A DNA stretch of 64,000 nucleotides from Epilithonimonas zeae (lineage in GTDB: Bacteria; Bacteroidota; Bacteroidia; Flavobacteriales; Weeksellaceae): positions 372,001-436,000 of the forward strand of contig NZ_FSRK01000001.1 in the NCBI RefSeq assembly GCF_900141765.1, given 5' to 3'. The notes under the pieces were generated by a model that was not told the origin of the DNA, ran no database searches, and saw only the letters and a program-made list of their open reading frames with translations. The first letter of the stretch is position 1. Every line of letters starts with the position of its first letter. Below, one piece after another: positions 1 to 64,000 of this stretch. The position numbers and the translations under genes were made by a program.

Positions 1-4
1 ACAT

Positions 5-45
5 AAAAAAACCTGACTCGTTGGAATCAGGCTTTGTGTATTTTT
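5..45 (-). terminator. Intrinsic terminator after nuoN
   Basis: On the minus strand the stem CCTGATTC/GAGTCAGG (one G-T pair, 4-base loop) is followed by a run of six T. It lies just downstream of the nuoN stop codon and closes the complex I operon. Confidence 0.8.
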
Positions 46-52
46 AATTTTC

Positions 53-1435
53 CTATAATCCGAAAATTTTAGCGAATAGATCCGGAACAATTCCCATAGA
101 AACCAATGCTAAAATTATTACTACAGAAACGATATTGTAAGTGATACTCGCTCTTTCCGTATTGTGGAAGTTGTCTTCTTTGTAGAAAAACATTGCGATG
201 ATTAATCTCAAATAATAAGCGATACTCAATGCTGAACCTAGAACTGCAATCAGAACCAAGAACTCATAATGTCCGCCAATCGCCTGATTGAAGATTCCTA
301 ATTTTCCGATGAAACCGGCTGTCAAAGGAATCCCAGCCATTGATAGCATTGAGATTGTAGAAACAACTGCTAACAAAGGTTCTCTTTTTCCCAATCCGTT
401 GAAAGCGGCAAAAGAAGTTTCTTTTTTGATTTTCTCAACCCAGATCAAACTGATGAAAACACCAACTGTTGCCAATGAATAAGCGAACAAGTAATAGCCT
501 AAAATGTAAGTTGAGAAGTTATTGATTCCGAAAAATATCAAAGCAATATATCCTGCGTGCGAAACGGAAGAGTAGGCAAGCATTCTTTTTGCATTGGTCT
601 GAACCAATCCCATAACGTTTGCCAAAAGTAAAGTCAGGATGATGAAAACGCCTAAGATATTAATCCAATCTCCAGCAATTCCCCCGAAAGCAATCGTCAT
701 TAATTTGAACAAAGCGAAGAATCCGGAAATCTTTACGACAGATGCCATAAAAGCTGTAATCAATGATGGTGCGCCTTGATAAACATCTGGACTCCACATA
801 TGGAATGGTGCTAACGATACTTTGAATGCCAATGCAGACAACATCAGGATAGCTCCCATTATCAGCATTAAGTTCTTAGGATTGTTGTAAGCAAAATCGT
901 GAATGGCATAAAGGTCAAAACTTCCTGCACTTCCATAAACCAAAGCTACTCCAAACAAAAGAAATCCTGTTGCGAATGCTCCCATTAAGAAATATTTCAT
1001 AGAAGCTTCCGTAGAGCGAAGGTCGGTTTTATTAGCTCCAGCCATTACATATAAAGGAATTGATAGAATCTCGATTCCGATGAATAATGTTACTAGGTTT
1101 TGGAATCCGAACAATACAATCCCGCCACAAAGTGCAAATAACATCAATGCATACAATTCTGACTGATGACTTCTGTGATTGCTGAATGCAAATCCTCCTA
1201 AAAAGAACAATAACAAAGTAACAGCCACCGATATTTTTGTGAATAATTCGGCATTGTAGCTGTATTCGTACATCGATTTGTATTGCGCGAAAAACTCGCA
1301 ATCAGGAAGAAAACTAGTCGCCAGACCAATGATTAATCCCAAGATTCCGATATATCTTGCGTATTTGCCTTTCTCGAAAACACCTGAGAATAATACCAGA
1401 ATTGCCGTAAGGAATAAAACTATTAAAACACTCAT
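53..1435 (-). CDS. nuoN: NADH-quinone oxidoreductase subunit N
   Basis: This is one of the three antiporter-like membrane subunits of complex I, part of the proton-pumping arm in the inner membrane. The 460-residue protein is almost entirely hydrophobic, with about 14 predicted helices. It carries the proton-translocation family signature around residues 110-270, including the IGIEILSIPLYVMAG segment and the conserved Lys/His stretch near SLAPFHMWSPDVYQG. Its length matches the usual NuoN (about 460-490). It is the last gene of the nuo operon, 94 bp after nuoM, and is followed at once by a terminator. Assignment is from family pattern and its place in a canonical nuo order. Confidence 0.96.
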   Translation of the reverse strand: MSVLIVLFLTAILVLFSGVFEKGKYARYIGILGLIIGLATSFLPDCEFFAQYKSMYEYSYNAELFTKISVAVTLLLFFLGGFAFSNHRSHQSELYALMLFALCGGIVLFGFQNLVTLFIGIEILSIPLYVMAGANKTDLRSTEASMKYFLMGAFATGFLLFGVALVYGSAGSFDLYAIHDFAYNNPKNLMLIMGAILMLSALAFKVSLAPFHMWSPDVYQGAPSLITAFMASVVKISGFFALFKLMTIAFGGIAGDWINILGVFIILTLLLANVMGLVQTNAKRMLAYSSVSHAGYIALIFFGINNFSTYILGYYLFAYSLATVGVFISLIWVEKIKKETSFAAFNGLGKREPLLAVVSTISMLSMAGIPLTAGFIGKLGIFNQAIGGHYEFLVLIAVLGSALSIAYYLRLIIAMFFYKEDNFHNTERASITYNIVSVVIILALVSMGIVPDLFAKIFGL

Positions 1436-1529
1436 TTCTTTATTTATTTCGTAGGAAACCGGAAGTCCGATGTCCGTTTTGAATTTTATTTAATATTTCT
1501 TTTTATCTGAATTGATTTCAAATCCATTC

Positions 1530-3023
1530 TTAGTTAAGCATAGAAGAGTAGATGAATCTTACAGAACTTGTTACCATTTCTATAACTGGTTGAGGAAAAA
1601 CGCCTAAAACAATTACGAAAACTGATAAACTTGCCAGTACTGTGAACTCCACTGAGCTAATGTCTTTTGTTGTAGCCAAAACAGCGTCGTCTCCTTTTCC
1701 AAACATTGTTTTTCCGTAGAATCTCAACATATAAGCTGCTGCAAGAATCAATGTTAATCCAGCTAAAACTGTCATTATTAGATTGTATGAAAAAATTGAT
1801 TTCAATAAGATAAATTCTCCGATGAATCCGTTGGTTAATGGAACTCCCGTGGCACCAAGCAAAATAATCATAAACAATATGGCAAATTTAGGAGCGACTT
1901 TTGCCAAACCTCCCATTTTTCTGATATCTCTTGTTTTGAATCTTTTATAAAGAATATCTGCACAATAAAATAATCCAACTACGTTAATCCCGTGAGCAAA
2001 ACTTTGAATCATTGCACCTTGAGCACCTTCGAAGTCTAATCCAACTCTCATTGTTACAACAGCTGAAGCGAAGATTCCCGCTACAATTAATCCAACGTGA
2101 GAAAGGGAAGAATAAGCAATCAATCGCTTGGTATCTGTAGAAATCATAGCGATTAAAGCGCCATATATCACTCCGATTACAGAAAGAATAATCACGATTT
2201 CTCCAGAAATTCCGCCAATTGCTAATGGTGTAATTGGTAATAAATATCTCATAACACCGTAAACTGCCATCTTCAACATAATTCCTGATAACAACATCGA
2301 ACCTTGCGTTGGAGAATATGTATAAGTGTCTGGCTGCCAAGTATGGAAAGGGAATACCGGTAATTTCACCGCAAAAGCAAAGAAAATAAACCAGAATATT
2401 ACCGTTTGTTCGTTCACATTTAAGTTAGCGTTGTACAAATCTGTCAAGGCAAATGATGCTGCGTGATTGTAAACGTAAATCAATCCAATCAACATAAATA
2501 AAGAGCCTACAAATGTGTAAACAAAGAACTTGGTTGTGAATTTGATTCTTTTATCTTCCTGACCCCAAAGTCCGGCAATCAACCAGATTGGAATCAATGT
2601 TACTTCCCAGAAAATGTAGAATAACAATCCGTCCAAAGAAGTGAAAACACCCAACAATCCGAATTGCATCAATAATATCAATGCGTAGAAAGAATTAGGG
2701 TAACCTTTTGACTCGTTGAAAGAAGATAAAGTAATGAGTGGAACCAAGATGTTGGTCAACAGAACCATCAGCATACTCATTCCATCAATCCCAAAATGAA
2801 TTTTACTTTTGATATAATTGGACCAAGGTTCATTAATTTCATATTGCAATACAGCATCTACAGTTGGGTTGAAATCGAAATTCCCTAACATATAAAATGC
2901 GATGAACATCTGTGCAAAGCCAAAAGCTAATGCGATATATTTACTGGAAGGACTCTTCCAGAAAAATAGTAAAACCGAACCTACGAGAGGTAATAGTAAT
3001 AATGTTAATAGTAAATACGACAT
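1530..3023 (-). CDS. nuoM: NADH-quinone oxidoreductase subunit M
   Basis: This is an antiporter-like proton-channel subunit of complex I in the inner membrane. The 497-residue polytopic protein has the NuoM hallmarks: FYIFWEVTLIPIWLIAGLWG near residue 135 (conserved Glu), KLPVFPFHTWQPDTYTYSP near residue 220 (conserved Lys), and a later TDTKRLIAYSSLSHVG segment. The ATG lies only 2 bp after the nuoL stop, so translation is probably coupled. Length is normal for the family (about 490-510). Confidence 0.97.
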   Translation of the reverse strand: MSYLLLTLLLLPLVGSVLLFFWKSPSSKYIALAFGFAQMFIAFYMLGNFDFNPTVDAVLQYEINEPWSNYIKSKIHFGIDGMSMLMVLLTNILVPLITLSSFNESKGYPNSFYALILLMQFGLLGVFTSLDGLLFYIFWEVTLIPIWLIAGLWGQEDKRIKFTTKFFVYTFVGSLFMLIGLIYVYNHAASFALTDLYNANLNVNEQTVIFWFIFFAFAVKLPVFPFHTWQPDTYTYSPTQGSMLLSGIMLKMAVYGVMRYLLPITPLAIGGISGEIVIILSVIGVIYGALIAMISTDTKRLIAYSSLSHVGLIVAGIFASAVVTMRVGLDFEGAQGAMIQSFAHGINVVGLFYCADILYKRFKTRDIRKMGGLAKVAPKFAILFMIILLGATGVPLTNGFIGEFILLKSIFSYNLIMTVLAGLTLILAAAYMLRFYGKTMFGKGDDAVLATTKDISSVEFTVLASLSVFVIVLGVFPQPVIEMVTSSVRFIYSSMLN

Positions 3024-3025
3024 TA

Positions 3026-4939
3026 TTATTTCAATATAAAGTTAACAATCAATACAATTCCTATCGCCAATGACATAATTAGCACATAGTTTTCTACATT
3101 TCCGTTTTGGAGACGTTTTGCTGCACGTCCAGAATCTGCTGCTCCAAATCCAATGAAATTCACAATCGGGTCAAGAACTGCTTTATCAAACATTGCCGCC
3201 GCTTTTCCAGCTTCTTCGAAAGGTCTTACAATCATTGCATTGTAAATCTCATCCACGAATAATTTTTTAGCAGACAATTTCTCCCAGCCTGTATATTTAT
3301 CTTCAGGAAGAGCCATTTTTTTCTTGTTAACGTAGATGTTTTTAACAATGAACCAAACGCTGAAAAACATTACAACCGTTGCTCCAAGAAGAATCATTTC
3401 TGTATTAAAATCCACACCGGAAAGCGTCGCTTCCATTTCGCTGAAACTTTGCTCCGTCAATACTGGTTTCAACCATTCCATCAATTTAGCATAATGACCG
3501 TGACCGATGAAGTGAGGAAGATTGATAAAACCTCCAATAACTGAAAGGACAGCCAAAACGATTAATGGCAAAGTCATATTCAGTGGACTTTCGTGCAAGT
3601 GATGTTTTTGTTCTTCAGTACCTCTGAACTTTCCGTGGAAAGTCAAATAGTACAACCTGAACATATATGCTGCGGTCGTTGCTGCTAAAACAAATAACAT
3701 TACCCAATAAATTGGACTTTTCGCATAAGCTGCAACTAAAATTTCGTCTTTAGAAATCATCCCAGAAAGTAATGGGAAACCTGAAATCGCTAATGTTCCG
3801 ATAAGGAAAGTGATGTGCGTGATTGGAACATATTTTTTCAGACCTCCCATAAAACGCATATCCTGCTCGTTGCTCATTGCGTGGATGACAGAACCTGCTC
3901 CCAAGAACATCAAAGCTTTGAAGAAAGCGTGTGTCATTACGTGGAACATTGCTGTTGTATAAGCGCCAAGACCTAAAGCGATGAACATAAATCCAAGTTG
4001 TGAAACTGTAGAATAGGCCAATACTTTTTTGATGTCGTTCTGACGAAGTGCGTAGAATCCAGCTAAAGCGGCAGTCAGGAACCCGATGAATAGAATCCCA
4101 TCCTGAACAGTTGGCGCTAAAGTGAATAAGAAATTACTTCTTACTACTAAGTAAATACCAGCCGTTACCATCGTTGCTGCGTGAATCAAGGCCGAAACTG
4201 GCGTTGGTCCAGCCATCGCATCTGGTAACCAAGTATATAAAGGAACCTGAGCTGATTTACCAGTTGCTCCAATGAATAAGCTTGCCGTGATGAATATAAT
4301 AATATTGCTGTCTAAAGCAAATTTTGAAGCATTCTCCTGTACGCTCAAATAATCGATAGCGTTGACTTGGGATGCAATTGTGAAAATACCAATCAATAAT
4401 GCTAAATCTCCAATACGGTTCATAATGAAAGCTTTTCTTGCTGCTTTTCCATAATCTTCGTTGGTGTACCAGAATCCAATCAATAGATAAGAACAAAGTC
4501 CTACACCTTCCCAACCGATGAATAGAATCAGGTAATTGCTTCCTAAAACCAAAAGCAACATCGAGAAAATAAACAGGTTAAGATATGTGAAGAATTTGTA
4601 GAATCCTTTGTCGTGGCTCATATAGCCAATAGAGTAGAGGTGGATCAATGACCCGATCCCTGTGATGATCATTACCATCATCAATGATAATTGGTCAACT
4701 TGGAAACCAAAATTAACCTGAATCCCATTCACTCTAAACCATTCAAAAGCTTTTACGATAACAGGTGCGCTATCACTTTTGAATCCTAAAAATATACTGG
4801 TTGCGATAACAAATGAAGCGAAAACTACTAATGTTGCCAATCCTCCAACAAAAACTTTCGGAAGATTCTTTCCAAAAAGTCCGTTAATCAGGAATCCGGC
4901 TAAAGGCAAAAGTACAATTGCGTAAACTAAATTTTCCAT
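3026..4939 (-). CDS. nuoL: NADH-quinone oxidoreductase subunit L
   Basis: This is the distal antiporter-like subunit of complex I, with the long lateral amphipathic helix. At 637 residues it has the expected NuoL size. Visible signatures are LFIGWEGVGLCSYLLIGFWY (about residues 140-160), KSAQVPLYTWLPDAMAGPTPVSALIHAATMV in part (about 225-255, with the conserved Lys and His), and NDIKKVLAYSTVSQLGFM. The C-terminal part, after about residue 530, contains the hydrophilic and final TM section typical of NuoL. It is 8 bp from nuoK and 2 bp from nuoM. Confidence 0.97.
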   Translation of the reverse strand: MENLVYAIVLLPLAGFLINGLFGKNLPKVFVGGLATLVVFASFVIATSIFLGFKSDSAPVIVKAFEWFRVNGIQVNFGFQVDQLSLMMVMIITGIGSLIHLYSIGYMSHDKGFYKFFTYLNLFIFSMLLLVLGSNYLILFIGWEGVGLCSYLLIGFWYTNEDYGKAARKAFIMNRIGDLALLIGIFTIASQVNAIDYLSVQENASKFALDSNIIIFITASLFIGATGKSAQVPLYTWLPDAMAGPTPVSALIHAATMVTAGIYLVVRSNFLFTLAPTVQDGILFIGFLTAALAGFYALRQNDIKKVLAYSTVSQLGFMFIALGLGAYTTAMFHVMTHAFFKALMFLGAGSVIHAMSNEQDMRFMGGLKKYVPITHITFLIGTLAISGFPLLSGMISKDEILVAAYAKSPIYWVMLFVLAATTAAYMFRLYYLTFHGKFRGTEEQKHHLHESPLNMTLPLIVLAVLSVIGGFINLPHFIGHGHYAKLMEWLKPVLTEQSFSEMEATLSGVDFNTEMILLGATVVMFFSVWFIVKNIYVNKKKMALPEDKYTGWEKLSAKKLFVDEIYNAMIVRPFEEAGKAAAMFDKAVLDPIVNFIGFGAADSGRAAKRLQNGNVENYVLIMSLAIGIVLIVNFILK

Positions 4940-4947
4940 TCCTTTTA

Positions 4948-5274
4948 TTATCCTCTTAATTTATTAAAAATACTTACGTCCACAGATTTGGTATTTCTGT
5001 ACATCATTGCGATAATTGCCAATCCTACTGCTACTTCCGCTGCTGCAACCACCATAATGAAGAAAACCAAAAGTTGTCCGTTACCATCACCTTTGTAAGC
5101 AGAAAATGCTGCTAATAAAAGATTTACGGAATTAAGCATCAATTCTACACATCCCAAAATCACGATAGCATTTTTACGAAGCAAAACTCCCAAAACACCA
5201 AGGCAAAATAAAACGGTACTCAGAATAATGAAATATTCCAAAGGTACTTGTTGTATAAATGTATTCACTTCCAT
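4948..5274 (-). CDS. nuoK: NADH-quinone oxidoreductase subunit K
   Basis: This is a small three-helix membrane subunit of complex I that takes part in the proton path through two buried glutamates. A longer reading frame reaches 5310. I place the start at the ATG at 5274, giving 108 residues beginning MEVNTF, because that fits the family length (about 100-110) and leaves 4 bp after the nuoJ stop instead of overlapping nuoJ. Conserved features are LGVLGVLLRKNAIVILGCVELMLNSVNL (Glu in the middle helix) and VVAAAEVAVGLAII (second Glu). Confidence 0.95.
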   Translation of the reverse strand: MEVNTFIQQVPLEYFIILSTVLFCLGVLGVLLRKNAIVILGCVELMLNSVNLLLAAFSAYKGDGNGQLLVFFIMVVAAAEVAVGLAIIAMMYRNTKSVDVSIFNKLRG

Positions 5275-5278
5275 AATC

Positions 5279-5776
5279 TTATAAATCTTTTTTACCGATA
5301 AGAACAGCACCTACAATCCCTGCTAAAATCAGAATCGAAGCCAATTCGAATGGCAATACATATTCGTTAAACAATAATCTTCCCAGATTTTTGGTCAAAC
5401 CAACCGAGTGGTCGATGTTGTCTGCAACTGTTGTTTTTCCTGAAAGACCTCTGTAAGCTCCCAACATTCCTACAAACAAGATACAAACAGAAATAATCCC
5501 AATGAACTTTGGTAGGCTTCCTTTCTTGCTTTCGTCTTCTTTGTTCAAGTTCAACATCATCAAAATATAAAGGAACAAAACCATAATGGCTCCCGTGTAA
5601 ACGATGATTTGAACAATACCTAAAAACTGCGCATTAAGAAGAATGTACATTCCCGCGATAGAGAACATCGTTACAATCAAAGAAAGAATGGCGTATAAAG
5701 GATTTCTTGCAAATACGAAGTAAACAGCACTTGCAATGGCGATAAACGCTACAATAAAAAATAAAATCTGATCCAT
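5279..5776 (-). CDS. nuoJ: NADH-quinone oxidoreductase subunit J
   Basis: This is a hydrophobic core subunit of the complex I membrane arm. The 165-residue protein has five predicted helices and the family motif IVQIIVYTGAIMVLFLYILMML at about residues 55-76, the helix that adopts a pi-bulge in solved structures of the family. Its ATG shares one base with the nuoI stop (TAATG arrangement), so the two genes are translationally coupled. Confidence 0.95.
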   Translation of the reverse strand: MDQILFFIVAFIAIASAVYFVFARNPLYAILSLIVTMFSIAGMYILLNAQFLGIVQIIVYTGAIMVLFLYILMMLNLNKEDESKKGSLPKFIGIISVCILFVGMLGAYRGLSGKTTVADNIDHSVGLTKNLGRLLFNEYVLPFELASILILAGIVGAVLIGKKDL

Positions 5777-6333
5777 TATTTTACTGCCTTTTTTTGTTTC
5801 TCAGATTGTCTCTCTGTGATGTCAATCCTTGCATTAATTTTTTCGACCAATTTTTCTTTTCCATAGATGAAAGAATTTCTGTTTTGTTCCACATCTACCA
5901 ATCTGTCTGTAAGATAGATTGCAGATTTTGGACAAGCTTCTTCACACATTCCGCAGAAGATGCATCTCAACATATTGATTTCATAGATCGATGCATATTT
6001 CTCTTCTCTGTAAAGGTGTTTCTCGTCTTTAGTTCTTTCAGCAGCCGTCATTGTGATGGCTTCTGCAGGACACGCCACTGCACAAAGCCCACAAGCGGTA
6101 CATCTTTCTCTACCTTCTTCATCACGTTTTAAAACGTGTTGCCCTCTCCAGATATCTGCTCTTGGTTTCTGAACCTCCGGATAAGAATATACTGCAGGAG
6201 CGCCCTTCAACACAGTTCTTACAGCGTGCTTGAAAGTGATTCCCATTCCTTTGAAAATCGCCGGCAAATAGATTTTTTCACCCAGAGTCATTTCTTTATT
6301 AGAAACAACTTTTGATCTATTAGTAAGTTTCAT
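5776..6333 (-). CDS. nuoI: NADH-quinone oxidoreductase subunit I (2x[4Fe-4S] ferredoxin type)
   Basis: This subunit carries the two tetranuclear clusters (N6a and N6b) that pass electrons toward NuoB. The 185-residue protein has two classical motifs: CTACGLCAVACP (about residue 79) and CIFCGMCEEACP (about residue 124). The C-terminal tail is rich in Lys and Glu. It overlaps nuoJ by one base and is separated from nuoH by a 90-bp spacer of short repeats. Confidence 0.97.
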   Translation of the reverse strand: MKLTNRSKVVSNKEMTLGEKIYLPAIFKGMGITFKHAVRTVLKGAPAVYSYPEVQKPRADIWRGQHVLKRDEEGRERCTACGLCAVACPAEAITMTAAERTKDEKHLYREEKYASIYEINMLRCIFCGMCEEACPKSAIYLTDRLVDVEQNRNSFIYGKEKLVEKINARIDITERQSEKQKKAVK

Positions 6334-6343
6334 TTAATATAAG

Positions 6344-6375
6344 TTAGATGTTAGAAGTCAGATGTTAGATATTAG
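6344..6375. repeat. Short repeats in the nuoH-nuoI spacer
   Basis: The spacer contains two close copies of AGATGTTAGA with related AGTTAGA/ATTAGAT words, giving a low-complexity stretch. No open frame is present. Similar AT-rich, repeat-like spacers occur at 11,410-11,525 and 12,750-12,824 in the same operon. Confidence 0.5.
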
Positions 6376-6423
6376 ATTTTGAATCAAATTATCACATCAC
6401 CTCATTATCAAATTTTCAATTTT

Positions 6424-7488
6424 TTAATTTCCAAATGCTAAAATCACAGCACCTGTAGCAATTAGATTCACCAAAGCTAATGGAATCAAAGTTTTCCATC
6501 CTAGGTGCATCAATTGGTCATATCTGAATCTCGGAAGTGTCCATCTAATCCACATAAAGATTAAAATTCCGATGATTGTTTTTGTTAAGAAAGCTAGGAT
6601 ACTCAAAACACCTGCAACATTTTCTCCCCAGTTGTGCGTTACCCAATCGATTCCAGGATAATTGTAACCTCCGAAGAAAAGAACTACCATAAATGCATTG
6701 GAAATGAACATATTCACATATTCTCCAAACATATACAGTCCTAATTTCATTGAAGAATATTCGGTAGAATAACCAGTTACCAATTCAGATTCACACTCAG
6801 GTAAATCGAAAGGGTGTCTGTTGGTTTCAGCCATTGCAGCGATGAAAAATATCAAGAAAGCTAAAGGCTGATAAAGGATATTCCAGTTGATTCCGGAAAT
6901 GGCAGGAATGAATCCCCAAATTTTCCCAGCAGATTGAGCTTCAGTAATTAATTTTAAATCCAAACTTCCGGACATCATAATGATTGACAACAATGATAAT
7001 CCCATTGCCAATTCATAAGAAATCATTTGTGATGAAGCTCTGATGGCACCTAATAATGAATATTTGTTGTTGGAAGCCCAACCTCCAATCATAATTCCGT
7101 AAACTCCGATAGAAGCCATTCCAATGATGAAAAGAACACCAACATCGATATTAGCAACCTGTAAATCGTAAGAAATACCTCCGAAATTCAATGTTTTTCC
7201 CCAAGGAATTACTGCTCCGGTAATCAATGAAATAAACATTACCAAAGATGGTCCTAAAATGAAAAGGAACTTTTCTGCATTTTGAGGTGTAAAATCTTCT
7301 TTGAAGAAAAATTTACCACCATCTGCCAACGGTTGTAATAGCCCGAAAGGTCCCGCTCTGTTTGGTCCGATACGGTCTTGCATTATCGACGCCACTTTTC
7401 TTTCTGCCCAAGTAGAGTAGGCAGCAATAGTAAGTGCCAAAAGGAACAGCGCCAATACTAATATGATTTTAAAAGTTAGTAATTCCAT
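6424..7488 (-). CDS. nuoH: NADH-quinone oxidoreductase subunit H
   Basis: This membrane subunit forms the quinone chamber at the junction of the two arms of complex I. The 354-residue polytopic protein contains AERKVASIMQDRIGPNRAGP (about residues 29-48) and the acidic loop ETNRHPFDLPECESELVTGY (about 221-240), both diagnostic of NuoH/ND1. It is 47 bp downstream of nuoG. Confidence 0.97.
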   Translation of the reverse strand: MELLTFKIILVLALFLLALTIAAYSTWAERKVASIMQDRIGPNRAGPFGLLQPLADGGKFFFKEDFTPQNAEKFLFILGPSLVMFISLITGAVIPWGKTLNFGGISYDLQVANIDVGVLFIIGMASIGVYGIMIGGWASNNKYSLLGAIRASSQMISYELAMGLSLLSIIMMSGSLDLKLITEAQSAGKIWGFIPAISGINWNILYQPLAFLIFFIAAMAETNRHPFDLPECESELVTGYSTEYSSMKLGLYMFGEYVNMFISNAFMVVLFFGGYNYPGIDWVTHNWGENVAGVLSILAFLTKTIIGILIFMWIRWTLPRFRYDQLMHLGWKTLIPLALVNLIATGAVILAFGN

Positions 7489-7535
7489 ATTTTATAAGTT
7501 CAAAATTTAAAGTTCAAATTGAGTTTAAATTTTTA

Positions 7536-8555
7536 TTAACTACCTAATTTTTCAATTTCTTTTTCGTCTGCCACACCAATTTCTTTGGCTTCCGGATTAT
7601 CCAAAACATTGTAGCTGTCTGTTTTTTTCTCGTAGTGATTAAGAGAAATCACAGAATGTCTGTCGATATGTCTTGGTCCTTCGATATTCCAAAGTGCAGT
7701 ATCTTTTTTCTCAAAACGACACTCGTTGCAAATCCAGTCTTCAACTTCGCCGTATTGGTCTTTTCTTGCCGTTACTCTTACAACTTCATCTCCTTTCATC
7801 CAAAGTACAGCTTTTCCGCTACATTTCTCACATTTGCAAGTTGCATTGTACGGTTTAGTAAACCAAACTCTACTTGTGAATCTAGCTGTTCTATCTGTTA
7901 AAGCTCCAACTGGACAAACATCAATCACATTTCCGATGAAATCATTATCCAAAGCTTTGTTCAACATTGTTGATATTTCTGCGTGATCACCTCTGTAAAG
8001 AATTCCGTGCTCTCTTTTCTCAGTTAATTGATTTGCAGCCAATACACATCTTGCACAAAGAATGCAACGGTTCATATTCAGTTTGATATATGGACCGATG
8101 TCGTCTGCATCGTAAGTATTTCTTTCGAATTCTGTTCTGGTTTCAAGATTACCGTGCTCGTAACCCAAATCCTGAAGATGACATTCTCCAGCCTGGTCAC
8201 AAACTGGACAATCCAAAGGGTGATTTACCAAAAGGAATTCTGTAACAGCTTTTCTACCTTCCTGTGCTTTTTCAGAAGTTAAGTTTTTCACTTCCATTCC
8301 GTCCATCACGCCAGTTCTACAACTTGCAACCAATTTTGGCATTGGTCTTGGGTCTGCCTCAGAACCTTTGGAAACTTCTACCAAACACGTTCTGCATCTA
8401 CCACCACTGGTTTCCAGTTTACTATAATAACACATAGCTGGCGGAACAGATTTCCCACCGATTTGTCTTGCAGCTTCCAAAATAGAAGTACCAGGCAAAA
8501 CTTCCGTCGTCTGTCCGTCTATGGTAACTTTAAATTTTTTGACTTCTTCGCTCAT
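7536..8555 (-). CDS. nuoG: NADH-quinone oxidoreductase subunit G, short form
   Basis: This is an iron-sulfur subunit of the peripheral arm. The 339-residue protein has an N-terminal ferredoxin-like [2Fe-2S] domain (Cys42, the GGRCRTC pair, then ASCRTG), a His-Cys3 cluster motif (NHPLDCPVCDQAGEC) and a [4Fe-4S] motif (RCILCARC with DVCPVG). Further Cys pairs follow (CKCEKC and WICNEC), equivalent to the start of the molybdopterin-like region. The rest of that large domain, present in the 900-residue enterobacterial protein, is absent. There is no sign of a frameshift, so I read it as a naturally short family member. A 97-bp spacer separates it from the inserted exported protein. Confidence 0.93.
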   Translation of the reverse strand: MSEEVKKFKVTIDGQTTEVLPGTSILEAARQIGGKSVPPAMCYYSKLETSGGRCRTCLVEVSKGSEADPRPMPKLVASCRTGVMDGMEVKNLTSEKAQEGRKAVTEFLLVNHPLDCPVCDQAGECHLQDLGYEHGNLETRTEFERNTYDADDIGPYIKLNMNRCILCARCVLAANQLTEKREHGILYRGDHAEISTMLNKALDNDFIGNVIDVCPVGALTDRTARFTSRVWFTKPYNATCKCEKCSGKAVLWMKGDEVVRVTARKDQYGEVEDWICNECRFEKKDTALWNIEGPRHIDRHSVISLNHYEKKTDSYNVLDNPEAKEIGVADEKEIEKLGS

Positions 8556-8652
8556 ATTTCAAGGTTTTAGATTTTCGGATTTTAGATTAAACCTTTTTCC
8601 TAAATCTTTTGTCAATTCTATTTATAATTTAAAATATCTCTGAGAGTATATT

Positions 8653-9498
8653 TTACTTCTTTAATTTTCTATTAAAAACGTATCCAACACCAAAGTTAAC
8701 CTGGTAAAATACGAAGTCCTGACTTGCTTTATCAGGTTTATTATTAAGAGTAGTTTTGATATCCGGCATATTGATATAACCGAATTTTCCTTCTACTCTT
8801 GCCATAATGTGATTCCAGAAAACAGCGTTGATACTTGTTCTTGCATCTAGTCCAAATCCTGCTAAATGGTATCTGTCACTTCTTTCGTTTCCAAATAATT
8901 TCACATTACTTTTTGGCATCAAAGCACCGATTCCGCCGCCGTAAGCCCAAAAGATGTCAAAGTTCTTTTTGCTTGATAGATTTTTGTATTTCTCAAGACC
9001 AAGATTCACATAATTCAGTCCATCTGTATGCTCAAAGGTAAGGAATTGCTCATCAGACAAATTAACCTGACCATTCTGAACCATTCCTGCATAAGTCGGA
9101 TCAGAAATATGACCGCTGAAATTAGCAACTTGATTCTGGTCCATCACATATTTCATATGGTCTTGCGAAACGACTAATGCTAAATTATCTTTTAAGAAAT
9201 AAGCAAATCTAAAATTAAACTGAGGTATAGAAAGCCTTGTAGGGTCTATATATGCCATACTTAATTCCGACGGTCTATCGTGCGCCACCACATTATTCAA
9301 AGTGAAATCATAACCATTCCCTTTGAAACGGATATCAGACTTGCTAAATCCAGCTCTGTTCCATCCCCAAAAAACGAACATTGTTCCTTTTTTCAAGGAG
9401 GATGTGTTGTTGTTATCAATTGTAGTTTCTTGATTTTGTCCAAATACAGTTGTAATCCCAACAAAAAATACAAAAACTAATTCAAAGAACTTCTTCAT
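8653..9498 (-). CDS. Exported, probable outer-membrane beta-barrel protein inside the nuo operon
   Basis: The 281-residue protein has a signal peptide ending near VFGQ (residues 1-20). The rest is rich in alternating hydrophobic and aromatic strands and ends in FQVNFGVGYVFNRKLKK, consistent with a small outer-membrane barrel. I do not recognise a specific family. It lies between nuoF (35 bp) and nuoG (97 bp), same strand, with no visible terminator on either side, so it is probably co-transcribed with complex I. Nothing in it suggests a complex I subunit: it has no cofactor motif and is directed out of the cytoplasm. Its function is unknown. Confidence 0.75.
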   Translation of the reverse strand: MKKFFELVFVFFVGITTVFGQNQETTIDNNNTSSLKKGTMFVFWGWNRAGFSKSDIRFKGNGYDFTLNNVVAHDRPSELSMAYIDPTRLSIPQFNFRFAYFLKDNLALVVSQDHMKYVMDQNQVANFSGHISDPTYAGMVQNGQVNLSDEQFLTFEHTDGLNYVNLGLEKYKNLSSKKNFDIFWAYGGGIGALMPKSNVKLFGNERSDRYHLAGFGLDARTSINAVFWNHIMARVEGKFGYINMPDIKTTLNNKPDKASQDFVFYQVNFGVGYVFNRKLKK

Positions 9499-9533
9499 TA
9501 TTTCTAGTGAATTTGAAAACTCAAATCCTATTC

Positions 9534-10889
9534 TTAATTGTTAGCCACTGCTGGTATTGGATCAGCATAGTTGGCAATTCCGTAATTTTGAGTCTGGCAA
9601 AGTTCCGGATTGTTAACGTGCCATTCAAACTCATCTCTGAAGTGTCTGATAGCAGCAGCAACCGGCCAGGCAGCAGCATCTCCCAAAGGACAAATGGTGT
9701 TTCCTTCTATTTTTCTCTGGATGTCCCAAAGCAAATCGATGTCTTCCATTTTCCCTTCTCCTTTTTCTATTTTTTTCAGTATTTTGTACATCCAGCCTGT
9801 TCCTTCACGGCAAGGTGTACATTGTCCACAACTTTCGTGATTATAGAATCTTGCTAAAGTCATTGTATGATTAACGACACACTGGTCTTCATCCAAAACA
9901 ATAAAACCTCCTGAACCCATCATTGTTCCAGTAGCAAAACCACCGTCAGCAAGAGATTCATAATTCATATATCTTGGTTCGCCGTTGATTGTTTTCAGTA
10001 AAAGATTTGCGGGAACAATTGGAACAGAACTACCACCAGGAATACAAGCTTTCAACTTTTTACCATTCGGAATTCCTCCACAATATTCATCAGAATAAAT
10101 GAATTCCTCAACCGTAATGGTCATATCAATTTCATAAACACCTGGTTTGTTGATGTTACCACAAGCAGAAATCAATTTAGTTCCTGTTGACCTTCCTACG
10201 CCAATTTTAGCATATTCCGCACCACCAATTTCGATGATTGGAACAACTGCTGCGATCGATTCAACATTATTTACAACCGTTGGTCTTTCCCAAAGTCCTT
10301 TAACAGCAGGGAAAGGTGGTTTCAGTCTTGGGTTTCCTCTTCTTCCTTCAAGAGATTCAAGTAAGGCAGTTTCTTCTCCACAAATGTAAGCGCCACCACC
10401 TCTTTGAACATAAATCTCCAAATCGTAACCAGTCCCTAAGATATTTTTTCCAAGAAATCCAGCAGCTTTTGCTTCTTCGATGGCTTCTTCCAAAATATCA
10501 GGAATCCAGGAATATTCTCCTCTGATGTAGATGTACGAAACATTGGATCCTAATGTGTAAGAAGAAATCAACATTCCTTCAATCAAAAGATGCGGAAGAA
10601 ACTCCATCAAATATCTGTCTTTGAAAGTTCCAGGTTCAGATTCATCGGCATTCACTACCAAGTGTCTTGGAACGCCTTCCGGCTTTGCAAGGAAACTCCA
10701 TTTCATTCCCGTTGGGAAACCAGCGCCACCTCTTCCTCTAAGTCCGGAAACTTTAACTTCTTCCAGAACTTCGTCGGTCGTCATTTTCAGAGCTTTTTCC
10801 GCTGCTTCGTAACCGCCATGTTTACGGTAAGTCTCGAAGTAACGGATTCCCTCTATATGTGCGTTTTTAAGTAAAAGTTTTTTACTCAT
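9534..10889 (-). CDS. nuoF: NADH-quinone oxidoreductase subunit F
   Basis: This is the NADH-oxidising flavoprotein subunit of complex I, binding FMN and the N3 [4Fe-4S] cluster. The 451-residue protein has the FMN/NADH glycine-rich motifs GLRGRGGAGFPTG (about residue 50) and RGGGAYICGEETAL, and the cluster motif CGQCTPCREGTGW with the distant Cys in NTICPLGDA. Length is normal (about 440-450). It starts 10 bp after nuoE. Confidence 0.97.
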   Translation of the reverse strand: MSKKLLLKNAHIEGIRYFETYRKHGGYEAAEKALKMTTDEVLEEVKVSGLRGRGGAGFPTGMKWSFLAKPEGVPRHLVVNADESEPGTFKDRYLMEFLPHLLIEGMLISSYTLGSNVSYIYIRGEYSWIPDILEEAIEEAKAAGFLGKNILGTGYDLEIYVQRGGGAYICGEETALLESLEGRRGNPRLKPPFPAVKGLWERPTVVNNVESIAAVVPIIEIGGAEYAKIGVGRSTGTKLISACGNINKPGVYEIDMTITVEEFIYSDEYCGGIPNGKKLKACIPGGSSVPIVPANLLLKTINGEPRYMNYESLADGGFATGTMMGSGGFIVLDEDQCVVNHTMTLARFYNHESCGQCTPCREGTGWMYKILKKIEKGEGKMEDIDLLWDIQRKIEGNTICPLGDAAAWPVAAAIRHFRDEFEWHVNNPELCQTQNYGIANYADPIPAVANN

Positions 10890-10899
10890 TTCTTTAATA

Positions 10900-11409
10900 T
10901 TAATCTAAAGCGATTGCTCCTTGTCTGCAAAGCTCAAGGATTTCGTCAACTTTTTCTATTGTTAAATTTTCGTGAAAGAATTTACCCAACTGCATCATTG
11001 GTGCATATCCACAAGCTCCTAAGCATTCAGCAGGCTTCAAAGTAAATAATCCGTCTTCAGAAGTTCCTCCATCTTTGATATTCAGTTTTGTACGGATATG
11101 GTCTAGGATATTGTCACTTCCGTTCAACATACAAGGTCCGGTTCTGCAAACTTCCAAAACATATTTCCCAACCGGCTTCATATTAAACATAGTATAGAAA
11201 GTCGCAACTTCATATACTTCGATCGGCGTGATACTCAATAGTTCAGCTACATAATCCATTACTGGAACTGCTAACCAACCATCGAATTCTTTCTGTGCAA
11301 TGTGCAAGACAGGAATCAACGCAGATTTTTGTCTGCCTTCAGGATATCTTGCGATAATTTTATGAACCTGTGCTAAACTCTCAGGTTTAAAAGCAATTGT
11401 TTCGCTCAT
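10900..11409 (-). CDS. nuoE: NADH-quinone oxidoreductase subunit E
   Basis: This is the thioredoxin-like [2Fe-2S] (N1a) subunit of the NADH-oxidising module. The 169-residue protein has the cluster ligands in CRTGPC and CLGACGYAP, in the usual C-x4-C and C-x3-C spacing. The presence of nuoE, nuoF and nuoG shows that this organism encodes a full NADH-dependent complex I and not the 11-subunit form found in some relatives. Confidence 0.97.
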   Translation of the reverse strand: MSETIAFKPESLAQVHKIIARYPEGRQKSALIPVLHIAQKEFDGWLAVPVMDYVAELLSITPIEVYEVATFYTMFNMKPVGKYVLEVCRTGPCMLNGSDNILDHIRTKLNIKDGGTSEDGLFTLKPAECLGACGYAPMMQLGKFFHENLTIEKVDEILELCRQGAIALD

Positions 11410-11525
11410 TTTATTTAAGATTAAAGAATCAAGAACAAAGAGTCAAGACTCGCGATTCTGAATTCTAAATTCAATTTTTATTTTTGAAATGAAAGTCTTT
11501 TATCTTTCATGTATTTGTCTAATAA

Positions 11526-12749
11526 TTATGCGTCTAATTCTCCCGCAATGATATTCATACTACACATCGTAACAATCGCGTCAGATATTACAGCGCCGGT
11601 AATCATTTCCGGATACGCTTGGTAATAAATGAAACAAGGTCTTCTGAAGTGCAATCTGTAAGGCGTTCTTCCGCCATCGCTCACAAGATAGAATCCTAAT
11701 TCGCCGTTTCCACCTTCTACAGCGTGGTAAACTTCGCCTTTAGGAACATCCGTTTCTCCCATCACGATTTTGAAATGGTAAATCAAAGCTTCCATTTTGT
11801 TGTAAACATCTGCCTTTTCAGGAAGATAGAAATCCGGAACATCTGCGTGGAATGGTCCTTCTGGAAGATTATTGTAAGCTTGATTGATGATTTTCAATGA
11901 TTCCCAAATCTCCTGCTGACGAACCATAAAACGGTCGTAAGTATCGCCCGCAGTTCCAACTGGAATGATAAAATCGAAATCCTCGTAAGAAGAATAAGGT
12001 TGTGCCACTCTCACGTCATAATCTACGCCAGTCGCACGTAGGTTTGGACCTGTGAAACCGTAGCTTAAAGCTCTCTCTGCTGAGATTGCGCCAGCTCCTA
12101 TGGTTCTGTCCATAAAGATTCGGTTTCTTTCTAACAATTGACCGAATTCTGCAAATCTTGCTGGGAAAGTTTTCAGGAAGTCTTTCAACAACTCGTGGAA
12201 TTTCGGTGTGAAATCTCTTTCGAAACCGCCGATTCTTCCCATATTGGTCGTCATCCTTGCACCGCAAATCTGCTCGTACATATCGTAGATACGTTCTCTT
12301 TCGATGAACATATAAGTCAGTCCTGTAATTGCGCCGGCATCCATTCCTGTTACACCGTTACAAATCAAGTGGTCACCAATTCTTGCCAACTCCATCAAAA
12401 TCACACGCATATAATCTACACGCTTAGGTACTTTGATTCCAAGCAATTTCTCAACTGTCATATGCCAACCTAAGTTATTGATCGGTGCAGAACAGTAGTT
12501 CATTCTATCTGTAAGCGTCGTGATTTGTGCAAAGTTTCTTCTCTCAGAGATTTTTTCAAATGCTCTGTGAATATAACCTACAGTTTGTTCAGCGTGAAGA
12601 ATCCTTTCTCCGTCCATTGTAAGAACGTTCTGGAAAATCCCGTGAGTTGCAGGGTGCGTAGGTCCAAGATTCAGGGTGTATAATTGCCCGTCGATTTGTT
12701 CCTTGCTATCGTATTGGTTAAGTATATTAGATAATGAGTTATCTTTCAT
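11526..12749 (-). CDS. nuoD: NADH-quinone oxidoreductase subunit D
   Basis: This 49-kDa-type subunit forms the quinone-binding pocket with NuoB. The 407-residue protein has LGPTHPATHG near residue 30 (quinone-site His) and DRMNYCSAPINN near residue 82 (quinone-site Tyr), and ends in DAIVTMCSMNIIAGELDA. It is not fused to nuoC, unlike in enterobacteria. The flanking spacers (116 bp before nuoE, 75 bp after nuoC) are AT-rich and repeat-like. Confidence 0.97.
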   Translation of the reverse strand: MKDNSLSNILNQYDSKEQIDGQLYTLNLGPTHPATHGIFQNVLTMDGERILHAEQTVGYIHRAFEKISERRNFAQITTLTDRMNYCSAPINNLGWHMTVEKLLGIKVPKRVDYMRVILMELARIGDHLICNGVTGMDAGAITGLTYMFIERERIYDMYEQICGARMTTNMGRIGGFERDFTPKFHELLKDFLKTFPARFAEFGQLLERNRIFMDRTIGAGAISAERALSYGFTGPNLRATGVDYDVRVAQPYSSYEDFDFIIPVGTAGDTYDRFMVRQQEIWESLKIINQAYNNLPEGPFHADVPDFYLPEKADVYNKMEALIYHFKIVMGETDVPKGEVYHAVEGGNGELGFYLVSDGGRTPYRLHFRRPCFIYYQAYPEMITGAVISDAIVTMCSMNIIAGELDA

Positions 12750-12824
12750 ATTCTTTATAATTGATAATTGATAGGTGATAATCGATAATCATTTATCTAT
12801 CATCATTTATCATTTATATTAATT

Positions 12825-13319
12825 TTATCTTCCGAACATACTATCGTTCTTGTCTGTTCTGGTTCCATCTTCCAAGCGATATTCTTTCAACATTGGGTGG
12901 TAACCTAGGTCTTCCATATTAAGGATTGGTCTCAAGTCCGGATGTCCTTTGAATTTGATTCCATAGAAATCAAAAGTCTCTCTTTCCATCCAGTTGGCTC
13001 CGGCATATAATTCAGTCAAAGAATCAACTTCAACATTTTCTCTCGTCATAAAAACTTTAAGACGAATTCTGAAATTGGTCATCATATTATGCAAATGATA
13101 AATAACGCCAATCTCTTTCTCAGGTGTTTCAGGATAATGAATCCCGCAAACATCCGTCAAAAAATTAATTTCTAAACTTGAATCTTTCAAATAATGAATT
13201 ACCTTCTTGATATCGTCTTTCTTGATTTCAACCGTCAGCATTCCGTATGGTTCTGAACTTGAAATCACAGACTCAGGAAATTCTCTCGTGATAGCTTCTA
13301 ATACAAATTCGTTCGTCAT
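12825..13319 (-). CDS. nuoC: NADH-quinone oxidoreductase subunit C
   Basis: This is the 30-kDa-type peripheral subunit. The 164-residue protein shows the family signature ANWMERETFDFYGIKFKGHP (about residues 108-127) followed by the ILNMEDLGYHPMLKEYRL end region. It lies 6 bp after nuoB, so the genes are probably translationally coupled. Confidence 0.95.
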   Translation of the reverse strand: MTNEFVLEAITREFPESVISSSEPYGMLTVEIKKDDIKKVIHYLKDSSLEINFLTDVCGIHYPETPEKEIGVIYHLHNMMTNFRIRLKVFMTRENVEVDSLTELYAGANWMERETFDFYGIKFKGHPDLRPILNMEDLGYHPMLKEYRLEDGTRTDKNDSMFGR

Positions 13320-13325
13320 TATTCC

Positions 13326-13886
13326 TTAGTTGTCGATGTTGTATGAATCTAACAAATGCTGATACTCTGGCATATCTCTTCTTCTGATGCTTTCGCTTTC
13401 TGCCAAAGCCTGCACCTGCATTACACCTTCAATGATTTGTTCTGGTCTTGGTGGGCACCCTGGAACATAAACGTCAACAGGAATAATTTTATCGATCCCC
13501 TGAAGAACCGAATAAGTATCAAAAATACCACCGCTGGAAGCACAAGCGCCAACAGCAACCACCCATTTTGGCTCAGCCATCTGGGTGTAAACTTCTTTCA
13601 AAACTGGTCCTAATTTTTTAGAAATAGTTCCGCAAACCATCAACATATCTGCCTGTCTTGGAGAGAAAGAGTTTCTTTCCATTCCAAATCTTGATGCATC
13701 GTAAGTTGGATTCAATGTCGCCATAAATTCGATTCCACAGCAAGATGTTGCAAAAGGTAAAGGCCAAAGTGAGAACTTTCTTGCCATCCCGATCACACTG
13801 CTCAATTGTGTTGCGAAGAATCCTTCTCCTTCAAATCCTGGAGGAGCGGGCGCATCTGTTTTTATTACTGGTTTATTATCTGACAT
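13326..13886 (-). CDS. nuoB: NADH-quinone oxidoreductase subunit B
   Basis: This subunit binds the terminal N2 [4Fe-4S] cluster, which reduces quinone. The 186-residue protein has the tandem-Cys motif [10 protein letters not shown] (about residue 48) with further ligands in VGACASSGG and [11 protein letters not shown]. It lies 68 bp after nuoA. Confidence 0.97.
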
Positions 13887-13954
13887 TTTTTCTAGATTTT
13901 AAATTTTAGACTTTAATTGATTCAATTTTAAATCCAAAACGTAATTAAATTAAT

Positions 13955-14326
13955 TTATTTGTCCCAATCCAAAGCGCCTCTTTTCCAGACGTAGAAAAAA
14001 GCGACAAAGAAAATAGCAACAAACGTAAGTACGGCTAAAAAGCCTTCCATTCCAAATTCTCTGAAGTTAACAGCATAAGGATAAAAAAATACGATTTCTA
14101 TATCGAATAATACAAACAATACAGCAGTTAAGAAATATTTGATGGAGAAAGGCGTTCTAGCGTTTCCCTCAACAGGAATACCACATTCCCAACTTGAATT
14201 TTTGGTAGAATTACCTTTCTTTTGTTTTGGTCCCAAAAAATGTGCACCCAACAAAGAAATGATAACAAAGCCCAATCCAACTCCTGCTTGAATGAGTATT
14301 GGAATATAATTTTCAGGTAAATTCAT
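13955..14326 (-). CDS. nuoA: NADH-quinone oxidoreductase subunit A
   Basis: This is the first gene of the operon and encodes a three-helix membrane subunit of 123 residues. The loop SSWECGIPVEGNARTPFSIKYF (about residues 42-63) carries the conserved Cys and acidic residue, and FVLFDIEIVFFYPYAV is the conserved second helix. A -7 box lies about 20 bp upstream of the ATG. Confidence 0.96.
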   Translation of the reverse strand: MNLPENYIPILIQAGVGLGFVIISLLGAHFLGPKQKKGNSTKNSSWECGIPVEGNARTPFSIKYFLTAVLFVLFDIEIVFFYPYAVNFREFGMEGFLAVLTFVAIFFVAFFYVWKRGALDWDK

Positions 14327-14346
14327 AAAGTCTAAATTTAACTATG

Positions 14347-14354
14347 CAAAAATA
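14347..14354 (-). promoter_or_regulatory. -7 box of the nuo operon promoter
   Basis: The minus strand reads TATTTTTG, matching the Bacteroidota consensus TAnnTTTG, with 20 bp between it and the nuoA ATG. I see no TTG at the expected -33 distance, so only the -7 element is supported. Confidence 0.5.
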
Positions 14355-14449
14355 CTAAATAAAGATTTAATATATTAAATTATCCGCCTTCGGAAGAGCA
14401 GACAAAAGTCTGTTTTTGTAAATTTAGAACAGTTATAAATAAGGACTGA

Positions 14450-14632
14450 TTAGTCTTTCTTACTTATCTTCTTGAGAACAAGATAAGCTATATAAGCGAT
14501 GTACAGAAACAATACGCTGGCAAACAAGATGTTGATGACAGCATCCAATCTGTCGTCTTTGACTGGCTTGTAGAAATTGTAAGCTACAAACAAAATGATA
14601 AGACCTGCGTATATGTAAAGTTGCTTTTTCAA
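14450..14632 (-). CDS. Small membrane protein, unknown function
   Basis: The 60-residue frame encodes two predicted TM helices (IYAGLIILFVAYNFY and NILFASVLFLYIAYIAYLVL) separated by a charged loop, with a basic C-terminus KKISKKD. The only usable start is a TTG at 14632 (MKKQLYIYAG); no ATG is available. A candidate promoter (TAGATTTC with a TTG 23 bp upstream inside a palindrome) precedes it. It could be a real flavobacterial small membrane protein or a chance frame. The membrane topology and Lys ends favour a real gene. Confidence 0.55.
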   Translation of the reverse strand: MKKQLYIYAGLIILFVAYNFYKPVKDDRLDAVINILFASVLFLYIAYIAYLVLKKISKKD

Positions 14633-14672
14633 TTGAATTGGATTTTAAAGGTCAGAAATCTAAGTTGAAATA

Positions 14673-14704
14673 TAATTTAGTTAAACAATTGTTTAACTAA
14701 ATTA
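14673..14704. repeat. 32-bp perfect palindrome
   Basis: A perfect two-fold symmetric sequence is centred on TTAAACAATTGTTTAA and extends 8 bases further on each side. It contains the stop codon of the GNAT-like gene and the candidate -33 TTG of the 60-residue gene. There is no strong T-run, so it is not a typical intrinsic terminator. Confidence 0.85.
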
Positions 14705-15832
14705 ATCATTGATGTTCAAAGAGTAGGTTCTTCTGCTTTTATGATGCACGGGATGATAATCCTGCCAAAGAACTTGTACGTTTTTGTTTTCCTCTAACTC
14801 TGGATTGGTTTCAAGAAATTTAATGCCTTTACTTTTAAGATTCATCTGGATGGATTTGAAAATCATAGAAGTAACACCACGTCTCTGATATTCCGGATGA
14901 ATTCCTATCAAATAAAAATTTGCTCTGTCGTTTTTCTTTCCGGCTTGTAAAAAATGCCACCAAGCAAAAGGGAAAAGCTTTCCGTTGGCTTTCTGCAAAG
15001 CTTTGGAATAAGAAGGCATTGTAATCGCAAAAGCCACTAAATTATCATTTTCGTCCGCAACACAAGTGATGTAATCTTTATCAATAAAACTGAAGTATTT
15101 CTCTTTGTAAGATTTGATTTGCTCGTCCGAAATTGGTGTGTAAGTTGAAAGCGATTTGTAAGTTTCATCCAAAAGCTTAAACATCGGTTCTACATAAGGA
15201 AGAATCTCTTTTTTGTTATTAAACTTTAAAGTTCTCAATTTGTATTTCTGAGCAATCAAAGCACTGAATTTCTCTATTTTTTCTGGTAAAACGTCAGGGA
15301 ATTGCAATTCAAATTCTACCCACTCTTTTTCCTTAACCAAACCTAATTTCTCCAGATGTTTCGGATAATATTCGAAGTTGTAAATTCCAATCATTGTTGC
15401 CAATTTATCAAACCCGAAAATCAACATTCCGGCTTTGTCAAGATTCGTAAATCCCATTGGACCTTCGATTTTATCGATTTGATTTTCTTTGGCGTATTTA
15501 ATTGCTTCATTAATCAAAGCTTTGGAAACTTCCTCGTCATCAATAAAATCAATCCATCCAAATCTTACTTTTTTGATTCCCAATTCCTGAGCTTCCTTAT
15601 TATTAATCATCACCGCAATTCTACCAACGATTTTATCATTTTTATAAGCTAAAAATTGTTTCGCCTGAGAATATAGCAACGCAGGATTTTCATCCTTATT
15701 CCAAATGTCTTTTTCATCGTTGATTAAAGGTGGAACAAAATTCGGGTTGTTCTTGTACAATTCCATCGGGAATTTTATGAATTTTATCAAATCACTTTCC
15801 GTAACCACTTGCTTTATAATGATGTTTTCCAT
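14702..15832 (-). CDS. GNAT-superfamily-like protein
   Basis: This 376-residue protein resembles the large, two-part GNAT-like proteins common in Bacteroidota and related to YghO. Residues 1-100 contain FIKFPMELYKNNPNFVPP and FLAYKNDKIVGRIAVMIN (a GNAT beta-strand pattern). Residues 290-350 contain FYLIGIHPEYQRRGVTSMIFKSI, a typical acetyl-CoA pyrophosphate-binding stretch (Q/R-x-x-G). I choose the ATG at 15832 over an in-frame TTG at 15847, because the promoter at 15853-15882 would place the transcript start near 15847. The substrate is unknown. Confidence 0.8.
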   Translation of the reverse strand: MENIIIKQVVTESDLIKFIKFPMELYKNNPNFVPPLINDEKDIWNKDENPALLYSQAKQFLAYKNDKIVGRIAVMINNKEAQELGIKKVRFGWIDFIDDEEVSKALINEAIKYAKENQIDKIEGPMGFTNLDKAGMLIFGFDKLATMIGIYNFEYYPKHLEKLGLVKEKEWVEFELQFPDVLPEKIEKFSALIAQKYKLRTLKFNNKKEILPYVEPMFKLLDETYKSLSTYTPISDEQIKSYKEKYFSFIDKDYITCVADENDNLVAFAITMPSYSKALQKANGKLFPFAWWHFLQAGKKNDRANFYLIGIHPEYQRRGVTSMIFKSIQMNLKSKGIKFLETNPELEENKNVQVLWQDYHPVHHKSRRTYSLNIND

Positions 15833-15852
15833 ATTCTTGCTTATCAATAAGA

Positions 15853-15882
15853 CAAAGATAGTTTTTAAGGTAAAATGTGCAA
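15853..15882 (-). promoter_or_regulatory. Promoter of the GNAT-like gene
   Basis: The minus strand reads TTG, a 19-bp spacer and TATCTTTG, a full match to the Bacteroidota -33/-7 promoter. The -7 box is 20 bp upstream of the ATG at 15832. Confidence 0.7.
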
Positions 15883-15943
15883 TGCTTTGGCATAATTTTT
15901 ACTCAAAAATCATAGATTTATTTTAATGTAAATTTTATTAAAA

Positions 15944-16651
15944 ATGACTGGTTATTATTTAATTATTGGAATTTCTATGTTGTTTAGTTGGATTGTTTCC
16001 TCTAGACTCAAATCGAAGTTCGAATATTACTCCAAAGTCCATCTACGAAATGGAATGTCTGGAAAAGAAGTTGCGGAAAAAATGTTGAGAGACAACGGGA
16101 TTACCGATGTTCAGGTAGTTTCTGTTCCAGGACATTTGTCTGATCATTATAATCCTGAAAATAAAACAGTTAATCTTTCGGAAGCGGTTTATATGCAAAG
16201 AAACGCCGCCGCCGCCGCAGTTGCAGCTCATGAATGTGGACATGCTGTACAACATGCAGTTGGTTATTCTATGTTACAATTGAGGTCAAAAATGGTTCCG
16301 ATTGTCAATATCAGCTCTAATCTTTTACAGTTTGTTTTGTTTGCTGGTATTGCCATAATGGCAGCAACCAGAAGTATTGATAATCCAAACGGAAATACAA
16401 CAGTTTTAGCAATTGGTGTAATATTGTTTGCTGTGACAACATTGTTTGCATTTATAACATTACCAGTGGAGTATGACGCTAGTAATCGCGCTTTGCAATG
16501 GTTGAAATCTACAGGAACAGTAACTGCTGAGGAATATGAAGGCGCAGAAGATTCTTTGAAATGGGCGGCCAGAACTTATGTTGTGGCAGCGCTCGGTTCT
16601 TTGGCGCAATTGCTTTATTTTGCATCGATGTTATTAGGGAATAGAAGGTAA
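15944..16651 (+). CDS. Membrane zinc metallopeptidase, YugP type
   Basis: This 235-residue inner-membrane protein belongs to the neutral zinc metallopeptidase family 2 (YugP-like). The first residues form a TM helix. HECGH at residues 96-100 is an HExxH zinc site inside the family motif AAHECGHAVQ, and LPVEYDASNRAL downstream supplies the likely third ligand. Two further TM helices follow, at about 125-147 and 155-175, and another near the C-terminus. The biological substrate is not established for this family. It stands alone on the plus strand, converging with the YigZ gene 3 bp away. Confidence 0.88.
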   Translation: MTGYYLIIGISMLFSWIVSSRLKSKFEYYSKVHLRNGMSGKEVAEKMLRDNGITDVQVVSVPGHLSDHYNPENKTVNLSEAVYMQRNAAAAAVAAHECGHAVQHAVGYSMLQLRSKMVPIVNISSNLLQFVLFAGIAIMAATRSIDNPNGNTTVLAIGVILFAVTTLFAFITLPVEYDASNRALQWLKSTGTVTAEEYEGAEDSLKWAARTYVVAALGSLAQLLYFASMLLGNRR

Positions 16652-16654
16652 AAG

Positions 16655-17251
16655 TTATGAAAAATTAAATTCCAAAAGCATCTCGGACAACTCGTCTGAG
16701 ATGCTTTCTCTTTTAGAGGTTTTGATATTGGCTTGGATGATACAAATTTCCTGAGCATCGAAGTCAAGGATTTTTGCATCGTATTTATTAAGCAAAGTAA
16801 AAATTTGATTTTGTTGTGAGAATTTGAACTTTAATTCGATTTTAGATTCTAATTCTTTAGTAATGATCGTGGCTTGTTCTAAAGTATATTTCGCTGATTC
16901 TTTGTAAGCTTTTACAAGTCCACCAACGCCTAATTTTGTTCCTCCGTAATATCTTATCACAACTACTAAGATGTTCGTGATTTGATGGGCGAGAAGTTGA
17001 TTGTAAATAGGCAATCCGGCACTTCCGGAAGGTTCGCCGTCATCGTTAGCGCGATAATTTTCGCCGTTGATTCCTAATCTGTAAGCATAACAATGATGTG
17101 TTGCTTTTGGATGAATTGATTTTAAGTGATTTAATGAATCCTTAATCTCAGATTCAGAGTTAACGGGATAAGCAAAACCAATGAACTTGCTTCCCTTTTC
17201 TTTGAGCAAAATATCTTCAATCGGTTTCTGTATGGTTTGGAATTCAAACAT
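16655..17251 (-). CDS. yigZ: YigZ/IMPACT family protein
   Basis: The 198-residue cytoplasmic protein has the UPF0029/IMPACT N-terminal domain: KGSKFIGFAYPV, HPKATHHCYAYRLG, NDDGEPSGSAGLPIYNQL and VVVIRYYGGTKLGVGGLVKAY (about residues 18-128). A C-terminal ferredoxin-like domain follows. The exact biochemical role of bacterial members is uncertain; eukaryotic IMPACT regulates translation. A complete promoter ends 4 bp from the start codon, suggesting a leaderless message. Confidence 0.9.
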   Translation of the reverse strand: MFEFQTIQKPIEDILLKEKGSKFIGFAYPVNSESEIKDSLNHLKSIHPKATHHCYAYRLGINGENYRANDDGEPSGSAGLPIYNQLLAHQITNILVVVIRYYGGTKLGVGGLVKAYKESAKYTLEQATIITKELESKIELKFKFSQQNQIFTLLNKYDAKILDFDAQEICIIQANIKTSKRESISDELSEMLLEFNFS

Positions 17252-17255
17252 TCGT

Positions 17256-17285
17256 CAAAAATATAAATTCCAAAAAGAATTTCAA
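17256..17285 (-). promoter_or_regulatory. Promoter abutting the yigZ start (leaderless candidate)
   Basis: The minus strand reads TTG, 19 bp, then TATTTTTG, and only 4 bp later the ATG of yigZ. With a start site 4-7 bp after the -7 box, the transcript would begin at or within the start codon. Confidence 0.65.
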
Positions 17286-17424
17286 ATTGTTAATATTCAA
17301 TTATTATATAAAAATGTGTGAATCTATTAGTGTTTATAGGAGTCAGATAAGAATTGTCAAACGAGTTGTGGAAACTTCTTAAAGAAATCTTAAAGAAATA
17401 AAATTCAGTAAATTAATTTTTGCG

Positions 17425-17432
17425 TAATTTTG
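17425..17432 (+). promoter_or_regulatory. -7 box of the ketoacyl-ACP synthase III-like gene
   Basis: TAATTTTG matches the TAnnTTTG consensus and lies 22 bp upstream of the ATG. No TTG is seen at the usual -33 distance. Confidence 0.45.
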
Positions 17433-17454
17433 CATTCAAATTTTTTTTAAATCA

Positions 17455-18534
17455 ATGCCTAATACAGTAATCATTGGCTCCGGAAGTTATATCCCGGAAA
17501 ACGTAATAGAAGGTTCTCATTTCAAGGACTCGATTTTCTATGATGATAATAATCAATTGATTGAGAAACCAACTGAGGAAATCATCGAGAAGTTTGTAGA
17601 TATTACGGAAATCAAAAGAAGGAGATATATGAATCCTGAAGATTTTAATTCTGACCTTGGTCTCAGAGCTTCTATTGAAGCTATAGAAGATGCAGGTATT
17701 GATAAAGAAGAGATTGATTATATCATCTATGCCACCAATTTTGGGGAATTAGATACGGATGGTGTTCCGAATTTTATGCCTTCTATGTCAGCTAGGCTGA
17801 AGGGTAAATTGGGAATTAAAAGAAGAGATTGTGTCAATTATGATATGATTTTCGGTTGTCCGGGTTGGGTAGAATCTTTGATTCTTGCTGATACGATGAT
17901 AAAAGCTGGAAAAGCTAAAACTGTTTTGGTAGTTGGTGGTGAAACTTTGAGTAGAGTAACTGACCCTTATGACAGAAACAAAATGATTTTTGCAGATGGC
18001 GCTGGAGCTGTTGTTGTAACGGCTACGGAAGATACTACTGTTGGTGTGATAGCGGATAATACGCTTTGTGATAATGGTGAAGAGCTTTGCTTTTTGGAAA
18101 ATGCACCTTCTTTGAATTTGGAGCACGATCAAAGTAAATTATACATCAGAATGAGAGGTCGTAAAATCTACGAATACGCTCTGAAAAATGTTCCTGATGC
18201 AATAAAAGCAACTATTGAAAAAGCGAATCTCGATATTTCCGATATCAGCAAAGTCTTGATTCATCAGGCTAATGCAAAGATGGATTATGCGATGATTGGC
18301 AGACTTTTCAAATTATACGGACAAAAAGAATATGATCACGCGATTTCTCCGATGACGATTCAGGAATTAGGAAATTCTTCAGTTGCAACAGTTCCTACTT
18401 TGTTTGATTTAATCAGAAAAGGGAAAATGGAAGGTCAGCATTTCACGCCAGGTTCTCATATTTTGTTTACATCTGTTGGCGCCGGGATGAACATCAATTG
18501 TGTTGTTTACAAGTTTCCGGAAGGGAAAATTTAA
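17455..18534 (+). CDS. 3-oxoacyl-ACP synthase III family protein
   Basis: This thiolase-fold condensing enzyme has 359 residues. The catalytic triad is intact: Cys135 in DMIFGCPGWVESL, His270 in VLIHQANAKMDYA and Asn307 in ELGNSSVATVP. It would join an acyl-CoA or acyl-ACP primer to malonyl-ACP in the cytoplasm. It is longer than the housekeeping FabH (about 317-330), with an N-terminal insertion around residues 25-45, so it may serve a specialised lipid or polyketide route instead of primary fatty acid initiation. No other fatty-acid genes adjoin it. Confidence 0.88.
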   Translation: MPNTVIIGSGSYIPENVIEGSHFKDSIFYDDNNQLIEKPTEEIIEKFVDITEIKRRRYMNPEDFNSDLGLRASIEAIEDAGIDKEEIDYIIYATNFGELDTDGVPNFMPSMSARLKGKLGIKRRDCVNYDMIFGCPGWVESLILADTMIKAGKAKTVLVVGGETLSRVTDPYDRNKMIFADGAGAVVVTATEDTTVGVIADNTLCDNGEELCFLENAPSLNLEHDQSKLYIRMRGRKIYEYALKNVPDAIKATIEKANLDISDISKVLIHQANAKMDYAMIGRLFKLYGQKEYDHAISPMTIQELGNSSVATVPTLFDLIRKGKMEGQHFTPGSHILFTSVGAGMNINCVVYKFPEGKI

Positions 18535-18583
18535 GATAATAAAATTGAATTAAAGTAAAATTCAATTTTAAACGTTTATAATG

Positions 18584-18620
18584 CAAAAGGAATGATTTTT
18601 TTATTCCTTTTGTTTTTTTT
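18584..18620 (+). terminator. Intrinsic terminator after the synthase III gene
   Basis: A perfect 10-bp stem (CAAAAGGAAT/ATTCCTTTTG) is followed by eight T. It overlaps the first in-frame ATG (18592) of the metallophosphoesterase frame, which argues that translation of that gene begins later. A weaker AT-only hairpin lies just before it at 18541-18569. Confidence 0.85.
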
Positions 18621-18630
18621 ATATCATAGT

Positions 18631-19836
18631 ATGCAAAAGAATATTTTATTTCTTCTAGGAATTTTTTTAGTGTTGGAAACTTATGTTTATCAAGCTTTTA
18701 AAACAGTTTATACAAGCCAGAATGCAAGGTTTATTTATTGGATTCCTACCATTATCATTTATACTTTTTTGATTTATTCAGTCTTTACTTTCAATAGGGC
18801 TTCTCACAAGTATCTGAATTTCCAAATCGTCTTTTCGGTCATTTTAATTTTTGTTCTGCCGAAGATTTTAGTCGCTATTTTTCTTTTGATTGAGGATATT
18901 ATCAGACTTCTGAATTTCGGTTACAATTATGTCGCAACAGATAATCACATTTATCCGTCAAGGAGGAAGTTTATCAGCTTGGTTGGACTTGGTTCGGGAG
19001 CGATTCTGGCGGGAATGGTTTTGGATGGAATTATCTTTGGGAAATACCGTCACAAAGCAAGGATTGTAAGACTTAAACTCAAAAACTTACCAGCGAGTTT
19101 CAAAGGTTATAAAATTGTTCAGATTTCTGATGTTCACAGTGGGAGTTTCCAAAATCCCAAGAAATTGCAGCACGCTATCGATTTGATTAATGAGCAAAAT
19201 GCAGATTTGGTACTTTTTACCGGAGATATGGTTAATAATTATGCGGATGAATTTGTTCCCTTTATTGATTTGTTTTCTCAGATTAAGGGTAAGGACGGGA
19301 AATTTGCGGTTTTAGGAAATCACGATTACGGTGAATATGGCGAATGGAAAAATGAGGAAGAAAGAAGAAATAATATTCCACTTTTGGTTGAATATGAAAA
19401 GAAAGCTGGTTTCCAAATGCTTCGAAATGAGAATAGAATCATAGAAAGAAACGGGGAAAAATTATATATTTTAGGTGTAGAAAATTGGGGAATTCCACCG
19501 TTTCCACAGTTTGGAGATTTAGATAAAGCAACGCAAGATGTTCCTGTAGAATCTTGTAAAATCCTGATGTCTCACGACCCGTCACATTTTGATGCGGTAG
19601 TGAAAAATCATCCAAAAGACGTTCAATTAACGCTTTCCGGACACACGCACGGAATGCAGTTCGGAATTGATTTGAAGAATTTCAAATGGTCGCCTGTGAA
19701 ATATAAATATCCTAAATGGGCAGATTTATATCAAAGTGGCGATAAGTATCTCTATGTCAATCGTGGTTTTGGCGTTATTGGTTATCCAGGTAGGGTAGGA
19801 GTATTGCCAGAAATTACCGTGTTTGAGCTGAGTTAA
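18631..19836 (+). CDS. Membrane-anchored metallophosphoesterase (calcineurin-like)
   Basis: The 401-residue protein has four N-terminal TM helices (about residues 1-105) and a twin-helix linker, then a calcineurin-like phosphoesterase domain. All metal-site motifs are visible: ISDVHSG, FTGDMVNN, LGNHDYGEYGE, ILMSHDPSHF and LSGHTHGMQFG. This is the YkuE-like/membrane-bound arrangement in which the catalytic domain faces away from the cytoplasm or along the membrane. I use the ATG at 18631 (MQKNILF) because the earlier ATG at 18592 is embedded in a terminator. Substrate is unknown; lipid-linked phosphates are a possibility from family knowledge. Confidence 0.9.
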   Translation: MQKNILFLLGIFLVLETYVYQAFKTVYTSQNARFIYWIPTIIIYTFLIYSVFTFNRASHKYLNFQIVFSVILIFVLPKILVAIFLLIEDIIRLLNFGYNYVATDNHIYPSRRKFISLVGLGSGAILAGMVLDGIIFGKYRHKARIVRLKLKNLPASFKGYKIVQISDVHSGSFQNPKKLQHAIDLINEQNADLVLFTGDMVNNYADEFVPFIDLFSQIKGKDGKFAVLGNHDYGEYGEWKNEEERRNNIPLLVEYEKKAGFQMLRNENRIIERNGEKLYILGVENWGIPPFPQFGDLDKATQDVPVESCKILMSHDPSHFDAVVKNHPKDVQLTLSGHTHGMQFGIDLKNFKWSPVKYKYPKWADLYQSGDKYLYVNRGFGVIGYPGRVGVLPEITVFELS

Positions 19837-19845
19837 TTTAATAAT

Positions 19846-19884
19846 AAAAAGCCTGTTTATCAATATAATGATAGCAGGCTTTTT
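19846..19884. terminator. Strong terminator after the phosphoesterase gene
   Basis: The stem AAAAAGCCTG/CAGGCTTTTT is extended by TATCA/TGATA, with a T-run on the plus strand and an A-run on the other side. It can act in both directions. Confidence 0.85.
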
Positions 19885-20012
19885 GTATGGTTTCAGTAAA
19901 GTTACTGTATGGTTCCGTTAGCTAATTATAACTTTAAATAATTATCAATTATTCAAAAATATATTTTGTTATTTGCTGAATCTGAAAATTGAAATTAAAC
20001 TTTTTAAGCTTA

Positions 20013-20765
20013 TTAAAACAAATAATCCTTCATTCTCGATACAGCTATTTCATTTTCATCAATGAATTGAAATAGCTGCTCAAGACGGTCTTCAAATGTT
20101 CGGCCGGTATTTATCTTTTTGTAAAATGGCAAGTCAAAAGGTGATTCGTTTCGGTTGAAAAATTGCCACGCATTGACGTAAATCATCACGTACTCATTAT
20201 TCTTCAAACTCTCCAAAAGCATACTCTCATAATACTTCATCGGTGTGACCTGAAAGACATAATCATTGAACGGAAGTTGAGAGTAGGGTGACTGACTTTC
20301 CGGAACGATGGTCAAATCATTTTCGATATGAATTTCAGTTTTTGCAGTCAATTTTCGCCATAGAAAATTGAGCTTGGATTCTTCGATATTCGAAACATAA
20401 TTGAAGTCCAAATTCTTGATTTCGGAATACGAAATTTGATGATATTTTTGTCTCAAACCACGAACTGGTTTTTCCAAAAAATGCTCTAAATTTTGCTTGG
20501 TTTTTTCTATATTTTCTGGCGTGGAATTGACGTTATAAAATGCGATTTCGTGTCCTGAAAATGAAATCTTTTTTAGTAGTTTTTGAAGCTTGTCAACAAT
20601 AGAAACCTCAACGAAAAATGTTGCTTTGAACTCATGAAGTTCCAATAAAAGCAAAATGATTTCTGTTTTTTCTTCGATAGATGTAATCAATTCTTTTTCT
20701 GAAATATTTTTAGTGTTTAATATTTTATTTTCAGAAATTGATATGTTGAAAGTTAATAAAACCAC
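20013..20765 (-). CDS. Polysaccharide deacetylase-like protein, degenerate
   Basis: The 250-residue protein follows the NodB-homology layout: an N-terminal strand LLTFNIS, then FKATFFVE (about residue 48), SGHEIAFYN (about residue 72), a central strand region and a C-terminal FEDRLEQLFQFI. The metal-binding residues of active enzymes are not there: the first Asp pair is replaced by Asn-Ile-Ser and the H-x-x-x-H motif by HEIAFYN. It has no signal peptide. The frame is bounded upstream by TAA, and the first usable codon is a GTG at 20765. It probably folds as a deacetylase but is inactive or altered. Confidence 0.6.
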   Translation of the reverse strand: MVLLTFNISISENKILNTKNISEKELITSIEEKTEIILLLLELHEFKATFFVEVSIVDKLQKLLKKISFSGHEIAFYNVNSTPENIEKTKQNLEHFLEKPVRGLRQKYHQISYSEIKNLDFNYVSNIEESKLNFLWRKLTAKTEIHIENDLTIVPESQSPYSQLPFNDYVFQVTPMKYYESMLLESLKNNEYVMIYVNAWQFFNRNESPFDLPFYKKINTGRTFEDRLEQLFQFIDENEIAVSRMKDYLF

Positions 20766-20851
20766 TTAAACCAAAATTTATATTTTATTTATAATTAATT
20801 TAAAATCAAATGTTAAAATGTATTTAATCTAAATTAATTATTTAAATCTAG

Positions 20852-21805
20852 CTATTTGCCTAATTTCTTTTTAAGATTATTTATCATATCTATTGACATT
20901 GACGAAATATCAAACTTGTAATCTAATCTCCAGTCTTGTTTTGCAGCAGAATCATCAATACTCGCTGGCCAAGAATCTGCAATTGCCTGACGGAAATCCG
21001 GCTCATATTTTATCTCGAAATCAGGTATTGTTTTTTTGATTTCTGCTGCCAGCTCTTTTGGTGTAAAACTCATCCCTCCAAGGTTGTAAGAGTAACGTAA
21101 TTTCACCTGTTCTTTTGGAGCTGTCATCAGCTTGATTGTTGCGTCAATGGCGTCGTCCATATATAACATTGGCATCGCTGTATTTTCACTGATGAAGCTC
21201 GTATATTTTCCTTTTTCTACAGCCTCATAAAATATTTCTACAGCGTAATCTGTGGTACCTCCACCTGCTGGTGCTTTCCAGGAAATCAAACCTGGATAAC
21301 GAATACTTCTAATGTCAACTCCATACTTTTCGAAATAATATTCGCACCATTTTTCGCCTGCCATTTTTGATATTCCGTAAACAGTTGTCGGGTTCAAAAC
21401 AACTTCTTGCCCAACATTTTCTTTAGGTATTCCTTTTCCGAAAACGGCAATAGAACTTGGCCAGAAAATCTTTTTTAATGTTCCTTCTTTTGCTAATTCG
21501 CAAAGATGGATTAACGGATCAAGATTCAGTTTCCAAGCAAAAAGTGGTTGCTTTTCTGAAGTTCCGGATAAAAGCGATGCTAAATGATAAACGGTAGTAA
21601 TGTTGTGTTCTTTTATGACGTCTGTAACGGCTTGAAAATTAGTTACATCCAGTCTTTCGTAATAACCAGCTTCTGTAATGCCTTCTTTCCACTTGTCGAG
21701 TCCAGAAGCAATAACGTTTTCTTTACCATAAATTTCTGATAATCTAACGGTTAGTTCCGTTCCAATCTGCCCTAGTGCGCCGGTGATGAGAATTTTTTCT
21801 GTCAT
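20852..21805 (-). CDS. L-threonine 3-dehydrogenase, SDR type (NAD-dependent epimerase family)
   Basis: This 317-residue extended short-chain dehydrogenase begins with ILITGALGQIGTELT (Rossmann GxxGxxG) and has the Tyr-Lys pair in TVYGISKMAGEKW. The stretch RSIRYPGLIS...GGGTTDYAVEIF is characteristic of the bacterial/animal SDR-type threonine dehydrogenases, first characterised in flavobacteria, which oxidise L-threonine to 2-amino-3-ketobutyrate. I choose the ATG at 21805 over a TTG at 21835, because the TTG overlaps the promoter at 21833-21864. Confidence 0.85.
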   Translation of the reverse strand: MTEKILITGALGQIGTELTVRLSEIYGKENVIASGLDKWKEGITEAGYYERLDVTNFQAVTDVIKEHNITTVYHLASLLSGTSEKQPLFAWKLNLDPLIHLCELAKEGTLKKIFWPSSIAVFGKGIPKENVGQEVVLNPTTVYGISKMAGEKWCEYYFEKYGVDIRSIRYPGLISWKAPAGGGTTDYAVEIFYEAVEKGKYTSFISENTAMPMLYMDDAIDATIKLMTAPKEQVKLRYSYNLGGMSFTPKELAAEIKKTIPDFEIKYEPDFRQAIADSWPASIDDSAAKQDWRLDYKFDISSMSIDMINNLKKKLGK

Positions 21806-21832
21806 AGTTTCATTTTTACTTTTCTTGATTCG

Positions 21833-21864
21833 CAAATCTAATTAAATTTGGGATTGAGAATCAA
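21833..21864 (-). promoter_or_regulatory. Promoter of the threonine dehydrogenase gene
   Basis: The minus strand reads TTG, 21 bp, TAGATTTG. It overlaps a plus-strand -7 box (TAAATTTG, 21843-21850) for the divergent sulfurtransferase gene. Confidence 0.6.
21843..21850 (+). promoter_or_regulatory. -7 box of the sulfurtransferase gene
   Basis: TAAATTTG matches TAnnTTTG, 50 bp before the ATG. The nearest TTG (21825-21827) is only 15 bp upstream, a short spacing. Confidence 0.4.
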
Positions 21865-21900
21865 AAAGAATTCCAATAAATTTTTTAAAAATATCATAAT

Positions 21901-22731
21901 ATGAAAAATCAATCGCCAATAATTGAAGTTGCTGAACTTTTTACCATATCTGAAAATCCGAATCTGAGAATTTTTGATGGCCGAACTGGTCCAAATGCTA
22001 AAGAAGAATATCTTAAAAAACATCTTGAAAATTCGGTTTTTGTTGATTTGAATTCTGATTTGGCCGAAATTGATAATCCAAAAAATGGAGGAAGACATCC
22101 GCTACCAAAGTTTGAAGATTTTATAAAAACTTTAGGGAGTTTAGGAATTGATAAAGATTCTCACGTTGTAATTTATGATGATAAAAACGGAGCTAATGCA
22201 GCAGCGAGATTTTGGTGGATGTTGCGTGCGGTTGGTCAGACCAATGTTCAGGTTCTGAATGGTGGTTTGCAGTTTGCAGAAAATCAAAATTACCCTTTGA
22301 GCTCTGGTGAAGATTCTTATCCAGAAACCGACTATATTTCTGGACACCAAGACTGGCAATTGCCACAAATCTGGATGGATGATGTTAAATTGGCAACACA
22401 AGATTCGGGTTCTGTGATTGTTGATGTCCGAGAATCTCAACGGTATGACGGTATCACAGAGCTAATTGATTTGATTGCAGGACATATCCCGAATGCTAAG
22501 AATTTTCCATTCATTGATAATCTGGATGACGATGGTTTGTTCAAATCTCCTGAACTTCTCAAAAATTTGTATTCAGAATTATTTGAAAATTATGACCAAA
22601 ATAAAATCACGTTCCATTGCGGAAGTGGCGTGACGGCTTGTCATTCTCTTTTAGCTTTGGACTACGCCGGTTTTGATATTCCGAATTTGTATGTTGGAAG
22701 CTGGAGCGAGTGGAGCAGAAACGAAGTTTAG
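21901..22731 (+). CDS. Sulfurtransferase (thiosulfate/3-mercaptopyruvate type)
   Basis: This protein has two rhodanese domains and 276 residues. The N-terminal domain is inactive (the loop residue is not Cys), with VVIYDDKNGANAAARFWWML near residue 85. The C-terminal domain has the active loop HCGSGVTACHS with Cys240. The CGSGVT(A) loop is the one found in 3-mercaptopyruvate sulfurtransferases such as SseA. It moves sulfane sulfur to thiols or cyanide in the cytoplasm. It is divergent from the threonine dehydrogenase gene. Confidence 0.9.
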   Translation: MKNQSPIIEVAELFTISENPNLRIFDGRTGPNAKEEYLKKHLENSVFVDLNSDLAEIDNPKNGGRHPLPKFEDFIKTLGSLGIDKDSHVVIYDDKNGANAAARFWWMLRAVGQTNVQVLNGGLQFAENQNYPLSSGEDSYPETDYISGHQDWQLPQIWMDDVKLATQDSGSVIVDVRESQRYDGITELIDLIAGHIPNAKNFPFIDNLDDDGLFKSPELLKNLYSELFENYDQNKITFHCGSGVTACHSLLALDYAGFDIPNLYVGSWSEWSRNEV

Positions 22732-22788
22732 TTATGAATAATGAATGCATTTGAAAACTCATAATTAATAATTTATAACTCATAATTA

Positions 22789-25700
22789 TTAAAAGCTCGC
22801 TCGTATTTGCATACTTCCGATATGGATTGTTCGGTCACCAGAGTTACGGCCTTCATAGTTTACATTAAGTTGAATAAAGGAATTAATTGCTTGTTGGATA
22901 TATAATGTCCAGACTTGATTTTTTCCAGCTTTTAGACCTTCCAGCATTTGATTTCCGACGATGCTGAAACTATTGCCTGTAAAATCATTATTGATGAAAG
23001 AGAAATTAGCTCTTACAGAAGTTTTCGCTTTTTCCCATTGCAAAGTTCCGGAGATCTCGTAGGTTTTCAAAAGTTCATCGCCATCGGTTCTTTTTTTCTG
23101 ACGAAGCGCGCCAGATAATTCGGTTTGCAAAGTTTCGGTTAGCTTATAGGTTCCTTTTGGTTTAGTTTCCCAGTTTTGAAGAAGGTAATTTCTGGAAGCA
23201 TAAACCTGAGAGCTGTTTGTGACATTTTGCAAGGTGTTTTCCCAATCTGTTCGGAAAGTCTTGGAAAACGAATAACCGACGTTCAGGAAATGAGATTTCT
23301 GTCCGTGTGCTTCGTTACTGTAATTGGCATTAACCAAATTATCATTATCGGTGTATCGGTAACTGCCGTTCCAACCGGATTTATCATTGGAATTAAATAA
23401 AGCCGAAGCCAAAATATTCTGTGTTCTCAGCAATTGGTCAGCCTGTTTTTCGAAAGGATTCCAGACCAGAACCTTGCTGCCTTTCATATAAGAATTTTGA
23501 GAAAGTAAGGACAAATTGAAGTTCCAACGCTTCAGAAAAGCATTTTCAGAACTGATAATGACAGATGGATTTACGAATAAAGCGACTTGTAATTTGTTTT
23601 TGTTGGAAGCGAGATAATTCACGCTATTTGTGTAAACTCTGATGTATTGCGCCAAATCTGCATATTCCGCCACCTCAAACTCATCCAATTGCTGGATGCC
23701 GTCATTGTTGTAATCCGTCCATTTGTATACGCCCTGTCCATCGGTTACTTTGATGTATTGGAACTCACGTTGCGCTTCCTGACCGTTTCCAAGTTCGTAG
23801 AAAAGCTGAAGGCGCATCCCGTTTTTGAATAATTGCTGATTGTATAAAATATTTCCCACCACAAAATCCTGATTCTGGTCATTTGCCAAAGTCTGATTTT
23901 CATAATAGAATTTTCTGTAATGAACCAAAGTCGATAATTGTGTTTTTTCCGTTTTGATGATTTGACTTTCCGCCATCAATCCCAAAATATTATTCATCTT
24001 CTGAAGACGATTATCCTGTACCGAATCATTACTTCGAAGATAAACCTTAGTCAATAATTTGGTTCGTGCAGAATCAGCGATTTTTTTCTGAATGAAAACC
24101 TCTTTCCAGCTGAAACTCGTTACATCTAACAATTGCGTGGCGTTATATTTTTTCTCGTTGTGTTCCATAGAACCTCCCAACATCCAGCTCCCTTTTTTGC
24201 CTACCATTTCTGTGGAGACAGCTCCTCGGATGAAAGTTGTGTTAAGGTCAGTCGATTTGGTGTCGAGATAAGAAACCGCTGCGAGATTATTGAATTTACC
24301 GATTTTCCAAATGGCATCGATGTCATTTTTGATTCCTTTGTAAGTGTCGGTTTCTTCAAGATAATTCAGTTTATAATTGATTTTTGAAGTTTTGTTAAAG
24401 TCATTTAAAAAAGAGAAAATAAATCTATTCTGAGTAATCTGGCTGAACTCATTGGTCAGGTTAAAATCTCTCCAGAAATCAACATTGTTAATTCTATCCA
24501 AAATATGGAAGTTCTTCTGAATCATTTGATATTCCAACATTGGCGTTCCTGTCCAGGTGTTTTTTCGGAATGTTTTGTTGGCATAAATTCTTGCAGCGTA
24601 ACCAATATTTTTATCATTATCTCTGGACGAAAACATATTGATGTCATAATTGCTCATCGATACATCGGTCCCAATGATACCTTCATTTAAAGCATATTCG
24701 AAATTTGCTGAATAAACTTGTGCTTTTTCCGGCGCCGGCAATTTTCTAACTGCCATATAATCTCCCAAACCGCTTCCAACATATTGGAAAACACGTCCGT
24801 TGTTAGTGGACTGCTGTAATTGATAATCACCTTTTCCACTGCCAAAATAAGTGAATGAAACCTGATACAAAACCTGAGTTTGGTCTGTAGAAAACTCATA
24901 ATGGAAAGAGTCTGTATCGAATATTTTTTTGTAGAGAATTTTATTCACATCATATTCCGTTTCTACACCTGATGGCGAATACATTGCATCAGGATTGTTC
25001 CCTGCATTGACTAAAGTTTGCTGGTCTTCTTCACTAAGATTTAATGAAAGTGGTGCGTTTTTATTATCATTCTCCATAAACCAACTGAATCCCGCTTTGA
25101 GCTTCTCACGCTGATGTTTGATGTTTCCGGTAATTAAAAATCTTGTGTAATTTCGATTGCTATAGTTATAAGATACGTTGATGAAATTCTGAGAATAAAT
25201 CGGTCTAAAACTAGTAAAAGTGATTTCTCCCGTATTGTAATTAATGATGTAATCCTGATTTTCGCCACGTTTCATCAAAATTCCATCGATATAAACCTGC
25301 TCTGAACCAGAAATAATTGTGATGAATAATTCGCCGTTTTTTCCAGTCAATCGATAAGGTCCCTGGTTGCCTTCAACACCTTGGAATCGCATCCTGAAAA
25401 ATTCACTTCGGGCAACACCTCCGGAAACATCAACTGAAGTTTTGTTACCATTCTTTTCCCAATTTGTAAGAAACTGCAATCCCATACTTCGCCTTTGGTA
25501 ACGACCGAAATAGGTCGTTTCATCATTAAGGTCGAGATGCCCAGCTCTTATTATGCTGTGGTTTTTGATGTTAAGTTGAAGATAGATTTTGTCAAACTCC
25601 TGCAATGTTTGAGTGTAACCATCAGCCTGAACTGGAAGATTGTGGTCTGAAATAGAAGCCAAAATCGAAACATCAGGACTCAGTTTTCCGGAAATCTGCA

Positions 25701-26031
25701 TATCCATAGAACTTTGCACAGATGAACCCTGATTATTTCCAAAAGTAATTCCTCTAATAATAGAACCTTTGGAGTTAAGTTCTCCAAGGATTCTTTTCTT
25801 GTCATTTTTAACGAGCACTTCTTCATCATAAATCACGCGATTTTGTTTTTTGATGAAGTCGAGCGTGTCTTTGGTGAAAAAATCCTGATTGATTTTAGAA
25901 ATTAGAATACTGTCTTTTTTGAGGGAATCCTGCGGGATATTAGGATTTTTCCAATTGAAAATCTGTGCATTAACCGAAATTAGTGCAAAAAAAGTACAGA
26001 TTATTAGAAAAATTTTATTTATCTTCGACAC
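22789..26031 (-). CDS. Very large outer-membrane beta-barrel protein, unknown function
   Basis: The 1080-residue protein has a signal peptide (residues 1-23, cut near VNAQ). It continues with a conserved-looking N-terminal third (RGITFGNNQGSS, GKLSPDVSILASISDHN) and a segment resembling a surface Ig-like or plug element (QVYIDGILMKRGENQDYIINY). After about residue 300 it is almost wholly alternating aromatic/hydrophobic strands, ending in IGSMQIRASF (terminal Phe, as in outer-membrane barrels). The start is a GTG at 26031: no ATG precedes the signal peptide in frame, and upstream codons offer none. I cannot name the family beyond a large Bacteroidota outer-membrane protein. Confidence 0.75.
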   Translation of the reverse strand: MSKINKIFLIICTFFALISVNAQIFNWKNPNIPQDSLKKDSILISKINQDFFTKDTLDFIKKQNRVIYDEEVLVKNDKKRILGELNSKGSIIRGITFGNNQGSSVQSSMDMQISGKLSPDVSILASISDHNLPVQADGYTQTLQEFDKIYLQLNIKNHSIIRAGHLDLNDETTYFGRYQRRSMGLQFLTNWEKNGNKTSVDVSGGVARSEFFRMRFQGVEGNQGPYRLTGKNGELFITIISGSEQVYIDGILMKRGENQDYIINYNTGEITFTSFRPIYSQNFINVSYNYSNRNYTRFLITGNIKHQREKLKAGFSWFMENDNKNAPLSLNLSEEDQQTLVNAGNNPDAMYSPSGVETEYDVNKILYKKIFDTDSFHYEFSTDQTQVLYQVSFTYFGSGKGDYQLQQSTNNGRVFQYVGSGLGDYMAVRKLPAPEKAQVYSANFEYALNEGIIGTDVSMSNYDINMFSSRDNDKNIGYAARIYANKTFRKNTWTGTPMLEYQMIQKNFHILDRINNVDFWRDFNLTNEFSQITQNRFIFSFLNDFNKTSKINYKLNYLEETDTYKGIKNDIDAIWKIGKFNNLAAVSYLDTKSTDLNTTFIRGAVSTEMVGKKGSWMLGGSMEHNEKKYNATQLLDVTSFSWKEVFIQKKIADSARTKLLTKVYLRSNDSVQDNRLQKMNNILGLMAESQIIKTEKTQLSTLVHYRKFYYENQTLANDQNQDFVVGNILYNQQLFKNGMRLQLFYELGNGQEAQREFQYIKVTDGQGVYKWTDYNNDGIQQLDEFEVAEYADLAQYIRVYTNSVNYLASNKNKLQVALFVNPSVIISSENAFLKRWNFNLSLLSQNSYMKGSKVLVWNPFEKQADQLLRTQNILASALFNSNDKSGWNGSYRYTDNDNLVNANYSNEAHGQKSHFLNVGYSFSKTFRTDWENTLQNVTNSSQVYASRNYLLQNWETKPKGTYKLTETLQTELSGALRQKKRTDGDELLKTYEISGTLQWEKAKTSVRANFSFINNDFTGNSFSIVGNQMLEGLKAGKNQVWTLYIQQAINSFIQLNVNYEGRNSGDRTIHIGSMQIRASF

Positions 26032-26137
26032 CCTTTTCTTGTGATGTGTAAATGTACTAATAATAGGCTTTACAGCGAATTAACAATTATTTAAAACGGA
26101 AACAGGGGATATAAAATTATACTTGACATTAAAATTT

Positions 26138-26145
26138 TATATTTG
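26138..26145 (+). promoter_or_regulatory. -7 box of the first T9SS-type secreted protein
   Basis: TATATTTG lies 49 bp before the ATG. A TTG is present at 26123-26125 but at only 12 bp spacing. Confidence 0.45.
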
Positions 26146-26194
26146 GCACTCGTAAAAACAAACAGAATTAATAACAATTTTTAAACTTTATATT

Positions 26195-26962
26195 ATGAAA
26201 AAATTCTATTCTTTATTGGCAGCAGTCGCTTTGACTGCAACAGTAAATGCGCAAGTATTTTCTGAAAACTTTGATACATTAACAGGAGCATCTACTTACA
26301 CTGGAGGAAACTCTGGAGGATGGAGTGGAAGTATTGCTACAGGACCTTTGACAGGCAAATTAGCTGGCTGGGTAAATACTTCAGCTGCAGGAGGTGATAA
26401 ATGTCTTAAATTAGGTTCTGGAAGTAATATGGGAAGTGCAATTACTCCTGAATTCTCTACAACTGCAACTGCACTTAAATTAACTTTCAGAGCAGGAGCT
26501 TGGAATAGTACAAACGAAAAAGTAACAATCACTGTAAGTGTTGCTGGCGGTAGTGCTACAGTAGCAGATGGTGCAATCACACTAACTAAAGGAGAATTTA
26601 ATACTTATACAGTTAATTTAACAAATGTTGTAGGACCACTAAAGCTTAAATTTTCTGCAGATGTAGCTGCTAATAACCGTTTTTTCTTGGATGATGTTTT
26701 AGTTGAAGATGCAGCTACAATGGCAGTAGGAGATGCTACAAAAGGAAAAGCTAACTTGGTGAAAAATACAATCGTAGCAAATGAATTAATCTTCGGAGCT
26801 TCTGCAAAAGTATCAGTTTACAATACTGCTGGTCAAGTTGTAAAAACTGCTGCGGTTGCTGAAAACTCCAGATTAGATGTTTCTGCTTTGCCAAAAGGAA
26901 CTTATGTAGTAACGGGTCTTGTTAATGGACAAGCTGTATCTCAAAAAGTAATTAAGAAATAA
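26195..26962 (+). CDS. T9SS-type secreted protein 1 of a tandem cluster
   Basis: The 255-residue protein begins with the signal peptide MKKFYSLLAAVALTATVNAQ. A beta-rich middle of about 150 residues follows (FSENFDTLTGASTYTGG, and FFLDDVLVE at its end, a choice-of-anchor/CBM-like jelly-roll pattern). It ends with an 80-residue C-terminal domain (KVSVYNTAGQVVK...KGTYVVTGLVNGQAVSQKVIKK) of the T9SS sorting type. It should be exported and anchored on the surface or released. The ligand is unknown. A terminator follows at once. Confidence 0.85.
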   Translation: MKKFYSLLAAVALTATVNAQVFSENFDTLTGASTYTGGNSGGWSGSIATGPLTGKLAGWVNTSAAGGDKCLKLGSGSNMGSAITPEFSTTATALKLTFRAGAWNSTNEKVTITVSVAGGSATVADGAITLTKGEFNTYTVNLTNVVGPLKLKFSADVAANNRFFLDDVLVEDAATMAVGDATKGKANLVKNTIVANELIFGASAKVSVYNTAGQVVKTAAVAENSRLDVSALPKGTYVVTGLVNGQAVSQKVIKK

Positions 26963-26989
26963 TCTTAATTTATCTAATAAACTATATTG

Positions 26990-27017
26990 CGCTACCATTT
27001 TTGGTAGCGTTTTTTTG
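26990..27017 (+). terminator. Terminator after T9SS-type protein 1
   Basis: The stem CGCTACCA/TGGTAGCG is followed by seven T on the plus strand. Confidence 0.85.
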
Positions 27018-27118
27018 TTAATATAATATTAAGTAAAATGAATTTAAATGAAACTTTAAGTTATTGATTGTTATTCTATTATTAATATTTAGTCAATACA
27101 GAATAGGGAGAGTCATGA

Positions 27119-27126
27119 TAGATTTG
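27119..27126 (+). promoter_or_regulatory. -7 box of T9SS-type protein 2
   Basis: TAGATTTG lies 31 bp before the ATG and matches TAnnTTTG. With terminators on both sides, the gene appears to be its own transcription unit. Confidence 0.45.
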
Positions 27127-27157
27127 TCACAAACAAAATCTTTAATACATACTAATT

Positions 27158-27937
27158 ATGAAAAAGTTCTATTCTTTATTAGCTGCAGTTTTTTTAACTG
27201 CAACAATCAATGCACAAATCTATTCTACAGGATTTGAATCAAGCGATAGTTTCTCATCAGACAACGTTTACAATAATACAACAGTTACGTTTAGTGGTGC
27301 TGCAGGGAAACAATGGGGGACGTTCTACGGAACACCTTCTACCACTTCTCCGCTGACAGGGAACCAATCTATGCAAATGAGATGGTACACAAGTGCGACT
27401 AGCAGCAAAGGTTACACGTATACTAATTTCAATACTACTGGTGTTGAGAAAGTGACATTTAGTGCGGCCAATACCAATGGAATTAATGTTATCGTTTCTT
27501 ATTCCGCCAATAACGGAACCACTTGGTTAAGCCCACAAACCTTCACATTAACTACTACAAAAACCGAGTATACTTATAATGTGCCATCGTCAGCTACAGG
27601 AGGACTTAGATTCAAATTTGAATTAACTTATGCTACAGCTCCTACTGCGACATCCAGACTCTATATTGATGATGTCAAATTCTTTGCGCCTACAATGGCC
27701 GCAATAGATGCTGCGAAAGGAAAAACTAATTTGGTTAAAAATACAATTGTCTCAAACGAATTGATTTTTGGGACTTCTGCAAGAGTATCTGTTTATAACA
27801 CAGCTGGTCAGGTTGTGAAAGTTGCTGAAGTGACTGAAAACACAAGATTAGAAGTTTCGGCTTTGCCAAAAGGAACTTATATCGTAACAGGTCTTATTAA
27901 TGGACAAGCAGTTTCACAAAAAGTAATTAAAAAGTAA
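27158..27937 (+). CDS. T9SS-type secreted protein 2 of a tandem cluster
   Basis: The 259-residue protein has the signal peptide MKKFYSLLAAVFLTATINAQ, nearly identical to that of the gene before it. It has a different jelly-roll-like middle (YSTGFESSDSFSSDN, ending LYIDDVKFFAP) and almost the same C-terminal sorting domain (RVSVYNTAGQVVK to the KVIKK end). The shared ends and unshared middle suggest duplication followed by domain divergence or exchange. It is exported; the ligand is unknown. Confidence 0.85.
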   Translation: MKKFYSLLAAVFLTATINAQIYSTGFESSDSFSSDNVYNNTTVTFSGAAGKQWGTFYGTPSTTSPLTGNQSMQMRWYTSATSSKGYTYTNFNTTGVEKVTFSAANTNGINVIVSYSANNGTTWLSPQTFTLTTTKTEYTYNVPSSATGGLRFKFELTYATAPTATSRLYIDDVKFFAPTMAAIDAAKGKTNLVKNTIVSNELIFGTSARVSVYNTAGQVVKVAEVTENTRLEVSALPKGTYIVTGLINGQAVSQKVIKK

Positions 27938-27959
27938 TTATTCCCTTTAATTATTACAA

Positions 27960-27989
27960 ATCCAGTATCGTGAGATGCTGGATTTTTTG
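27960..27989 (+). terminator. Terminator after T9SS-type protein 2
   Basis: The stem ATCCAGTATC/GATGCTGGAT (one G-T pair) is followed by a T-run. Confidence 0.8.
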
Positions 27990-28237
27990 ATGATTTAAAA
28001 CAGGATTAACATATAGTTCTTTTAATATGTTTACTTTTGTACCAGCAAAAAAGGGATAGTTTATGAAGATGTAAATATGTTAATTTTATGAAGGCAAAAT
28101 TTTACAGCCTTGATTAAATCGAACTTTATGAATATGGAAATGTTAAAAAATAAACAAAATTTTGCTGAATACATTTTTTTATTAACTTAGCATCCCTTTA
28201 AATAATATTATAAAACAATTTTTTAAACTTTAATAAA
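27990..28237. other. Intergenic region between T9SS-type proteins 2 and 3
   Basis: The full gap is 300 bp. It holds the terminator above, an isolated -7-like box TACTTTTG at 28032-28039 with no gene behind it, and the promoter of the next gene at 28162-28190. I see no RNA gene and no open frame longer than ten codons. Confidence 0.5.
28162..28190 (+). promoter_or_regulatory. Promoter of T9SS-type protein 3
   Basis: TTG, 18 bp, then TAACTTAG, a one-base variant of TAnnTTTG, with a 47-bp leader before the ATG. Confidence 0.5.
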
Positions 28238-28999
28238 ATGAAAAAAATCTTTACAATTTTAAGTGTTGCTGCGGTATCTTTGGTATCTGCTCAAAATTTA
28301 GTAGTTAATGGTGGATTTGAAAGTGGTTTAGCTCCTTGGACTGCTGGAACTGGAACTGGTTACACTGCACCTACAATTTCTACAACTGATGCGCATACAG
28401 GAAGTAACAGTGCTACTTATTCGCCGTCTGCTACCACAGGATTTTTCCAAAATGTTCCAGTAACGGAGGGAAAAACATATGTTATTTCTTTTTGGTACAA
28501 AACTTCTAGTGCTTCTGCTGCTAGACTTTGGAGTATTTACAAAAATGCTTCTGGAGCACCTGTATATACTACGCCAGATAATACTACAGATCCATTCAGA
28601 ACTAATAATAAGTATTTGCCTGCTGCCGCTGTTTGGACACAGTATACAGCTGAAATGCCTGCTGGAACAGCTGTAACTAATCTTGATGTCGCAATAAGAG
28701 CTTACGGAGGAACAACTTCTTCTTTTGACGATGTTATGGCCTATGAAAAAGGAACAATGGCTGTTGTTGACTTCTCTAAAGATAAATATAGCTTAGTTAA
28801 AAATACTGTAGTTGGAGAATCTATCGCTTTCGCTAAGACTGCTGATATCCAAATCATCAACGCTGCTGGACAAGTTGTTAAAGCTGCTAAAGTAATAGAA
28901 GGTTCTACTTTGAACGTTGCTTCTCTTGCTAAAGGTGTTTACATCGTTACAGGTTCTGTAAACGGAGAAAAAGTAGCTCAAAAAGTAATCAAAAACTAA
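28238..28999 (+). CDS. T9SS-type secreted protein 3 with CBM-like domain
   Basis: The 253-residue protein has a signal peptide ending VSAQ (residues 1-18). A carbohydrate-binding-like beta-sandwich follows (residues 19-165), with the opening LVVNGGFESGLAPW and the strand YVISFWYKTSS typical of CenC/CBM4-9-type modules. It ends with the same class of C-terminal sorting domain (IQIINAAGQVVKAAK...GVYIVTGSVNGEKVAQKVIKN). The family resemblance suggests glycan binding on the cell surface. It is the most diverged of the three neighbours. Confidence 0.85.
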   Translation: MKKIFTILSVAAVSLVSAQNLVVNGGFESGLAPWTAGTGTGYTAPTISTTDAHTGSNSATYSPSATTGFFQNVPVTEGKTYVISFWYKTSSASAARLWSIYKNASGAPVYTTPDNTTDPFRTNNKYLPAAAVWTQYTAEMPAGTAVTNLDVAIRAYGGTTSSFDDVMAYEKGTMAVVDFSKDKYSLVKNTVVGESIAFAKTADIQIINAAGQVVKAAKVIEGSTLNVASLAKGVYIVTGSVNGEKVAQKVIKN

Positions 29000-29021
29000 T
29001 ATTAGTTTTTCTTAAAAATAG

Positions 29022-29050
29022 AAGGCTTCCTAATTTGGAAGCCTTTTTTG
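29022..29050 (+). terminator. Terminator after T9SS-type protein 3
   Basis: The perfect stem AAGGCTTCC/GGAAGCCTT is followed by a T-run. Confidence 0.85.
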
Positions 29051-29109
29051 TTCTTTTTAAGGGATAAAATCAGATTGTTTTAATAGATGACCAGCATTTA
29101 CAAGTGGTT

Positions 29110-31926
29110 TTAGAAAACCCCGCGTCTCAAATTATTAATCAAAGCTCCAAGGTTCAAAACCAGAGTATATCGGATTCTGTAACCATAATCTTTGAAACCA
29201 GCTTCGAAGCCTAAACTAGAGGCAACGGGAAAATAAACTTCCAAGAAATCAGGAATGACCTTCACTTTTATTCCAGAGTCCCAAATGAATTGTGTTGCTC
29301 TGTTTTTGTTTTTGTAAACGCCGGCATCAGCATAAACATTAAACCATTTCCAAACGTGAGAATCTACATTCAAACTGGTGATGAACTGATTGACTGAAGT
29401 ATTGAACATCGATTTGAAGCCGCCTTCTGCCAAGATGAACTGCTGGGAAAGAATCCCCGAAGTCGCACTCTGCCCCAACAATCCATAAGAAAAAGAGTAG
29501 TTGGATACTCGTGAAATACCATAATTGAACAAAGCATTTTTGGTATTGTTTTTAATGAAATACCCGGCAAACCATCTAAAACTGATTTTTTTGTCTTTTG
29601 CATATTCCCAGCGATAAAAAGCTTCTGCAGAAATCTTTTGGAAGTCTTCCATCCATTGTAAATTACCAGAGATATATTTTTCGTGAATCAAGCGGTTGTC
29701 AGAGTAAGAATAACCCAAATTCCAGAGGTTGTATTTGGAGTAAAGATTATTTTCAATCATCAGCGGAGTAAGCTCTCTGTCATAATAATTATAAGAAAAA
29801 TACAAACTTCTTCCCAAGGCGCTTCTCGGATTTTTATTAAAGTTAATTGATGTTCCGGCTCCAAATCTTTTATAAGCCAAATTGTTATTATAATGAAAGT
29901 AAGAACCGGAAACTGCAAAATTCCAGCTTCTGAAAAAACTATTCGGTGGTAAAATCGAATAACCAACTGCTCCAGAACCTGTCAACTTTCCAGTTCCTGT
30001 ACTGAAATAAGGTGTGAAAGAATAATCGAACTTTTGGTCAAAAATCCCTTGATTCTTAAAATTCATTCCAATAAGAATTTTATCGTAAGCGTTGAAAGTC
30101 AATCTTGGTGTCAGGAAAATTTCGTTGTATTCTGGATTTTGGATGTCTTTTATCAACTTGAACCTTATTTTTTTTGTATTTGAGAATAATCCTTTGGTGT
30201 AGATATAATTATCCCGGTAGTTAGATTCTGGGAAGATATAATTATCATTTAAAACAATTTTTTCTACATCTTTTTTCGGAACCGAAAGTGTATCATTTTT
30301 AGCCAAACTCGACTCTTTCCAATAGGTTGTAGTTTCGCCTGAACTCTTTTCTGTTCCTATTTTAAGAGGTATTTCCAGTGTGTTGTTTTTACGAATATCT
30401 ACCAAATAATTCTCTTTTTGTTCTTTGATATTTTTTAAATTGAAGTTGATTCGGTGTTTTTCAGCCATCATTTGCTGCAAGAAATTAGACTTTCCTTTGG
30501 AAAAAATTTTCAGTTCATTTAGGAATTTTTGACCCTCTGTTTTGGATTGATAATTAGCAGAAAGGTAATCTTTCAAAAAATTATCAAAAGATTGCGTTCC
30601 CGAATATTCTGAGATTTGAGCCAAAAGGCTTCCCATCTCAAACTGACTAATAGCTGTTGTATTGAAGTTGCTCAGAAGATAATAAGGCGTCGTTATTTTT
30701 TGGTCGAGATTCTGGGTCGAGATATAATGATAAGCCAAACCATAACGTTCGGAGAGTTTAAGTTTCGAGGCGTGAAATAGCTTCAGAGGTTTTATACCGA
30801 AGATGCTGGCATTATCGGGGAGATTTCCCAAAAGTTTGTGTTCTGGATAGAACTGTTTAAGATATTCAATCTCAAGATAGGACTTCAAACCATTCTTCAG
30901 CCAGTGGTCTTTCGTTTTGTTGGTTATGAAATAGTCATCCATTACTTTCTTTGAAATCACACTGAAATAATCCAAATCTGTCTTTTCATAATCCGTAAAC
31001 AATTGGTATTTGAATTTCCAGAACTTGACATCATCAATCCCGATAAACTCTTCTTTATTCAAGAATTTTTGAGTGATGAATAATTTGTCAGGAAGATTTC
31101 CAACTCTCGTTTTTATGAATTTGAGATGATTCGTAATAACAGAACCTAAAATCTGACGCTGATATTCCGTAACCTGATAACCTAGCTGAACATTGATTGG
31201 TTGTCCATCAATATTGATTGGAAATTCAGGATAAATTTCTTTTGAAATTTGAAATTCTGGATCGTTGATAGATTGTCCTTCGAACTCAGTGTTACTATTT
31301 TGATTAAGGTTAGAATAGATTTTCCAATTATTTGGAACCTCAAAATTTACTTTCCAGAATGAGCCTGCATTAGCTGTTTCTTCGGTGTCACGATAGAAAG
31401 ATTTTTTTTGAAAATCATCTTCATAAGTTTCTGGAACAAGGAAAAAGTACTTTAACAAAATGTGATTCACATCTACGCCATAACCTGTAAAGCGAGCATC
31501 AGGAAGCTGGATTTGATATTTCATATTAAGTTTGATACTTTTTCCAGATTCTAAAGGTTCGGAAAGCGGAATGAGAATATTTTCCTGAGTTTTATTAAGA
31601 ATTTCAGCAGAAATATTTCCGTAAGAATATTGGAGACTTTCTAACTTCCCGAGTTGATTATCCTTAGCAAAATACAAATCCTTCTTTCTGTCTTCAACTT
31701 TTCTTTTGAGAAGTGGTGTTTTACGTTTCTGATAAGCAGAAACCCAATTCAAAAGTTTGATTTGATTGATGGATTTCTGGTGCAGATTATGATAAAACAA
31801 AGTCTGTTCTACAGAAATCGATTTTTGGTCTTCATTCAGTTTTACATTCAACAAAATGCTGTCTTGCTGAGACTTTGCCCAGAAAAAAGGAAGAAATAGA
31901 ACCAAACATAAAAGAAATCGCTTCAT
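29110..31926 (-). CDS. M1-aminopeptidase-like protein fused to a C-terminal beta-barrel, active site missing
   Basis: The 938-residue exported protein has a signal peptide at residues 1-20. Residues 25-240 look like the N-terminal beta-domain of M1 peptidases. Residues 240-520 follow the gluzincin layout: WLKNGLKSYLEIEYLKQF aligns with the conserved W-L-N-E-G-F-A-x-Y-L-E helix, but no HExxH is present upstream and the Glu ligand is replaced. From about residue 600 onward the sequence is barrel-like (aromatic strands, ending RIRYTLVLNLGALINNLRRGVF). I use the ATG at 31926; the frame could extend one codon to a TTG. It is probably a non-catalytic surface or outer-membrane protein. Confidence 0.6.
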   Translation of the reverse strand: MKRFLLCLVLFLPFFWAKSQQDSILLNVKLNEDQKSISVEQTLFYHNLHQKSINQIKLLNWVSAYQKRKTPLLKRKVEDRKKDLYFAKDNQLGKLESLQYSYGNISAEILNKTQENILIPLSEPLESGKSIKLNMKYQIQLPDARFTGYGVDVNHILLKYFFLVPETYEDDFQKKSFYRDTEETANAGSFWKVNFEVPNNWKIYSNLNQNSNTEFEGQSINDPEFQISKEIYPEFPINIDGQPINVQLGYQVTEYQRQILGSVITNHLKFIKTRVGNLPDKLFITQKFLNKEEFIGIDDVKFWKFKYQLFTDYEKTDLDYFSVISKKVMDDYFITNKTKDHWLKNGLKSYLEIEYLKQFYPEHKLLGNLPDNASIFGIKPLKLFHASKLKLSERYGLAYHYISTQNLDQKITTPYYLLSNFNTTAISQFEMGSLLAQISEYSGTQSFDNFLKDYLSANYQSKTEGQKFLNELKIFSKGKSNFLQQMMAEKHRINFNLKNIKEQKENYLVDIRKNNTLEIPLKIGTEKSSGETTTYWKESSLAKNDTLSVPKKDVEKIVLNDNYIFPESNYRDNYIYTKGLFSNTKKIRFKLIKDIQNPEYNEIFLTPRLTFNAYDKILIGMNFKNQGIFDQKFDYSFTPYFSTGTGKLTGSGAVGYSILPPNSFFRSWNFAVSGSYFHYNNNLAYKRFGAGTSINFNKNPRSALGRSLYFSYNYYDRELTPLMIENNLYSKYNLWNLGYSYSDNRLIHEKYISGNLQWMEDFQKISAEAFYRWEYAKDKKISFRWFAGYFIKNNTKNALFNYGISRVSNYSFSYGLLGQSATSGILSQQFILAEGGFKSMFNTSVNQFITSLNVDSHVWKWFNVYADAGVYKNKNRATQFIWDSGIKVKVIPDFLEVYFPVASSLGFEAGFKDYGYRIRYTLVLNLGALINNLRRGVF

Positions 31927-32142
31927 CAAAAAATATAAGTAACTAAAACTACTACTTTTTTTCTGATGAATATTAATATTTAGTTGTTAAAATTTTTTTC
32001 TACTAATGGTACGAAATTTCCGAATTGATAGAATTTTCATAAGGGGTAAAATCTGACGATTTTTGAAGCGTTTATTTGCCTTCGAGAACCTCAGACTGAC
32101 AGTTTGATAACGACCCTTCTGACGGACTATCATAAAAAACAA

Positions 32143-32176
32143 AACCCCCTTCAGAGTTTCAATCTCTGAAGGGGTT
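32143..32176 (-). terminator. Terminator after pyrEF
   Basis: An 11-bp stem (CCCCTTCAGAG/CTCTGAAGGGG) is followed on the minus strand by a T-rich tail. Its sequence is closely similar to the terminator at 42098-42138. Confidence 0.85.
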
Positions 32177-32204
32177 AATTAATATTTTAAATCATTTAGA
32201 AGAT

Positions 32205-33563
32205 TTACAAAGAATCTTGATAGGCTTTCCAACCTTCGTTTTTGTAACGTAAAGCTTCTTGTTCAGGCTCGTCAGCTTTGTAAATTCCGCGTCCCACGAT
32301 AATGAAATCTGTACCGTAATTTTTAATCACGTGTTCCGGAGAATTATATTGTTGCCCTTTGTCATCACCGCTTGTTCCCAAATTCACACCTGGTGTGAAT
32401 AGTAAGAGCTGGTCAGAAACTTGATTCTGCGCCACACATCCGATAATGCTTGGATGATTTTCTATGACTTTCAAAGCTTCTTCGCGATAATGAGAATCTG
32501 TTAAAGTTCCTTCAGAAGACATTCCTAAAATTGCTACAACACCAACATTTACAAAGCAATCTAAACTTTTGCTTCCTCCAATCACGTGAGAAGTTACTAA
32601 GTCTGCCCAATTGGAAATTTTATAAGTTCCGTAAGAAAATTGTAATTCCTGAGTATTTCCGATATCAGCAAATTTTCGGTCTTCCATTAAAAGGAAATTA
32701 TGTTTTGTTGCCAAATCTTTAAGTGGAAGAATCGTTTCATCAGCATCGAAATCATTCAGAATATCAATATGTGTTTTAAGAGCCACAATATGAGGACCAA
32801 CAAAATCAGCGAAATCCAATAATTCTTTTGTAGTGATGAAGTCTGCCGAAGCAATTAGGTTTGACTTTTTCTCAATAGCAATTTCAAGGATTTTCTTCGC
32901 GAAAGAATGTTCAGCAACTTTCAGTTTTTGTTCGTAAGACAATCGTTTTTTCTCTTCGAAAACTACCTGATTTCCGTTCACAAAATCCTGAATTCTTGCA
33001 ACTTCTTCGTCATCAATATAACTAACTTCTCTCAGGATTTCTACAACTTCAGAAATATTGAAAAGTGAATGCACTTTGTAACCTTTGTCTTCCAGCTTTT
33101 CTTTTCCTCCTTGTTGTCTGTCGAGAACTACAACAATATCAGAAACCTTGATGCCTTCATTTTCAACTTCGTCAATCGTTTCTACCAAAGATTTTCCGGA
33201 TGTAATCACATCTTCTACCAAAAGACAGTTTTGACCTTTTTCGTAGATGCCTTCAATCAGTTTTTTTGTTCCGTAAGCTTTTGCTTCTTTTCGTTTAATA
33301 ATTAATGGAATGTAACTTTGAAGAGACATTGCAGTCGCCATCGGAAGTGCCGCATAAGGAACACCGCAAATGATATCGAAATTATCCAACGGAAGCATTT
33401 CCAGAAGATAATTGGCGAGTTTTTTAAGGATTTTGGGGTCAGAAGCTAGTGGACGCAAATCCACGTAGAACGGACTTTCTATACCGCTTTTCAATGTGAA
33501 ACGCCCAAATTTAATAATCCCGAGTTTGTAACACTCGAGGAAGAATTCTTTTTTACTTTCCAT
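32205..33563 (-). CDS. Bifunctional orotate phosphoribosyltransferase / OMP decarboxylase
   Basis: This is a fusion of the last two steps of UMP synthesis (orotate to OMP to UMP) in one 452-residue protein. Residues 1-190 are OPRT: FTLKSGIESPFYVDLR and the PRPP loop LLVEDVITSGKSLVETI. Residues 215-452 are OMP decarboxylase: ALKTHIDIL and the catalytic MEDRKFADIGNT (the K and D charge network), then the phosphate-binding end TPGVNL...VGRGIY. The OPRT-first order is the one of the eukaryotic UMP synthase. No frameshift is evident. A promoter (TTG, 18 bp, TAAATTTG) precedes the gene at 33584-33612. Confidence 0.93.
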   Translation of the reverse strand: MESKKEFFLECYKLGIIKFGRFTLKSGIESPFYVDLRPLASDPKILKKLANYLLEMLPLDNFDIICGVPYAALPMATAMSLQSYIPLIIKRKEAKAYGTKKLIEGIYEKGQNCLLVEDVITSGKSLVETIDEVENEGIKVSDIVVVLDRQQGGKEKLEDKGYKVHSLFNISEVVEILREVSYIDDEEVARIQDFVNGNQVVFEEKKRLSYEQKLKVAEHSFAKKILEIAIEKKSNLIASADFITTKELLDFADFVGPHIVALKTHIDILNDFDADETILPLKDLATKHNFLLMEDRKFADIGNTQELQFSYGTYKISNWADLVTSHVIGGSKSLDCFVNVGVVAILGMSSEGTLTDSHYREEALKVIENHPSIIGCVAQNQVSDQLLLFTPGVNLGTSGDDKGQQYNSPEHVIKNYGTDFIIVGRGIYKADEPEQEALRYKNEGWKAYQDSL

Positions 33564-33583
33564 TTACTTTTCTTAGATTTCTA

Positions 33584-33612
33584 CAAATTTAAGGCTATTT
33601 TTTAAACCACAA
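33584..33612 (-). promoter_or_regulatory. Promoter of the pyrE-pyrF fusion gene
   Basis: The minus strand reads TTG, 18 bp, TAAATTTG, ending 20 bp before the start codon. Confidence 0.6.
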
Positions 33613-33727
33613 AAGTCACAAAAGTTTCGTTTTTTTTATTTCTCGCAGATTTTAAAGATTCCGCAGATTAAATAATATTCTCAATTTAAAATCAGCAAAT
33701 TTTGCTTAATCTGCGAGATAATTTAAA

Positions 33728-34279
33728 TTAAACTTCCTTCCACTTTGGATTTGTAGCAAATATTTTTTCATTGATTTTACAATTTTCAGAATGCGCACCT
33801 TTCAGAAAACCAATGCTCATCAGAAACTCACCAACTATTTCTCCACCCGTGAATCTAAAAGTTTTCTTGAACAATTTTACCCATTCTTCCTTAGTTTTCG
33901 GATGATGATGTTCCAGCCATTTTTCAAAAGAACCGAATTCCTTTTTCAATTCCAAAATAGTCTTTGCATTTTCTATAGCTGCATTGACCTTGAGTTTGTT
34001 TCTAATGATTCCCGGGTCGGCCAATAATCTTTCTCGGTCTTTTTCTGTGTACGCGGCAATTTTCTTTATACTGAAATTACTGTAAGCTTTTCGGAAAGAT
34101 TCTTCCTTTTTGAGAATCGTTTCCCAGCTCAATCCAGCCTGATTGATTTCCATAATCAATCTTCCGAAAAGTTCATCATCATTATGAATTGGGAAACCAT
34201 AATGATTATCGTGGTAGTTTTTGTGCAGTGCTTTTCGCTCTTCCGGCTGCATCGTTTCTATAGCTTGACAATAGGACAT
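33728..34279 (-). CDS. tag: DNA-3-methyladenine glycosylase I
   Basis: This 183-residue base-excision repair enzyme removes 3-methyladenine from DNA. It shows the Tag pattern NYHDNHYGFPIHNDDELFGRL and INQAGLSWETILKK. The four zinc ligands of the family are present: Cys4, His23 in YHDN, and His163/Cys167 in AHSENC. Length fits (about 185-190). A promoter-like element (TTG, 19 bp, TATCTTTA) precedes it at 34305-34334, divergent from the next gene. Confidence 0.93.
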   Translation of the reverse strand: MSYCQAIETMQPEERKALHKNYHDNHYGFPIHNDDELFGRLIMEINQAGLSWETILKKEESFRKAYSNFSIKKIAAYTEKDRERLLADPGIIRNKLKVNAAIENAKTILELKKEFGSFEKWLEHHHPKTKEEWVKLFKKTFRFTGGEIVGEFLMSIGFLKGAHSENCKINEKIFATNPKWKEV

Positions 34280-34304
34280 CGTTTTTGTAATTAAATTTTA
34301 AATG

Positions 34305-34334
34305 TAAAGATAATTAACCCATAATCATTCACAA
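34305..34334 (-). promoter_or_regulatory. Promoter-like element of tag
   Basis: The minus strand reads TTG, 19 bp, TATCTTTA, one base off the -7 consensus. Confidence 0.45.
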
Positions 34335-34379
34335 TTAAAAATTACAAATTCCTATCTTAGCATAAATTCTAATTTAAAA

Positions 34380-35915
34380 ATGAAAAGAAATATATCTTTA
34401 CTTTTTGTCCTTTTTTCATTTGCCGTTTCCAATGCTCAAATTGAAGAAAAGAAACTCGACGAACTTATTCAAAATTCTTTAAAAACCTTTGACGTTCCGG
34501 GAATGTCCGTCGGAATTGTTAAAGATGGAAAAGTGATTTATGCCAAAGGATTCGGTGTTCGTTCGCTTAATAATAATCAGCCTATGGATGACAATACATT
34601 GGTGGGAATTGCTTCTAATAGTAAAGGTTTCACTTGCACCGCTTTGGCGATTTTGGCTGACGAAGGTAAAATCAACTGGGACGATAAAGTCACAAAATAT
34701 ATCCCTGAATTCCAAATGGCAGATGCTTACGTTTCACAGAATGTAACCATCAAAGACTTGGTAACACACAGAGCTGGATTGGGATTGGGACAAGGTGATT
34801 TGATGTTCTTCCCGGAAGGTGGGAGTTTGACCGTGAATGATATCGTTCACAATGTTCGTTACTTGAAACCAGAAAATCCGTTCCGTACGACTTTGGATTA
34901 TAACAATATAATGTTCATCGTTGCTGGAGAAGTGATTCATAGAGTTTCCGGTTTGCAATGGGCAGATTTTATCGAGCAGAGAATTATGAAACCTGTCGGA
35001 ATGACAGCGAGTTTCGGTTCTTATAATCGTGCAAAAAATTCTCAAAATATCATCGATGCGCACGCGCCAGTTGACGGAAAAGCCATCGCAGTTCCTCACG
35101 ACTGGAACGAAACGGCGAATGCAGCGGGTGGAATAATGAGTAACATCCAGGATATGACAACTTGGGCTAATTTCCTTTTAAATGGTTTTGTGACCAAAGA
35201 TGGAAAACGCTTGGTTTCTGAGAAAAATGCGCACGAACTTTGGAGTCTTCAGATTCCTGATAAAGTTGGGATTACTTCTCCTTATGATACGCATTTTTAT
35301 GGTTATGGTTTAGGTTGGTTTTTGAGCGATGTGAAAGGTCATTTGCAGGTTCAGCATTCTGGCGGTTTGATTGGAACTGTAACGCATTTTACTTTGATTC
35401 CTGATATGAAACTGGGAATCGTGGTCTTGACCAATCAACAATCCGGTGCAGCTTTTTCTACGATTACAAACTCTGTGAAAGATGCTTATCTGAAAGTTGA
35501 AAACCGCGATTGGCTGAAAATTTATGGCGATAGAAATAAAAAGAATGAAGAGTTTTTCTCCAAACAAAAAAAAGACGTTTACGACAAAGCTTCGAAGTTC
35601 AAATCTGATTTGAAAGACGACCAATTCATTGGTTGGTACAAAGATGAATGGTTTGGAATTGTTGAGGTTTCTAAAGTTGGAAAAGCTTATAGAATTCTTA
35701 GCAAATCTTCTCCAAAACTGAAAGGCGATTTGATTCCCTATTCTGCCAATTCTTTTGTCGTGAAATGGGATGACAGAAGTTATGACGCCGATGTTTTCTT
35801 CACGTTGAATTTTGATGAAAATGGAAAAGCCGTTTCTGCAAAAATGAAACCGATTTCTGACGTGACAGATTTTAGTTTTGATTTTGAGGATTTGGATTTG
35901 AAGAAGATTAATTAA
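34380..35915 (+). CDS. Serine hydrolase, beta-lactamase class C / PBP4* family
   Basis: The 511-residue exported protein has a signal peptide at residues 1-19 (SNAQ). The serine hydrolase domain has the SxxK motif at Ser79-Lys82 (ASNSKGF), the YxN motif YNN in TLDYNNIM, and HSGG in QVQHSGGLIG in place of KTG. A C-terminal extension of about 110 residues (after residue 390) resembles the DUF3471-type beta-domain often attached to these proteins. Family members act as D-aminopeptidases, esterases or penicillin-binding proteins, so the substrate cannot be called. A -7-like box TATCTTAG is at 34353-34360. Confidence 0.88.
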   Translation: MKRNISLLFVLFSFAVSNAQIEEKKLDELIQNSLKTFDVPGMSVGIVKDGKVIYAKGFGVRSLNNNQPMDDNTLVGIASNSKGFTCTALAILADEGKINWDDKVTKYIPEFQMADAYVSQNVTIKDLVTHRAGLGLGQGDLMFFPEGGSLTVNDIVHNVRYLKPENPFRTTLDYNNIMFIVAGEVIHRVSGLQWADFIEQRIMKPVGMTASFGSYNRAKNSQNIIDAHAPVDGKAIAVPHDWNETANAAGGIMSNIQDMTTWANFLLNGFVTKDGKRLVSEKNAHELWSLQIPDKVGITSPYDTHFYGYGLGWFLSDVKGHLQVQHSGGLIGTVTHFTLIPDMKLGIVVLTNQQSGAAFSTITNSVKDAYLKVENRDWLKIYGDRNKKNEEFFSKQKKDVYDKASKFKSDLKDDQFIGWYKDEWFGIVEVSKVGKAYRILSKSSPKLKGDLIPYSANSFVVKWDDRSYDADVFFTLNFDENGKAVSAKMKPISDVTDFSFDFEDLDLKKIN

Positions 35916-35942
35916 TAGACGTATTTTGTCATTTGAAAATTA

Positions 35943-35974
35943 AAAACTCCTGAACAATTAAGTTCAGGAGTTTT
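35943..35974. terminator. Bidirectional terminator
   Basis: A 13-bp perfect stem (AAAACTCCTGAAC/GTTCAGGAGTTTT) with A- and T-runs lies between the convergent serine hydrolase and acyltransferase genes. Confidence 0.85.
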
Positions 35975-35996
35975 CGTATGTATTTAAAGTCAAAAT

Positions 35997-37268
35997 TTAA
36001 ATCTCTTTGAATTGCAAATTCTGCTCTTCAACTTGTTTGTCTGCAAGGTTTTTGTAATAGCCAGTTTCTAATTTTTTGTAAATAGAATCAAAAGCTTCCA
36101 ATGTCTCGTTGATCTCGGCATCTGTGTGAGAAGCCGTTGGAATCAATCTTAGTAAAATCATTCCTTTTGGGATTACAGGATAGGAAACTACAGATGTAAA
36201 AATCAAATAGTTTTCTCTCAAATCTTTCGCCAACATCATCGCTTCCATTGGTCCACCTTTGATGAAAACCGGTGTTACGCAAGTGTTTGTGTCTCCAAGA
36301 TTATAACCAATTTTCTTAAGTCCGCCTTGTAGTTTTTCAACATTTTCCCAAAGTTTGGCTTTGATTTCTGGTCTTGATCTTAGAAGTTCCAATCTTTTCA
36401 AACCTCCGATCACCATTGGCATTGTTAAAGATTTGGCAAAAATTTGAGACCTCAAGTTGAATTTCAAATAACGGATGATTTCTTTATTTCCAGCTAAGAA
36501 CGCTCCGAAACCAGCCATAGATTTTGCGAAAGTAGAGAAGTAAACATCAATCTGGTCTTGGCATCCTTGCTCTTCTCCAGCACCCGCTCCGGTTGCTCCA
36601 AGCGTCCCGAATCCGTGTGCATCATCTACCAAAATTCTGAAACCATATTTTTCTTTAAGAGCACAGATTTCTTTCAATTTACCTTGTTGTCCTCGCATTC
36701 CGAAAACACCTTCGGTAATGACCAAAATTCCACCTCCGGTTTCTTCGGTTACTTTTTGAGCTCTTTGTAAGTTTTTTTCAAGACTTGCAATATCATTGTG
36801 TCTGTAGGTAAAACGTTTGCCAGAGTGCAATCTAACGCCATCCACGATACAAGCGTGAGAATCTACATCGTAAACGATCACGTCATTTCTGGAAACCAAA
36901 GCATCGATGCAAGACACCATTCCTTGATAACCGAAATTCAATAGATATGCTGATTCTTTTTGAACAAATTCTGCCAATTCTCTTTCAAGCTGAAGGTGCT
37001 GGTCAGTTTCTCCGGACATTGCTCTCGCACCCATTGGATAAAACATTCCGTATTCTGCAGCAGCTTTTGCATCGGCTTCCAAAACATCTGGATGGTTGCA
37101 AAGTCCCAAATAATCGTTTGCGCTCCAGAAAATCACGTCTTTCCCTTGGAACTTCATTCTCGGGCCAATTGGTCCTTCTAATCTTGGGAAAATATAATAG
37201 CCTTCTGCGTAATCTGCAAATTGTCCTAGTGGACCCGGATTTTGTTTTATTCTTTCAAAAATGTCCAT
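35997..37268 (-). CDS. PLP-dependent alpha-oxoamine synthase family acyltransferase, probable cysteate fatty acyltransferase
   Basis: This 423-residue fold-type I PLP enzyme belongs to the family of serine palmitoyltransferase, KBL and BioF. Conserved parts are SANDYLGL (about residue 49), His138 stacking the cofactor (DSHACIVDG), LVDDAHGFGTLG (Asp215/216, His218) and the Schiff-base Lys249 in FSTFAKSMAG. Such enzymes condense an amino acid with an acyl thioester. The gene directly downstream of a cysteine synthase-like gene suggests that the amino acid is cysteate and the product the sulfonolipid precursor 3-keto-capnine. A terminator lies between the two genes. Serine palmitoyltransferase or 2-amino-3-ketobutyrate ligase are alternatives. 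Confidence 0.65.
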   Translation of the reverse strand: MDIFERIKQNPGPLGQFADYAEGYYIFPRLEGPIGPRMKFQGKDVIFWSANDYLGLCNHPDVLEADAKAAAEYGMFYPMGARAMSGETDQHLQLERELAEFVQKESAYLLNFGYQGMVSCIDALVSRNDVIVYDVDSHACIVDGVRLHSGKRFTYRHNDIASLEKNLQRAQKVTEETGGGILVITEGVFGMRGQQGKLKEICALKEKYGFRILVDDAHGFGTLGATGAGAGEEQGCQDQIDVYFSTFAKSMAGFGAFLAGNKEIIRYLKFNLRSQIFAKSLTMPMVIGGLKRLELLRSRPEIKAKLWENVEKLQGGLKKIGYNLGDTNTCVTPVFIKGGPMEAMMLAKDLRENYLIFTSVVSYPVIPKGMILLRLIPTASHTDAEINETLEAFDSIYKKLETGYYKNLADKQVEEQNLQFKEI

Positions 37269-37301
37269 TTTTTCTAACTGATATTTTTTATTGATTGAAA
37301 A

Positions 37302-37330
37302 AACCTTTTGTAATACAAAAGGTTATAAAT
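37302..37330 (-). terminator. Intrinsic terminator between the two PLP genes
   Basis: The minus strand has the stem AACCTTTTGTA/TACAAAAGGTT with almost no loop, followed by TTTTTT. It would limit read-through from the cysteate synthase-like gene into the acyltransferase gene. Confidence 0.75.
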
Positions 37331-37344
37331 TTTGTGATTAAATT

Positions 37345-38382
37345 TTACTTGATGATTTCTGTTTTAAACACTTCATCATAGTTGTGGAAACAATTGTTGA
37401 TAAAGCCTTGTTCTTCCATCCATTTGTCACTGTAAACTTTGGTAATATAGCGAGAACCGTGGTCTGGATAAATTAATACAACCAAATCATCTTCTTTGAA
37501 CTCGTGAGAATTCGCATATTGAATCAAAGCCTGAGTTACAGCTCCAGTTGTGTAACCACCCATAATAGCTTCTTTCAAAGCAATTTCGCGGGTTCTGTAA
37601 GCTGACATCTCATCATTAACTCTTACATATTCATCAATCGTGTCAAATAAAAGTGCACCCGGAATCAAGTTTTTCCCAAGACCTTCAATCTGATAAGGAT
37701 GAATTTCTGTTTTATTGATTTTTCCTGTCTCGTGGTAAGTTTTCAGAATAGAGCCGTCTGCATCTACGCCAATTACTTTGATATCAGGATTTTGTTCTTT
37801 TAAATATTTTGCTGAGCCGGAAAGTGTTCCGCCGGTTCCTGTGCACGCAAATAGGTGTGTTATTTTACCTTCTGTCTGCTTCCAGATTTCAGGACCTGTG
37901 GTTTGGTAATGCGCATCAATATTCAATTCGTTGAAATATTGATTGATGTAAACCGAGTTAGGTGTTTCTGCAGCAATTCTTTTTGCTACTTCGTAATAAG
38001 ACCTCGGGTCGTCTGCAGGAACAGAAGCTGGGCAAACATAAACAGTTGCGCCCAAAGCTTTCAAATAAGCAATTTTTTCAGCTTTTGTTTTGTCACTTAC
38101 TGCAAGGATGCATTTGTAACCTTTTACGATACAAACCATTGCTATGGAAAAACCTGTATTACCGGAAGTTGTTTCTACGATTACAGAATCTGATTTTAAG
38201 ATTCCTTGTCTTTCCGCATTTTCTATAATGTGAAGAGCGATTCTGTCTTTCGTAGAATGTCCAGGATTATAAGACTCCAACTTAGCGTAAACCGTCGCAG
38301 GAATGTCCTTGGTAACCTGATTTAACTTGACCAACGGTGAGTTGCCAATCAAACCAAGAATATTATCGTGTACATTCATCAT
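37345..38382 (-). CDS. Cysteine synthase/CBS-family PLP enzyme, possible cysteate synthase
   Basis: This 345-residue fold-type II PLP enzyme has its Schiff-base lysine at Lys45 in NPGHSTKDR; most O-acetylserine sulfhydrylases and cystathionine beta-synthases have GG/AGS in place of GHS. The substrate loop TTSGNTG (residues 71-77) and the phosphate cup GTGGTLSG are intact. The C-terminal IYPDHGSRYITKVYSDKWM resembles the CBS catalytic core. There is no CBS regulatory domain. Known cysteate synthases of this family use O-phosphoserine and sulfite. Its position before the acyltransferase favours that role, but plain cysteine synthase or CBS activity cannot be excluded. Confidence 0.6.
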   Translation of the reverse strand: MMNVHDNILGLIGNSPLVKLNQVTKDIPATVYAKLESYNPGHSTKDRIALHIIENAERQGILKSDSVIVETTSGNTGFSIAMVCIVKGYKCILAVSDKTKAEKIAYLKALGATVYVCPASVPADDPRSYYEVAKRIAAETPNSVYINQYFNELNIDAHYQTTGPEIWKQTEGKITHLFACTGTGGTLSGSAKYLKEQNPDIKVIGVDADGSILKTYHETGKINKTEIHPYQIEGLGKNLIPGALLFDTIDEYVRVNDEMSAYRTREIALKEAIMGGYTTGAVTQALIQYANSHEFKEDDLVVLIYPDHGSRYITKVYSDKWMEEQGFINNCFHNYDEVFKTEIIK

Positions 38383-38414
38383 TTTATTATCATTTTTCTC
38401 TCAAAAACTGTCTG

Positions 38415-38422
38415 CAAAAATA
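38415..38422 (-). promoter_or_regulatory. -7 box of the cysteate synthase-like gene
   Basis: The minus strand reads TATTTTTG, 32 bp before the start. No TTG is found at the usual distance. Confidence 0.4.
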
Positions 38423-38587
38423 AAAAAAAAATCGCAATGTTTTTGGTTTTGAGACATTAATATATTAGATGTGTGATATATTGTAAATTATTTGGTTAAT
38501 TTTCACTCATTTATAAAGTTTAATTTTTGTTAAAAACTCAGATAACTGAATCAAAAATGTTAAATTCGCCGATATTTCATTTTCCGT

Positions 38588-41500
38588 ATGAAGAATTGGA
38601 CTTTTAAACAGTGGAACACCATCTTGGGATGGGTCATTTTTGTAATTGCATTTATCACTTATTTATCAACCATAGAACCCAATTTTAGTTTTTGGGATTG
38701 TGGAGAATATATTTCCTCAGCCGTTAAGTTGGAGGTTACCCACGCACCAGGAGCTGCTTTGTTTCAGTTAGTTGGAGCTGTTGTAGCATTATTTGCGTTT
38801 GGTGATGGTCAGCATTATTCTTTGGTAATTAATGCGATGTCTGCTTTGTTTAGTGCATTTACAATTCTGTTTTTATTCTGGACGATTACACATCTTGTAA
38901 GAAGATTGCTGAATAAAGAATTCGAAAATATAACAATTGCTGAAGAAATTGCAACTTTATTTGCAGGAGCAGTCGGCGCTTTGTGTTTTACATTTTCGGA
39001 TACATTTTGGTTTTCTGCAGTTGAAGGTGAAGTTTATGCGATGGCAAGTATGTTTATTGCATTGATTGTCTGGCTGATTACAAAATGGGAAAATGAATAC
39101 CTTGAAAAAGACAACGAGAGATGGATTATACTTTTATTCTTTATCATCGGATTGTCCGTAGGTGTGCATATGATGTGTATGTTGGCGCTGCCTGCAGTTT
39201 GTCTGATTTATTACACAAGAAATTATAAATTCACTTGGAAGTCATTTTTGATAGCAAATGCTGTAACTTTAGTTATTCTTGCCATTGTATTCAAAATTAT
39301 TTTTCCTGTGATAATGACATTGTTTGGGAAATCTGAAATATTCTTTGTTAACGGATTAGGTTTGCCTTTCCACTCAGGGACAGTTTTCGCATTTGTTATT
39401 CTGGTTGTTCTTTGTTATTTGTTCATTACTTACACAAGAAAAACTGGGAAATCATTGTATCAAACTATTGCCTTATCTATAGTTTATATGATGATAGGCT
39501 TCTCTTGCTGGTTGGTAATCCCAATCCGGGCAATCGCCAATCCACCAATGAACCTTAATGACCCAGATAACGCCATCGGAATGTTGGATTATTACAATCG
39601 TGAACAGTACGGGGATTGGCCAACTTTGTACGGTCAAAACTACACGGCTTATCTAGACCCGAACGGTATCCAGAAAAATGAGGACGGAAGTTATAAAACG
39701 AAAAAAACGGGTGATACTTACGAAAGAGATGCTCAGACAGGACGTTATCGTTTGGTAGGAGAGAAGTTCAATTATGTGTTTAGTGAAGAGCACGTTGGTT
39801 TCTTGCCAAGGATGTTCAGTGAGGATAAATCGGTGATGCCAAATTATATTTCGATGTATGGTGCACCAGATTTTACTTTCAATTATGGTAATGAGCAAAT
39901 CTCTGAAAGTCCTGAAGCGAAACAATTCTTTGATGAACTACGTCAGAAATACGAGAACGGAACGATTAAAATGGATGATTATCTGAAGGCGAAACAATTC
40001 GGAATTATCAATGTTCAGAAACCGACGTTAGCTCAGAATCTTGATTACTTCATTACGTTCCAGAATTATTATTACTTCGGTAGATATCTCCTTTGGAATT
40101 TTGCAGGCCGCCAGAATGATGTCGAAGGTCATATGGAAAATACGAATGGAAACTTCATTACAGGTATTCCTTTCATCGATAATAATATTTGGGGAGACCA
40201 AAGCGAGATGCCGGCTAAATTCCAGAATGAAAGTACGGTTAAATTCTTTATGTTACCTTTAATCTTAGGATTACTAGGTTTCTTCTTCCAACTAAATAGA
40301 GATTTCGGAAGATTCTATGCGATATTGTCTTTATTCATTTTAACCAGTGTCGGGATTGTATTCTATACAGGGATGAAACCATTTGAGCCTCGTGAAAGAG
40401 ATTATGCGATGGTTGGCTCTTTCTATGCGTTTGCAATTTGGATTGGATTAGGTGTAGCTTCCATTTATTGGCTGCTTCAGAAAAAAGTGAAAAGTAAATC
40501 AGCTCAGATTATTGTAGGCGTGGTTTTGTTGGGAATTCCTTTTATGATGGGCTTCCAGAATTATAATGTTCACGACAGAAGTGGACGTTACACGGCTTAC
40601 GATTACGCTTATTCAAGTTTGAAATCTTTGCCTAAAGACGGAATAATGTTCGTTTACGGTGATAATGATACCTATCCGGTTTGGGCCATTCAGGAGACTG
40701 AGGAATTTCGTCCAGACGTAAAAGTCGTGAATTTTACATTGTTATCTACGCCTTGGAATATCGATCAGGTTAAAAGAAGAACATATAACTCAATGCCTGT
40801 TCCATCAACTTTGACTCACGAAGATTATCGTGAAGGTTCCAACGATCAGGTTTATATGATGACGAAAGACGATTGGTCTAATATTTTTGCGAATCTAAAA
40901 GAACAGGGCGCACCGGATACAGAATTTGCAGCCTTCAGAAAATACCTGACTCAGGATTCGATTACAATGAAAGAAGCTGTTAACTTCCTGAAAATGAAAT
41001 CGCCTGAAAAAGATGAAATTGTGAAAATGATTTTCGGAGAAGAGCGTTATCAGAAATTCAACTTCCTTCCGGTTTCTAAATTTGTACTTCCGGTGAATGT
41101 CAATAATGCTGTTAAATCAGGAATTATCACACCGGCCGAAGCGCAGAAAGCAGAAAAGCAAATCGTCATCGATTACAAAGGTTCTAGTATGTTCAAGAAT
41201 AATATGATGATGTTGGATATCCTGGCGAACTTTGATTGGAAACGCCCAATTAACTTCTCAAGCGGTGGGATTTATGACGGAAGCAATCTATTCTTCTTGT
41301 CCAATTATCTTAAGTTTGATGGATTCAGCTACAGATTGGTTCCAATCAAAACCGAAGAGTCTCCGGATGGCGAGTTAGGAATGGTGAATGCGGACGAACT
41401 TTACAACATTGTGAAAAATTACAGATGGGGTAATTTCAAAGATTTGAAAGTCCATTTTGACGAAACTTGTACACAGAATATCATCGGTTACAGATCATCG

Positions 41501-42073
41501 GCAAGTAGAGCGGCTGAGGCTTTGGTTCTGAAAGGTGAGAAGCAAAAGGCAATTGAAGTTCTGGATTTGGCAAGTAGAGAAATTCCTGTTTCTAAATATA
41601 ACGACCCAAGGTCTTTGAGTTCTATTGTTTATGCTTATATCGTTGCAGGACAAGAGCAAAAAGGACTGAAACTGGCAGAAGATCTTAAGAAAGGAATCTT
41701 CGAAGAGTACGATTATTACACAAGATTATCGCCAAAATTCCAGGTTTATGCAGCGAGACAGATGAAAACCAAACCAATGGAATATTCTTTGGTAGTTGGC
41801 GCGGTTTCCGATGCTTATAATAAAATTGGTCAGAAAGATAAAGGCTATGAATATCTTGTCAACTCTCTGAATGTTATCGATAAAAGATTCAATACATTCA
41901 TTAAGGATTTGCAGGAGATGGGCAAAGAGAAAGCTTTCAAAAAAGCAGATGATGTACAGAAGGTAACATCGTTCTACTCGTATCTATTTGATATTATGAA
42001 AGATTACGATACGACTTACGAAGCTGAAAAGATGGATAACATCACAAAACAGCTGATGAAAGTCACGCAGTAG
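38588..42073 (+). CDS. DUF2723 / TMEM260-like membrane protein
   Basis: This 1161-residue protein has about 12 TM helices in its N-terminal half. The N-terminus WDCGEYISSAVKLEVTHAPGAALF (about residues 37-60) is the diagnostic DUF2723 motif, with the acidic residues expected for a GT-C-type glycosyltransferase. The second half is a large soluble domain (after about residue 690, YVYGDNDTYPVWAIQE), then helical repeats near the end (ALVLKGEKQKAIEVLDLA, TPR-like). The animal relative TMEM260 is a protein O-mannosyltransferase, so a role in protein or surface glycosylation with a lipid-linked sugar is a reasonable inference. A terminator follows. Confidence 0.85.
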   Translation: MKNWTFKQWNTILGWVIFVIAFITYLSTIEPNFSFWDCGEYISSAVKLEVTHAPGAALFQLVGAVVALFAFGDGQHYSLVINAMSALFSAFTILFLFWTITHLVRRLLNKEFENITIAEEIATLFAGAVGALCFTFSDTFWFSAVEGEVYAMASMFIALIVWLITKWENEYLEKDNERWIILLFFIIGLSVGVHMMCMLALPAVCLIYYTRNYKFTWKSFLIANAVTLVILAIVFKIIFPVIMTLFGKSEIFFVNGLGLPFHSGTVFAFVILVVLCYLFITYTRKTGKSLYQTIALSIVYMMIGFSCWLVIPIRAIANPPMNLNDPDNAIGMLDYYNREQYGDWPTLYGQNYTAYLDPNGIQKNEDGSYKTKKTGDTYERDAQTGRYRLVGEKFNYVFSEEHVGFLPRMFSEDKSVMPNYISMYGAPDFTFNYGNEQISESPEAKQFFDELRQKYENGTIKMDDYLKAKQFGIINVQKPTLAQNLDYFITFQNYYYFGRYLLWNFAGRQNDVEGHMENTNGNFITGIPFIDNNIWGDQSEMPAKFQNESTVKFFMLPLILGLLGFFFQLNRDFGRFYAILSLFILTSVGIVFYTGMKPFEPRERDYAMVGSFYAFAIWIGLGVASIYWLLQKKVKSKSAQIIVGVVLLGIPFMMGFQNYNVHDRSGRYTAYDYAYSSLKSLPKDGIMFVYGDNDTYPVWAIQETEEFRPDVKVVNFTLLSTPWNIDQVKRRTYNSMPVPSTLTHEDYREGSNDQVYMMTKDDWSNIFANLKEQGAPDTEFAAFRKYLTQDSITMKEAVNFLKMKSPEKDEIVKMIFGEERYQKFNFLPVSKFVLPVNVNNAVKSGIITPAEAQKAEKQIVIDYKGSSMFKNNMMMLDILANFDWKRPINFSSGGIYDGSNLFFLSNYLKFDGFSYRLVPIKTEESPDGELGMVNADELYNIVKNYRWGNFKDLKVHFDETCTQNIIGYRSSASRAAEALVLKGEKQKAIEVLDLASREIPVSKYNDPRSLSSIVYAYIVAGQEQKGLKLAEDLKKGIFEEYDYYTRLSPKFQVYAARQMKTKPMEYSLVVGAVSDAYNKIGQKDKGYEYLVNSLNVIDKRFNTFIKDLQEMGKEKAFKKADDVQKVTSFYSYLFDIMKDYDTTYEAEKMDNITKQLMKVTQ

Positions 42074-42097
42074 AGAGTTATCTACTGAAACTATATC

Positions 42098-42138
42098 AAC
42101 CCTTTCAGAGTTAGAACTCTGAAAGGGTTTTTTGTTTT
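42098..42138 (+). terminator. Terminator after the DUF2723 gene
   Basis: A 15-bp perfect stem (AACCCTTTCAGAGTT/AACTCTGAAAGGGTT, 2-base loop) is followed by a T-rich tail. Confidence 0.9.
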
Positions 42139-42170
42139 AAATATTATCACTCAGTCAAAGTTTTAAAGTG

Positions 42171-42178
42171 TAATTTTG
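42171..42178 (+). promoter_or_regulatory. -7 box of the DUF1697 gene
   Basis: TAATTTTG lies 23 bp before the ATG. The transcript leader would consist almost entirely of the 7-bp repeat that follows. Confidence 0.5.
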
Positions 42179-42180
42179 CG

Positions 42181-42201
42181 ATCAACTATCAACTATCAAC
42201 T
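42181..42201 (+). repeat. Three tandem copies of ATCAACT abutting a start codon
   Basis: The 7-bp unit ATCAACT occurs three times without interruption and ends directly before the ATG of the DUF1697 gene. Confidence 0.9.
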
Positions 42202-42735
42202 ATGACCAATTTTTGTGCTTTCCTCCGTGGCGTCAATGTTAAAGGAACCAATATGAAAATGGCAGATGTCTGCAAAGTCTTTTCAGACACTGGCGTTCAA
42301 AATGTATCTTCGGTTTTGGCAAGCGGTAATATTCTATTTCAGTCTGATAAAGATTCTATTGAATTGAAGAAGATTCTGGAAAAAGCAATGTCAGGCCATT
42401 TCAATTACGAAGCTTTTCTCTTTATTAAGGACGAAGACGAAATCAACGACATTTTAAAAAATGCCCCATTTCCGCCAATTGAAAACTTTCATAATTATAT
42501 TTTCCTTGGTTCAGAAAAAGTAGAAGAAACATTGTTGGAGGAATTCAAGAAATCAAATAAAGCAGAAAATGAAAAAGGCAAAATCATTAATAATATATTC
42601 TATTGGCAAGTTCCAAAAGGACAAACTTTGGATTCCGATTTTGGTAAAGTTCTTGGCAAGAAAAGCTTGAAAGATAAAATGACGAGCAGGAATACTAATA
42701 CGTTTGAAAAGATTATTAATAAATTCAATAAATAG
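42202..42735 (+). CDS. DUF1697 domain protein
   Basis: The 177-residue cytoplasmic protein shows the DUF1697 opening NFCAFLRGVNVKGTNMKMADV and the following VSSVLASGNILFQS, which match the family closely. The biochemical function of the family is not known. It appears to be a single-gene unit with its own -7 box and an unusual repeat leader. Confidence 0.88.
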   Translation: MTNFCAFLRGVNVKGTNMKMADVCKVFSDTGVQNVSSVLASGNILFQSDKDSIELKKILEKAMSGHFNYEAFLFIKDEDEINDILKNAPFPPIENFHNYIFLGSEKVEETLLEEFKKSNKAENEKGKIINNIFYWQVPKGQTLDSDFGKVLGKKSLKDKMTSRNTNTFEKIINKFNK

Positions 42736-42792
42736 ATAATTTCAACCCTTTCGATAGTTTGAGTTGGAAAAGGTTTTCCTGCATTAATTCCG

Positions 42793-42800
42793 TATATTTG
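42793..42800 (+). promoter_or_regulatory. -7 box of kdsA
   Basis: TATATTTG lies 54 bp before the ATG. The best TTG upstream is 26 bp away, longer than usual. Confidence 0.4.
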
Positions 42801-42854
42801 TATTCGATTTTCAGACATAAAACAATCTGAAATTTATAATTTAAAATCAAAAAA

Positions 42855-43664
42855 ATGATACAATATTTAGATAATATTCATCACAAAGATTCCAAGAACT
42901 TTTTCCTGATTGCAGGACCTTGCGCAATCGAAGATGAAACTATGGCTTTGCAGATTGCAGAACATATTGTAAAGCTTTCTGACAAATACAATATTCCTTA
43001 TATTTTCAAGGGGTCTTTCAGAAAGGCGAACAGAAGCCGTGTAGATTCTTTCACAGGAATCGGCGATGAGAAAGCTTTAAAGATTCTTAAAAAAGTGGGA
43101 GAAACTTTTAATATTCCTACGACAACAGATATTCACGAGAATGGGCACGCCGCTTTGGCAGCAGAATATGTGGATGTTTTGCAAATTCCGGCTTTCTTAG
43201 TTAGACAAACCGATTTGTTGATTGCGGCAGCAGAAACTGGAAAAGCAGTGACGCTTAAAAAAGGACAGTTTCTTTCACCAGAAGCAATGAAATTTGCTGT
43301 TCAGAAAGTGAAAGATTCCGGAAATGATAAAACGGCAATTATCGAAAGAGGAAATACTTTTGGTTACAGTGATTTGGTTGTAGATTTCCGTGGAATACCG
43401 ACAATGAGGGAATATTCTCCGGTAATTTTGGATGTGACACATTCTCTTCAACAGCCGAATCAAAATTCGGGTGTGACAGGTGGAAGACCAGAGTTGATTG
43501 AAACAATTGCCAAAGCGGGAATTGCAGTGGGAGCTGACGGATTGTTCATTGAAACTCATCCAGACCCATCTATTGCGAAATCTGATGGTGCGAATATGTT
43601 AAAATTAGATTTGCTTGATGACTTGCTTGGAAAACTGACAAGAATCAGAGAAGCGATATTATAA
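42855..43664 (+). CDS. kdsA: 3-deoxy-8-phosphooctulonate synthase
   Basis: This enzyme condenses phosphoenolpyruvate with arabinose 5-phosphate to give Kdo-8-phosphate for the lipopolysaccharide core. At 269 residues it has the usual length and the motifs IAGPCAIEDE (residue 18), FKGSFRKANRSRVDSFTGIG, TDIHENGHAA, QIPAFLVRQTDLL and VTHSLQQPN. The presence of this gene agrees with a Gram-negative outer membrane. A terminator follows. Confidence 0.97.
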   Translation: MIQYLDNIHHKDSKNFFLIAGPCAIEDETMALQIAEHIVKLSDKYNIPYIFKGSFRKANRSRVDSFTGIGDEKALKILKKVGETFNIPTTTDIHENGHAALAAEYVDVLQIPAFLVRQTDLLIAAAETGKAVTLKKGQFLSPEAMKFAVQKVKDSGNDKTAIIERGNTFGYSDLVVDFRGIPTMREYSPVILDVTHSLQQPNQNSGVTGGRPELIETIAKAGIAVGADGLFIETHPDPSIAKSDGANMLKLDLLDDLLGKLTRIREAIL

Positions 43665-43670
43665 AATAGA

Positions 43671-43698
43671 AAGTCCGATTGATTCGGACTTTTTTTTG
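43671..43698 (+). terminator. Terminator after kdsA
   Basis: The stem AAGTCCGA/TCGGACTT is followed by T8. Confidence 0.85.
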
Positions 43699-43822
43699 TG
43701 TTTGAATTGAGAATGTTTAGAATTTTGACTTAATATTTCCTAATTCGTCAGCAAATATTCCGAAACAAATCGATTTTCTGCATAACAATTACAAATATTC
43801 TTTCGTTCTTTAGATTAATTGT

Positions 43823-43830
43823 TATTTTTG
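43823..43830 (+). promoter_or_regulatory. -7 box of the TonB-dependent receptor gene
   Basis: TATTTTTG lies 50 bp before the TTG start. Confidence 0.4.
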
Positions 43831-43880
43831 CTAATCCAAGGATATTTCAAAATATAAAATCGATAATAAAAACTACAACA

Positions 43881-46328
43881 TTGAAAAATTATATTCTCTT
43901 AATTCTTTTCTTTTTGCCAGTTTTGGCATTTTCTCAAATCAATTTAAAAGTTCTTGACGAAGACGGAAAATCTGTTTCCGAAGCAGAGGTTAGTTATAAT
44001 AACCAAACTTATCAAACCGATAAAAACGGTTTTGTAAGAATCCCACTTGCTGATTCTGAACAAACTTTGAGTGTACAGAAATTGAACTTTAAAGGTTTTT
44101 CTAAAACCATCAAAACATCGCCAAAATCTCAAACGGTCAATATTCTTTTCTTGCCAGTCGCAAATACGACGGAAATTCAGGAAGTTGTTTTCCAAAAAAA
44201 AGGAATTCGTAAAACCAATGATTTGACTTCGGTTGAGATATCTGTGAAAGAGGCGAGAGAAGTTGCGTCTTTAGGAGGTGGGGTGGAAGGTCTTTTGAAA
44301 AGTTTACCTTCTGTCAATTCCAATTCCGAGCTGTCTTCCCAGATTATGGTAAGAGGTGGGAATTATGATGAGAACTTAATTTACATCAATGATGTTGAGC
44401 TTTATCGTCCGTTTTTGATCCGTAACTCTTTGCAGGAAGGGATGAGTATCATCAATCCTGATATGGTGGGGATGATCAACTTTTCTGCAGGTGGATTTGA
44501 ACCAAGATATGGTGATAAAATGTCGTCTGCGCTTAATATCTATTACAGACAGCCAGAAAAATTCGAACTTTCCGGAGAAGCAAGTTTGATTGGCGGAAGA
44601 TTGACAACAGGTTTTGCGTCAAAAGATAAAAAATTCACAGGATTAGTTTCTGCAAGATATAGAAATACCAATTTAGTTCTTAACACTTTGAATGAAGATA
44701 CAGATTTCAATCCACGTTACATGGATTTGCAGACTTATCTTAATTATCAGTTCAATGAAAAATGGTCTTTGTCTTTCTTAGGCTATTACGCGAAGAACGA
44801 TTATCAGATGGTTCCTAAGCAGAAAGAAGTGGATTTTGGAAGTCTTTTACAACCTCTAAAACTGACTGTTTTCTACAACGGGCAGGAAGATGATCAGTAC
44901 AAGAATATGATGGGGACGGTGAGTGTTAACTTCAAGCCTAGTAAGAAATGGCAATTTAGTCTAGATAATTTCGCTTATCAAAACAGAGAAAGAGAATACT
45001 ATTCTTTGGCTTCTGGCTACATTTTGGAAGCATTTGATGAGGAAGGTAATCCTGTTGCTGGTTATGATGCAGGTGGACAAATCGATCACGCAAGGAATGA
45101 CTTATTGGTTAGAGTGGCTGGTTCTCAATTCAGAACCAAATTCTCTCCGGATGTCAATACAGATATCGAAGTAGGCGCAAAATTTGAAAGAGAAACGATT
45201 AAAGATTTCACCAATGAATGGCAATTTGTAGATTCTATCGGTTATAGCAATCCAAGAGATTTTGTCATTCCGGGAAATCTTGATACTTCTGATCTTAATC
45301 TTAAATATTATATCGCAGGACAGAATAATATCACACCAACAAGAATTTCTGCCTATGCCCAATTCTCGAAAAAATTCTATTGGGGAAGCAACAGAATCTT
45401 TGTTAATGGTGGAGCGAGAGTACAGAACTGGAGTTATAATAAAGAAACCTTATTTAGTCCAAGAGCACAATTTGCCATCAAACCAAATTGGGATATGGAT
45501 ATGTTGTTCCGAGTTTCCGGAGGTGTTTACTATCAGGCGCCTTTTTATAAGGAGATTAAGGATTTGACAGGAAGTTTTAATTCTGATATCAAAGCTCAAA
45601 AATCTTATCAAATTATCATAGCCAACGACTACGAATTCAAAATTGGAAATAATGATAACAGAAAGCCTTTCAAATTAACAACGGAAGCTTACTATAAGAA
45701 AATGGAGAATCTGATTCCATATTATCTTGATAATGTGCGAGTAAGATATTCTGGTAAAAATAATGCGGAAGGTTATGCTTATGGATTAGATGCAAGATTA
45801 TTCGGTCAATTTGTTCCGGGAGTAGATTCTTGGATTTCTGCAAGTTATGCGAGAGTGTATGAAAATATTGAAGGGATGGGATATATTCCTAGACCTACAG
45901 ATCAGCGTTTCCGTTTCTCTATGTTCTATCAGGATTATATGCCGAAGTTTCCAAGTATGAGAGTTAATTTGACTTTGACTTACGCAAGTGGATTGCCTTC
46001 TGGAACACCGGTTTTGTTTGATTCTGCAGGTTTGCCAGATTATTTGGCGGCTTATCGTTATCAAAAAACTTTACCAGCTTACAAGCGTGTTGATATTGGT
46101 TTGACGAAAGTTTTCATCGATCAGAAAGACAACAAGGCAAGTGGTAACTTCTGGGGCAAATTCAAGGAATTAACTTTGGGTGTTCAGATTTTCAATGCGT
46201 TTAATATCAATAATACAATTGCTAATCAATGGATAAGCGATGTGAATTCGTCTCCACAATTATATTATCCTGTACCAGTTAGATTGACGGGAAGATTCTT
46301 CAATGTCAAATTGGAATTCAAATTGTAG
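43881..46328 (+). CDS. TonB-dependent outer-membrane receptor with carboxypeptidase-like N-terminal domain
   Basis: The 815-residue protein has a signal peptide (residues 1-19, FSQ). A carboxypeptidase-D regulatory-like beta-domain follows (about 20-95, INLKVLDEDGKSVSEAEV). Next is a plug (EGLLKSLPSVNSNSE, QIMVRGGNYDENLIYINDVELY) and a 22-strand-type barrel (GDKMSSALNIYYRQPE to the terminal FFNVKLEFKL). It has no SusD-like partner, so it is not of the SusCD glycan type; the cargo is unknown. The start is TTG: the frame is closed by TAA just upstream and no ATG precedes the signal peptide. A small membrane gene follows 20 bp later. Confidence 0.9.
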   Translation: MKNYILLILFFLPVLAFSQINLKVLDEDGKSVSEAEVSYNNQTYQTDKNGFVRIPLADSEQTLSVQKLNFKGFSKTIKTSPKSQTVNILFLPVANTTEIQEVVFQKKGIRKTNDLTSVEISVKEAREVASLGGGVEGLLKSLPSVNSNSELSSQIMVRGGNYDENLIYINDVELYRPFLIRNSLQEGMSIINPDMVGMINFSAGGFEPRYGDKMSSALNIYYRQPEKFELSGEASLIGGRLTTGFASKDKKFTGLVSARYRNTNLVLNTLNEDTDFNPRYMDLQTYLNYQFNEKWSLSFLGYYAKNDYQMVPKQKEVDFGSLLQPLKLTVFYNGQEDDQYKNMMGTVSVNFKPSKKWQFSLDNFAYQNREREYYSLASGYILEAFDEEGNPVAGYDAGGQIDHARNDLLVRVAGSQFRTKFSPDVNTDIEVGAKFERETIKDFTNEWQFVDSIGYSNPRDFVIPGNLDTSDLNLKYYIAGQNNITPTRISAYAQFSKKFYWGSNRIFVNGGARVQNWSYNKETLFSPRAQFAIKPNWDMDMLFRVSGGVYYQAPFYKEIKDLTGSFNSDIKAQKSYQIIIANDYEFKIGNNDNRKPFKLTTEAYYKKMENLIPYYLDNVRVRYSGKNNAEGYAYGLDARLFGQFVPGVDSWISASYARVYENIEGMGYIPRPTDQRFRFSMFYQDYMPKFPSMRVNLTLTYASGLPSGTPVLFDSAGLPDYLAAYRYQKTLPAYKRVDIGLTKVFIDQKDNKASGNFWGKFKELTLGVQIFNAFNINNTIANQWISDVNSSPQLYYPVPVRLTGRFFNVKLEFKL

Positions 46329-46348
46329 TATTGTTGTAAAATAAAGTA

Positions 46349-46603
46349 ATGAAACATTCCCAAAACCTCACCGAATTATCGAATGAAGAATTACAAAAGT
46401 TATTCAAGCAAGCAAGGATGTTTTTAAAAATCTTTTTCAGTATTTTTATTTTGCTTCTTATAACTTGTCTTTATATCACAGTTAATAAGGGATTTGGCGT
46501 TTTTACAATCTTGCCATTGACTTTTATTCCTTTGGTTATTGCTAATATTTTTAGCTACGGGAAAGTAAAAGGAGAAATGAAAAACCGAAATTTGTTCAAT
46601 TGA
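46349..46603 (+). CDS. Small membrane protein
   Basis: The 84-residue protein has a short charged N-terminus (LTELSNEELQKLFKQARM) and two predicted TM helices (about residues 27-46 and 52-68), with a polar tail. It resembles small flavobacterial two-helix proteins of unknown function. It is 20 bp downstream of the receptor gene, so possibly co-transcribed, and is followed by a terminator. Confidence 0.65.
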   Translation: MKHSQNLTELSNEELQKLFKQARMFLKIFFSIFILLLITCLYITVNKGFGVFTILPLTFIPLVIANIFSYGKVKGEMKNRNLFN

Positions 46604-46620
46604 TTTTCTCAAATAAATAA

Positions 46621-46649
46621 AAAAGCTTCCAAATTTGGAAGCTTTTTTT
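46621..46649. terminator. Bidirectional terminator
   Basis: The perfect stem AAAAGCTTCC/GGAAGCTTTT is flanked by A- and T-runs, between convergent genes. Confidence 0.85.
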
Positions 46650-46654
46650 ATGCA

Positions 46655-46725
46655 GGTGCGAAGCACCGAAATATTGGTATAAAATATTGATGTAATAAAA
46701 GAGAGATGCGAAGCACCGACATATT
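46655..46725. repeat. Direct repeat containing a GCGAAGC core
   Basis: The 19-bp unit TGCGAAGCACCGAAATATT (46657-46675) recurs 50 bp later at 46707-46725 with one change. The first copy sits in the palindrome GGTGCGAAGCACC. No gene covers it. Confidence 0.75.
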
Positions 46726-46727
46726 TT

Positions 46728-47444
46728 TTAAAAATAAGACCTAATGAATCTCAATTTATGGGTATGCTTATTTTGGTCTTTGTTGAAGATTCCGCTTGTG
46801 TCTAAACTGTCAATTCTTACCTTTCCGTGAGCGTGGATGATTTTTTGATCTGCTAAGATAATTCCAACGTGATGGATTCTTCCTTCTTTATTTTCAAAGA
46901 AAGCAAGGTCGCCGGGTTTACCTTCTTCAATAAAAGTTAAAGCGTCTCCAATTTCCGCTTGCTGATAAGTATCTCGTGGAATTTTAATACCGTGGATTTT
47001 ATAAATGATTTGTGTAAAACCACTACAATCTATCCCGAAAAAGCTTTTTCCGCCCCACAAATAAGGAACGTTTAGAAATTCTTTGGCACAGTTAACAATG
47101 CTTTCGCTGAGGTCACGTCCGCGTGTTGGTGCTGTAGTTTCAAAATTGACTTCAGAACCCATTGATAAAAGTACTTTTCCACTTTCTGTCATTGTAGATT
47201 GAAAAGGTTCTTTCACAAGGTTTCTTTTTCTTGATGCAACAAACTCATCAGAAACAGGCGAAATTTGTTTCGTATCCATCCAAGCTTCGTAATTATCATA
47301 ATGCGTTATGATTTTGGTCCAGTTGTCTTTAACTTCGATGATATCCGCAGATTCACCGTAAAGTAGTTGGGATACGATTTCGCTTTTGTCAGAACTGTCC
47401 GCTCTTAGTGGCGCGATGGAAACATTGCAAATGCCTTTATTCAT
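46728..47444 (-). CDS. NlpC/P60 (C40) family hydrolase with N-terminal SH3 domain
   Basis: The 238-residue protein has an N-terminal bacterial SH3 domain (residues 1-70, APLRADSSDKSEIVSQLLYGE) and a second SH3-like part. The C40 peptidase domain has the catalytic Cys in FFGIDCSGFTQIIYK and the His in HHVGIIL. These enzymes cut gamma-D-Glu-diamino-acid bonds in peptidoglycan or muropeptides. No signal peptide is visible, so it may act on imported muropeptides or be cytoplasmic, like the YkfC type. I use the ATG at 47444; the frame extends three codons to a TTG. It is 30 bp downstream of the methyltransferase gene, same strand. Confidence 0.88.
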   Translation of the reverse strand: MNKGICNVSIAPLRADSSDKSEIVSQLLYGESADIIEVKDNWTKIITHYDNYEAWMDTKQISPVSDEFVASRKRNLVKEPFQSTMTESGKVLLSMGSEVNFETTAPTRGRDLSESIVNCAKEFLNVPYLWGGKSFFGIDCSGFTQIIYKIHGIKIPRDTYQQAEIGDALTFIEEGKPGDLAFFENKEGRIHHVGIILADQKIIHAHGKVRIDSLDTSGIFNKDQNKHTHKLRFIRSYF

Positions 47445-47474
47445 TTCAATCAATTATGAATTTAAAAATACGAA

Positions 47475-48122
47475 TTATTTCTTTCTAATCAAGTGTAATC
47501 CGTCTCGCAAAGGTAAGATTAGATTTTCGAAATCAGAATCTTCAGCAATGATTTTATTCACGAGTTTGATTTGTTCGGTTTGCTTGTCTTTCGGTTTGTT
47601 TTCAAGGACTTTTCCGTACCAGAGAACGTTGTCAATCAAAATGATACTTCCCGAGCGGAGATTGGGTTTGATGAGTTTCAAATATTCCAGATAGCTTTCC
47701 TTGTCTGCGTCTATGAAAATCAAATCCCAAACTTTATCCAGTTTTTTGATTTCTTCTTTTGCATCTCCAAGTATGAATTTGATTTGGTCTTTATAATCGC
47801 TTTCTGCAAAATATTTTTGTGGAATATAGGCTAAGTCTTCATTTTTGTCAATTGTGTAGATTTTCCCATCTTTCGGTAAGCCTTCCGCCATACTCAAAGC
47901 AGCGTAACCTGTAAAAGTTCCGATTTCCAAAACATTTTTTGGCTGAATAATATGTGATAAAATACTCAAAAGACGACCTTGCAGATAACCGGAAATCATA
48001 TGTGGTTGTGTAGTCTTTTGATAGGTTTCCTTTCTTAATTTTTTGAGAATGGCAGGTTCTTCGGAAGCGGTTTCTTCCAAGTATCTGTCCATTTCTTTAT
48101 CTAATTCTTCGAAATAACTCAT
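47475..48122 (-). CDS. O-methyltransferase, class I SAM-dependent (COMT-like)
   Basis: The 215-residue protein has motif I VLEIGTFTGYAALSMAEG (about residue 60), the acidic SAM-ribose residue in YTIDKNED, and the metal-site region DLIFIDADKESYLEYL (about residue 130). The layout matches the bacterial catechol/caffeoyl-CoA O-methyltransferase family. The substrate is unknown. A -7 box TACCTTTG lies at 48152-48159 on the minus strand. It probably forms a two-gene unit with the C40 hydrolase. Confidence 0.9.
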   Translation of the reverse strand: MSYFEELDKEMDRYLEETASEEPAILKKLRKETYQKTTQPHMISGYLQGRLLSILSHIIQPKNVLEIGTFTGYAALSMAEGLPKDGKIYTIDKNEDLAYIPQKYFAESDYKDQIKFILGDAKEEIKKLDKVWDLIFIDADKESYLEYLKLIKPNLRSGSIILIDNVLWYGKVLENKPKDKQTEQIKLVNKIIAEDSDFENLILPLRDGLHLIRKK

Positions 48123-48240
48123 TGGGAGTTCGGAGTTTTTGGTTTAAGGTTCAAAGGTACTAAATGTTTAAGTTATGACTGATGTTGTATTGATGTCTAA
48201 TCTGCAGTCCGACTTATCTCTATGTATTTTTTTTATTTGA

Positions 48241-48310
48241 ATCGATGAACAACTCCGTTAAGTTTTAACGGTGCTCATCCACCTCTGGCGGATAGCGGGA
48301 GTGGAAGGCA
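48241..48310. repeat. Intergenic hairpin element
   Basis: This gap contains the perfect 7-bp hairpin CCGTTAA-GTT-TTAACGG (48255-48271) and a GC-rich segment whose minus strand has TCCCGCTATCC (48290-48300). A near-identical word occurs in the element at 55540-55650. No coding potential is seen. Confidence 0.45.
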
Positions 48311-48330
48311 GATAAAGTTGCCCAAATAAA

Positions 48331-48356
48331 AAACCTCGCCATTTCTGACAAGGTTT
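48331..48356 (-). terminator. Weak terminator after the OmpA-like gene
   Basis: The minus strand has a 6-bp stem AAACCT/AGGTTT with a 14-base loop, then a T-run. Confidence 0.45.
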
Positions 48357-48402
48357 AATTGAGAACAGGTGAATGAATCATTTATCATTCATCTTTTTTT
48401 AT

Positions 48403-49239
48403 TTATTTTTTCACTGGAGCGATATCCATCAACTTCATAAACTCATCCAATTTTGGCATAATGATGATCTCCGTTCTACGGTTTTCTCCACGTCCGGAAA
48501 CTGATGCGTTAGTTGTCTTAGGATTGTACTCTGATCTACCACCAGCAGTGATTCTGTTAGGATTCACACCAAACTGATTTTGTAGAACTTTCGCAACTGC
48601 TGTCGCTCTCAATGCGGAAAGATCCCAGTTGTCTCTTGGCGCGTTGGCACTGTTCAATGGCGTGTTATCTGTGTTACCTTCAATCAAAACACTATAAGTA
48701 TCGTAATCATTGATTACTTTAGCAACTTTTGCTAAAACATCTGCTGCAGCTGGTTGGATGTCATATTTTCCAACTTGGTAAAGCATTTTGTCTGATAATG
48801 AAATCAATACAACTCCTTTTAGAACTTTCACATCTACATCTTGGTCTGCAACGTTGTCAAGAGAACGTTTCAACTTATTAGATAAAGCCAAATTCAAACT
48901 GTCGTTTTTGCTTTTTCCAGAAATCAATTGTTTGATGTAAGCATTGGAAGCGTTGATTTCTCCAACTAATTTATCAATGTTTGCAGAACCTTTTCCTGCG
49001 TTAGATAAACAAGCATCCAAACTGGATTTAAGAGCGTTGTTTTGTCCAACTAGCAAGTCATTCTGACCTTTTAGAGAAGAGTTTTCTCCTTTCAAATCTT
49101 GGATTTGGCGCATTCTTTCACCCGCATCTTCTATACATTGTTTGTAGTTCAGATTAAGTGCATCGAATTGTTTTTTGCTGACACAAGAAGCAAGGGAAAG
49201 TCCCACGGCTGTAATGGTCAAGATTTTAAATAATCTCAT
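48403..49239 (-). CDS. OmpA/MotB-family lipoprotein
   Basis: The 278-residue protein has a lipobox LASC (Cys19 as the lipidation site). A coiled-coil-like segment runs from about 25 to 140 (repeated Lys/Gln/Asn heptads around GENSSLKGQNDLLVGQN). The C-terminal OmpA-like peptidoglycan-binding domain covers about 145-265, with VLIEGNTDNTPL, WDLSALRATAVAKVL and ITAGGRSEYNP. It is expected on the outer membrane, tying it to peptidoglycan. A -7 box TACTTTTG at 49298-49305 (minus) precedes it, divergent from tilS. Confidence 0.92.
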   Translation of the reverse strand: MRLFKILTITAVGLSLASCVSKKQFDALNLNYKQCIEDAGERMRQIQDLKGENSSLKGQNDLLVGQNNALKSSLDACLSNAGKGSANIDKLVGEINASNAYIKQLISGKSKNDSLNLALSNKLKRSLDNVADQDVDVKVLKGVVLISLSDKMLYQVGKYDIQPAAADVLAKVAKVINDYDTYSVLIEGNTDNTPLNSANAPRDNWDLSALRATAVAKVLQNQFGVNPNRITAGGRSEYNPKTTNASVSGRGENRRTEIIIMPKLDEFMKLMDIAPVKK

Positions 49240-49297
49240 AGTAAATATTTATTTGTTTTATTGTTTTATTGAGCGGTTATTGGTTTTTAAAACGTTT

Positions 49298-49327
49298 CAA
49301 AAGTAAGAATTAATAACTGTATATTTG
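49298..49327. promoter_or_regulatory. Divergent -7 boxes of the ompA-like gene and tilS
   Basis: Minus strand TACTTTTG (49298-49305) serves the OmpA-like gene. Plus strand TATATTTG (49320-49327) serves tilS and ends 13 bp before its ATG, giving a very short leader. Confidence 0.5.
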
Positions 49328-49340
49328 TGCTTATAACTTA

Positions 49341-50651
49341 ATGTTTCGTTATAAAATTGTGTTAAGTCTCTTAAAATTTCAAAACCTGTTAGAGCAAATG
49401 CTTCACCAACCACAACAAAAAACATACCTTTTGGCTGTAAGTGGAGGAGTGGACTCTATGGTTTTGGCTGATTTATTTCAGGTTTCAGGATTTAATTTTC
49501 ATATTGCTCACATCAATTATCACCTTCGTAATGGGGATTCTAACCTTGACCAAAAGCTGGTTTCCGGATTTTGTGAAAGACATCAAATTCCTTTGCATTT
49601 ATACGAAGTTTCAAAAGTTGATAAGAAACCGGAAAATTCAATCCAAAATTGGGCGAGAGAGTTGCGATATCGTTTTTTTCGAGAAATTCAGCAAAAACAA
49701 AATCTTGACTTTTTAGTCACGGCACATCATCTGAATGACCAATTGGAAACATTTATCATTAATCTTTCCAAAGCTTCCGGAATCCGAGGCTTAAGTGGGA
49801 TTCCCAAAAATGAAAACGGAATCATTCGTCCTCTTCTTGATTTTTCTAAAGACGAAATTTATGATTTTGCAAAAAAGAATCAAATTGAATTTCGAGAAGA
49901 TCAATCCAATCAGAAAACGGATTACCTAAGAAATAAAATCCGACACAATATTGTTCCGGAATTGGAAAAAATTAATCCAGATTTTTTGACCAATTTCTCA
50001 AAAAGCATCTATTACATCAATCAAGCTAAAGATTTTATTAATGAATCTGTGACTGAAAAAATTGAAGCTCTCAAAATAAATTCTAACAAAAATCAAATCA
50101 TCATTGATAAACAAACATTCTCAGAAGAATCTGAATTGATTCGATATGAGATATTGAAAAGATTTGGTTTCAATGATGAAAACGAAATGCAGAAAGTTCT
50201 GTCAGCTCACACCGGAAGTTCATTTTTCAATTCTGAATTTCACTTAATTATTAATCGCAACGAATTGATTTTTAGTGATAAACTAGAAGTCAGAAGTGAG
50301 GATTCAGAAGAAGTTTTGCTTGAAATTGTTGATTATGAAATCGTAATTCCTCAAAATATTAAAAGTGAGATTCAGGAATTCGGTACTTGTTTTTGGAAAA
50401 TTGATAAAAATAAGATTCAATTGCCTTTGAAATTGAGAAAAAAACAAGAAGGTGATTTGTTTTTTCCTATCGGAATGATTGGTAAAAAGAAAATTTCGAA
50501 GTTTTTTAAGGATGAAAAATTGTCTATTTTAGCCAAGCAAAAAATCTGGCTTCTTTGTGATACGAATGACCAAATCTTAGGTGTATTGCCTTTTCGGCAA
50601 GACGGGAGATTCAGTTCTGAAAATTCGAATTCTCTGGAAGTAAAAATTTAA
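49341..50651 (+). CDS. tilS: tRNA(Ile)-lysidine synthase
   Basis: This enzyme converts C34 of the CAU-anticodon tRNA(Ile) to lysidine using ATP and lysine, so that it reads AUA. The 436-residue protein has the PP-loop LLAVSGGVDSMVLADLF at about residue 32, followed by HINYHLRNGDSNLDQ and TAHHLNDQLETFIINLSKASGIRGLSGIP in part. C-terminal TilS domains end in IGMIGKKKISKFFKDEK. It is the first gene of a run with dsbD 9 bp downstream. Confidence 0.95.
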   Translation: MFRYKIVLSLLKFQNLLEQMLHQPQQKTYLLAVSGGVDSMVLADLFQVSGFNFHIAHINYHLRNGDSNLDQKLVSGFCERHQIPLHLYEVSKVDKKPENSIQNWARELRYRFFREIQQKQNLDFLVTAHHLNDQLETFIINLSKASGIRGLSGIPKNENGIIRPLLDFSKDEIYDFAKKNQIEFREDQSNQKTDYLRNKIRHNIVPELEKINPDFLTNFSKSIYYINQAKDFINESVTEKIEALKINSNKNQIIIDKQTFSEESELIRYEILKRFGFNDENEMQKVLSAHTGSSFFNSEFHLIINRNELIFSDKLEVRSEDSEEVLLEIVDYEIVIPQNIKSEIQEFGTCFWKIDKNKIQLPLKLRKKQEGDLFFPIGMIGKKKISKFFKDEKLSILAKQKIWLLCDTNDQILGVLPFRQDGRFSSENSNSLEVKI

Positions 50652-50660
50652 TATCAAAAA

Positions 50661-52730
50661 ATGAAAGATTTAAAATTAGTGTTATCAACACTTTTTCTAT
50701 TAATAATAACTATTTTCAATGCGCAGATAAAAAACCCGGTTAAGTTCAAATTCGATGTTGTTTCTGTTGGGAAAGACGAATATGAAGCAGTTTTGACGGG
50801 AACTATTGAAGATAAATGGCATATTTATTCGCAAGATTTGCCACCGGATTCCGGAATTCCGACTGAATTTAAAATTACTTCAAAACAAGGAATTCAATTG
50901 CTTGGAAAAGTTCAGGAAATAGGAAAAAAACATGATGAGTTTTCGGAAGCTTTTGGTGCTCAGATTGTTTATTATTCAAATAAAGTTGTTTTTAAGCAGA
51001 AATTCAAACCAAAAGATGCGACAAAACCAGCAACAATTACTGCTGAAATAATGTATCAGACTTGTAATGACCGTGTTTGTCTGGCACCAAATACGTTAGA
51101 ATTTGAAAAACAAATCGAAGGGAGTAAAACCGAAGTCACTTCTGGCGAAAATGTTGATAAAACAAAAGACACCGTTTATGAAGTCGCTCCGGCAGGACAG
51201 GTTGGTACGGTTCTGAAACCTACAAATATTGAAACGCCTGCTGTTGCCAAACAAGAAGGTTTGAAAGTTAATTCTCTGGACTTCAAAAATCCTTTGACGA
51301 ATTGCGGAAATGTTCAGGAAAAACCGAATGATGACAATTGGTTAGTTCTTGGGTTAGGATTCTTAGGTGGGTTGATTGCGTTGTTGACACCTTGCGTTTT
51401 CCCAATGATTCCGTTGACGGTTTCATTCTTTACAAAGGGAAACAAAGACAAAGCAAAAGGTAAAAGAGATGCGTTTATCTACGGATTTTTCATTCTTTTG
51501 ATTTTTGTTTTATTGAGTATTCCGTTTCATATTATTGATGGGATTTCGGGTAATATTTTTAATCAGATTTCAACTAATATCTGGTTGAATTTATTTTTCT
51601 TCGCCATATTTTTATTCTTTGCTTTAAGCTTTTTTGGTTACTACGAAATTACTTTGCCAAGCTGGATTGCCAACAAATCTTCCAAAGCTGAAGAAGCGGG
51701 CGGATTGATTGGAATTTTCTTTATGGCCTTGACTTTAGTCATCGTTTCGTTCTCCTGCACAGGTCCGATTTTAGGAAGTTTATTAGGTGGTGTTGTTGCA
51801 GGTGCGACAAACGTTCCAACATTGTTGACGTTCGCTTTAGGTGGTTTCGGATTGGCTTGGGCATTGGTTTTTGGATTGTTGGCGTTGTTTCCACAAGCGC
51901 TTCAAAGTTTGCCAAAATCTGGCGGTTGGATGAACACTGTGAAAGTCGTTCTTGGATTTATAGAATTGGCATTAGCTTTAAAATTCTTGTCAAAAGCAGA
52001 TCTAGTTTCCAAAACATTTTTGCTAAAAAGAGAACTGTTCATCGTACTTTGGATTATCATTGCCATTGGATTGGTAGTTTATTTATTCGGAAAAATCAGG
52101 TTTCCGCACGATGATAAAAAGCCGAAAATCAGTTTATCAAGAAGAATTCTTGGTGTTTTTGGAATTGTCTTTATTGGATATTTGATTCAAGGATTGATTC
52201 CTTCAGAAAAACCGAAATTACAAATGCTAAGCGGAATCTTACCTCCATTGAATGTCAGCTATTTCCACAATGAAGAAGACGGAATTCTTGGATTGAAACC
52301 TTATCATAATTATTTCGAAGCGATAGAAGTTGCGAAGAAAGAAAACAAACCGGTTTTGATAGACTTCACAGGTTATGGTTGCGAAAATTGCCGAAAAATG
52401 GAGGAATTTGTCTGGAGTCAGGATGATATTTTACCGATTCTTCAAAACGATGTGATTATCGCTTCAGTTTATGTGGATGACAAAGAAGAGCTGCCGGAAA
52501 ATGAACAGATCAAAATCGATATGGGCGAAGGTCAAATGAAGAAAGTGAAAACTATTGGCGACAAATGGAGTCTGTTCCAGCAGGTTAACTTCAATAATAA
52601 TTCCCAGCCGCACTATGTTTTGGTAACGCCTGACCAAAAGGTGATTAATTCGCCTGTTTCAGGCTATATGCCAAAAGAGGATTTCAAAAAATTCCTAAAA
52701 TGTGGAATTGATTATTTTAAAAATAAGTAA
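50661..52730 (+). CDS. dsbD: Thiol:disulfide interchange protein DsbD family
   Basis: This inner-membrane protein carries reducing power from the cytoplasm to the periplasm. The 689-residue protein has a signal peptide (residues 1-20), an N-terminal DsbD alpha-like domain with a Cys pair (TCNDRVC, about residues 134-140), and eight TM helices starting near residue 225 with TPCVFPMIPLTVSFF and VSFSCTGP (redox Cys pair). A C-terminal thioredoxin domain carries the active site GYGCENCRKME. The DsbD order N-alpha, beta, gamma is complete. It follows tilS at 9 bp and overlaps the GNAT gene by one base. Confidence 0.92.
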   Translation: MKDLKLVLSTLFLLIITIFNAQIKNPVKFKFDVVSVGKDEYEAVLTGTIEDKWHIYSQDLPPDSGIPTEFKITSKQGIQLLGKVQEIGKKHDEFSEAFGAQIVYYSNKVVFKQKFKPKDATKPATITAEIMYQTCNDRVCLAPNTLEFEKQIEGSKTEVTSGENVDKTKDTVYEVAPAGQVGTVLKPTNIETPAVAKQEGLKVNSLDFKNPLTNCGNVQEKPNDDNWLVLGLGFLGGLIALLTPCVFPMIPLTVSFFTKGNKDKAKGKRDAFIYGFFILLIFVLLSIPFHIIDGISGNIFNQISTNIWLNLFFFAIFLFFALSFFGYYEITLPSWIANKSSKAEEAGGLIGIFFMALTLVIVSFSCTGPILGSLLGGVVAGATNVPTLLTFALGGFGLAWALVFGLLALFPQALQSLPKSGGWMNTVKVVLGFIELALALKFLSKADLVSKTFLLKRELFIVLWIIIAIGLVVYLFGKIRFPHDDKKPKISLSRRILGVFGIVFIGYLIQGLIPSEKPKLQMLSGILPPLNVSYFHNEEDGILGLKPYHNYFEAIEVAKKENKPVLIDFTGYGCENCRKMEEFVWSQDDILPILQNDVIIASVYVDDKEELPENEQIKIDMGEGQMKKVKTIGDKWSLFQQVNFNNNSQPHYVLVTPDQKVINSPVSGYMPKEDFKKFLKCGIDYFKNK

Positions 52731-53164
52731 TGATTTTCAGAGAAGCCAATATCAGCGATATTCCACAAATGCAGATTGTCCGCAATTCTGTAAATGAAAA
52801 TCAATTGTCCAATCCGGATGTTGTAAAAGATAAAGATTACGAGATTTATTTAACAGACAACGGAAAAGGTTGGGTTTGCGAAATTGAAAATGAAATTGTA
52901 GGATTCGCCATCGTAGATTTGGTTGAAAGCAATATTTGGGCATTGTTTCTAAAACCTAAATTCGAAAAGCAAGGCATCGGAAAACACTTACATAACCTGA
53001 TGTTGAGCTGGTATTTTCAACAGACAAAAACTACAGTTTGGCTGGGAACTGCGCCAAAAACAAGAGCTGAACAATTCTACAAATTTTCTGGCTGGGAAGA
53101 AATCGGAACACACGGAAAAGAAATCAAATTTCAGATGACTTTTGAACAATGGCAAAATTTATAA
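52730..53164 (+). CDS. GNAT N-acetyltransferase
   Basis: The 144-residue single-domain acetyltransferase opens FREANISDIPQMQIVR. It has the acetyl-CoA-binding motif ALFLKPKFEKQGIGKHLHNLML (Q-x-x-G-x-G/K type, about residues 70-91) and ends with the common GTAPKTRAEQFYKFSGWEEIG strand-loop-helix. The substrate is unknown. Its start shares one base with the dsbD stop, and a terminator lies 57 bp downstream, closing the tilS-dsbD unit. Confidence 0.9.
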   Translation: MIFREANISDIPQMQIVRNSVNENQLSNPDVVKDKDYEIYLTDNGKGWVCEIENEIVGFAIVDLVESNIWALFLKPKFEKQGIGKHLHNLMLSWYFQQTKTTVWLGTAPKTRAEQFYKFSGWEEIGTHGKEIKFQMTFEQWQNL

Positions 53165-53220
53165 TTCTATAAATAATATTTTTATAATAAAATAAAATTT
53201 TAGGTACATAATTTGTATTC

Positions 53221-53257
53221 AAAAATCCATAATGATGAAGAATCGTTATGGATTTTT
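53221..53257 (+). terminator. Terminator after the GNAT gene
   Basis: The perfect stem AAAAATCCATAA/TTATGGATTTTT has a 13-base loop and a T-rich end. Confidence 0.75.
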
Positions 53258-53290
53258 ATTTTCTATTACTAACTACTAAAACTTAAAGCT

Positions 53291-53809
53291 ATGGCAGAAG
53301 TACAAATTAAAGAACAATCTAACGGAAAGAAAACTCAAAACAAGAAACCAATTCGTGTGGATATGACACCAATGGTGGATTTGGGATTTTTATTGATTAC
53401 ATTTTTTATGTTTACCACCAATTTCTCAAAACCAAACGCCATCAATTTTTCCAATCCTCCGAGAAATACTGGAGAACCAACAGAAATTAATTATAAAAAT
53501 TCAATTACATTTATTTTAGGTAAAGAAGGTAAAGTTTTCTATTATCAAGCGGATAAAAAAGATTTGAATGATAATAGTCTAAAACAAGTTTCATTTGATA
53601 AAGCTCAGGTTGCAAAAACAATTGAAACAGCAAAAGCAAATGCGCCTAAAAAAGAAAACTTCACAGTCATTGTAAAACCTGCAGATGATTCAGAATATAA
53701 AACAGTCATTGATATGTTAGATGAATTGGCACTGACTAAATCCGAACGTTATGGAATTGCGGAAATGAATGGTAAAGAAAAGGAATTGTACCAAAATAAA
53801 GTTCAATAA
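53291..53809 (+). CDS. ExbD/TolR-family biopolymer transport protein
   Basis: The 172-residue protein has a short basic cytoplasmic N-terminus, one TM helix (VDLGFLLITFFMFTTNF, about residues 29-45, with the conserved Asp in DMTPMVDLGF) and a periplasmic domain. ExbD works with an ExbB/TolQ proton channel to energise TonB or Tol. No exbB, tonB or tolB lies nearby, and terminators stand on both sides, so its partner is probably encoded elsewhere. Confidence 0.88.
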   Translation: MAEVQIKEQSNGKKTQNKKPIRVDMTPMVDLGFLLITFFMFTTNFSKPNAINFSNPPRNTGEPTEINYKNSITFILGKEGKVFYYQADKKDLNDNSLKQVSFDKAQVAKTIETAKANAPKKENFTVIVKPADDSEYKTVIDMLDELALTKSERYGIAEMNGKEKELYQNKVQ

Positions 53810-53830
53810 TTAAAAAAATTATTTTGTAAA

Positions 53831-53856
53831 GAGTGTCTCAGGACGCTCTTTTTTAT
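53831..53856 (+). terminator. Terminator after the exbD-like gene
   Basis: The stem GAGTGTC/GACGCTC (one G-T pair) is followed by a T-run. Confidence 0.8.
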
Positions 53857-53882
53857 TTATTTTCGTGAGGAAAATTAAAACT

Positions 53883-54380
53883 ATGAGAAAACTAATTCCA
53901 GTTCTTATTCTTTTTTTAATCGTTTCTTGTAAAAAATCCGAAGAAACTACAACTCCGAAAGTTGATAGTGTGAAAATCATCGATTCAATCAATGCAGTTA
54001 GAACAAAAATCAATGACAGTATTCTCAGTAGTCGAGCGTTTAAAGATCTGTCGGGAATACATTCTTTGACTCACGACCAAGTGAATGGAACAGGAAAAAT
54101 CACTTTTACAAAAATCGGTCAAGATGAATATCAAGTCTCAGGCGAAAATAAATCGGGAAGTAATTTTGTGAAAATCGAAGGCAGCGCAAGAATGACTTCA
54201 CCGAAAAATCTTAAATTCGACGGAACCATTACGCAAAGCATTTCAGATTATGATAATGGAAAACTAGATGTCAGAAAAGGAAAGAAAAATTTTTCCACCA
54301 AAGACGGTGGAAAAACTTTCAAACTTTATGAATCCGTTAATAATGCAGGATTTGCTGACAAAATAATGATTAAATTATAA
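53883..54380 (+). CDS. Lipoprotein, unknown function
   Basis: The 165-residue protein has an N-terminal signal with lipobox IVSC. The mature part is beta-rich and hydrophilic (GTGKITFTKIGQDEYQVSG, TSPKNLKFDGTITQSIS), resembling a small lipocalin-like or flavobacterial putative lipoprotein fold. No conserved catalytic motif is visible. I use the ATG at 53883; the frame extends to a GTG at 53865, but the later start gives a clean signal peptide. The hydrolase gene begins 3 bp after it. Confidence 0.75.
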   Translation: MRKLIPVLILFLIVSCKKSEETTTPKVDSVKIIDSINAVRTKINDSILSSRAFKDLSGIHSLTHDQVNGTGKITFTKIGQDEYQVSGENKSGSNFVKIEGSARMTSPKNLKFDGTITQSISDYDNGKLDVRKGKKNFSTKDGGKTFKLYESVNNAGFADKIMIKL

Positions 54381-54383
54381 ACG

Positions 54384-55166
54384 ATGCTCAACTACGAAAT
54401 AAAAGGAGAAGGAACGGAAAATTTGGTTTTGCTTCACGGCTTTATGGAAAATCTGTCGATTTGGAATGATATGATTCCGTTTCTGTCAGAAAAATTCCGA
54501 TTGATAAAAATTGATTTGCCAGGTTTTGGAAAGTCTGGGGTTGTTGCTGAAATTCAAACTTCCGAAATAATGGCGGATGAAGTCAAAAAAGTTACTGATG
54601 ATTTGGGCTTGACAGAATTTCATTTGCTGGGACATTCGATGGGCGGTTATATTTCGCTAGCTTTTGCAGAAAAATATCCTGAATTTCTGAAATCATTTAC
54701 TTTGTTTTTCTCGACTTATTTTGCCGATGATGAAGCAAAAAAAGAAATCAGAAGAAAAGGCTTGAGAATCATCAAAGAAAATCTTCGGGCTTTCGTCAAC
54801 GCAGGTGTTCCGAATCTTTTCAATCCTAATGAGCATGATATTTTGGAATCTAAAATTAAATTAGCCAAAGAAACAGCCTACACATCGTCTGTTGATGGTG
54901 TTTTGGCTTCTCAAAAAGGAATGATAGAGCGAGCAGATAGACAATCTGTTTTAGAAAACTTTGAAGGAAAAATTCTGGTTCTGTCGGGCAAACACGATTC
55001 CGCTGTCAATTCAGAAAAAACCATTAAAAATCTTCCTGATAGAACCAATATCAAATCATATGTTTTGGACTGCGGACATAACGGACATTGGGAAAAACCG
55101 GAGATTTGCGCTTCGATTATCAATATAGAATTACTGCATCATTTACCAAAAAAACTCGTTCTCTAA
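54384..55166 (+). CDS. Alpha/beta hydrolase
   Basis: The 260-residue cytoplasmic protein has the alpha/beta-hydrolase layout: oxyanion-hole HGFMENLSIW (about residue 18), nucleophile elbow GHSMGGY (about residue 87), acid in SGKHDSAVN and catalytic His in CGHNGHWEKPE. The substrate is unknown. It starts 3 bp after the lipoprotein gene and ends 1 bp before the DUF1304 gene, so the three are likely one operon. Confidence 0.88.
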   Translation: MLNYEIKGEGTENLVLLHGFMENLSIWNDMIPFLSEKFRLIKIDLPGFGKSGVVAEIQTSEIMADEVKKVTDDLGLTEFHLLGHSMGGYISLAFAEKYPEFLKSFTLFFSTYFADDEAKKEIRRKGLRIIKENLRAFVNAGVPNLFNPNEHDILESKIKLAKETAYTSSVDGVLASQKGMIERADRQSVLENFEGKILVLSGKHDSAVNSEKTIKNLPDRTNIKSYVLDCGHNGHWEKPEICASIINIELLHHLPKKLVL

Positions 55167-55167
55167 A

Positions 55168-55533
55168 ATGGAAATCATATCAAAAATCCTCATTGCAATC
55201 GTAGCTCTGGAGCATCTTTATATTCTTTATATGGAAATGTTCGCTTGGGAAACATTAGGAAAAAAAACATTCAAAGGTTCATTGCCGGATGAGATGTTCA
55301 AACCCACCAAAAAACTCGCTGCAAACCAAGGTCTGTACAACGGATTTCTTTCCGCTGGACTCATCTGGAGTTTCTTTATCAGCGATGCGATTTGGGCAAA
55401 AAATGTCGCAATTTTCTTCCTTGCGTGTGTTATTGTAGCAGGAATTTACGGCGCATTGTCAGCCTCCAAGAAAATATTTGTCGTTCAGGCTTTACCAGCG
55501 ATTATTGCACTGATTTTTGTCTTTTTGAGGTAG
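55168..55533 (+). CDS. DUF1304 membrane protein
   Basis: The 121-residue protein has four predicted TM helices. The family features are visible: IVALEHLYILYMEMFAWET (about residues 10-30) and TKKLAANQGLYNGFLSAGLIWSF (about 47-69). The function of DUF1304 proteins is unknown. It is adjacent, almost overlapping, to the alpha/beta hydrolase gene. Confidence 0.87.
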   Translation: MEIISKILIAIVALEHLYILYMEMFAWETLGKKTFKGSLPDEMFKPTKKLAANQGLYNGFLSAGLIWSFFISDAIWAKNVAIFFLACVIVAGIYGALSASKKIFVVQALPAIIALIFVFLR

Positions 55534-55539
55534 ATTTTT

Positions 55540-55650
55540 AGGAGCTTAATCCCGCTGTCCACTGTATCTTTTTTGTCTTAGAAGTTAAGTCTTCAATATA
55601 ATTTTTCAGATAAGACAAAAAAGGATGCCGTTCCCATCGGGGCTAGGAAT
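55540..55650. repeat. Structured intergenic element with long inverted repeat
   Basis: The element contains 12-bp inverted arms TTTTTTGTCTTA (55569-55580) and TAAGACAAAAAA (55611-55622). Outside them lie GC-rich flanks (TCCCGCTGTCC near 55549-55560 and CCCATCGGGGCTAGG near 55635-55650) unlike the AT-rich surroundings. It has no coding potential. It could terminate transcription from both sides or be a dispersed repeat family. Confidence 0.55.
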
Positions 55651-55727
55651 TATGTCAATCAATCAAATTTTCAGTGTCAAATGAAGTCTAATTAATCAAA
55701 TTTTGATTCTTTGGCCTTTGATCTTTC

Positions 55728-56732
55728 TTAAAAGTCTTCCGTTTCAATTTTTTCTTTGAAATCCTCAATTGTTTCTTCCATCGATTTGAAATATTTTCCA
55801 CCGGAAGCATTGATGTGTCCACCACCATTGAAGTATTTTCGAGCAAACTGATTCGTGTCCACAGAATCTTTGGAACGGAAAGAGATTTTGATAAAATCCT
55901 CATAAAGATCTTCCATAAAGAAAACCGCCATTTTAGTTCCCAGTACACTCAACCCATAATTCACAAAACCTTCCGTATCGCCTTTGTCGAAGCCGTATTC
56001 TTTCAGTTCAGAACGTTTCAGCCAAAGAATGGCCACTTTTCCATCTTTAGTCAACTCGATTCTGCTAAGTACTAATGAAAGCAAATGTAAGCGGGAAATT
56101 GTATTGGTGTCCCAAGTATTGGAAGTGATAATCGCTGGGTCAGCACCTTTTTCAATCAATTCAGCCACAATTCTGTGGGTTGTTGCACTCGTAGAACGGA
56201 ACCTGAATCCGCCTGTATCTGTCATTATTCCTGTATAAAGACATTGTGCAATATCAAGATTAACTAATTTTTCATCATTATTCGCTTGGATAAAGTGATA
56301 AATCATTTGGCAGGTCGCAGGAACTGTTGTATCAGAATAAACGTAATCAAATTGTTCCGGCATCTGATGATGGTCAATCAAAACTTTTTTGGCTCTTGCT
56401 TTAGTTACCCAATCTCCAAGAAGTCCAATTCTTGAAGGTGAATTAAAATCAAGACAAAAAATAACATCCGCATTGTAAATGGCTTCGCCAGCTATTTTTC
56501 TTTTATATTCACCAATGATGATTTGTTTCGCTTCTGGCATCCACTTTAGAAATTTCGGAAAATCATTGGGTGTGATTACAGTGGCATCAATTCCTTTTGT
56601 TTTCAAGTAATGTTTAAGACCAAGAGAAGAACCAATTGCGTCTCCGTCAGGATTATGATGCGTTACAATAACGATGTTATTTTCCGGAACGAGAAGATGA
56701 TTGATTTCTGAGATTTCTTTGTCTGTAAACAT
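55728..56732 (-). CDS. DHH-family phosphoesterase, NrnA-like (oligoribonuclease/PAP phosphatase)
   Basis: The 334-residue protein has the DHH domain with HHNPDGDAIGSSLGL (about residue 25), FCLDFN, LIDHHQMPEQ (about residue 120) and a DTGGFRFRST segment. A DHHA1 domain follows, ending in YFNGGGHINASGGK (about residue 305), which is diagnostic for this group. Such enzymes degrade oligoribonucleotides and 3'-phosphoadenosine-5'-phosphate. The -7 box TACCTTTG at 56760-56767 (minus) is 27 bp before the start. Confidence 0.9.
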   Translation of the reverse strand: MFTDKEISEINHLLVPENNIVIVTHHNPDGDAIGSSLGLKHYLKTKGIDATVITPNDFPKFLKWMPEAKQIIIGEYKRKIAGEAIYNADVIFCLDFNSPSRIGLLGDWVTKARAKKVLIDHHQMPEQFDYVYSDTTVPATCQMIYHFIQANNDEKLVNLDIAQCLYTGIMTDTGGFRFRSTSATTHRIVAELIEKGADPAIITSNTWDTNTISRLHLLSLVLSRIELTKDGKVAILWLKRSELKEYGFDKGDTEGFVNYGLSVLGTKMAVFFMEDLYEDFIKISFRSKDSVDTNQFARKYFNGGGHINASGGKYFKSMEETIEDFKEKIETEDF

Positions 56733-56782
56733 AAACGGTTATTTGAAATAATGAATTTTCAAAGGTAGAACTTTAAAATAAA

Positions 56783-56811
56783 AAAATCGGCTCAAAGTTG
56801 AACCGATTTTT
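56783..56811 (-). terminator. Terminator after the second T9SS pair
   Basis: The stem AAAATCGG/CCGATTTT with inner CAA/TTG is followed on the minus strand by a T-run. It lies between the T9SS gene and the DHH gene. Confidence 0.8.
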
Positions 56812-56827
56812 GTTTGATTTATTAAAA

Positions 56828-57898
56828 TTATTTTTTGATAATCTTCTGTACAGATTGCCCGTCGACTTTCAAATAATATATTCCCGACGCTAAATTTTTA
56901 ATATTAATCTCAGTTTTATCTGACTTAATATTAGAAATTGTTCTAATCAATTTTCCTGAACTGTCTATTAATTCTAATAATGAATTCGGTTTTAGATTTT
57001 CAATTTTTACAACATCAGATGATGGATTTGGATAAACCGAGATTTTTGATTTTGAAATTTCTGATGTTGAAAGGAATTTATTTGAGTAAGTGGCAGTATC
57101 TCCATTGAATTTAATAATGGTTAAAGTATTATTATCATTAGAAAATTCGTAGAAGTAAGGATTTATTCTTCCATCTATACCACTGAAAAAGTTGTCAAAA
57201 TACAATCCATCAAACTGGGATATTTGTGGATTGTCAGAATCGGCTAGTGTTACGGATAATGACAGGACACTAAATTTATTATCGGCAAAAAAACCAATTT
57301 GACCTTGTCCTGTATTGAAATATGATGTGTTGAAAAATCCATCAATACCAATTGTAGTACTTCCTCCTAAATATTGAGATGGTTTATTATAATTAATTCC
57401 ATTAATCTTTAAAGAGTTTATGCTCCATGTTTTTGATGTTAAATTTACAGGAGGTGTATAAAAATTATATACAATCTGATCGCCAGAACTGTTTGAAAGG
57501 ATTAATTTTTGACCTGTAGAGTTACTTTCAATGTTATAATTAATTTTATTAGTCCCAGATGAATTTTTTGTAAAAAATAAAGAATAATTTATGTCGAAAT
57601 TAGTCAAGTCTGTAAAGGTACAGTTGGTTAAATAGTGATTGGCAAGGGTGATTGTGAAATCATCTGAAATGGTGTTGTAATTGATATTTCCCCAATTTTC
57701 AGAACATATTTTACTGTAATAGGAAAATGTATTCGTTTTATTAAAATTGATAAAATATCCACTGTTTTCATTTGGGAGAATAGTGTTGTTTCCAATAATG
57801 ACTTTTTCTGTTTTCCAATTTTTATCAAATAAAAGTGGATTTTGGGAATATCCCAGGACGCAAAAAAAACCGATCAATAAAGTATAGAGTTTTTTCAT
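56828..57898 (-). CDS. T9SS type A sorting-domain secreted protein
   Basis: The 356-residue protein has the signal peptide MKKLYTLLIGFFCVLGYSQ. A large beta-rich middle rich in Asn/Thr/Ser follows, then a clear type A sorting domain from about residue 285: ISVYPNPSSDVVKIENL, LELIDSSGKLIRTIS, ASGIYYLKVDGQSVQKIIKK. It should be exported by T9SS and anchored on the surface. The middle does not match a domain I can name. It is 17 bp downstream of the next gene, same strand. Confidence 0.87.
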   Translation of the reverse strand: MKKLYTLLIGFFCVLGYSQNPLLFDKNWKTEKVIIGNNTILPNENSGYFINFNKTNTFSYYSKICSENWGNINYNTISDDFTITLANHYLTNCTFTDLTNFDINYSLFFTKNSSGTNKINYNIESNSTGQKLILSNSSGDQIVYNFYTPPVNLTSKTWSINSLKINGINYNKPSQYLGGSTTIGIDGFFNTSYFNTGQGQIGFFADNKFSVLSLSVTLADSDNPQISQFDGLYFDNFFSGIDGRINPYFYEFSNDNNTLTIIKFNGDTATYSNKFLSTSEISKSKISVYPNPSSDVVKIENLKPNSLLELIDSSGKLIRTISNIKSDKTEINIKNLASGIYYLKVDGQSVQKIIKK

Positions 57899-57915
57899 AT
57901 GATTATATGTATTAG

Positions 57916-58632
57916 TTATTTTTTGATTATTTTTTGGACAGACTTTCCATCAATTCTTAAGTAGTAAATTCCGGGTAAAAGTTTTTTGATGTTGATTTCT
58001 TGTTTAGACGTATTGTTAGAGATTGTTTTTACCAATTTTCCAGTATTGTCATACAATTCAATATTAGAATTAAGTTTTAAGTTTTCTATAAAAATATATT
58101 CTGATGAAGGATTCGGATGAATAGAGATTTTTGATTTTGAAACGTCGGAAGTGCTTAAAATTTTATTTGAATAAAAGATTTTATCTCCATTAGAACGGGA
58201 TATAACTAAACTTTTACCGCCATTGCTTTCACTGTAAACAAAATAATAATTTTCAGTATTTTGTTGATTTTGATTTCCTGTATAGAATTCGTAAATTAGG
58301 AAATCAAAAAACTTTACAGCTTGTTCATTCTCACCCTCATAAATTCCTAACGTAAAACTGATTGCTGGTATATTGAAGTAATTATCTCTCCATGTTATTC
58401 TTCCCGCTACAGAGTTATATAATCCAGAAGATAATGTAAAATAGTTAGAGTTATTGAAAGTGTCAAAACCTTCATTAAATATCCCATATCCATTATTAAG
58501 TGGAGGAAAATAGTTTGTGTTGTTTTTTTCTATTTTATCAATTTTCCAATTTATATTCATTAATGATGAATAAGACTGAGAAAATCCTAATAGCCATAAA
58601 AAGCTAAATAATAAAGTGTAAAGTTTTTTCAT
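57916..58632 (-). CDS. T9SS type A sorting-domain secreted protein, shorter paralog
   Basis: The 238-residue protein has the signal peptide MKKLYTLLFSFLWLLGFSQ, nearly the same as its neighbour, and almost the same C-terminal sorting domain (ISIHPNPSSEYIFIENLKL ... GIYYLRIDGKSVQKIIKK). The middle is shorter (about 115 residues) and beta-rich. The paired genes (17 bp gap, paralogous ends) look like a duplication. A -7-like element TATCTTTA at 58658-58665 (minus) precedes it. Confidence 0.86.
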   Translation of the reverse strand: MKKLYTLLFSFLWLLGFSQSYSSLMNINWKIDKIEKNNTNYFPPLNNGYGIFNEGFDTFNNSNYFTLSSGLYNSVAGRITWRDNYFNIPAISFTLGIYEGENEQAVKFFDFLIYEFYTGNQNQQNTENYYFVYSESNGGKSLVISRSNGDKIFYSNKILSTSDVSKSKISIHPNPSSEYIFIENLKLNSNIELYDNTGKLVKTISNNTSKQEINIKKLLPGIYYLRIDGKSVQKIIKK

Positions 58633-58736
58633 AAGGTTAAGTTTTTTTAATTGACCATAAAGATAAAAAAAATATGATGTAAAATCTTCATTTATTTAAT
58701 GTTACGATTTCTGAAATGTTCCCCCGAAAATTTCCG

Positions 58737-58744
58737 TAACTTTG
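58737..58744 (+). promoter_or_regulatory. -7 box of era
   Basis: TAACTTTG lies 59 bp before the ATG. Confidence 0.45.
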
Positions 58745-58803
58745 CTGTCCATTAAAATGTTTTCTTACATCATTTTAGCATTTAATACTTTAATTTAAAA
58801 TCA

Positions 58804-59679
58804 ATGCACAAAGCAGGATTCGTAAATATCGTCGGGAAACCAAACGCCGGAAAATCGACACTTCTCAATCAATTGATGGGAGAGAAGCTGGCTATTGTTA
58901 CTCAAAAAGCACAAACCACACGTCACCGTATTTTCGGGATTTATAATGAAGAAGACTTGCAGATTGTTTTCTCTGATACACCAGGTGTTCTTGATCCAAA
59001 ATATGGTTTGCAGGAAAAAATGATGGATTTTGTGAAGGATTCTTTACAGGATGCAGACGTTTTCTTGTTTATCGTAGATGTGACGGATAAAGCAGAACCA
59101 TCCGAATTTTTAATTGATAAACTCAACAAAATTCCTGTTCCAGTTTTATTATTGTTGAATAAAATTGACCAAACCAATCAAGAAGGACTGGAAAAAATAG
59201 CAACTGAATGGCACGAAAGAATTCCGAAAGCTGAGATTCTTCCAATTTCTGCACTCAACTCTTTTAATACAGAAATTATTCTTCCGAAACTGAAATCGAT
59301 GTTGCCGGAAAGTCCAGCGTATTATGACAAAGATATGTATACAGACAAGCCGGAACGTTTCTTTGTGAATGAGGCAATCCGTGAGAAAATTCTTCTTAAC
59401 TATGAAAAAGAAATTCCATATTCTGTAGAAGTCGTTACCGAGATGTTCAAAGAGAAAGAAGGTGCTATTGTTATAGATTCCATCATTTACGTGGAACGGG
59501 ATACGCAAAAAGGAATTATCATCGGTCACAAAGGCGAAGCTATTAAAAAAGTAGGAACAGAGGCAAGAATAGATTTGGAAAAATTCTTTGGGAAAAAAAT
59601 CCATCTCAATCTGTTTGTGAAAGTCAAAAAAGACTGGCGAAAAAATGACAGAGACCTGAAAAATTTCGGTTACCGATAA
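58804..59679 (+). CDS. era: GTPase Era
   Basis: This GTPase takes part in 16S rRNA maturation and 30S assembly. The 291-residue protein has the G1 loop GKPNAGKSTLLNQL, effector-loop TTRHRIFGI, G3 DTPG, G4 NKID and G5 SAL. The C-terminal KH domain (about 200-285) has IIGHKGEAIKKVGTEARIDLEKFF. Length is normal (about 290-300). A terminator follows. Confidence 0.97.
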   Translation: MHKAGFVNIVGKPNAGKSTLLNQLMGEKLAIVTQKAQTTRHRIFGIYNEEDLQIVFSDTPGVLDPKYGLQEKMMDFVKDSLQDADVFLFIVDVTDKAEPSEFLIDKLNKIPVPVLLLLNKIDQTNQEGLEKIATEWHERIPKAEILPISALNSFNTEIILPKLKSMLPESPAYYDKDMYTDKPERFFVNEAIREKILLNYEKEIPYSVEVVTEMFKEKEGAIVIDSIIYVERDTQKGIIIGHKGEAIKKVGTEARIDLEKFFGKKIHLNLFVKVKKDWRKNDRDLKNFGYR

Positions 59680-59686
59680 AAAAATT

Positions 59687-59715
59687 AAATCCTTTGCTAC
59701 AAAGGATTTTTTTTA
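59687..59715 (+). terminator. Terminator after era
   Basis: The stem AAATCCTTTG/CAAAGGATTT has a 3-base loop and a T-run. Confidence 0.9.
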
Positions 59716-59739
59716 TTTTTAATATGGAGCGAAGTCAGT

Positions 59740-59928
59740 TTAATCAAACCATTGAGCAACATAATCCTTGATAATCACCCAAAAGTTTTTGCCAAGAAAA
59801 TAGATTAGTGTAGAAGTGATGATACCTTTTACTGTAAAAAAAATAATTCCACCTATTCCAAATTTTTTCAGCAGACTTTTCCACTTCGGCAATTTCTTTT
59901 CTTCGGTCGTCTGTAGTTGGTCTTCCAT
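59740..59928 (-). CDS. Small membrane protein with acidic-basic N-terminus
   Basis: The 62-residue protein begins MEDQLQTTEEKKLPKWKSLLKKFG and has one or two TM helices (IGGIIFFTVKGIITSTLIYFLG and FWVIIKDYVAQWF). Function is unknown. The -7 box TATTTTTG is at 59942-59949 (minus), 13 bp before the ATG, which supports a real gene. Similar short, K-rich membrane proteins occur in flavobacteria. Confidence 0.65.
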   Translation of the reverse strand: MEDQLQTTEEKKLPKWKSLLKKFGIGGIIFFTVKGIITSTLIYFLGKNFWVIIKDYVAQWFD

Positions 59929-60132
59929 CTTTTATTTTTTTCAAAAATATGAAAATTTATGTAATTTAGACTCATTCAAAATTATAAATTATCCTTAATT
60001 TATAGATGTTTGAGTGACTGATATCAAATTAAATTTATTGATAACATCCTTTTTCACAAATTAATTATCTTTTTACTATCTCAAAGCAATAATAATTGCT
60101 AAATGTTTACTAACGATTGTTAGCTTTTGATT

Positions 60133-60161
60133 TTGCTGGTCGAAATATATTTTTATCTTAG
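60133..60161 (+). promoter_or_regulatory. Promoter of the ALDH7-type dehydrogenase gene
   Basis: TTG, 18 bp, TATCTTAG, 23 bp before the ATG. The -7 variant ending TTAG is the same as in the T9SS protein 3 promoter. Confidence 0.5.
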
Positions 60162-60184
60162 GGACTCTAAAAAAATTAAAATTT

Positions 60185-61726
60185 ATGTCCTCGATTTCAA
60201 TATTAGAAAACCTGAAAAGATTAGGCATTTCAACAGAAAACAATGGTACTTCTACCGGATTAGAATTTTTCTCATCTGGGCAAAATATAGACAGTTTCTC
60301 TCCGGTTGACGGAAATAAGATTGCTTCTGTAAAAACTTCCGATGCTGGTGACTACGAAAAAGTAGTAACGAAAGCGCAGGAAGCTTACAGAGAATTCAGA
60401 CAAGTTCCTTCGCCAAAACGTGGCGATTTGGTTCGACAATTTGGAAATAAACTAAGAGAATACAAAGACGACCTAGGTAAATTGGTTTCTTATGAGATGG
60501 GGAAATCTTTGCAGGAAGGTCTTGGCGAAGTTCAGGAAATGATTGATATCTGTGACTTTGCAGTTGGATTATCGCGCCAGCTTCACGGTTACACAATGCA
60601 TTCCGAAAGACCAGGTCATAGGATGTACGAGCAATATCATCCATTGGGGATTGTAGGTGTAATTTCCGCATTCAATTTTCCGGTTGCAGTTTGGAGCTGG
60701 AACGCTGCTTTAGCTTGGATTTGTGGAAACGTTGTTATTTGGAAACCATCAGAAAAAACACCACTTTGTGCGATCGCTTGCCAAAATATTTTCGCTGAGG
60801 TTACAAGAGAAAATGGACTTCCGGAAGGGATTTCTAGTCTTGTAATTGCTGACCATGAAATTGGAGACAAATTAGTCAATGATAAGAGAATTGCTTTGGT
60901 CTCTTTCACAGGTTCTACAAGAGTTGGAAGAATTGTAGGAAAAAATGTAGCAGAACGTTTCGGAAAATCGATTCTGGAATTGGGTGGAAATAATGCCATC
61001 ATCATTACAGAAAATGCCGACCTTAATATGTCAATCATCGGTGCCGTTTTCGGTGCCGTTGGAACGGCTGGACAAAGATGTACTTCTACAAGACGTTTGA
61101 TTATCCACGAATCTGTTTATGATGAAGTTAAAAATCGTTTGGTAAAAGCTTACGGACAATTGAAAATCGGAAATCCTTTGGATGAAACTAATCACGTTGG
61201 TCCATTGATTGACAAATCAGCGGTTAAACAATATCAAGATTCTATCGAGAAATGTAAGTCTGAAGGCGGAAACTTCATCGTAGAAGGTGGCGTTTTGGAA
61301 GGCGATAATTACAATTCTGGTTGCTACGTAAAACCTTGTATCGCTGAGGTTGAGAACGGTTACGAAATTGTTCAGCACGAGACATTTGCGCCAATTCTTT
61401 ATTTGATTAAATACAAAACATTAGAAGAAGCAATTGCTATCCAAAATGATGTCCCGCAAGGTTTGAGTTCTGCAATAATGACACAAAATCTTCGCGAAGC
61501 AGAATTGTTCCTTTCAAACGGAGGTTCAGATTGTGGCATTGCGAACGTCAATATTGGAACTTCAGGCGCTGAAATAGGTGGCGCTTTTGGTGGCGAAAAA
61601 GAAACCGGCGGCGGAAGAGAATCTGGTTCCGATGTCTGGAAATATTATATGAGAAGACAAACCAATACGATTAATTATACGAGCAGTTTGCCTTTGGCTC
61701 AAGGAATCAAATTTGATTTAGATTAG
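60185..61726 (+). CDS. Aldehyde dehydrogenase, ALDH7 type (L-2-aminoadipate semialdehyde dehydrogenase)
   Basis: The 513-residue cytoplasmic NAD(P)-dependent dehydrogenase matches the ALDH7/antiquitin group. Features are [25 protein letters not shown] in part (about residues 160-184), the catalytic Glu in [10 protein letters not shown] (about residue 265) and the catalytic Cys in [12 protein letters not shown] (about residue 298). The ALDH7-typical end is [20 protein letters not shown]. With the lysine 6-aminotransferase two genes downstream, it would oxidise the aminoadipate semialdehyde (or its cyclic form) made by that enzyme to 2-aminoadipate. Confidence 0.9.
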
Positions 61727-61767
61727 AATTGTTGAAAGTTATTTTTTTTTAAATTATTATTATTTTG

Positions 61768-62274
61768 ATGAAAGTAGTATTACTATTTATTTTATTTTCT
61801 AATTTTTTATTTGCACAAAATAAATTTGATAGTTTAACCTCAAAAATAAAAAATTTAGAATGGATGCGAAATTTAAAAAACACTGAAAATAAAGGTGAAA
61901 AAATTCAATTAATTATAAAAAAAATTAAAACTGATTCAATTGTTCCGCAAAATTTAATTTCTAATGATTTAGTACTAAGAGATGGAGAAGATTTTTCAAA
62001 TAAATGCAAAATTTTATTTTTTCTTGAGAATAATAAGCATTTAATTCTATTTGATTTGAATAAACAACCAAACTTTTCAATTATACTTAATGTTCTCAAT
62101 CAAAATACTGTTAAAGAAATTAATTTACTAAATATTGAAGATGCAACAAAATCATATGGAGGTAGGGGTGGTTGTGGAGCAATTATTTTGCATTCAGATA
62201 AAAGCAAATTAAGTAAACAAATAGGTGAATTACAAAAAAAAATAAAGAAGGGTCGCAAAAAAAAAGATTTTTAA
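61768..62274 (+). CDS. Secreted protein of unknown function, AT-rich
   Basis: The 168-residue protein has a signal peptide (MKVVLLFILFSNFLFAQ). A Lys/Asn/Ile-rich body follows, with no domain I recognise, and a short motif YGGRGGCGAIILHSDKS (about residues 131-147) near the strongly basic C-terminus GRKKKDF. The coding sequence is noticeably more AT-rich than the flanking dehydrogenase and aminotransferase genes, which suggests later acquisition or a fast-evolving gene. I use the ATG at 61768; a TTG lies one codon earlier. It stands between two genes that act on lysine. Confidence 0.7.
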   Translation: MKVVLLFILFSNFLFAQNKFDSLTSKIKNLEWMRNLKNTENKGEKIQLIIKKIKTDSIVPQNLISNDLVLRDGEDFSNKCKILFFLENNKHLILFDLNKQPNFSIILNVLNQNTVKEINLLNIEDATKSYGGRGGCGAIILHSDKSKLSKQIGELQKKIKKGRKKKDF

Positions 62275-62327
62275 TTAGCGACCAGATTAAGTAAGTAAAT
62301 ATCAATGTAAATTTATCAACTATTAAA

Positions 62328-63650
62328 ATGAACACAATTGTACACGAAAATAAAGTAAAAGAAACCCTCGGAAAACACATCCTTGCAGACGGTTTCGATT
62401 TTGTAATGGATTTTGAAAAATCCCACGGTTCCTACATCGTTGACCGTTTGACGGGCAAAGAATATCTTGATATGTTCTCTATGTTCGCATCGGCTTCCGT
62501 AGGTTACAATCATCCATACATTTTGGAAAAAGCAAATTGGCTGGGAAGATTAGCAACTTATAAACCAACGCTTAGCGACGTTTATTTGCAGGAATATGCA
62601 GATTTTATGGAAGTTTTTTCCAGAGTCGCGATTCCGAAGGAATTACCTTATTGCTTTTTCGTAGAAGGCGGTGCTTTGGCTGTGGAAAATGCTTTGAAGA
62701 CAGCTTTCGACTGGAAAACCAGAAAGAACTGGCAGAAGAATATTGATAAAGAAGCCGGAATGGTTATCCATTTTAAGCAATCCTTCCACGGAAGAAGCGG
62801 TTATACATTGTCTTTGACCAATACTTCTGACCCGAGAAAACACCAGTATTTCCCCAAATTCGATTGGCCAAGAATTACGAATCCAAAACTGAATTTCCCA
62901 ATTACAGAAGATAATCTGGAGGAAACAATCAAGCACGAGCAATTGGCTCTATTGCATATTCAAGAAGCGATTCTGACAAATCCGGATCAAGTGGCTTGTA
63001 TTATCATCGAACCAATCCAGGCAGAAGGCGGTGACAATCATTTCAGAAACGAGTTCTTTACTGAATTAAGAAAAATCTGCGATGAAAACGAGATTCTTCT
63101 TATCCTTGATGAAGTTCAAACAGGAATTGGAATGACGGGGAAAATGTGGGCTTTCCAGCATCTTGATATTATTCCGGATGTCATTACTTTCGGTAAGAAA
63201 ACTCAGGTTTGTGGAATTCTAGCCAATAAGGAAAAATTGGATGAAGTAGAACATCACGTTTTCGTAGAAAGTTCCAGAATCAATTCTACATTTGGAGGGA
63301 ATTTTATTGATATGCTTCGTTTTCAATTAGTTTTAGAAATTATTGAAAATGAAAATCTGATTGAAAATTCTAAAATTGTAGGTGAATTTTTATTAGATGG
63401 ATTGAAAAAATTAGCGCAGAAATTTCCTGAAAATATTTCTGCTGCAAGAGGAAAAGGTTTAATGTGCGCATTTGATCTAAAAGATGGGGAGTCCAGAGAA
63501 TGGTTGAGAAGCAAACTTTATGACGAAGGAATTATCATTTTAACTTGTGGTGACCAGTCGCTTAGATTCCGTCCACATCTGAATGTAACAAAAGAAGAAA
63601 TCCAAATTATTTTAGATAAAATTAATTCAATATTTGAGAATTTAATATAA
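62328..63650 (+). CDS. lat: L-lysine 6-aminotransferase
   Basis: This class III PLP aminotransferase of 440 residues moves the epsilon-amino group of lysine to 2-oxoglutarate, giving 2-aminoadipate semialdehyde. Visible features are SASVGYNHPYI (about residue 56), FVEGGALAVENALK, HFKQSFHGRSGYTLSLTNT, ILDEVQTGIGMTG with the cofactor Asp, and the Schiff-base Lys in ITFGKKTQVCGIL. The QTGIGMTGKMWAFQH pattern and the length are those of the lysine 6-transaminases first studied in flavobacteria. Its product is the substrate of the ALDH7-type gene upstream. Confidence 0.9.
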   Translation: MNTIVHENKVKETLGKHILADGFDFVMDFEKSHGSYIVDRLTGKEYLDMFSMFASASVGYNHPYILEKANWLGRLATYKPTLSDVYLQEYADFMEVFSRVAIPKELPYCFFVEGGALAVENALKTAFDWKTRKNWQKNIDKEAGMVIHFKQSFHGRSGYTLSLTNTSDPRKHQYFPKFDWPRITNPKLNFPITEDNLEETIKHEQLALLHIQEAILTNPDQVACIIIEPIQAEGGDNHFRNEFFTELRKICDENEILLILDEVQTGIGMTGKMWAFQHLDIIPDVITFGKKTQVCGILANKEKLDEVEHHVFVESSRINSTFGGNFIDMLRFQLVLEIIENENLIENSKIVGEFLLDGLKKLAQKFPENISAARGKGLMCAFDLKDGESREWLRSKLYDEGIIILTCGDQSLRFRPHLNVTKEEIQIILDKINSIFENLI

Positions 63651-63717
63651 GGAATTTCAGATTATGGTATTTTTTTCGTAAATTGCTTTGCTTAATAAAA
63701 AAATCAAAATCTGAATT

Positions 63718-63945
63718 ATGGATGCAACAACAAGAGTGGCTGTTTACGAAAGTAATAGCCCACAGGAGATTCAGCTAATAAAATTTAGGCTGGAAGATGC
63801 AGGAATAAAATGTGATGTAGAGAACTCTTATCTTAGTTTTTTATCTACTCCCACTGCAACCAACACTTTTATTAAAGTCGATATCAAAGACGAAAAAAAA
63901 GCATTTGATATCATCGATGAGTATTTAAAATCAAATCAAAATTGA
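63718..63945 (+). CDS. DUF2007 domain protein
   Basis: The 75-residue cytoplasmic protein matches the short DUF2007 (putative signal-transducing) domain: RVAVYESNSPQEIQLIKFRLEDAGIKCDVENSY and IKVDIKDEKKAFDIIDEY. The function of the family is not known. It has no obvious strong promoter. The remaining 55 bp to the window end hold nothing I can assign. Confidence 0.82.
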   Translation: MDATTRVAVYESNSPQEIQLIKFRLEDAGIKCDVENSYLSFLSTPTATNTFIKVDIKDEKKAFDIIDEYLKSNQN

Positions 63946-64000
63946 TTTCATATTTTTAAATTTTACGTTTTACAGGAATCGGGTTCAAACTGTTTTGAGC

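Follow-up and report, generated by a model that had tools for sequence, protein, structure and literature searches.

The locus and its genes

The window, i.e. the whole stretch of 64,000 nucleotides analysed here, comes from the 4.08 Mb genome of Epilithonimonas zeae. According to its list of open reading frames, two tandem genes lie on the minus strand 76 nt apart, the one for a PALP-fold enzyme directly upstream of the one for an enzyme of aminotransferase fold (Table 1); both reading frames lie where the preliminary description placed them. For the downstream gene the comparison took in the 80 top-ranking loci out of at least 585, and among these named relatives its product is 98% identical in Epilithonimonas mollis and E. 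hispanica, 84-88% identical in Chryseobacterium named to species and up to 96% identical in some records labelled only "Chryseobacterium sp.". The divergent neighbor of the upstream gene (38588-42073, plus strand) encodes a TMEM260-like (PF11028) membrane protein of 1161 aa, which was matched in the same locus as the downstream gene in 75 of the 80 named loci.

Table 1. Features of the gene pair and of the unlinked reductase candidate (positions in the window unless stated otherwise).
Feature	Position	Strand	Remarks
capA-type cysteate synthase gene (P0002)	37345..38382	-	345 aa, PALP fold; PF00291; CapA clade
Cysteate-C-fatty acyltransferase gene, CapB/SulA/CFAT type (P0001)	35997..37268	-	423 aa, aminotransferase fold; clade apart from SPT and KBL
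Lys45 codon, expected PLP lysine of P0002	38248..38250	-	K in 118/118 CapA-clade and 38/38 other sequences
His42 codon of GHS, CapA-clade signature	38257..38259	-	H in 115/118 in clade, 2/38 outside
Lys249 codon, PLP lysine of P0001 (SulA Lys251)	36522..36524	-	alignment to SulA; CFAT alignment
Lys279 codon of P0001 (SulA Lys281; Ala in SPT)	36432..36434	-	K in 146/146 CFAT-like sequences; role as reported in PMC9304779
Terminator-like hairpin between capA and acyltransferase gene	37302..37324	-	consensus match and fold
Strong hairpin 3' of acyltransferase gene, before convergent serine hydrolase gene	35943..35974	.	scored on plus strand; likely shared terminator
Unlinked KdsR-like SDR gene, 264 aa	G000:C2:28720-29511 = L259:1501-2295	+	outside the window, same genome

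Two further observations were made by eye elsewhere in the window. A single frame of 452 aa (32205-33563, minus strand) is presumably a fused orotate phosphoribosyltransferase and orotidine-phosphate decarboxylase in PyrE-PyrF order, and three secreted proteins encoded side by side (253-259 aa each; 26195-28999, plus strand) are alike at their C-termini, with VIKK or VIKN as the last residues, and we take them to resemble cargo of type IX secretion.

The upstream enzyme groups with CapA

The closest match of the upstream enzyme in the PDB is 9k2p with 443.8 bits, followed by a cystathionine beta-synthase (CBS) with 262.7 bits. According to its title in the structure search 9k2p is CapA1 of Capnocytophaga ochracea, and it also ranks first for the predicted structure of the enzyme (pLDDT 87.8). 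In a tree of 65 rows the enzyme forms one clade (support 100/99) with 9k2p and 22 capA genes, most of them situated beside an acyltransferase gene, from the family of the window (f1, labelled Weeksellaceae in this tree) and from two other families of comparison (f2 and f5). The sister group of this clade holds the only other enzyme of this close type found in the genome, the paralog P0003, together with CBS-domain enzymes. The phylogeny proposed earlier as a check therefore places the enzyme with CapA1 of C. ochracea and apart from CBS/CysK-type enzymes.

The expected Schiff-base lysine was correctly assigned to Lys45, which is found in the stretch NPGHSTKDR with GHS as residues 41-43, so that the motif GHSxKDR, as defined in this analysis, is present with both K45 and H42. 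The description of GHS as unusual holds only in part: histidine is rare outside the CapA clade but it is the normal state inside, where the three exceptions have glutamine. A total of 16 alignment columns set the clade apart from the CBS/CysK-type rest, a separating column being at least 97% conserved among the 118 clade sequences and present in at most 10% of the 38 others, the frames in the alignment having at least 300 aa and more than 55% identity. These columns include His42, Thr71 beside the TSGNTG loop, Lys237-Asn238-Leu239 and Thr278, and such residues may shape a pocket for sulfite and phosphoserine.

One piece of evidence is less favorable. On the curated CapA model of NCBIfam (NF053679) the enzyme scores 551.6 bits, under the cut-off of 600. 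All four other f1 sequences scored are also under it (545.1-594.7 bits; two of them come from gene sets with an intervening reductase gene), a member of the f5 pair has 508.8 bits, three f2 sequences pass (616.6-654.1 bits) and three paralogs of CBS/P0003 type reach 438.7-470.1 bits. We read this cut-off as a narrow one, drawn for f2-like sequences, and not as the failure of a biological feature.

It could be that CapA, besides cysteate, also makes some cysteine, and that the pair in this way ties sulfonolipid synthesis to cysteine supply. In 23 of the 119 f1 genomes there is no second relative of the enzyme at E<=1e-60, which means that cysteine there has to be supplied by CapA itself or by some less closely related enzyme. 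However, more distant cysteine synthases would miss this threshold and the window's own genome does have P0003, so we regard a double function as rather improbable. Far less probable still is a role in sulfur-amino-acid metabolism, with the enzyme acting as a cysteine synthase or a CBS-type enzyme and only by chance neighboring an acyltransferase gene. The enzyme does share the fold and the PALP family with these enzymes, CBS structures are its next relatives, its score is below the CapA cut-off and P0003 is the sole alternative of this type found in the genome, but in the tree it joins CapA1 rather than P0003 or CBS, its clade carries the 16 signature columns, and the adjacency to the acyltransferase gene is seen in f1, f2 and f5. 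It is also under the curated cut-offs for cystathionine beta-synthase and cysteine synthase (TIGR01137, 370.1 vs 510.25 bits; TIGR01136, 281.5 vs 344.15 bits). Tree, curated models, signature residues and structure search all led us to reject this identity.

The downstream enzyme is of the cysteate acyltransferase type

Among solved sequences the downstream enzyme is closest to 28eh (646.2 bits) and to 7u7h, SulA of Alistipes finegoldii (546.7 bits); serine palmitoyltransferase (SPT) and KBL follow with 228.6 and 213 bits. Its predicted structure, built from 26 sequences (pLDDT 89.8), best matches 7u7h with a TM score of 0.92 and 60% identity, and SPT comes next with 31-32% identity. Lys249, named before as the Schiff-base lysine, is indeed part of TFAKS and corresponds in the alignment to Lys251, the PLP lysine of SulA, and all ten SulA residues reported to bind PLP or to line the active site (PMC9304779) are kept. 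The same source proposes Lys281 of SulA as a mark of sulfonolipid enzymes. The corresponding Lys279 is lysine in all 146 CFAT-like sequences (two PDB rows and 144 distinct frames of at least 390 aa, the window's own included, left from 196 after removal of identical and shorter ones), alanine in SPT 3a2b and asparagine in KBL. In the tree the enzyme belongs with SulA and CFAT in a clade supported by 100/99, on a long branch from the outgroup of one SPT and two KBL rows (BioF and ALAS were not represented), and not with serine palmitoyltransferase or KBL, the two placements that this second phylogenetic check was meant to detect; the program warns that a join near the long fusion proteins mentioned below may be false.

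That the enzyme could instead be a serine palmitoyltransferase making sphingolipids is hardly credible, for although it shares with SPT the superfamily and a nearly identical active site and has SPT among its best NCBIfam matches (NF047600, 285.9 bits), it is far under that model's cut-off of 640, has 547-646 bits to cysteate enzymes vs 229 to SPT, and shows both the support of the CFAT clade and Lys279. The enzyme is over no NCBIfam cut-off, and we rejected both the SPT and the KBL identity after comparing trees, curated models, signature residues and structure matches. When the genome was searched twice, only two alpha-oxoamine synthases turned up, this enzyme and a KBL, which indicates that the genome has no separate SPT.

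Homologs of the acyltransferase were also observed in other arrangements. Three of 14 genomes of the window's genus have a second copy, about 61% identical and away from capA (L115:5252-6490, L116:4901-6139, L117:4941-6170); in the tree this copy sits on a long branch among the f1 members of the CFAT clade. Proteins of 1108-1143 aa that keep Lys279 are encoded at L207:1646-5077 (plus strand), L208:3071-6397 (minus strand) and L209:1472-4852 (plus strand); in L207 and L208 the CFAT part is fused behind an AMP-binding domain of acyl-AMP ligase type and a phosphopantetheine (ACP) domain. Judged by their domains, such fusions are possibly self-loading cysteate acyltransferases. A glyoxalase-family gene lies 3' of the fusion gene in L207, and a gene in L208 is, by eye, presumably its look-alike.

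Conservation and spread of the pair

Both capA and the acyltransferase gene were matched in all of the 119 sampled f1 genomes, a count that includes a few capA matches truncated at contig ends and one capA, in G091, that looks broken. The synthase gene is directly upstream on the same strand in 104 of these genomes, with a median gap of 99.5 nt, and in 15 the two genes are apart or separated. The presence of both genes in every genome of the sample suggests that sulfonolipids are a core trait of the family. Of the 80 named loci 77 contain the pair; of the other three, L188 ends 56 bases short of the acyltransferase gene, L150 (a contig of a Bergeyella zoohelcum MAG) shows 3.3 kb upstream with no partner gene, and L203 (Riemerella anatipestifer) has none within 5 kb on either side. 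The genome G091 (genus g16) gives three capA-type matches, as if the gene were broken there, one of them a short match at C1:1541945-1542493 that covers residues 1-183 in an open frame of 218 aa.

On the larger scale of Bacteroidota a CFAT match (E<=1e-110) was found in 108 of 296 genomes; in 37 of these CapA was matched as well, at 55% identity or more. Adjacency among these 37 is uneven: 7/7 in f1, 0/17 in one f2 genus, 11/12 in the other f2 genera and 1/1 in f5. In the remaining 71 CFAT-bearing genomes no CapA match reached 55% identity at E<=1e-110; these may need another source of cysteate, and an archaeal-type cysteate synthase has been reported in Alistipes and Odoribacter (PMC10191378). 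Beside the acyltransferase genes of other families (L210-L212, L214-L221) no alternative cysteate enzyme was evident by eye.

The intergenic hairpin and transcription signals

The preliminary description had placed a terminator between the two genes, and a terminator-like hairpin is indeed located there by consensus match and fold. Read on the minus strand (37324-37302) it has 10 pairs, of which three are G-C, followed by a T-rich stretch, and its fold of -9.6 kcal/mol has a z-score of -3.97 against 200 shuffles. Of 20 distinct capA-cfat gaps that adjoin an acyltransferase gene with a product at least 88% identical, 15 have a hairpin by the same rule; overall the figure is 31 of 81 distinct gaps, the limits of each gap depending on the first start codon, and the hairpin is thus mainly a feature of near relatives. 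The hairpin may lower expression of the acyltransferase gene, and the two genes are presumably co-transcribed at least partly, through or past this weak structure. The hairpin 3' of the acyltransferase gene is stronger (-20.7 kcal/mol as minus-strand fold, z -5.71) and is likely a terminator shared with the convergent serine hydrolase gene.

Promoters of Bacteroidetes type have the pattern TTTG, 17-21 nt, TANNTTTG. This pattern has five matches in the window vs 4.31 expected, none of them upstream of the pair and one (38033-38065) within capA. Sigma-70-like sites in the window are also at chance number, 10 vs 9.8 expected; one of them, with 10 of 12 positions matching, lies upstream of capA (38487-38459).

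Proposed function of the pair

The trees, the adjacency, the co-occurrence in the family and the signature residues support the earlier proposal that the pair supplies the sulfonolipid pathway. Family placement, active-site residues, gene order and co-occurrence can be read directly from the genomes, and the expected substrates and products are those of characterised relatives; on this basis the two enzymes very probably catalyse steps one and two of sulfonolipid synthesis. With PLP on Lys45, CapA would replace the phosphate of O-phosphoserine by sulfite to give cysteate. The acyltransferase would then bind cysteate on the PLP at Lys249 and use a fatty acyl thioester, which is probably acyl-ACP, for the condensation, so that CO2 is released and 3-ketocapnine is formed. 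The function of such a pair has already been published for relatives and is not new as such; the pair described here extends the published pathway to another genus, Epilithonimonas.

Candidates for the third step

Genes for the later steps, reduction to capnine and N-acylation, were not recognised beside the pair. In seven of the 119 f1 genomes, all in two genera (g15 and g25), a gene for a short-chain dehydrogenase/reductase (SDR) is situated between capA and the acyltransferase gene. A CapC reductase is known from Capnocytophaga (PMC10191378) and from Ornithobacterium (PMC11211663), and the SDR inside the pair is presumably CapC. A relative of this operon-type reductase was not found in the window's genome at E<=1e-50, with 20 of 44 first-look candidates scored. 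The 3-ketodihydrosphingosine reductase model of NCBI has 41 matches in this genome, none above its cut-off of 400; at this level it is unspecific, since 13 of 14 control genomes give sub-cut-off matches too. A protein of 264 aa leads the list with 224 bits, 43 more than the next, and is encoded away from the pair (match at C2:28720-29499; Table 1).

This unlinked KdsR-like SDR has exactly one match (E<=1e-60) in 112 of the 119 f1 genomes, including the window's, and it is kept even in genomes of 1.7-2.0 Mb. The seven genomes that have no such match are exactly the seven with the reductase inside the pair (E<=1e-50, all first-look candidates scored in these seven), so that no genome is without both. 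The two types share 32% identity over 186 residues, and the YxxxK site is kept in 29/29 unlinked and 5/5 in-operon sequences. For comparison, the 23 genomes without a P0003-type second match at E<=1e-60 include five of the seven with the in-operon reductase, and the distribution of P0003-type enzymes therefore does not share this pattern.

A mirror image of this kind need not represent seven separate events. The tree of CapA and the acyltransferase (35 taxa) does not unite g15 and g25: g25 is the first to split off, and g15 goes with the large main group (99/95 support). In a second tree the unlinked SDRs (29 rows from 26 genera) are gathered in a single group, and a branch with 99.9/100 support separates them both from the in-operon type and from six other SDRs of the window's genome (seven rows, two of them being one gene). 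Many forks inside this group are weak, and six of its rows, in g4, g14, g18, g20, g21 and g23, were shortened by the start rule to 186-201 aa. The g7/g17/g24 group and g13 are earliest in this tree and also early in the tree of CapA and the acyltransferase. The simplest reading of these sequences is that the unlinked SDR has been inherited vertically, was lost in g15 and was lost or previously absent in g25, which would reduce the pattern to one or two events.

The mirror-image distribution also suggests which reductase acts on 3-ketocapnine. On balance we lean slightly towards the unlinked SDR as the working 3-ketocapnine reductase here and in most f1 genomes, displaced in two genera by a capC-type reductase of another lineage inside the pair. 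No lipid gene was evident near the unlinked SDR, whose commonest shared neighbors occur in 17/29 and 13/29 loci, the commonest being, as we take it, aroA. In Chryseobacterium gleum three of 12 tested reductases were active on 3-ketocapnine and none adjoins cfat1 and Cys1 (PMC11211663). A literature search in which few subscription papers were covered gave no paper that links the unlinked SDR to 3-ketocapnine reduction. The pattern singles out one candidate for step three and is thereby the newer lead of this analysis.

Comparison with known systems

CapA1 of C. ochracea (9k2p) belongs to the same clade as the upstream enzyme, has GHS before the PLP lysine and is 57% identical to it in the structural match; it comes from a different genus and its tree partner, L100, passes the CapA cut-off (616.6 bits), which the enzyme of the window does not. 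SulA of A. finegoldii (7u7h; PMC9304779) agrees with the downstream enzyme in ten of ten residues compared, Lys251 and Lys281 among them, and is 60% identical to it in the structural match, but the cysteate synthase reported for that species (PMC10191378) is of the archaeal type and not CapA. The cysteate-C-fatty acyltransferase 28eh, the closest solved sequence to the downstream enzyme with 646 bits, is absent among the 50 structure matches listed for its model. In C. gleum DSM 16776 both steps are reported for the enzymes Cys and CFAT (PMC11211663, citing Hou et al. 2022), and C. indologenes (L154) and other Chryseobacterium species carry the same adjacent pair as the window. There are published accounts of the sulfonolipid pathway in C. 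gleum, Capnocytophaga and A. finegoldii (PMC11211663, PMC10191378, PMC9304779).
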